NCBI GenBank assembly: GCA_030429345.1
Contig: JAUIFJ010000043.1
Location: forward strand, 1-24,443
DNA: 24,443 nt
Direction: 5' to 3'
Source: a bacterium
GTDB lineage: Bacteria; CAIWAD01
Positions 1-24,443 of the stretch are shown here, one piece after another (position 1 is the first letter of the stretch; every line of letters begins with the position of its first letter). Under the pieces are notes generated by a model that saw only the letters and a program-made list of their open reading frames with translations, was not told the DNA's origin and did no database searches. The position numbers and the translations under genes are program-made.

Positions 1-110
1 CCGTCCCTGGCACCGTCCCTGGCACCGTCCCTGGCACCGTGCCTGGCACCGTCCCTGGCACCGTCCCTGGCACCGTGCCTGGCACCGTCCTTGGCACCGT
101 CCTTGGCACC
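1..110. repeat. 12-base tandem repeat, nine units, truncated by the window edge
   Basis: Nine consecutive copies of a 12-base unit (consensus CCGTCCCTGGCA) run from base 1 to 108, followed by a partial CC. Units 4 and 7 carry G in place of C at position 5, and units 8 and 9 carry T at position 7. The variant units create the odd-centred palindrome GTGCCTGGCAC at 39-49 and 75-85. The array starts at the first base, so it probably continues upstream. It lies about 95 bases before the dusB-like gene. The period is too short and there are no spacers, so it is not a CRISPR array. Confidence 0.95.
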
Positions 111-204
111 AAAGCCGCCCGAAGGATGCAAGCTGAGATTTCGTCTCTCCACCCCTATATTTGCCGCCTGGAGACAGGAATCTCGATGAAGGAGCTTGGA
201 CGCG

Positions 205-1218
205 ATGTTCGGGGAAGAAAGAATCTGGCAGGTGGGGCCGATCAAGCTGCGCAATGCGGTCATGCTCGCGCCGATGGAGGGCTATTCCGAGATGCCCTTC
301 CGCCGGATCTGTCGCCGCTTGGGCGCCAGCATGGTCTTCACCGAGTTCACCAGCAGCGAAGGACTGATCCGCCTGGCGGGAAACACGGGGCGCAAGATCA
401 CCTTCCATGACGACGAGCGTCCCCTGGGCATCCAGATCTACGGTCGCGATCCCGGCCGCATGGCGGAGGCGGCGCGCATCGTCAGCGAGCGCCGGCCAGA
501 CCTGGTGGACATCAATTTCGGCTGCCCGGCAAAGAAGGTCACCGGCGGCGGTTGCGGATCCCAGCTGATGCGCGAGCCGGACCTGCTGCTCCAGATCGCG
601 GACACGGTCAACAAGGCCACCGAGCTGCCCGTCACCTGCAAGCTTCGCCTGGGCTGGGATCACGACAACCTCAATATCGTCGACATCGCCAGGGGCCTGG
701 AGGACTTGGGCATCCAGGGCATTGCCGTACACGGACGCACTCGCTGCCAGAAGTATACAGGCACGGCGGACTGGGACTGGATCGCCAAGGTGGTCGAGGC
801 GGTCTCGATTCCCGTGATCGGCAACGGGGACGTGATTTCCGCCGAGCACGCGCAGCGCATGTTCGAGCATACCGGTGTAGACGCCGTCATGATTGGCCGC
901 GCGGCGATCAACAATCCATGGATCTTCCGCGAGTGCCGCGCCTGGCTCGACGAGGGCCGTCGGCTGCCCGAGCCGGACCTGGTCGACCGCCTGGATGTGC
1001 TCGTCGAGCACCTGCGCGAGTGTGTCGACTACAAGGGCGAATACAGGGCCGTGCTGGAAATGAGGAAAATGTACGCCAGCTACCTGAAGGGCTATCCCGG
1101 AATCAAGGCCCTGAGGATCGAACTGATGCAACACGAAGAGCAGGCGCCGATTCTGGAGCGTCTGGCGCAGCTGCGCGAGGAGCTGCTGGCGAATGGCCGG
1201 CAGGAAGCCTGTGCCTGA
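205..1218 (+). CDS. dusB: tRNA-dihydrouridine synthase, DusB/NifR3 type
   Basis: This is an FMN-dependent TIM-barrel enzyme that reduces uridine to dihydrouridine in the D-loop of tRNA in the cytoplasm. Using the ATG at 205 it has 337 residues, normal for the family. Visible motifs are the N-terminal LAPMEGYSEMPFR (21-33), DINFGCPAKKV (102-112) with the catalytic cysteine at 107, CKLRLGW (145-151), VHGRT (175-179) and the phosphate-binding segments GNGDV (206-210) and GRAAINNPW (231-239). I prefer ATG 205 over an in-frame TTG at 196 because AAGGAG at 189-194 lies 10 bases before the ATG but only one base before the TTG. It opens the operon, and its end overlaps the pdxA start by eight bases. 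Assignment to the DusB subgroup is by overall resemblance and is less certain than the family. Confidence 0.93.
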   Translation: MFGEERIWQVGPIKLRNAVMLAPMEGYSEMPFRRICRRLGASMVFTEFTSSEGLIRLAGNTGRKITFHDDERPLGIQIYGRDPGRMAEAARIVSERRPDLVDINFGCPAKKVTGGGCGSQLMREPDLLLQIADTVNKATELPVTCKLRLGWDHDNLNIVDIARGLEDLGIQGIAVHGRTRCQKYTGTADWDWIAKVVEAVSIPVIGNGDVISAEHAQRMFEHTGVDAVMIGRAAINNPWIFRECRAWLDEGRRLPEPDLVDRLDVLVEHLRECVDYKGEYRAVLEMRKMYASYLKGYPGIKALRIELMQHEEQAPILERLAQLREELLANGRQEACA

Positions 1219-2218
1219 GGCCGGAACCACGGGCCCCCTGCTGGTCGTTTCCAGCGGCGACCCCGGCGGCGTCGGCACGGAGATCCTCTGCGCGGGTGTC
1301 GAACGAACACGGAGCCATAACCTGCCGCCGGTTCTCTGGGTCCTGCCGCTGCGCATCGCCCGTCTCCTTCTGGAAAGCCTGGCGCCCGCGCTTTCCCGCC
1401 CGACCCTGCGTGTCTGGGGAGAAGAGGCTCTCCGGCCCGGCGAGAACGAGATCTACTGCCTTCCCGACGAGGAGGGCTGGCCCGAATGTGATACGGTGCC
1501 CCCTGCGAAGGTCTGCCGCGGGAACGGCCTGATCGCCTTTGCCAGCCTCGAGCGTGCGACCGCCCTGGTGCTGGAACAGCCGGCCCGACGGGCGCTCGTC
1601 ACCCTGCCCTTCCACAAGGCGGCCATGGCGGAAGCGGGATTCAACTGGCCCGGTCACACGGAGTTCCTGCAGGATCGCGGAGGGTGTGAAGAAAGCCTGA
1701 TGCTGCTGCACAGCCCCGAGATCAGCGTGGCCCTGGTCAGCAACCATGTGCCCGTTTTCGAGCTGGGATCTTCCGTGACGGCCGAGGCGATCCGCGCCAA
1801 GGCCCGGCTGTTCCTGGAGTTCCTTCGCCTGCGACGCATCGAGGAGCCTCTGCAGGTGCTGGGACTGGATCCCCATTGCGGGGATCACGGGGTCATCGGC
1901 GATTTCGACAGCGAGGTGACAGGCAAGCTGGTCCGCGAGCTGGGCCGGGAAGGGCACCTGGTGATCGGCCCCCTTCCGGCGGACGCCACCCTGGCCCGGG
2001 CCCGAGGCCGCTTCCTGGCCATGTATCACGACCAGGGCCTGCCGGTCTTCAAGCTGCTTTCCGGCGGCAGCGGGGTCAACATCACCCTGGGCATTCCCTT
2101 CGTCCGCGTCTCGCCGGATCACGGAACGGCCTTTGATATTGCCGGCCGCGGACAGGCCGATCCTTCCAGCCTCTGCGCTTCCCTGGCCGAGGCGACCCAG
2201 CTGCTGACCCGCTCGTGA
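1211..2218 (+). CDS. pdxA: 4-hydroxythreonine-4-phosphate dehydrogenase (PdxA)
   Basis: PdxA oxidises 4-phosphohydroxy-L-threonine with NAD(P) in the DXP-dependent pathway to pyridoxal 5'-phosphate (vitamin B6). The protein has 335 residues from GTG 1211, the usual length. Family motifs are the N-terminal GDPGGVG, PGHTEF near 147-152, SNHVPV with H179, DPHCGD with H222 and MYHDQGLPVFK with H273. The last three histidines correspond to the divalent-metal ligands of known PdxA. Near the C-terminus are GVNITLGIPFVR and PDHGTAFDIAG. GTG 1211 follows AGGAAG at 1202-1207 and overlaps the dus stop codon; a further in-frame start at 1193 has less support. The pdxA stop overlaps the next start as GTGA. 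Neighbours are unrelated to B6, so this looks like a housekeeping operon. Confidence 0.93.
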   Translation: MPEAGTTGPLLVVSSGDPGGVGTEILCAGVERTRSHNLPPVLWVLPLRIARLLLESLAPALSRPTLRVWGEEALRPGENEIYCLPDEEGWPECDTVPPAKVCRGNGLIAFASLERATALVLEQPARRALVTLPFHKAAMAEAGFNWPGHTEFLQDRGGCEESLMLLHSPEISVALVSNHVPVFELGSSVTAEAIRAKARLFLEFLRLRRIEEPLQVLGLDPHCGDHGVIGDFDSEVTGKLVRELGREGHLVIGPLPADATLARARGRFLAMYHDQGLPVFKLLSGGSGVNITLGIPFVRVSPDHGTAFDIAGRGQADPSSLCASLAEATQLLTRS

Positions 2219-3000
2219 GCGCGGACCCGGGGCAGCATTCCGAAGAGGGCATCCCCTACGACCGCATCGCCGCCTTCTACGATCGCCTGATGGATCACGT
2301 GGACTACGAGGGCTGGGCCGAGTACGTGGAAATGCTCTGCATGCGGCACCTGCCCGCTCCCGCCATGAGCTGCGCCGACCTGGCCTGCGGCACCGGGCGC
2401 TTCCTGGAGGCGCTGGACACGGAGGGCATGGACGCGGTGCTGGGCCTGGACCGCAGCCCGGAAATGATCGCCCTGGCGCGCAAGCGTCTGCGCGGCGGCA
2501 ATCCCGTCGTCCAGCTGGCCGTCGGCGATCTGCGTCACACGGGGCTGGCGAAGCCCGTCGACCTGCTGACCTGCCTCTACGACAGCATCAACTACCTGCT
2601 CCTCGAGTCGGACCTGGAGAAATCCCTGTCACACATGTGCAAGGGACTCGCTCCGCGGGGGATCCTGGTCTTCGATGTCTGCACCCGCGCCAACAGCCTG
2701 CGCTTCTTCCGCGACTACCGTGACCAGGGAAAGGCCGGCCGCTGGAGCTGGGAGCGCCACGCCTGGTACGACGACGACAGCCGCATGCACTACAACGAGT
2801 TCCTGATCGAGGAGCGGCGCAGCGGGGCCGTGACACGAGAGCGGCATCAGCAGCGGATCTGGTCCCTGGACGAGATGCGCATGGCGATCCGGGAAGCCGG
2901 GCTGGCCCTGGAAGCCTGCTACGCCGAACACGGCTTCGAGCAGGGCGACGAGGAGGCCAACCGGGTGCACTTCGTCTGCCGGCGCGGGGAGGCGGTGTGA
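2215..3000 (+). CDS. Class I SAM-dependent methyltransferase, substrate unknown
   Basis: The 261-residue protein has a Rossmann-type SAM-binding fold. Motif I is ADLACGTGRF (54-63), the acidic ribose-binding residue is in LGLDRSPEMI (76-85), and a motif IV-like stretch LLTCLYDSINYLL follows. The segment GILVFDV matches the later core strand of Methyltransf_25/11-type enzymes. The N-terminal YDRIAAFYDRLM is typical of small-molecule methyltransferases. The C-terminal part (RMHYNEF...RRSGAVTRERHQQRIW) resembles the cap seen in this subgroup. The GTG at 2215 overlaps the pdxA stop, and the gene's own stop overlaps ftsE at 2997-3000, implying translational coupling. The substrate cannot be read from sequence; context suggests only co-expression with B6 and division genes. 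Confidence 0.86.
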   Translation: MSADPGQHSEEGIPYDRIAAFYDRLMDHVDYEGWAEYVEMLCMRHLPAPAMSCADLACGTGRFLEALDTEGMDAVLGLDRSPEMIALARKRLRGGNPVVQLAVGDLRHTGLAKPVDLLTCLYDSINYLLLESDLEKSLSHMCKGLAPRGILVFDVCTRANSLRFFRDYRDQGKAGRWSWERHAWYDDDSRMHYNEFLIEERRSGAVTRERHQQRIWSLDEMRMAIREAGLALEACYAEHGFEQGDEEANRVHFVCRRGEAV

Positions 3001-3662
3001 AACAGGAGGTGCTGCTCGAGGCGCGCGGCCTGTCCTACGACTACGGCGAGGGCTTTCGCCTGCCCCCCGTCAGCCTGACCCTGCGCCGCGGCGAGCTGCT
3101 CGTGATCCACGGTCCCTCCGGGGCCGGCAAGAGCACGCTGATCCGCCTGCTTTGCGGCCTGCTGCCCTCTCCCACCGGAAGACTGCTCTACCGGGGCGAG
3201 CCCGTCGACTGCGGGTCGCCGGATAGGCTGGCGGCCTTTCGCCGCCGCATCGGGATCGTCGAACCGCGGCGTCCCTTGCCGACGGGCCGGAGCCTGCGCA
3301 GCCTGCTCGACCTGGCCCTGCAGGCGCGTGGCCTGTCCTCGGATGCGCGGCGCCGCCAGTGTGTCCGTCTTCTGGGACAGGTGGGACTGAGCGCTCGCGC
3401 GCAGGCCGATCCCGCCACCCTGAGCGAAGGCGAGCTGCGCCGGGCCCAGCTGGCGCTGGCGCTGGGCGGACATCCCGAACTGCTCCTGCTGGACGAGCCC
3501 CTGAGCAATCTTCCCGCCGAAGTGCGCGACCAAATCTTCGCCGAGCTGAAGTCCCTGCGCAGCCGCGGAACCGCGATCCTCCTTTCCTCTCATGACACAC
3601 GCCTGCAGGAGGAGGGCCGACTGCTGCGCATGGAGCACGGCCGCCTGGAGGAGGCGCGATGA
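2997..3662 (+). CDS. ftsE: FtsE-like ABC ATPase with divergent Q-loop and D-loop
   Basis: This is the predicted cytoplasmic ATPase partner of the FtsX-like protein encoded directly downstream. FtsEX couples ATP hydrolysis to activation of peptidoglycan hydrolases at the division septum. The protein has 221 residues, close to typical FtsE. Visible motifs are Walker A GPSGAGKST (39-47), a modified signature LSEGELRR (142-149), Walker B LLLLDEP (162-168) and H-loop SSHD with H199. The usual Phe-Gln of the Q-loop is replaced by EP at 89-90 in GIVEPRRPLP, and the D-loop reads SNLP where FtsE normally has an aspartate. GGGGAGG at 2986-2992 precedes the GTG start. The downstream overlap with ftsX is ATGA. 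A LolD-like ATPase is an alternative, but the following FtsX supports FtsE. Confidence 0.85.
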   Translation: MKQEVLLEARGLSYDYGEGFRLPPVSLTLRRGELLVIHGPSGAGKSTLIRLLCGLLPSPTGRLLYRGEPVDCGSPDRLAAFRRRIGIVEPRRPLPTGRSLRSLLDLALQARGLSSDARRRQCVRLLGQVGLSARAQADPATLSEGELRRAQLALALGGHPELLLLDEPLSNLPAEVRDQIFAELKSLRSRGTAILLSSHDTRLQEEGRLLRMEHGRLEEAR

Positions 3663-4546
3663 GCCCCTGGCATGTCCCGCTGGAGGCCCTGCGTATTCTT
3701 GCGCGCAGCAAGGTGCGTGCCCTGCTGCTGCTCTGTGCTTCCGGCCTCTTCTGGTTCGTCGTCTGCCAGCTGCTCCTGCTCTGGGGCAGCAGTGGATCCC
3801 TGTCCAGCGGGGTCTTCCGCCAGGTCCCCGCGGATCTCTATCTCTTTCGTGATACAGAACCCGCCGACCTGGAGCGGCTGCGCGCGACGGTCGATTCGCT
3901 GAGCGAGATCGAATGGGGGCGCCTGATCACGCCGCAGGACGCCGCCGCCGATTTCCTGCGCGCCTTCGGCGAGGATCCGGAGGAGCTGCTGGGCGAGAAT
4001 CCCTTCCCCATGTCCGTCGAGCTGCGCCTGCGCCTGGGCGGGGATCGCCCGCGAATGGAAGAGCAGCTGCGCTTCCTGGCCTTCCAGCCGGCCGTCGAGG
4101 AGCTGCAGTACAGCCGCGGCCTGCTGGACAAGGTCAGCGGACGCCTGCGCCAGGGGACTTTCATCCTGCTGGCGTTGCTTCTTCTGCTGCTGGTCGGCGT
4201 GCTGCTTCTGCAACGGATGGCCTGGGCTTCGCAACTGCGCGCCTGGCGCCCCGAAATGGAGACCCTGGCGCGCCTGGGAGCCCCTCCGGCGGAAATCCGA
4301 AGGCCGCTCCTGTTGCTGGCCGTGATCCAGGGCCTGGTGCCCGCCCTGGCCGCCCTGGCCTGCAGCCTGGCCCTCGTCGGCCTGGCCGCCGGCATCGGCC
4401 TGCCGCTGCGCGCGCCGCTTTCGCTGTGGTGGATCCTGCTGCCGGCGGCGCTGTGGATGCCGCTGGTGGAGTGGAATCGGCAGGAGAAACAGCTGCGAGC
4501 TTCGTACTACGACAGCGGGCTGTTCGAGAGTCGTCGAAGCGTCTAG
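3659..4546 (+). CDS. ftsX: FtsX-like cell-division permease subunit
   Basis: This 295-residue inner-membrane protein has the four-helix FtsX layout. TM1 spans about 21-42, a periplasmic domain of roughly 110 residues follows, and then TM2 (about 166-186), TM3 (about 215-240) and TM4 (about 255-272). The periplasmic part contains DFLRAFGEDPEELLGENPFP followed by MSVELRLR, matching the conserved FtsX segment with an N-P-x-P core. After TM2, EMETLARLGAPPAEIRRP corresponds to the conserved cytoplasmic stretch of FtsX/MacB-type permeases. GGAGGAGG at 3647-3654 precedes the ATG, which overlaps ftsE as ATGA. The TAG stop at 4544-4546 shares bases with the TAG of the convergent GT2 gene. FtsX is often followed by an M23-type peptidase gene; here the polysaccharide block follows instead. 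Confidence 0.87.
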   Translation: MSPWHVPLEALRILARSKVRALLLLCASGLFWFVVCQLLLLWGSSGSLSSGVFRQVPADLYLFRDTEPADLERLRATVDSLSEIEWGRLITPQDAAADFLRAFGEDPEELLGENPFPMSVELRLRLGGDRPRMEEQLRFLAFQPAVEELQYSRGLLDKVSGRLRQGTFILLALLLLLLVGVLLLQRMAWASQLRAWRPEMETLARLGAPPAEIRRPLLLLAVIQGLVPALAALACSLALVGLAAGIGLPLRAPLSLWWILLPAALWMPLVEWNRQEKQLRASYYDSGLFESRRSV

Positions 4547-5709
4547 CGGCGGTCGGAAGGAGTCCAGATGCTGCTGTCGATTCCCTTCAGCCATTTCAGG
4601 AAACCCAGCAGGACCGCGAGATTCATCGAGCAGAAGTGATACGGCGCCGTCAGCAGGCGCAAGTCAAGAGCAAGTCGATCGGCCACTGCACCCAACAAGG
4701 CCAGGCCGTAGAATACGATTTGCGCCAGCAGGCACGCGCGAAAGAATTCGCCTTCGCCAGCCAAGGCCAGATTCGTAAAAAACGAAAGCGCCATCAGGTG
4801 CGGTGTAAACCAGCGCGGCAGTTTATGCGTCCAGAAAAAGAAGCTCTTCCATCCCCGCATCGGGTTCAGCAGCCAGCGATGCCACCAGAAGACCTGGTAG
4901 TTGCCGGCGCCGATGCGAATGCGCCGCTTGAACTCTTCGCTGATCCGCGTGCCTGTGATCTCGGTTGCTCGCGCCTCCAGATCCATGTAGACTTTCTTGC
5001 CGGAGCGCAGAACGTTCATGGCCGTCATCAAGTCGTCGTTCGAGAGACTGTTGCGGGGAAGTTCCTGCCAGCACTCCCGTCGTATAGCGTACAAGCCGCC
5101 ATGCGCTCCCATGACCGCGCCGAAGTGGCTTTGGATCGACTTGATGCGAACCTCGAAATCTCGATAGGTTGTCTCACCGCGGATCGTTCCTCCGGCGCGG
5201 GGCACCTCCCGCTCCTCGTAGCCACAGACGAGTCCGGTCTGCGAATCCTGGAACCAGCGTGCGAAGTTTCGGATTGTATTACGATCAAAGACAACGTTGG
5301 CGTCCGTATTGATGATGATGTCTGCTGGAATGCCGGGAATCGTTCGATTCAGGATCTGGACCTTCCCCAACCGCTCTTCGTAGCGCAGCAATCGAATGCG
5401 GGGATCGCCGGAAGCCTTCACGAGCTCGTCCGTTCCGTCCGTTGAATGGTCAGAGACGACGACCATCGCAAGGCGTTCCGGCGGATAGTCGATCTGCTGG
5501 AAATTGGCCAGTTTTTGCGGAATCACTCCTTCTTCGTTGTAAGCCGCAACAACGATGCAGAAGAAAGGGAGTTCCTTTGCCGGCGGATGAGGGCAGCGAT
5601 GCGGCGGCAGCAGGCGGATCAGCAGCAGACTCACCGGGTAGGTCCCGATCAGGATTGCGGTGCTTGTCAGGAAAATGACTGCCAACAGGAGCATGAATAC
5701 GGTTTCCAA
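4543..5709 (-). CDS. Membrane-anchored glycosyltransferase, family 2
   Basis: This 388-residue GT2 enzyme probably transfers sugar from a nucleotide sugar at the cytoplasmic face of the inner membrane. Residues 6-33 form an N-terminal membrane segment. The GT-A fold follows: AAYNEEG (55-61), SDHSTDGT (86-93), the metal-binding TDAN (135-138), the acidic NDD (224-226) and RRIRIGAGNYQ (262-272) in the place of the QxxRW motif of processive enzymes. Further hydrophobic segments lie near 305-316, 325-342 and 356-372. This architecture resembles cellulose/hyaluronan-synthase-like GT2s. The start is a TTG at 5709; an ATG at residue 6 (base 5694) is equally possible. The stop overlaps the ftsX stop tail to tail. 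Stretches of the gene are poorer in G+C than ftsEX. Confidence 0.88.
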   Translation of the reverse strand: METVFMLLLAVIFLTSTAILIGTYPVSLLLIRLLPPHRCPHPPAKELPFFCIVVAAYNEEGVIPQKLANFQQIDYPPERLAMVVVSDHSTDGTDELVKASGDPRIRLLRYEERLGKVQILNRTIPGIPADIIINTDANVVFDRNTIRNFARWFQDSQTGLVCGYEEREVPRAGGTIRGETTYRDFEVRIKSIQSHFGAVMGAHGGLYAIRRECWQELPRNSLSNDDLMTAMNVLRSGKKVYMDLEARATEITGTRISEEFKRRIRIGAGNYQVFWWHRWLLNPMRGWKSFFFWTHKLPRWFTPHLMALSFFTNLALAGEGEFFRACLLAQIVFYGLALLGAVADRLALDLRLLTAPYHFCSMNLAVLLGFLKWLKGIDSSIWTPSDRR

Positions 5710-5805
5710 GTGAAACGAAAGCAGGAAATATAGGTGTGCGTCAGCTAAAGACCTGCGAGTTGTGTGCGAGGAGCCGCTCGTACATTCAAGAGTTCATCAG
5801 GTCGT

Positions 5806-7731
5806 ATGTTGTGCCAACCTCGATACAGAACAGGACCGGAATTGATTCACCCGCGGGATTTGCTCCATCACGGCAGGCAGGCGCTTTTCTGCAGTGCCAG
5901 GAACCGCCACGCCCTTGCAGAAGTGCCTTCCCGATTCACCCCGGAGGCACGTTTCCTGCACATTCCGGAAAACGAAGAGTTGATGCGATGCGTGCATCTC
6001 GCAGGTGGTGTGAACCAGCTGCGCGAGGAATTCGAAGCCATCCTGGCGGGTCGCTTCACCTTTCTGGGGCGTTCGGTTGATTTTGACGGCTATCATCTGG
6101 ATTGGAATCTGGATCCTCAAAGCGGATTTCGTTGGCCCAGGCGCTACGCCTTTCTGCAGAATATCTACCGGACTCCGAAGGGGACAGACGTCAAAGCGCC
6201 ATGGGAGTTGAGTCGTTGCCATCATTTCATCTGCCTGGGGCTGTCGCACCGTGTCCTGGAGGATTCCAGAGCCGCAGAGTGCTTTCGCGTACATGTACAG
6301 GATTGGCTGCAGCAGAATCCCGTCGCTCGCAGCGTCCATTGGCGATCCGCGATGGAAGTGGCGATTCGCTCGGTGAACTGGATCGTGGCGGGCGAGTTTT
6401 TTCACGACAGCCTGAAAGACGAGCCATTCTGGAAGTCCTTCTACGGAAACCTGCTATTCAGCGCGCGCTACATTCGATCCAATCTCGAGAACCGGGAAGC
6501 GGATCGGAACAACCACTACCTCTCGAACCTGTGCGGCCTGCTGGTACTGTCCCTGCTCTTCGATGATCCGGGACTGTCGGACAGGCTGCAAGAGGAAGCC
6601 CGTTCCGGGTATGATTTCGCGCAAAGGGAACTGGAATGCGAACTGGAGCGCCAGGTCCTGCCCGACGGCATGAGCTACGAAATGGCTCCCGCCTACCAGC
6701 GCCTGGATTGCGAGATGCTCCTGTATACGCAGCTGCTTTGCCGGAATGCGGGCGCCCGGTTATCAGATCGTATTACCAGCAAGATCCGAGATATGCTTCG
6801 CGCCTTGTCGACCCTGGCGCAGGATGGACCCTTGCCGGGTTTCTCGGATGCGGATGACGGGCGTTTCCTTGTTTTCCGGGATTGGCGGAACTGGCCACGG
6901 GATCGCTGCAGCTGGCTCGAGCGGAGCTCCCGTCTCGCGCATGGTATCTGTTTCTCGTCTGGAGGGGATTCGGCGGCAGTCGAATCACTCCTGCTCGGCC
7001 TGGAGACTCAGCCTTGGGAAGGTCGGCCGCCGAAGGGCGTCGGTCCGGATCCGGCAGGCTTGCCCCTTAGCGGTTTTTTTCGCCTGGCCTCCGGCGACCT
7101 GGCGGTCTGGGTTCGTTGCGGCGCGGTCGGTGTGAACGGAAAGGGGACCCATGCCCACAATGACCAGTTGTCCTTCGAACTGTACTACAAAGGGGAAAAG
7201 CAACTGGTGGATCCGGGCACGGGCTGCTACACCTGTGATCCAGATGTTCGCGAGAGGTACCGCTCTACAGCGGCGCACAATACGCTGCGGATCCACGGAC
7301 TGGAGCAGAGCCCCCTGGACCGATCCCGTCCATTCCGCCTCGAGGAGCGCTGCCGGCCCCGCTGCATTCGGCACACGCCTTCCGAATTCGCTGGCGAGCA
7401 CGAGGGCTTCCATTCCGAATCCGGGTTCCGGCACGAGCGCCTGCTACGCCTCGATTCCGGCGGCCTGACAGTCGAGGACCGGTTGTCGGGCGAAGGGGAT
7501 CCGCCGATCGCGCACATCGGATTCCTATTCGATGCATCGGCCGGCCGCAACAGTCGAGACGAAGGGAACGAGCTGCGCATGGTTCTACAGGAGAGAGCCG
7601 TCACGGTCAAGGGCGCCGCCGCAATCGAATCCGCCACCTGGTCCCCTTCCTATGGGGTCTTCGTCCCGGGTTGTCGCGTCCAGGCCCAAATGCGAGAAAG
7701 CCTTTGCACGCGCATCGAGGTTGTTCCATGA
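5806..7731 (+). CDS. Heparinase II/III-like polysaccharide lyase family protein
   Basis: The 641-residue protein (from ATG 5806) resembles the heparinase II/III-like proteins found in exopolysaccharide loci. Members cleave uronic-acid-containing polymers by beta-elimination. The alpha-helical toroid half includes WELSRCHH (133-140), a VNWIV segment and NNHY (235-238). DGMSYEMAPAYQ (287-298) leads towards the beta-sheet half, which carries HAHNDQLSFEL (449-459), DPGTGCYTCD (469-478) and RSTAAHNTL (486-494), the conserved His/Asp/Tyr-rich core. No signal peptide or lipobox is visible, so a cytoplasmic location or unusual export is possible. The upstream GTG at 5764 would add 14 residues; neither start has a strong ribosome-binding site. 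It is divergent from the GT2 gene and is followed at 64 bases by the PaaK-like gene. The substrate is not readable. Confidence 0.84.
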   Translation: MLCQPRYRTGPELIHPRDLLHHGRQALFCSARNRHALAEVPSRFTPEARFLHIPENEELMRCVHLAGGVNQLREEFEAILAGRFTFLGRSVDFDGYHLDWNLDPQSGFRWPRRYAFLQNIYRTPKGTDVKAPWELSRCHHFICLGLSHRVLEDSRAAECFRVHVQDWLQQNPVARSVHWRSAMEVAIRSVNWIVAGEFFHDSLKDEPFWKSFYGNLLFSARYIRSNLENREADRNNHYLSNLCGLLVLSLLFDDPGLSDRLQEEARSGYDFAQRELECELERQVLPDGMSYEMAPAYQRLDCEMLLYTQLLCRNAGARLSDRITSKIRDMLRALSTLAQDGPLPGFSDADDGRFLVFRDWRNWPRDRCSWLERSSRLAHGICFSSGGDSAAVESLLLGLETQPWEGRPPKGVGPDPAGLPLSGFFRLASGDLAVWVRCGAVGVNGKGTHAHNDQLSFELYYKGEKQLVDPGTGCYTCDPDVRERYRSTAAHNTLRIHGLEQSPLDRSRPFRLEERCRPRCIRHTPSEFAGEHEGFHSESGFRHERLLRLDSGGLTVEDRLSGEGDPPIAHIGFLFDASAGRNSRDEGNELRMVLQERAVTVKGAAAIESATWSPSYGVFVPGCRVQAQMRESLCTRIEVVP

Positions 7732-7795
7732 TGAGCCTGCTGCACCCCGAATCCCATCGTGCTCCCGCACCTTGCGATCCACCGGGAGTCCGCCG

Positions 7796-9151
7796 ATGAG
7801 GCAGTGGATCCAGGAGCGCCTGAAGAGAATCGCGTACTACATCCCCCGGGAATTCTGGTATGGTCCCGGCTGTAGCCGGCAGTACCTGCGCCTCAAGCGC
7901 ATGATGCACGAGGACCCGGGCGTGATCCACCGCTGGCAGCGGAAACGTTTCAACACTCTTGCAAGAAGGCTTTCGAGGCGTAGCGACTACTGGCGGAAAA
8001 TCTTCCACAAGTGGAATCACGCGGCATCCAGTATGGAATGGCGGGAGCAGTTCGAATCCCTGCCCCTGCTGGACAAGAGGGATCTGCAGTCGTGCCTCGA
8101 AGAAATCAGCGTGGATGCCGGGAGCCCGGGGACCCGTTACATGACGACGGGAGGATCGACAGGCATTCCGACAGGATTCTACCTGAGGACCATCGCGGAC
8201 CAGCAGAAGGAGTGGGCGCACATCTGCTATCTGTGGTCACAGGTAGGCTTTCGATTTGGCGGCCTGAATCGGCGTGTTTCACTGCGCGGGGAGATCCTGC
8301 CCGGCAACGCGCTGGCCCTGCGCAAGGGGCATGAGCTGTTGTGTTCCAGCTTCCACCTTTCGAAGGAGAACCTTCCCCGGCTAATGCAAGTGATCCGCTC
8401 CTTCCGACCGCGTTTCCTTCACACTTTTCCTTCCGCGGCTCTGCGGCTGGCGGAATTGCTGGCCGGGGCGGGCGAGGGCCCGCCGCGAGGTCTCCGGGCG
8501 ATCCTGGCTTCTTCCGAATCCCTCCCGGACAAGCTCCGCTACGAGCTCGAGCGCTTTTACCGTGTTCCTGTCTATGCGCACTACGGGCATTCCGAACGGG
8601 CAGTCCTGGCAGGTGGATGTCGTCACTCCCCTTCCTACCACATTCTGCCGACCTACGGTCTTGTAGAACTGCTCGATGAACGCGGTCGCGTCATCCGTGA
8701 AGCCGGCCGATCCGGCGAGATCGTCGCCACCAGCCTGACGGCGGACCGGACGCCATTTATCCGCTTCAGAACAGGGGATTTCGGCGAATACGACGAAGGG
8801 CCTTGCCCCTGCGGCAGCCCGGTTCCGCGGTTGAAGGCCGTCCACGGCCGTCAGCAGGAATACCTTGAGCGCGAAGACGGTGTACAGGTCTCCGCGTCGC
8901 TTCTCAATCTGCACCTGGACATCCTCGACCAGGTGACGCAGGTGCAGTTCATCCAGGAGAGGCCGGGAGCAGCTGTCCTGTCGGTCGTGCCGCGACCCGG
9001 AACGGGCCGACTGGACAGGAAGGCCATCCTGCGGGCTTACGAGGAGCGACTGGGCAAGGGCTTTCTCCTCGAGCTGCAGGTGCGCGACCAGCTTCTGCGC
9101 ACACGATCGGACAAGACACTGCTGGTAGTACGAAGGGAGCCGCAAGAGTGA
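7796..9151 (+). CDS. PaaK/CapK-like adenylate-forming enzyme in a polysaccharide locus
   Basis: The 451-residue protein belongs to the phenylacetate-CoA ligase-like branch of adenylate-forming enzymes, which activate a carboxylate as an acyl-AMP. Motifs are the ATP-binding loop TTGGSTGIPTGF (117-128), YGHSER (263-268, matching the Y-x-x-[ST]-E motif), FRTGDFGEY (324-332), a small cysteine pair PCPCG (336-340), GRQQEY (351-356) at the hinge to the C-terminal domain, and a C-terminal lysine at 440. The ATG at 7796 follows GGGAG at 7784-7788 with seven-base spacing; an open frame continues upstream to 7532 but only shadows the heparinase gene. The end overlaps the next GT4 start as GTGA. CapK-like members occur in capsule clusters without a settled role. 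The substrate, and whether CoA is the acceptor, cannot be read. Confidence 0.86.
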   Translation: MRQWIQERLKRIAYYIPREFWYGPGCSRQYLRLKRMMHEDPGVIHRWQRKRFNTLARRLSRRSDYWRKIFHKWNHAASSMEWREQFESLPLLDKRDLQSCLEEISVDAGSPGTRYMTTGGSTGIPTGFYLRTIADQQKEWAHICYLWSQVGFRFGGLNRRVSLRGEILPGNALALRKGHELLCSSFHLSKENLPRLMQVIRSFRPRFLHTFPSAALRLAELLAGAGEGPPRGLRAILASSESLPDKLRYELERFYRVPVYAHYGHSERAVLAGGCRHSPSYHILPTYGLVELLDERGRVIREAGRSGEIVATSLTADRTPFIRFRTGDFGEYDEGPCPCGSPVPRLKAVHGRQQEYLEREDGVQVSASLLNLHLDILDQVTQVQFIQERPGAAVLSVVPRPGTGRLDRKAILRAYEERLGKGFLLELQVRDQLLRTRSDKTLLVVRREPQE

Positions 9152-10263
9152 ACCGGCGACCTGATATCCGTCTCTATGGGCCCTGGCCTCCGCCATTCGG
9201 TGGAGTCGCCGTGCATCTGGTCCGCTTGTCCCGCATGCTTGAAGCGAGGGGCCTTCGCATTCGTGTACACAACGAATCAAAAGTCAGGGGCGAGGCGCCG
9301 GACTTTGTTACACCGCATCTCAGCTACGGATTGCAGTTCGTACTCCAGCTGTTCCGACGACAGGGCATTCTGCATTCGCACACAAGCAACTGGCTGTTCC
9401 GTGCGATGCTCGGCCTGTACTCCCTGTGTGGGCAAACTGTCGTACAGAGCCTCCATGGGCGCGAGAACCTGATTCGGTTAAAGCGGGGGAATCCCCTGGT
9501 GCGCGTCCTGGTCGTATGGAGCTTTAATCGGGCGGCCAAGCTGGTGCTGGTGGGCGAGCACATTCGACCCCTCATGCGGGAAATGGGCATTTCCACGGAG
9601 CGCGCGGAAGTGATTCCGGCTTTCATCCCCCCATCGCCGGAAGAACTTGGTTCAGGCGTCCTGCCTTCGGCTGTCCGAGACTTCCGTGAGAGACATCGAC
9701 GGATCCTGGCAGCGAACGGAAGCATCGTGCTTTGGCCTGGTGGTGAGGATCTATACGGGATCCGCGACCTGGTTCTCGCCATGGAACGCGTCATTCGACG
9801 ACACCCGGACACGGGCCTCGTCATCTACCTGGCGAGGACGAACGAGATGGGCGAGGCCGAGAAAGCCTACCTGGGGAATGTGGAAAGGGAAGTCACGGAA
9901 AGCCCCGCCGCCAGAAACATCCTTTTGCATTTCTCTCGGGGAGACTCATTCATTCCCCTGCTGCAGCAAGCGGAGCTGGCACTGCGGCCGACTCGATCGG
10001 ATGGCGCGGACCTGACGACCCTGGAGGCCTTCTCGGTCGGATGCCCGGTTCTCGCCAGTGACTGCATTCCGCGGCAGCCGGGCTGCGAGATCCATCGCAC
10101 TGGCGACGTGGAACACCTTGCAGAGCGCATTGCCTGGTGCCTGGATCACAGGAAGGAGCTCGTCGCGGACATGCCGACAGCGGAACTGAGGGAACCTGCC
10201 GCGCGAATGCTTCAGTTGTACGGGCGCCTGCTCGGTCGCGATCTGCAAGGGCCCCCGGAATAG
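9148..10263 (+). CDS. Glycosyltransferase, GT-B fold, family 4-like
   Basis: This 371-residue protein looks like a retaining GT4 enzyme acting on a lipid-linked intermediate at the cytoplasmic membrane. The N-terminal Rossmann domain begins IRLYGPWPPPFGGVAVH (7-23), the glycine-rich acceptor-side loop. HSHTSNW (76-82) and SLHGREN (101-107) match the family's H-x-H and H-G positions. In the donor domain, SDGADLTTLEAFSVGCPV (284-301) aligns with the E-x7-E region, with Asp285 replacing the usual first Glu and Glu293 as the second. Start GTG 9148 overlaps the PaaK-like gene's stop, and AAGGGAG lies at 9133-9139. It ends ten bases before the convergent glycosyltransferase gene. The sugar donor is unknown. 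Confidence 0.85.
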   Translation: MNRRPDIRLYGPWPPPFGGVAVHLVRLSRMLEARGLRIRVHNESKVRGEAPDFVTPHLSYGLQFVLQLFRRQGILHSHTSNWLFRAMLGLYSLCGQTVVQSLHGRENLIRLKRGNPLVRVLVVWSFNRAAKLVLVGEHIRPLMREMGISTERAEVIPAFIPPSPEELGSGVLPSAVRDFRERHRRILAANGSIVLWPGGEDLYGIRDLVLAMERVIRRHPDTGLVIYLARTNEMGEAEKAYLGNVEREVTESPAARNILLHFSRGDSFIPLLQQAELALRPTRSDGADLTTLEAFSVGCPVLASDCIPRQPGCEIHRTGDVEHLAERIAWCLDHRKELVADMPTAELREPAARMLQLYGRLLGRDLQGPPE

Positions 10264-10273
10264 GAGGAAGTCT

Positions 10274-11491
10274 TCAGCTGCAGGTGTCGCCGACAAGCGA
10301 TCGATACAACGGGACTTGCCGTTCGACGATCCGGTCCCAGGTACGGTTGAGACGCACTTCCTCCAGCCCGTTTCTCACCAGGGATTCGGCCAAGTCCCGC
10401 TTCTCCAGCAGCCCTGCCGAAACCTCGATGAAGTGTGCCACGTCTTCCGGTCGGTGTAGCAGGCCGGTTTCGCCTTCCCTGATCAATTCCCGATGCCCGC
10501 CGATATCGCTCGCTATCACAGGTACGCCGGCGGCCATCGCCTCGAGAGGCTTCAGGGGCGTGACCAGCTCCGTGATGCGGCGGCTGGTGCGCGGAAAGAC
10601 CATCGCGTCCGCCAGTTTGTAGCACGCAACGATTTTCTCCTGCGGCACCCTGCCGGGAAGCAGAATCCTTTCTTCGAGACCCAATTCGCCTCTCAGCTTC
10701 TTCAGTGCCGCAAAGGATTCGCCTTCCCCGACCAGAAGCATTCGCAGACCGGGAAAGCGTCGAAGGAGATCCGGCATGGCGCGAACGGCCACCTCCAGCC
10801 CTTCGTAGTTGAAGAAGGTGCCGAAGAAGGCCAGAAGAGGTCCTTCGGACTTTCCGACCCATTCCCCGATAGCCGGTGGAGCCGTTTCGCCAGCTTGCGC
10901 GAAGCGCTCCACTTCCACGCCGTTGGGAACGACCTGGATTTTCCCCGGGGCGATCCCCCGTTCCGTCATTTCCTGCTTCAGGCCTTCGCAGATGGTCACC
11001 AACCCTTGGCAGCCCTTCGCCACCCGGGTCTCAAGCGCTCGCATGGCCCGATAGCGCGGGCTTCCTTCTCGGGTGGCGCCCTGGTCCACCTTGGCGTCCT
11101 CCCACAGGGCGCGCACCTCGTAGACAAGGGGGACGCCCCGTTCCCGGCAGACCGGCAGGGCGGCCAGTCCGGTCAAGGCCGGGCTGTGCGCATGCACCAG
11201 ATCCACGTCGTGTTCGCGCAGCAGGCTGGCCAGACGCCGGCGCAGACCAAGGATCACATCCGCCTGGTGAAGCAGCGGCAGTGAGGCAAGAATGCGGTTC
11301 GCGGGTGGCGTGCGATGAAAACGCAGTCCATCCACGGTGTCTGCCAGCTCGAGGCAGGGTCCCTGCTTGGAGCTGGTCAAGTGAAGCGTCTTCCAGCCCC
11401 GGCGGCGCTGGGCTCCGACCAGGCCCAGGCTGCGAAAGGTATACCCCGTGTAGCGGGGGGCGCTGTGATTGAAGATGTGAAGGATTTTCAA
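10274..11491 (-). CDS. Glycosyltransferase resembling exosortase-associated GT4 (Daro_2409 type)
   Basis: The 405-residue GT-B enzyme closely resembles, from memory, the glycosyltransferases annotated as PEP-CTERM/exosortase-A-associated. Matching features are MKILHIFNHSAP...GYTFRSLG at the N-terminus, WKTLHLTSSKQG (33-44), LVHAHSPAL (98-106), the segment YEVRALWEDAKVDQGATREG (124-143), TICEGL (166-171), VVPNGVEVERF (187-197) and ELVTPLKPLEAMA (308-320) followed by IASDIGGHREL. It probably adds a sugar to a lipid-linked exopolysaccharide repeat unit. The start is TTG 11491, supported by the family N-terminus, and overlaps the upstream ligase/polymerase stop (TTGA), so the two minus-strand genes form one transcription unit. 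No exosortase gene lies in this window. Confidence 0.88.
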   Translation of the reverse strand: MKILHIFNHSAPRYTGYTFRSLGLVGAQRRRGWKTLHLTSSKQGPCLELADTVDGLRFHRTPPANRILASLPLLHQADVILGLRRRLASLLREHDVDLVHAHSPALTGLAALPVCRERGVPLVYEVRALWEDAKVDQGATREGSPRYRAMRALETRVAKGCQGLVTICEGLKQEMTERGIAPGKIQVVPNGVEVERFAQAGETAPPAIGEWVGKSEGPLLAFFGTFFNYEGLEVAVRAMPDLLRRFPGLRMLLVGEGESFAALKKLRGELGLEERILLPGRVPQEKIVACYKLADAMVFPRTSRRITELVTPLKPLEAMAAGVPVIASDIGGHRELIREGETGLLHRPEDVAHFIEVSAGLLEKRDLAESLVRNGLEEVRLNRTWDRIVERQVPLYRSLVGDTCS

Positions 11492-12855
11492 TTCGGTTCC
11501 CGTACTCCAGGGGGCGATTCGACGGCTGTTGTATCGAGCCTTTCACGGCGGTGGCGATCCATCAAGGCCATCAACACCCAGAACCAGGTTGTCCATTTGA
11601 TGTCCAGGAAAATGGATTCGATCAGGCCGGCAAGCAGGTACAAGGCCAGTGAGAAGGCGAGGGATGCGCCCAGAAGGTCACCGCGCACGCGCAGGAGATC
11701 GAGCGGGCGATAAGAGAGAAGCACACGGCGTGTCACAAAAGCCAGGTAGACGAACATGCCGGGAATGCCGATTTCCATGGCCTTGTTCAGCACCACATTG
11801 TGTGCGTGAATCAGCTCGATCAGCGGAATGCGCGCAAACTGCAGGTAGACTTCGCGGAACTCGTTGATTCCAATTCCCGTGAGCGGAAACTGGGAAAGGA
11901 TTGCCGGACAGGTGCTCCAGGCAATAAAGCGCGCCGCCAGGCTGATGTCGAATGTCTGCGCGGAGAAGGTGTCGAAACGGCTGAAGAGAACCTGCACGCC
12001 GACGACGAGGATGGCGGAGCCGACAAGTGCCATGGGCAGCAGCACTTTCCGCAGGAGGCCGACGCAGCCCGCTAGTGCCAGTACCGTCATGCCGACGGCG
12101 AATCGCGTGTTCGTCAACACCATGGCAGCCATGAGCAGGGCGAAAAGCGTTCCATAAAGGACCGTGTTCTTCTCGCGGTTGACATAGTAGAGCGCGATGG
12201 GCACCAGGGCGGCCGATGTGTAGCCGGTCATGGTCACTGACATCTGAATGAAGCCGGCGACGCGGACGGCATCCGGATGCAGTAGTTTGTAGCACATGCT
12301 CAGCATGCCGACGATTGCATAGGCATACAGAAACCGCCGCAACAGCCGATCCACGAATCCCGCTTCCCCGGGATAGCACAGAATCAGCACATACATGGCA
12401 ACGGGAAAGACGTAGGACCCGATGTACGCCGGCAGCTGCTCCAAGGGCTGGCTGCTGTTCAGGCATCCCATTGCTCCGAATGCGAGAATCACCACCAGCC
12501 AGAGCTGCTCGCCCAGCGAGAGGCCGCTGCGAAGCAAGTTCAGGCGCGGCCAGCTGAGTGCCAGCAAGGCGAAAAGAAGCGGCAGGTAGATCCAGAACAG
12601 TCGGACATCCGCCTTCAGGTACATGAAGGGGAAGCACAAGAGGGCGACTTGAAAGGGATCGCGCAGCAGTAGCAGGAGGAGCAGTCCACAGAAAAACAGT
12701 GCCGGCGCAGCCAGGAACACCATTTTCCCAGGTTGAGTCTGGGGAACCAGAACGGCCTGGGCAAGCAGAAAGGCCGACAGGGAAGCGAGGCCGCCGAAAA
12801 AGAGGGGAACCCAGCGACGCTTCACGGAATCAGAAATTCGTCGCGATCCTGCCAT
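11488..12855 (-). CDS. O-antigen ligase / Wzy-type polymerase family membrane protein
   Basis: The 455-residue protein is hydrophobic through most of its length, with around ten or more candidate transmembrane helices. It carries the periplasmic loop signature of the Wzy_C (O-antigen ligase/polymerase) family: PLTGIGINEFREVYLQ, followed about 15 residues later by IHAHNVVLNKAMEIGIPG, around residues 325-365. Such proteins polymerise flipped repeat units or ligate glycan to a carrier on the periplasmic side of the inner membrane. With a Wzx-type flippase encoded divergently nearby, a Wzy role is plausible, but ligase and polymerase cannot be separated by eye. The ATG at 12853-12855 has a purine-rich GGAAAG about seven bases upstream on the minus strand. 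It is the first gene of the two-gene minus-strand unit. Confidence 0.87.
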   Translation of the reverse strand: MAGSRRISDSVKRRWVPLFFGGLASLSAFLLAQAVLVPQTQPGKMVFLAAPALFFCGLLLLLLLRDPFQVALLCFPFMYLKADVRLFWIYLPLLFALLALSWPRLNLLRSGLSLGEQLWLVVILAFGAMGCLNSSQPLEQLPAYIGSYVFPVAMYVLILCYPGEAGFVDRLLRRFLYAYAIVGMLSMCYKLLHPDAVRVAGFIQMSVTMTGYTSAALVPIALYYVNREKNTVLYGTLFALLMAAMVLTNTRFAVGMTVLALAGCVGLLRKVLLPMALVGSAILVVGVQVLFSRFDTFSAQTFDISLAARFIAWSTCPAILSQFPLTGIGINEFREVYLQFARIPLIELIHAHNVVLNKAMEIGIPGMFVYLAFVTRRVLLSYRPLDLLRVRGDLLGASLAFSLALYLLAGLIESIFLDIKWTTWFWVLMALMDRHRRERLDTTAVESPPGVREPN

Positions 12856-12953
12856 TCTTAACTTTCCGCTCTTTCACTGACCACTCGCTCATCGCATGTC
12901 ACGCCGACCAATTTGCGACGTTGGCCTGCTGAACCTGTTGAAAGTACGATCCC

Positions 12954-14261
12954 TTGCTGAGAAACATCCTGCACATCCTGGGCAACCGCTTCGTGGTACG
13001 CCTCGCCAATCTGGCCCTGGCTATCGCGCTGGCGCGGGTTCTGGGGCCGGCAGACCAGGGCGTGGTCAACTTTCTGATCATGCTTTCCGGCCTGCTGTTC
13101 ACATTCGCCATCCTGGGTTTCGACGCCGGCGCAATCTACTTCCCCCGCAGGGAAAGCATGCCTTCCGCGGAGTACCAGCGTCGCGTCTTTCCGATTCTGT
13201 TGGCGAGCTGCATCCTGGTTTGCGTAGGGCTGCTTTTTTGCGGCGCTGCGGGAGTGCCAGGAATCGCGCAGTACGGCCTCCCCTTGTTGGGGATGGTTGG
13301 AGGGCTGGTGGCTTGTGATGCCTATGTGAATGTCATCAAGCAGCAATGCCTGGTGCGGGACGATGTCTCGGCCTTCAATCGAGTGGAAAGGATCCAGGCC
13401 TTCGGCATGCTGCTGCTCGTCGGCATCGCGCTGATTCTGGAACCGACGCCCGGCGGAGTGCTGTTTGCCGTGCTGCTCAGCCGCCTGTTCCTGGTGGCCT
13501 ACGCCACCCGACAAGCGGAAGTCCGCCTGATGGCCTTCCGGCTGGCCGGAACACGCCGGATTCTTGAGTATACCCTGAAACCGTGGCTGGGCAACCTCTT
13601 CAGCTTGATGAACCTGCGCCTGGACAGCCTGATGATCTCCTGGTTCATTGGACTTTCGCTCGGCGTGGAAGCGGCCGACTTGGGATTGTATACCATTTGC
13701 GTCCTGGCGGTCAGCAGAGTGCAGGATCTGCAGGCGGCCATCCTGACGGCGCTTTTCCCTGCCGTGGCGGGCCTGGAGCAGAAAGAGGGCGCTCGCCTTT
13801 CGGCCAGGACTTATCGCCTGTCAGGGCCGGTCTTTCTGCTGCTCGCCCTGGCCCTGGTCGTCTTCGGGTACCCGACGCTCTGGATCTTCGGGCCGGAGTA
13901 TACGGCGGCCTACCCGGTGCTCTGCGTTCTGGCCATCGGGTCGGTGGCCGTTAGGGCGAACATGGGCAGCCTGGCCGTGTATCTTAGCTCGATCGGTCAG
14001 CCGGGCATTCCGACCCTGGTCAATCTCTTCGGTGTGCTCTCGAACCTGTTCCTGAATTACCTGTGGATTCCGCGCTACGGGATTCTCGGAGCCGCCCTGG
14101 CAACGGCCTGCTCGGCCGCGCTGGTCAAGGGTATCCTGCTTGTCTGCTACCTGCATGTCACACGCCTGTCCTGGTGGCACGACCTTCGCATCCAGGGAGA
14201 TGACCTGCGGGATCTGCTGGCGCGCTTCAGGCGCTGGCGCAGCAAGGAGACTGTCGCATGA
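12954..14261 (+). CDS. Wzx-type polysaccharide flippase (MOP superfamily)
   Basis: The 435-residue integral membrane protein has repeated hydrophobic segments over its whole length, fitting the 12-14 helices of MOP/Wzx exporters. The N-terminal half starts NRFVVRLANLALAIALARVLGP followed by DQGVVNFLIMLSGLLFTF, typical of polysaccharide_synt-type flippases. Conserved later segments include LGNLFSLMNLRLDSLMISWF and FGPEYTAAYPVL, then YLWIPRYGILGAALAT near the C-terminus, a strong family hallmark. It would move lipid-linked repeat units to the periplasmic leaflet for the Wzy-like protein. The start is TTG 12954, as an in-frame TGA at 12939 leaves little room upstream. It is divergent from the ligase/polymerase gene across about 98 bases. 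Its stop overlaps the foldase lipoprotein start as ATGA. Confidence 0.87.
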   Translation: MLRNILHILGNRFVVRLANLALAIALARVLGPADQGVVNFLIMLSGLLFTFAILGFDAGAIYFPRRESMPSAEYQRRVFPILLASCILVCVGLLFCGAAGVPGIAQYGLPLLGMVGGLVACDAYVNVIKQQCLVRDDVSAFNRVERIQAFGMLLLVGIALILEPTPGGVLFAVLLSRLFLVAYATRQAEVRLMAFRLAGTRRILEYTLKPWLGNLFSLMNLRLDSLMISWFIGLSLGVEAADLGLYTICVLAVSRVQDLQAAILTALFPAVAGLEQKEGARLSARTYRLSGPVFLLLALALVVFGYPTLWIFGPEYTAAYPVLCVLAIGSVAVRANMGSLAVYLSSIGQPGIPTLVNLFGVLSNLFLNYLWIPRYGILGAALATACSAALVKGILLVCYLHVTRLSWWHDLRIQGDDLRDLLARFRRWRSKETVA

Positions 14262-15118
14262 CCCATGTCAGCCTATACATCCCCCTGATTCTCGCCTCGC
14301 TTGTGCTGGCATCCTGCTCGCCCTCCCCCCCCCAGTCTGGGGAGGAAAAGCCCCCTCCTCCTTCCCCCGCCATCGCCCGGGTCGGCGATTCGGTCTTCAC
14401 CCTGGACCGGCTGCAGGCCTTGCTCGACGAAAGCGAGCGCACGGTTCCCCGCGCGGAAATCGAGGCCCGGCTGATGGAGTGGATCGAGGCCCAGGTCTAC
14501 ATCGCGGAGGCGGTGAGGCTGGGCGCGCTGCAGGATCCCGGCTTCCGCCAGGACCTGGAAGAGGTCCGCCAGCGACTCTTCCGCGGCTTCGTGCAGGCGC
14601 AGTTGCTCGACCAGGATCCCCGCTTCAGCGAGAGCGAGATCCGCGCCTGGCTGCGCGCCAACCCGGAACGGGCGCGGCTGGAGGAGGAGCAGATCCGCCT
14701 GAAATGGTTCACCGCCGAGGACAGCACTCGCGCGGCCTCCCTGCGCAGGGCCGTGCGCGCCAACCGCATCCGCCGGGACCAGCTGGCCGAGGAAGGCGTC
14801 GGCCATGGGGAAAGCGACTGGCTTGAGCGCCGCGACCTGGAGGCCGACCTGGTGGAGGCCCTCTTCGCGCTGGAATACCTGGAGGTCAGCCCCCTGTTGC
14901 CACGCGAGGATGGCTGGGCCTTCTACCAGCTGACCGGTCGCCGCCCGGTGGGCTATCGGCTGGGCGTCAACGAGGCGGAGGTCGTGGGCATGATGCGCGA
15001 AGAGGCCCGCCGCAAGGCCCTTGCCGATGGCGAAGCGGCCCTGCTGGCGCAATCCAGCTGGGAAATCGACCTGGAGCCCTTTTTCGACGCGGACAGCCTC
15101 CTGGATGGGAGGAACTGA
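14258..15118 (+). CDS. Foldase-like lipoprotein with a degenerate parvulin-type domain
   Basis: The 286-residue protein begins with a short lipoprotein signal. The hydrophobic stretch to residue 19 ends in the lipobox LASC with the modified cysteine at 20, followed by a proline/serine-rich linker. Residues 38-140 are helical and charged and look like the N-terminal chaperone part of SurA/PrsA proteins. Residues 140-235 (EEEQIRLKWF ... SDWLERRDL ... REDGWAFYQLTGRRP) follow the order of a parvulin domain but lack the conserved histidines and the usual GGxLG turn. I infer a lipid-anchored periplasmic chaperone, probably without isomerase activity. AAGGAG at 14244-14249 precedes the ATG. It overlaps the flippase gene and lies 133 bases before the SurA-like gene, its likely functional partner. 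Confidence 0.78.
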   Translation: MTHVSLYIPLILASLVLASCSPSPPQSGEEKPPPPSPAIARVGDSVFTLDRLQALLDESERTVPRAEIEARLMEWIEAQVYIAEAVRLGALQDPGFRQDLEEVRQRLFRGFVQAQLLDQDPRFSESEIRAWLRANPERARLEEEQIRLKWFTAEDSTRAASLRRAVRANRIRRDQLAEEGVGHGESDWLERRDLEADLVEALFALEYLEVSPLLPREDGWAFYQLTGRRPVGYRLGVNEAEVVGMMREEARRKALADGEAALLAQSSWEIDLEPFFDADSLLDGRN

Positions 15119-15251
15119 GCCAAACGGGTGGATCCCTTTCCACTTGACGGGGGCCTCGGACGCACTCGAACACGGGCTTTTCTACCTTCCACCCTTCCTT
15201 CGGAACCACAGTCCCGTCCGTCGGGTTCACCGCTTCTATGGAGTGTCTTTC

Positions 15252-16532
15252 ATGATCCGTCTTCTGTGCTGCCTGTTTTGCCTGGCCGCCGCCCTGCCGG
15301 CCCAGGAAACCCTGGACCGCGTCCTGGTGGTGGTCGACGAGGAGATCATTCTGGAAAGCCAGGTGCAGCAGGAACTGCAGCGCTATTTCTTCGACCGCAA
15401 GCTGGACCCGGCGGAGGTCAGCGAAGAGGAACTGGAAGGCCTGAAGCTGGAGCTGGTGCAGTCGATGATTGACAGCCGCGTGATGCTCGCCGTGGCCCGC
15501 GCGGACACGAACATTGTCGTCGACGAGCGCACCATCGACCGCCAGGTGGAGCAGCGGCTGGACGGAATCATTCGCCGCATGGGCACGGTCAAGCGCCTGG
15601 AAGAGGCCATGGGCCAGCCCTTGAAGGGCATTCGCACCCTGCTGCGGCGCGACGTGGAGCAGAGTCTCTACATCGAGCAGCTTCAGGGACGCCGCATGGC
15701 CAACGTGGAAGTCACCCGGCAACAGGTGGAGCAGTTCTTCGCCGAGCACCAGGATTCGCTGCCCCGCATCGGCGAGTCCCTGCGCCTGTCCCACATTTTC
15801 CTGGAATACCGGGTCTCCGACGAAAGCGACCGCAAGGCCAGGGCGCGCGCCGACAGCGTCTACACCTTGCTGCAGAACGGGGCCGATTTTGCTGACCTGG
15901 CCATTCTCTACAGCCAGGACAGCACGGCTCCCGATGGCGGCCTCATCGGCCGTACCAAGCGCGGCAGCCTGGTGCGCCCCTACGAAGAAGCGGCCTACCG
16001 CCTGGAGGCCGGCGAGATCAGCCCGCCCGTGCGTTCGCGCTTCGGCTGGCACGTGATCCGCCTCAACAACCGCAGCGGCGACTACATCAACACCAGCCAC
16101 ATTCTCTACCGCCTGGAAGCCACGGAGGTCGATCGGCAGATCGTCCGCGAGGAGGCCGACAGCCTGCACGCCCGCCTGGAGGCCGGCGAGGACTTCGCCG
16201 AGCTGGCGCGCCAGTACAGCGACCACGCCATGACCCGGCAGAGCGGCGGAGACCTGGGCTGGGTCGAGCTGGAACAGCTGGTGCCTCTTGTTCGTTCACG
16301 TGTCAGGACCCTCGAGCCCGGGGAATACACCTGGCCCCTGGAAGGCACGGTGGACGACAAGGAGGGCATGCAGCTCTACCGCGTGGAAGAGCGCCGCCCG
16401 GCGCGGGACGCCAGCCTGGAGGAAGACTGGGAACAGATCTCGCGCCTGGCCCTCTCCTGGCAGAAGCAGCAGATGATGCAGGAATGGCTGGAGCAGATCC
16501 GCGAAGAGGTCTTCGTGCAGATCATCGACTAG
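15252..16532 (+). CDS. surA: SurA-like periplasmic peptidyl-prolyl isomerase, two parvulin domains
   Basis: The 426-residue protein has a signal peptide (about 1-17, ending LPA before QET), the SurA N-terminal helical domain (VLVVVDEEIILESQVQQEL at 24-42) and two parvulin domains. The first covers about 176-272 (LSHIFLEYR, ADFADLAILYSQD, FGWHVIRL). The second covers about 280-381 (NTSHILYRLEA, DFAELARQYSDH, SGGDLGWVE). A terminal helix follows. SurA proteins chaperone outer-membrane beta-barrel precursors in the periplasm. ATG 15252 is chosen because GGAG at 15240-15243 precedes it and it yields the signal peptide; the frame is open back to 15021 but without a signal there. In many bacteria surA neighbours pdxA; here they are about 13 kb apart with the polysaccharide block between them. 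Confidence 0.9.
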   Translation: MIRLLCCLFCLAAALPAQETLDRVLVVVDEEIILESQVQQELQRYFFDRKLDPAEVSEEELEGLKLELVQSMIDSRVMLAVARADTNIVVDERTIDRQVEQRLDGIIRRMGTVKRLEEAMGQPLKGIRTLLRRDVEQSLYIEQLQGRRMANVEVTRQQVEQFFAEHQDSLPRIGESLRLSHIFLEYRVSDESDRKARARADSVYTLLQNGADFADLAILYSQDSTAPDGGLIGRTKRGSLVRPYEEAAYRLEAGEISPPVRSRFGWHVIRLNNRSGDYINTSHILYRLEATEVDRQIVREEADSLHARLEAGEDFAELARQYSDHAMTRQSGGDLGWVELEQLVPLVRSRVRTLEPGEYTWPLEGTVDDKEGMQLYRVEERRPARDASLEEDWEQISRLALSWQKQQMMQEWLEQIREEVFVQIID

Positions 16533-16614
16533 GTTTTCCTTCCCCGCTTTTCAGCTGGCGGATCGGGGCGGGAAGCGGTTTCTTCGACCGGAACACGGCA
16601 AAGCGGAAACAGAG

Positions 16615-17331
16615 ATGCGATTTCGAATGCTGGACCTTTGCAGGAAGGCCGGGCTGCTGGCCCTGTCCCTGGCGCTCTGCGCGCCGCCGGCCTGCGCCGA
16701 GGACTTCCAGATCGCCCGCCTGAAATACGGCGGCGGCGGGGACTGGTATTCGGATCCCACCAGCCTGCCCAACCTGCTGGCCTTCACCCGCCGCCAGACG
16801 GGACTGCAGGCCGCCCCGCGCGAAGCGGTGGTCGAGGCCGGTGATCCTGAGCTTTACCGCTACCCTTACCTCTATCTCACCGGACACGGCCAGATCCGCT
16901 TGGACGAACTGGAACGGCGGCGCCTGCGCTCCTGGCTGCTCGGCGGCGGATTCCTGCACGTGGACGACAACTACGGCCTGGACACCCACATCCGTCGCGA
17001 GTTCAGGGCGCTCTTCCCGGAGCTGGAACTGCAGGAAGTGCCCTTCGAGCACCCGATCTACAGCAGCGTCTTCGATTACAGCCGCGGCCTGCCCAAGATC
17101 CACGAACACGACAAGAAGCCGCCGCGGGGCTTCGGCCTCTTTGACGGCGAGAGGCTGATGGTCTTCTACACCTGGGAATGCGACCTGGGCGACGGCTGGG
17201 AAGACGAGCTGATCCACAACAATCCCCCCGAGATCCGCCGGCAGGCCCTGGAAATGGGCTGCAACATTCTTTCCTGGGCCATGGGCGCCGGCGCGCCGGC
17301 CCTTTCCCGCGCGGAAGGAGGACGGCCGTGA
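16615..17331 (+). CDS. DUF4159 domain-containing exported protein
   Basis: The 238-residue protein has a signal peptide of about 28 residues (hydrophobic LLALSLALCAPP ending ACA before EDF). The mature part matches DUF4159: RLKYGGGGDWYSDPTSLPNLL at the start, YLYLTGHGQIRLDELE and the glycine-rich WLLGGGFLHVDDNYGLDTHIR stretch, then FEHPIY. The fold is related to glutamine-amidotransferase-like domains, but the family has no established biochemical role. DUF4159 genes commonly sit with MoxR/DUF58/vWA or DUF4175 genes; here DUF4175 follows directly with a GTGA overlap. It starts 82 bases after surA with only a weak ribosome-binding site. It is probably periplasmic and working with the DUF4175 protein. 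Confidence 0.83.
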   Translation: MRFRMLDLCRKAGLLALSLALCAPPACAEDFQIARLKYGGGGDWYSDPTSLPNLLAFTRRQTGLQAAPREAVVEAGDPELYRYPYLYLTGHGQIRLDELERRRLRSWLLGGGFLHVDDNYGLDTHIRREFRALFPELELQEVPFEHPIYSSVFDYSRGLPKIHEHDKKPPRGFGLFDGERLMVFYTWECDLGDGWEDELIHNNPPEIRRQALEMGCNILSWAMGAGAPALSRAEGGRP

Positions 17332-20300
17332 GCGCACGCAACAAGGTCCTGGAACGCCTGGCCCGTTTCCGCCGCCGCCTGAAATGGATCCAGCTGCAGG
17401 TCGCCTGGAGCCGCCTGCTGGTCTTTCCCCCGCTGGCCCTGCTGGCGCTGCTGCTGGTAGAGCACACGGGCAGCCACGCGCCCGCCCAGCGTGAGACGCT
17501 GCGCCTGCTGGCCATCGGACTGGGGCTGGCCTGGGCTGCGCTGATGCTGGCCCTGCCGCTGGTGCTGTTCTTCCTGAAGCGTCACACGCCCGATGACGAG
17601 GAGCTGGCCCGCCGCCTGGGCTGGGGCTCGACGGAGATCCGCGACCGCCTGCTGAACGCCCTGCAGGTGCTGCGCCAGGGAAAAGAGAACCGCCAGGGAG
17701 TGGACCCGGAGCTGATCCGCGCCGGGCTGGATCACATTGCGCTGGACCTCGAGCGCCACGACGACCGCCGAAGCCTGCCGCGCCGCGAGCGGAACCGGGG
17801 CGTCCTGCAGGGACTCGGGCTCTGCCTGCTTCTCCTGGTCGTGCTCGCCGCCGGAGGCGAGGACCGCGAGCGCGCCTGGCTGCGCCTCAGCGACCCTGCC
17901 GGAGACTACAGCCCGCCGCCGCCCTTCCGGCTGCGCATGGCCATGGACCGCGATTCGCTTGTGCTCGGCGAGTCCGTCATGGTGGAAGTCCGCGCCGAAG
18001 GGCAGGACCTGCCGCAGGAGGTCGAGCTGCTCCTGCATGCCGGCGAGGAGCGCCGCAGCCGGCGCCTGGCCCTGCACCGCGGAGTGGCCCGCCTGGACGA
18101 ACTGAGTCCCGCGGAAGACATGCGCCTCAGCGCGCGCGCCGGGGTGATCCATTCCGACACCCTTTCGCTGAGCGTCCGTATACCGCCCATGCTCGAGAGT
18201 TTCCGGTTGCGGGCCCGTCCGCCGTACTACACCGGTCTTCCCGCCCGCGAGCTGCCGCCAGGGCTGGGAGATCTTCTTTGTCCCGTGGGAAGTCTGGTGC
18301 GCCTGAGCGGCCGCCTGAACAAGCCGGTGACGGAAGGGCAACTGGTCCTCTCCGGGGAGTCCGGGGAGACCGTGATCCAGATCGGCGACAGTCTGGGAGT
18401 GGAAGGGGACTCCCTGGCCTTCCGCGTGCACTTCCGCGCTCGGCGTGATGCGGAGTGGAGCCTGCAGTTCCGCGACGAGCAGGGCCTGGCGCTGGCCGGC
18501 GCGCTGCCGGGCCGCCTGCGCGTGATCCAGGATCAGCCGCCGCGCCTCTCGGTCATCGAGCCCCTCGAGCCGGTGGGCCGCCTGTCGCGGGACCTGAACC
18601 AGCCCCTGGTGGCCATTGCCGAGGATGACTACGGCATTCATTCCCTGCGACTCGTATACGACATCCGGTCGGCCCTGCTGCCGTCGGAGGGAGGCGAGGT
18701 GGATCCCTCGCAGCTGCGTGAGCCGCCGCCGGGCTGGAAGCTCCAGGACTTGCCCTTCACCGCTCTCACCCCGCAGCGCGGCGCCCTGGACGAACTCTGG
18801 ACCCTGGCCGGCGAGGACCTGCTGCCCGACGATCGCATCCATTTCTACCTGGAGGTCTTCGACAACGACGGCTGGAACGGCCGCAAGTCGACGCGCAGTT
18901 CCCTGTATACACTGAAGGTGCCGGGCATGGAGGAGCTCTACGCGGAGGTCGAGCAGGACCAGGAACAGCTGGTGGCCGAAGCGGAAGAGATCATGGAGGA
19001 GAGCCGCCGCAACCATGAGGAACTGCGGGAACTGGCCCAGGAGCTGAAGCGCGACCCGGAACTGAAATGGGAGCAGCAGCAGAAGCTCAAGCAGCTGGCC
19101 CAGCGTCACGAGGAACTGGCCGAGCAGGCGGAGGAGACCGCCGAGAAGCTCGAAGAGATGCAGCAGAAGATGGAGCTCAACAACCTGATCTCGGAAGAGA
19201 TGAAACAGAAGTTCGAGCGCCTGACCGATCTGCTGCGCGAGGCCATGGATCCGGAACTGATGGAGAAGATGCGCCAGGCCGCCGAGCAGGCGCAGCAGGC
19301 CAATCAGCCCGAACAGACGGATGAACGCAACCGCGCCATGCGGGACATGGAAGAGATGGTCCGCTCCATGGAACGGCAGATGGAGCAGTTCCTGTCCGTG
19401 CTCGAGGAGATGCGCATTCAGCAGAAGCTGGAAGAGTTCGGCCGCCGCCTGGCGGAAATGGCGGACCGGCAGGAGCAGATCGGCCAGGACATGGCGAGCA
19501 CCCGCCCCGAGCGCCTGGCCCGCGACGAAGAGCGGCTGGAAGAGGACTACCGGCAGCTGGAAGAGGAGTTCCAGGCTTTCCGCGAGGAATACGCCGATCG
19601 CAGTTCCCTGCCCCGCGAGCAGTTGGCCCAGGCTGCCGAGACCATGCAGCAGGAACAGCCCGGCAAGCAGATGGAAACCCTGGCCGGCGACCTGCAGGAA
19701 GGGCAGACCGGCGAGAGCAGCCAGCAGAAGAGCCAGGAGCTGGAACGGGACCTGGAACAGCTCGCCGCGCAGATGAACTCGGCCTCCCAGCAGGCGGCGC
19801 AGAACGCCAAGGAGGAAATGGCCCGCGAGATCGATCGCATCTGCCAGGAGCTGCTGGTGCTTTCCCTGAGCCAGGAGGACGTGAATCACGCCAACCGGAA
19901 CCTGAGCCGCCAGAGCGCGCGCCTCAGCCGGCTGGCCGAGCAGAGCCTGGAAAACCGCATGGGCATCCAGGCCTGTGCCAACGCCGTCGAGCAATTGGCC
20001 CAGCGCAGCTTCCACATTCCGCGCGAAGTGCTGGGCATGCTGGCCGGCGCCTCGAACAGCCTGCAGGAAATGCTGGAAGACTACCACGAGCGCCAGCTGG
20101 GGGGCCTGCGCAGCAAGGGACCCGGTGTCCTGGGCGCCGTCAACACGAGCATTCTCAAGCTCAAGGAGAGCAAGCAGCAGATGCAGAACAGCAGCAGCTC
20201 CAGCGGCTTCGAGGAGATGATGCAGCAGCTGGCCCAGGCCAGCAGCCAGCAGCAGAGCCTGAACAGCCAGTGTGACAAGCTGATGTCCGATGGCCAGGGC

Positions 20301-20915
20301 CAGGGAGGGCAGAAGCCCATGTCGATCTCCTTCGGGGAAGCGGCGAGCCGCCAGGCCGAGATCCGCCAGCAGATGGAAAGCCTCGCCGAGTCCCTGGGCC
20401 AGGGCGGCGGTTCGCGTGGCAGCAGCAGCTCGTCTTCCGAGGGCGAGGGAGAGGGAGAAGGCGAGTCCGGCGAGAAGGGCGAGAACGGCGGACAAGGAGG
20501 CGAGGGCGAAGAGCAGGGCGAGTCAGGCGGACAGAAGCCGGACGGCAGCCAGGGCCAGGGGCCGCTGGGCGATATGGGGCAGATCGCCTCCGACATGCGC
20601 GAAGTGGAAAAGGACCTGGAAAATCAGTTGATTACGGAGCGGACCCGGCGGCTGCAGGAACGAATCCTGACCCGGCTGCTGGAAGCGCAGCAGAGTGTGA
20701 GACGCCAGGACCTGAGTCCCGAACGCAAGAGCCGCAGCGCGGATCCCCTGCGGGCGGAACGCCCGGGAGCCTTGCCCGAACAGCGCGAGGAGCAACTCCA
20801 GCGCAACCTGCTGCGCGCGATGCAGGAAGGCTACAGTCCGGAAAGCGAAGAGCTGATCCGCGACTATTTCCGCGCTCTCGAAGAGCTGCGATCCAGCGAA
20901 ACCGGAATGCCATGA
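17328..20915 (+). CDS. Giant DUF4175-family membrane and coiled-coil protein
   Basis: The 1195-residue protein has three hydrophobic segments near its N-terminus (about 29-45, 59-83, 158-176). A beta-rich region follows to about 525, with PPYYTGLPARELPPGLGD and DDYGIHSLRLVYDI, both typical of DUF4175. A very long Gln/Glu-rich helical region covers about 531-1020. A low-complexity Gly/Ser/Glu/Gln tract lies at about 1024-1079, followed by a charged C-terminal helix. Most of the protein is probably periplasmic, though topology is uncertain. The family has no defined function. GTG 17328 is chosen because AAGGAGG at 17315-17321 lies six bases upstream and it overlaps the DUF4159 stop. The downstream DUF72 gene overlaps as ATGA. 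The opposite strand also shows a long open frame, which I treat as a shadow. Confidence 0.85.
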   Translation: MSARNKVLERLARFRRRLKWIQLQVAWSRLLVFPPLALLALLLVEHTGSHAPAQRETLRLLAIGLGLAWAALMLALPLVLFFLKRHTPDDEELARRLGWGSTEIRDRLLNALQVLRQGKENRQGVDPELIRAGLDHIALDLERHDDRRSLPRRERNRGVLQGLGLCLLLLVVLAAGGEDRERAWLRLSDPAGDYSPPPPFRLRMAMDRDSLVLGESVMVEVRAEGQDLPQEVELLLHAGEERRSRRLALHRGVARLDELSPAEDMRLSARAGVIHSDTLSLSVRIPPMLESFRLRARPPYYTGLPARELPPGLGDLLCPVGSLVRLSGRLNKPVTEGQLVLSGESGETVIQIGDSLGVEGDSLAFRVHFRARRDAEWSLQFRDEQGLALAGALPGRLRVIQDQPPRLSVIEPLEPVGRLSRDLNQPLVAIAEDDYGIHSLRLVYDIRSALLPSEGGEVDPSQLREPPPGWKLQDLPFTALTPQRGALDELWTLAGEDLLPDDRIHFYLEVFDNDGWNGRKSTRSSLYTLKVPGMEELYAEVEQDQEQLVAEAEEIMEESRRNHEELRELAQELKRDPELKWEQQQKLKQLAQRHEELAEQAEETAEKLEEMQQKMELNNLISEEMKQKFERLTDLLREAMDPELMEKMRQAAEQAQQANQPEQTDERNRAMRDMEEMVRSMERQMEQFLSVLEEMRIQQKLEEFGRRLAEMADRQEQIGQDMASTRPERLARDEERLEEDYRQLEEEFQAFREEYADRSSLPREQLAQAAETMQQEQPGKQMETLAGDLQEGQTGESSQQKSQELERDLEQLAAQMNSASQQAAQNAKEEMAREIDRICQELLVLSLSQEDVNHANRNLSRQSARLSRLAEQSLENRMGIQACANAVEQLAQRSFHIPREVLGMLAGASNSLQEMLEDYHERQLGGLRSKGPGVLGAVNTSILKLKESKQQMQNSSSSSGFEEMMQQLAQASSQQQSLNSQCDKLMSDGQGQGGQKPMSISFGEAASRQAEIRQQMESLAESLGQGGGSRGSSSSSSEGEGEGEGESGEKGENGGQGGEGEEQGESGGQKPDGSQGQGPLGDMGQIASDMREVEKDLENQLITERTRRLQERILTRLLEAQQSVRRQDLSPERKSRSADPLRAERPGALPEQREEQLQRNLLRAMQEGYSPESEELIRDYFRALEELRSSETGMP

Positions 20916-21742
20916 GCGACGACAGCAATCCGAAGGCCGCCGCGCAAGCCCCTCTGCTCGGCTGCCAGGGATTCAACTTTGAAGAGTGGCGGGGCCTGTT
21001 CTACCCTTCCCGCCTGAAGACCGGTCAGTTTCTTTCGTATTACGCCGACATCTTCTCCTACCTGGAACTCGACACCTCCTGGTTCGTGATCCCGCGCAGC
21101 GAGACCGTGCGGGCCTGGCACCGCCAGACTCCGGCGCACTTCCGCTTCAGCCTGCTGCTGCCCTCCGCCATCAGCGGCGAAAAGGGCTTCCGCGACTGCG
21201 GAGGGGAACTGATGCAGTTCCTGGAGGCGGTCACGGTGCTCGAGGAGAAGCTGGCTCCCATTGTGATCCAGACGCCGCCGGAAATGGACCTTTCCTGGCA
21301 GAAGGACCTGGTGGCCTTCCTGGACACGCTGCCGGAGGATTTCCGCTGCGCTTTCGACTTCACCCATCCCAGCTGGTTCTGCGCGCGCGTGTACGACATG
21401 CTGCGCACCTACGGCCACTGCCTGTGCCTGAGTGACCGTCCGGAAGTCGGCCGCGAGCTGCAGCTCTGCGCCGATTTCCTGGTGATACGCCTCTGCGGCG
21501 ACTCTTCGCGTCCCGTCTCCCAGGCCCTGGACGCCGACCGGCGGGAGGACCTGGTCTTCCTGCGCAACCAGATCCAGGCCCTTCAGCACAGCCATACCCT
21601 GTACCTGAGCTGCGCCAACGCCTGGAACGGCTTCGCACCCCGCGCGCTCGGCGGGCTCTGCCGGGAACTGGGCCTGCCCGAGCCGGTCTACGGGGAAAGC
21701 CAGCAGGACCTCTTTCCCTTCCTGGCCCTCGAGAGCCGCTAG
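20912..21742 (+). CDS. DUF72 (YecE-like) TIM-barrel protein
   Basis: The 276-residue protein matches DUF72. The N-terminal GCQGFNFEEWRGLFYP corresponds to the usual GTSGWSY-x-W-x-x-FYP. YYADIFSYLELDTSWF matches the family's YA..F..VE.N.TF strand, though this protein has Asp-Thr-Ser where Asn-x-Thr is common. RFSLLLPSAIS, PIVIQTPPEM, FRCAFDFTHPSWF and LYLSCANAWNGFAP follow in the normal order, the last replacing the common NNH..G.A. The family has a TIM-barrel fold and no firmly established activity. It is cytoplasmic, with no signal peptide. Its ATG overlaps the DUF4175 stop, so it is probably co-translated, though a functional link is only inferred. Confidence 0.85.
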   Translation: MSDDSNPKAAAQAPLLGCQGFNFEEWRGLFYPSRLKTGQFLSYYADIFSYLELDTSWFVIPRSETVRAWHRQTPAHFRFSLLLPSAISGEKGFRDCGGELMQFLEAVTVLEEKLAPIVIQTPPEMDLSWQKDLVAFLDTLPEDFRCAFDFTHPSWFCARVYDMLRTYGHCLCLSDRPEVGRELQLCADFLVIRLCGDSSRPVSQALDADRREDLVFLRNQIQALQHSHTLYLSCANAWNGFAPRALGGLCRELGLPEPVYGESQQDLFPFLALESR

Positions 21743-21848
21743 GGAAGCCCTTCCACGAAGGATCCTCCGCTCCCCCGGGGATCTGCGGGAGGCCGGCCGC
21801 ACTCCCTGCCCGGAATGCCATCGGACTGCTAGATTGCCCACCGACTTC

Positions 21849-21886
21849 AGCCCCCGCCGGATCATCGGCCGGGGCTATCGCTTTTT
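21849..21886 (+). terminator. Hairpin plus T-run upstream of the two-domain oxidoreductase
   Basis: Bases 21849-21876 form a stem: AGCCCC pairs with GGGGCT, then a single C/C mismatch, then GCCG with CGGC, around the six-base loop GATCAT. A run of five T follows at 21882-21886. It looks like an intrinsic terminator ending the surA-to-DUF72 operon, except that five bases separate stem and T-run. The next gene starts only 13 bases after the T-run, so if a promoter lies upstream it could instead act as a leader attenuator. Confidence 0.5.
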
Positions 21887-21898
21887 CAAGGGAGAACC

Positions 21899-24094
21899 AT
21901 GCTGCAAGTCACACAGACCATGCGCACCGGCAAGGTTGAAATGCTGGATGTGCCCATACCCACCCTGCACGACCGATTCGTGCTGGTCCGGAATGCCGCG
22001 AGCGTCATCAGCGCCGGCACCGAGAAAACCAAGATCGACATGGGCAAGAAGAGCATGATCGAGAAGGCCAGGGCGCGTCCGGACCTGGTCAAGCAGGTCG
22101 TGCGCAAGCTCAAGGCCGAGGGCCTGGGCAAGACGATCAATACGGTCAAGGCCAAACTCGATTCGCCCGGGCCGCTTGGCTATAGCTGTGCCGGCATCGT
22201 CCTGGCTACGGGCGGACTGGTGCCGGGAATCCAGCCCGGAGACCTGGTGGCCTGCGGCGGAGGCGGCTATGCCAACCACGCCGAAGTGGTCGCCGTACCG
22301 CGCAACCTGGTGGTCAAGGTGCCGGAGGGGGTCAGCGCGGACGAAGCCGCCTTCACGACGGTCGGTTCCATCGCCCTGCAGGGCCTGCGTCTTGCCGAGC
22401 CCTTGCTGGGCGAAACCTTCCTCGTGCTGGGGCTGGGTCTGCTGGGGCAGATCACGGTGGAGCTGCTGCGGGCCAATGGCTGCCGCGTGCTGGCCACCGA
22501 CCTGGATGCCGACCAGGTGCGCCGGGCGGAAAGCCGGGGCGCCATCGGGCTCATGCCGGGCAGCGACATCGAGGCCGCCTGCCGCGACCTGACGGGCGGA
22601 CACGGCGTCGACGGCGTGCTGGTGACGGCCGCCACCTCGAGCAACCAGCCGATCGAGCTCTGCGGAGCTGTCACACGCTCCAAGGGCCGCGTGATCGTGG
22701 TCGGCGCCGTGCGCATGGATATTCCTCGCGAGGACTACTTCAAGAAGGAGATCCGTGTCGTCATTTCGCGCTCCTACGGTCCCGGACGCTACGATCCCTT
22801 CTACGAGGAGCAGGGCAACGACTACCCGATGGGTTATGTGCGCTTCACCGAGCAGCGAAACATGCAGGCCTTTCTCGAGCTGGTGTCACAGGGCAAGGTC
22901 AACATCAAGAACCTGACCACGCATCGTTTTCCGGCTTCACGGGTCGACGAAGCCTACCAGCTGATCGAGGGACAGAAGACCGAGCCCTACCTTGGGATCC
23001 TGCTGCAGTACGACACGGCCCGGAGCGGCTCGACGAAGCCCGCCGAGGTCCCGCGGGCGCCGGCGCGGGTCGACGGCAAACTGGGGCTTTCCGTATACGG
23101 TGCCGGCAGCTACGCCACAGCGACCCTGCTGCCACTTCTCAAGAACGACAGCGGCGTGTCCCTCCGGGGTCTGGCGACGGCAAGCGGCCGCACGGCACGC
23201 GGGGTGGCCGACCAGTTCGGATTCAGCCACTGTGCAGAAGACCTGGCGGGGCTTCTTGACGAAGGGACCGACGCCCTGCTGGTCGCCACTCGCCATGACA
23301 CCCACGCGCCCGCCGTGGTGCAGGGCCTGCAGGCCGGGCGGCATGTATACGTGGAGAAGCCGCTGGCCCTGAGTGTCGACGAGCTGCGTGCTGTGCGACA
23401 GGCCTCGCTGCAGGCGCCGGGGCGCCAGCTGATGGTCGGCTTCAACCGCCGCTTCGCTCCCGCGGCCCGGGAGGTGCTCGAGCACTTCGCCGCCGTGCCC
23501 GGCCCCCGCGTGATCCAGATGCGGGTCAATGCCGGCTTCCTGCCGCCCGACCACTGGACCCTTGACCCGCAAAGCGGCGGCGGCCGGATCATCGGCGAGG
23601 GCTGCCACTTCGTCGACCTGGCCACGGCCCTGGCCCGCTCCCTGCCGGTGAGCGTGCACAGCTACGGCGTCTCTAAGCCGGGAGTCGCCGCCCTGCTCAA
23701 CGACAACGTGACCATCAGCCTGGCCTTCGCCGACGGCAGCGTGGCCAACATTGTCTACACGGCTGGCGGCTCGAAGGCCTTGAGCAAGGAATACGTGGAA
23801 GTGCACGGCGGCGGACGCAGCGCCGTGATCCACGACTGGAAGGAATGCGTGCTCTACTCGGGCGACGACAGCACGACGCGCAACACCCTGCGCGTGCAGG
23901 ACAAGGGACAGGCCAACATGATCGCCGCCTGGCTCAAGGGCCTGCGCGAGGGCACTCCCTGCGTGCCGGCCGACGAGCTGCTCGCCGTCAGCCTGGCGAC
24001 CGTGCTCTCTGTCGAGTCCCTTGCCCTGGGGACGCGGCTCGACGTGGACCTGTCGATCCTCGACACCGAGGCCACCGGAGAAGGCGGAGAGTAG
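21899..24094 (+). CDS. Two-domain oxidoreductase: MDR-type dehydrogenase fused to Gfo/Idh/MocA
   Basis: The 731-residue protein joins two NAD(P)-dependent domains. Residues 1-372 are a medium-chain dehydrogenase with GPLGYSCAGIV (91-101), GDLVACGG (114-121) and the nucleotide loop GLGLLG (178-183). The catalytic zinc Cys (SAGTE replaces the usual CGSD region) and the four-cysteine structural zinc loop are absent. Residues 395-731 are Gfo/Idh/MocA-like: VYGAGSYATATLLPLL (399-414), the catalytic-lysine motif VEKPLALS (485-492), GFNRRFAP (514-521) and GEGCHFVDL (567-575). Proteins of this layout are known from polysaccharide gene clusters, often near heparinase-like genes, and probably oxidise or epimerise sugar nucleotides. 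AAGGGAG at 21888-21894 precedes the ATG. The substrate is unknown, and a role with the block at 4543-14261 is inference. Confidence 0.9.
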   Translation: MLQVTQTMRTGKVEMLDVPIPTLHDRFVLVRNAASVISAGTEKTKIDMGKKSMIEKARARPDLVKQVVRKLKAEGLGKTINTVKAKLDSPGPLGYSCAGIVLATGGLVPGIQPGDLVACGGGGYANHAEVVAVPRNLVVKVPEGVSADEAAFTTVGSIALQGLRLAEPLLGETFLVLGLGLLGQITVELLRANGCRVLATDLDADQVRRAESRGAIGLMPGSDIEAACRDLTGGHGVDGVLVTAATSSNQPIELCGAVTRSKGRVIVVGAVRMDIPREDYFKKEIRVVISRSYGPGRYDPFYEEQGNDYPMGYVRFTEQRNMQAFLELVSQGKVNIKNLTTHRFPASRVDEAYQLIEGQKTEPYLGILLQYDTARSGSTKPAEVPRAPARVDGKLGLSVYGAGSYATATLLPLLKNDSGVSLRGLATASGRTARGVADQFGFSHCAEDLAGLLDEGTDALLVATRHDTHAPAVVQGLQAGRHVYVEKPLALSVDELRAVRQASLQAPGRQLMVGFNRRFAPAAREVLEHFAAVPGPRVIQMRVNAGFLPPDHWTLDPQSGGGRIIGEGCHFVDLATALARSLPVSVHSYGVSKPGVAALLNDNVTISLAFADGSVANIVYTAGGSKALSKEYVEVHGGGRSAVIHDWKECVLYSGDDSTTRNTLRVQDKGQANMIAAWLKGLREGTPCVPADELLAVSLATVLSVESLALGTRLDVDLSILDTEATGEGGE

Positions 24095-24095
24095 A

Positions 24096-24165
24096 GCTGC
24101 GGGCTGGCGGTATTTGGGGGCTGCGGGCGATTTTTAGTCGCTGCGGGCTGGCGGCCGCAGCTACC
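24096..24165. repeat. Three copies of a GCTGCGGGC element, the last palindromic
   Basis: Directly after the oxidoreductase stop, the motif GCTGCGGGC occurs at 24096, 24120 and 24140. The third copy extends to 24165, and its arms GCTGCGG (24140-24146) and CCGCAGC (24155-24161) can pair around an eight-base loop. It could form a transcript-end hairpin but lacks a T-run. The same extended element recurs inverted at 24306-24331. Confidence 0.8.
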
Positions 24166-24176
24166 CTAAGCCGGCG

Positions 24177-24264
24177 CTTCGCGCCTTATTTGGACTGGCG
24201 TGCCAACCCCCTACGGTGATTCGCGGAGTGTGCGACTGGCCGGAGGTGTGTTCGTGCAAGGGGC
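24177..24264. repeat. Direct repeat, copy A (about 88 bases)
   Basis: This stretch, from CTTCGCGCC through GCGTGCCAACCCC and GGAGGTGTGTTCG to CAAGGGGCC, recurs about 179 bases downstream at 24356-24443 with scattered substitutions and at least one one-base gap. No coding sense is apparent on either strand. Confidence 0.85.
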
Positions 24265-24284
24265 CTTGCCCTTTCCACAACCCC

Positions 24285-24302
24285 AGCCGCGCAGCGGCGG
24301 CT
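24285..24302. repeat. Short perfect hairpin between repeat copies
   Basis: AGCCGC pairs with GCGGCT around a six-base loop. It lies between the direct-repeat copies and just before the inverted copy of the palindromic element. No T-run follows. Confidence 0.5.
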
Positions 24303-24305
24303 GAT

Positions 24306-24331
24306 GGTAGCTGCGGCCGTAAGCCCGCAGC
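24306..24331. repeat. Inverted copy of the palindromic GCTGCGG element
   Basis: The 26 bases from GGTAGCTGCGGCC to AAGCCCGCAGC are the reverse complement of 24140-24165 with two mismatches. The two copies could pair around about 140 bases, or each fold on its own, as in REP/BIME-type intergenic elements. Confidence 0.85.
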
Positions 24332-24355
24332 GTAAAAAACCACCGCAGCGTCTTA

Positions 24356-24443
24356 CTTCGCGCCTTTTCTGGACAGGCGTGCCAACCCCTGCCGTGATTC
24401 GCGAAGTGTGCGGCCGGCCGGAGGTGTGTTCGCGCAAGGGCCA
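24356..24443. repeat. Direct repeat, copy B, running off the window
   Basis: This is the second copy of the element at 24177-24264, sharing GCGTGCCAACCCC, GTGATTCGCG and GGAGGTGTGTTCG. It reaches the last base, so the repeat region probably continues. Together with the preceding elements it fills the gene-free stretch from 24095 to the end. Confidence 0.85.

Follow-up and report, generated by a model that had tools for sequence, protein, structure and literature searches.

The capK-type gene and its neighbourhood

The window, by which we mean the whole stretch of 24,443 nucleotides analysed here, is the entire length of a 24 kb contig and carries on its forward strand an open reading frame with an ATG start and a TGA stop, whose product we call P0001 (Table 1). 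The gene is surrounded by glycosyltransferase, Wzx and Wzy genes, and no second PaaK/CapK-like match was found in the 4.2 Mb genome to which P0001 belongs. The initial annotation had described a PaaK/CapK-like adenylate-forming enzyme inside a glycan block, with an intact ATP loop, Y-x-x-S-E motif and RTGD motif and an overlap with the next glycosyltransferase gene. This description is borne out by the reading frame, by the motifs, which stand at the expected places, by family and fold matches and by the neighbouring glycan genes.

Table 1. Features of the window, with motif and residue positions of P0001
Feature	Position	Strand	Basis or remark
GT2 glycosyltransferase flanking the block	4543..5709	-	Profile
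Heparinase II/III-like protein, directly upstream of the capK-type gene	5764..7731	+	Catalytic-type motifs NNHY (249), EMAPAY (306) and HAHND (463) present
CapK/VpsH-type (PaaK-like) adenylate-forming enzyme P0001, 451 aa	7796..9151	+	ORF, family scores, tree, model
P-loop TTGGSTGIP, residues 117-125	8144..8170	+	G120 invariant in 121 relatives
YGHSE, A5-type motif, residues 263-267	8582..8596	+	Alignment
RTGD, A7-type motif, residues 325-328	8768..8779	+	D328 invariant
CPCG, residues 337-340	8804..8815	+	Cys pair present in ~100 of 121 relatives
QFIQ (Q384, Q387), QxxQ signature in C-terminal domain	8945..8956	+	Polysaccharide-clade signature
Lys440, A10-type catalytic lysine	9113..9115	+	Alignment; Asp439 before it
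GT4 glycosyltransferase	9148..10263	+	GTG start at 9148 overlaps stop of P0001 gene by 4 bases
GT4 glycosyltransferase, convergent, TIGR04063-like	10274..11491	-	438 bits, cut-off 442
O-antigen ligase/polymerase-like membrane protein (Wzy_C)	11488..12855	-	Profile
Wzx-type polysaccharide flippase	12954..14261	+	Profile
Bi-domain oxidoreductase (zinc-type ADH + Gfo/Idh/MocA), frequent CapK companion	21899..24094	+	13 kb away, at contig end

A profile scan found no acyltransferase and no wecB/wecC-type genes in the polysaccharide block, and no sugar-acid dehydrogenase or epimerase in the window; two nucleotide-sugar dehydrogenases scoring over their family cut-off are present in the genome, both on other contigs. 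An exosortase (XrtA/PEP-CTERM) locus, suggested by the TIGR04063-like glycosyltransferase, was ruled out, a search of the genome for exosortase (PF09721) having found none.

The P-loop, Y-G-x-x-E, R-x-G-D and C-terminal lysine of the ANL superfamily are all found in P0001. Loss of ATP-binding residues in homologues, which the initial annotation had named as a finding that would tell against its reading, was not seen: the equivalents of G120, E/D267, R323, D328 and K440 are retained across 127 aligned relatives, the sole exception being K440R in one sequence. Judged by these residues, P0001 is an adenylating enzyme with an intact core.

Family scores and predicted fold

Every NCBIfam score of P0001 lies far under the respective cut-off, and the matching models are mostly those of CoA ligases. 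These include the DVU_1553 family AMP-dependent CoA ligase model NF045666 (120.5 bits, E 8e-35, curated cut-off 300) and the curated PaaK model TIGR02155 (49.1 bits, cut-off 646.3). The Pfam model PF00501 gives 28.7 bits against a gathering score of 29.9; two clear relatives likewise fall short and a third has no match.

A phmmer search against the PDB returned 4r1l as the best sequence match (E 4e-25), which like the match to NF045666 goes far beyond chance. The AlphaFold model of P0001 (pLDDT 91.5) matches PaaK folds with Z scores of 25-30 over ~300 residues, the nearest being 4r1l, PaaK1/2 and 2-hydroxyisobutyryl-CoA ligase (Z ~29), followed by the aryl ligases NatL2, AjiA1 and ClxA (Z 25-26) and, in a third tier, by plant GH3 acyl-acid amido synthetases (Z ~16). 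Sequence alignments to solved PaaKs mostly stop where the C-terminal domain begins, and as read from these alignments this domain of P0001 departs from that of the CoA-forming PaaKs.

That the closest solved folds and most of the matching family models belong to CoA ligases is in keeping with the main alternative to the reading developed below, namely that P0001 is an acyl-CoA (or acyl-carrier) ligase feeding a separate acyltransferase, which would attach an unusual acyl residue to the polymer through an amino or hydroxy group. We consider this unlikely, although it is the strongest of the alternatives: none of the scores approaches its cut-off, and the block in the window is free of acyltransferases.

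A polysaccharide-linked clade distinct from catabolic PaaK

In a tree of 127 sequences the catabolic PaaKs (E. coli, Haloferax, Thermus, Bacteroides and Azospirillum), together with three database relatives, form one clade, which is split off by a branch with support of 100 and a length of 1.58 changes per site. P0001 lies deep within the non-catabolic clade, in the company of over 100 homologues, of which many come from polysaccharide loci across numerous phyla. The A8-type loop RGVNxFP is present in all eight members of the catabolic clade and absent from 118 of the 119 members of the polysaccharide clade, P0001 having EREDGVQVSAS in its place. Conversely, the QxxQ pair (Q384/Q387), which we define here as a signature of the polysaccharide clade, occurs in 99 of its 119 members and in none of the eight catabolic sequences. 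The tree and these residues place P0001 in a distinct, widespread, polysaccharide-linked clade of CapK/VpsH type.

In related enzymes the RGVNxFP loop belongs to the C-terminal domain, whose turning lets CoA in. That the polysaccharide clade has lost this loop suggests a second half-reaction probably unlike that of PaaK, and weighs against P0001 as a supplier of acyl-CoA.

A catabolic role was the other finding that had been named as fatal to the initial reading. A phenylacetate or other aromatic-acid ligase could have come to lie beside glycan genes by chance, as its superfamily membership and the label 'phenylacetate--CoA ligase family' carried by many databases might suggest. We regard this as very improbable, given the fully supported branch between P0001 and catabolic PaaK, the residues that distinguish the two clades and the repeated occurrence of homologues next to glycosyltransferases across phyla; phenylacetate catabolism is rejected for P0001 on its tree position and its TIGR02155 score.

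The family itself is known already, its members being named CapK or 'phenylacetate--CoA ligase family protein' in databases and vpsH of Vibrio cholerae bearing the former name. The suggestion of undescribed chemistry is fair for the reaction of the CapK/VpsH-type clade; the protein, a member of a widespread family, is not new in kind.

Relatives and their loci

A search of genome contigs with P0001 alone returned no relatives, while a profile built from a four-sequence alignment recovered 80 further loci, spread over many phyla and including some archaeal ones; an alignment of 12 sequences was too diverse for patterns. Homologues from whole-genome and plasmid searches share ~22-32% identity. 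The annotated plasmid loci (in Sulfitobacter, Pseudoalteromonas, Shinella, Sphingobium, Methanohalobium and Methanosarcina) are exopolysaccharide clusters, each with a GT4 gene that often adjoins the CapK homologue. By Pfam, the direct neighbours of the homologues include GT4 glycosyltransferases, DUF362 proteins, bi-domain oxidoreductases, sugar dehydrogenases and heparinases, and the gene run CapK - bi-domain oxidoreductase - heparinase - GT4 is found in Sphingobium and in one further genome (G046). A polysaccharide locus is not obvious for every homologue: 43 of 96 loci lacked all six of the companion families that were scored, in some cases owing to a short contig.

Several arrangements recur or stand apart. 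A run of CapK, DUF362 and nucleotide-sugar dehydrogenase genes, the latter two downstream of the CapK gene, was seen at six loci (L068, L070, L071, L078, L079 and L082, the middle gene of L078 being placed without an individual Pfam scan) in metagenome-assembled genomes of Chloroflexota, Acidobacteriota, Verrucomicrobiota, Planctomycetota, Treponema and Kryptonia. DUF362 proteins have, to our knowledge, no described role in polysaccharide loci. Six consecutive PaaK-like genes, one expanded paralogous group, lie at L054 (G020:C27), and exopolysaccharide loci of Zoogloea (L117, L121) carry two or three CapK-type genes each, those of L117 from different subclades. An asparagine-synthase-type partner was seen at one locus only (L031).

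The initial annotation had proposed a survey of co-occurrence with heparinase-like and two-domain oxidoreductase genes. As controls we took 40 loci picked by an O-antigen ligase (PF04932) in the relatives genome set, scanned with the same profiles, and compared stretches of at least 15 kb. The CapK loci, 60 in all, stem mostly from genomes other than those of the controls, which makes the comparison a rough one. With that reservation, both kinds of gene are enriched, as is DUF362: heparinase-like genes were found at 15 of 60 CapK loci but at none of the 36 controls (p 0.0008), bi-domain oxidoreductases at 8 and 0 (p 0.02) and DUF362 at 11 and 0 (p 0.006). Within one genome set, the window's own genome left out, 4 of 11 CapK genes had a heparinase no more than 6 kb away, compared to none of 43 O-antigen ligase genes in heparinase-bearing genomes (p 0.001). 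Sugar dehydrogenases were weakly enriched (14/60 versus 2/36, p 0.03), an excess that is absent in the same-genome subset (1/17 versus 2/36), and phosphoglycosyl transferases did not differ between CapK loci and controls. Acyltransferases tended to be commoner near CapK genes (14 of 60 loci versus 3 of 36 controls, p 0.10), which speaks for an acyl-CoA ligase paired with an acyltransferase.

vps-type clusters and the VPS polymer

In vps-type clusters the CapK homologue occupies the place of Vibrio vpsH; at L035 it stands beside VpsD and VpsF family proteins, both over their cut-offs. In V. cholerae, vpsH (VC0924) is annotated CapK (PMC12505965), and one paper calls it a predicted participant in export, with no test there (PMC5109742). 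The repeat of VPS, a biofilm polymer, contains 2-acetamido-2-deoxy-guluronic acid (GulNAcA) amidated with glycine, and the authors of that structure assigned vpsB to uronic acid formation and vpsC and vpsG to O-acetylation, leaving the glycine amide without a named ligase (PMC3901696). An amide-linked serine is likewise part of the V. vulnificus capsule (PMC7247339). Our search of open-access papers found no function named for CapK/VpsH and no enzyme for the amide bond between a uronic acid and an amino acid.

A VpsJ-like protein recurs in the collected loci (L032:17065-18270, L035:17183-18346 and L109:13114-14307), one record of which carries an aspartate-semialdehyde dehydrogenase label that looks wrong. 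The homologues are predicted to fold into an (alpha/alpha)6 toroid resembling those of GH76 and sugar 2-epimerases, and have weak matches to C5-epimerase, GH88, pectate-lyase and uronate-acting families; on its modelled fold this protein is a candidate uronate epimerase. A reductase route through the supposed aspartate-semialdehyde dehydrogenase was dropped on the same grounds. Since the VpsJ-like protein, the one other product of the cluster left with no assigned role, appears to fold as an (alpha/alpha)6 sugar enzyme, CapK is left as the only enzyme seen in the vps-type cluster that could activate a carboxylate, an argument by elimination drawn from the L032 and L035 homologues, ~25% identical to P0001, and not from V. 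cholerae VpsH itself. The acetyltransferases of such clusters account for the O-acetyl groups and leave the glycine amide over, a further point against acyl-CoA supply.

A proposed reaction

Taken together, the evidence points to the joining of an amino acid or other amine to an acidic sugar rather than to the breakdown of phenylacetate. Specifically, we propose, with about an even chance of being right, that P0001 adenylates a uronate and passes it to an amine, giving a uronamide. ATP would be used to activate the carboxylate of the uronic acid as an acyl-adenylate, the uronate being nucleotide- or lipid-linked and not yet polymerised, and an amine (glycine, another amino acid or ammonia) would attack the adenylate directly. 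The uronamide unit would then be built into the repeat by the adjacent glycosyltransferases, and the repeat that bears it exported and joined by Wzx and Wzy. The suggestion in the initial annotation of an acyl or amide substituent, or of uronic acid activation, is consistent with the evidence, which favours an amide on a uronic acid.

In support of uronamide formation, the heparinase-like partner fits a polymer that bears uronic acid, the block in the window has no acyltransferase and the genome has its two nucleotide-sugar dehydrogenases. Against it, the sugar-acid enzymes lie outside the window, the excess of sugar dehydrogenases disappears in the same-genome subset and acyltransferases show a trend towards greater frequency around CapK genes. 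P0001 itself also lies on a long branch and has Asp439, Phe211 and Ala316 at clade-conserved sites, the first of these (9110-9112) replacing, just before the catalytic lysine, a glycine that is near-invariant (116 of 121 relatives).

The activated uronate might instead meet a different fate, being reduced, esterified or used to cross-link chains, or AMP might be transferred as F390 synthetase does. Both F390 synthetase and ester-forming synthetases belong to the PaaK-like superfamily (P0001 has weak matches to TIGR03335 and NF041217), and an activated acid could be a substrate for the oxidoreductase companion. We think such a fate improbable, however, as the bi-domain oxidoreductase does not belong to a family of acyl-thioester reductases and the sole polymer of known structure that is linked to the clade has an amide.

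Extending uronamide formation to the clade as a whole is a more tentative step, to which we give somewhat less than an even chance: its members may constitute a family of ATP-dependent uronamide ligases that join amino acids or ammonia to the sugar acids of surface polysaccharides in many bacterial phyla and some archaea, partnered by heparinase-like or (alpha/alpha)6 proteins, bi-domain oxidoreductases or DUF362. If so, the presence of a single gene would be enough to predict that the polysaccharides of very many bacteria carry a charge-altering substituent, and a bond of unknown origin, that of the VPS glycine and V. vulnificus serine amides, could be tested with a single soluble enzyme.

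Comparison with known systems

Among known systems, the vps-type homologues of VpsH/'CapK' (VC0924) at L032 and L035 share with P0001 the PaaK-like clade, the core residues and QxxQ, and their genes likewise lie in exopolysaccharide clusters with a GT4 gene adjoining. The one at L032 is the Pseudoalteromonas gene L032:14668-15993. They differ in sequence (~25% identity), and the block in the window lacks wecB/wecC-type genes. PaaK (TIGR02155; PDB 2y27, 2y4n, 2y4o) has the adenylating domain fold, the motifs and the catalytic lysine in common with P0001, which for its part lacks RGVNxFP, falls in a separate clade far under the family cut-off and has no paa genes beside it. The putative acyl-CoA ligase BT_0428 (PDB 4r1l) is the best fold match (Z 29.7 over 306 residues, 2.5 A) at 19-24% identity; its IKGVN aligns it with the PaaKs, and its C-terminal domain diverges from that of P0001.

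NatL2, ClxA and AjiA1 (6siw, 9s45 and 6wuq) have a PaaK-like fold like that of P0001, their C-terminal domains falling outside the alignment, and in ClxA, too, the RGVNxFP loop is missing from the part that aligns. We take these three to be ligases of secondary metabolism, acting on aryl acids and not on sugars, rather than enzymes of phenylacetate catabolism. The GH3 acyl-acid amido synthetases have an adenylate-forming fold like that of the P0001 model and make direct amide bonds to amino acids. Although they are plant hormone enzymes of 550-600 aa, distant in fold and with no family membership in common, they serve as our working model for the reaction of P0001.
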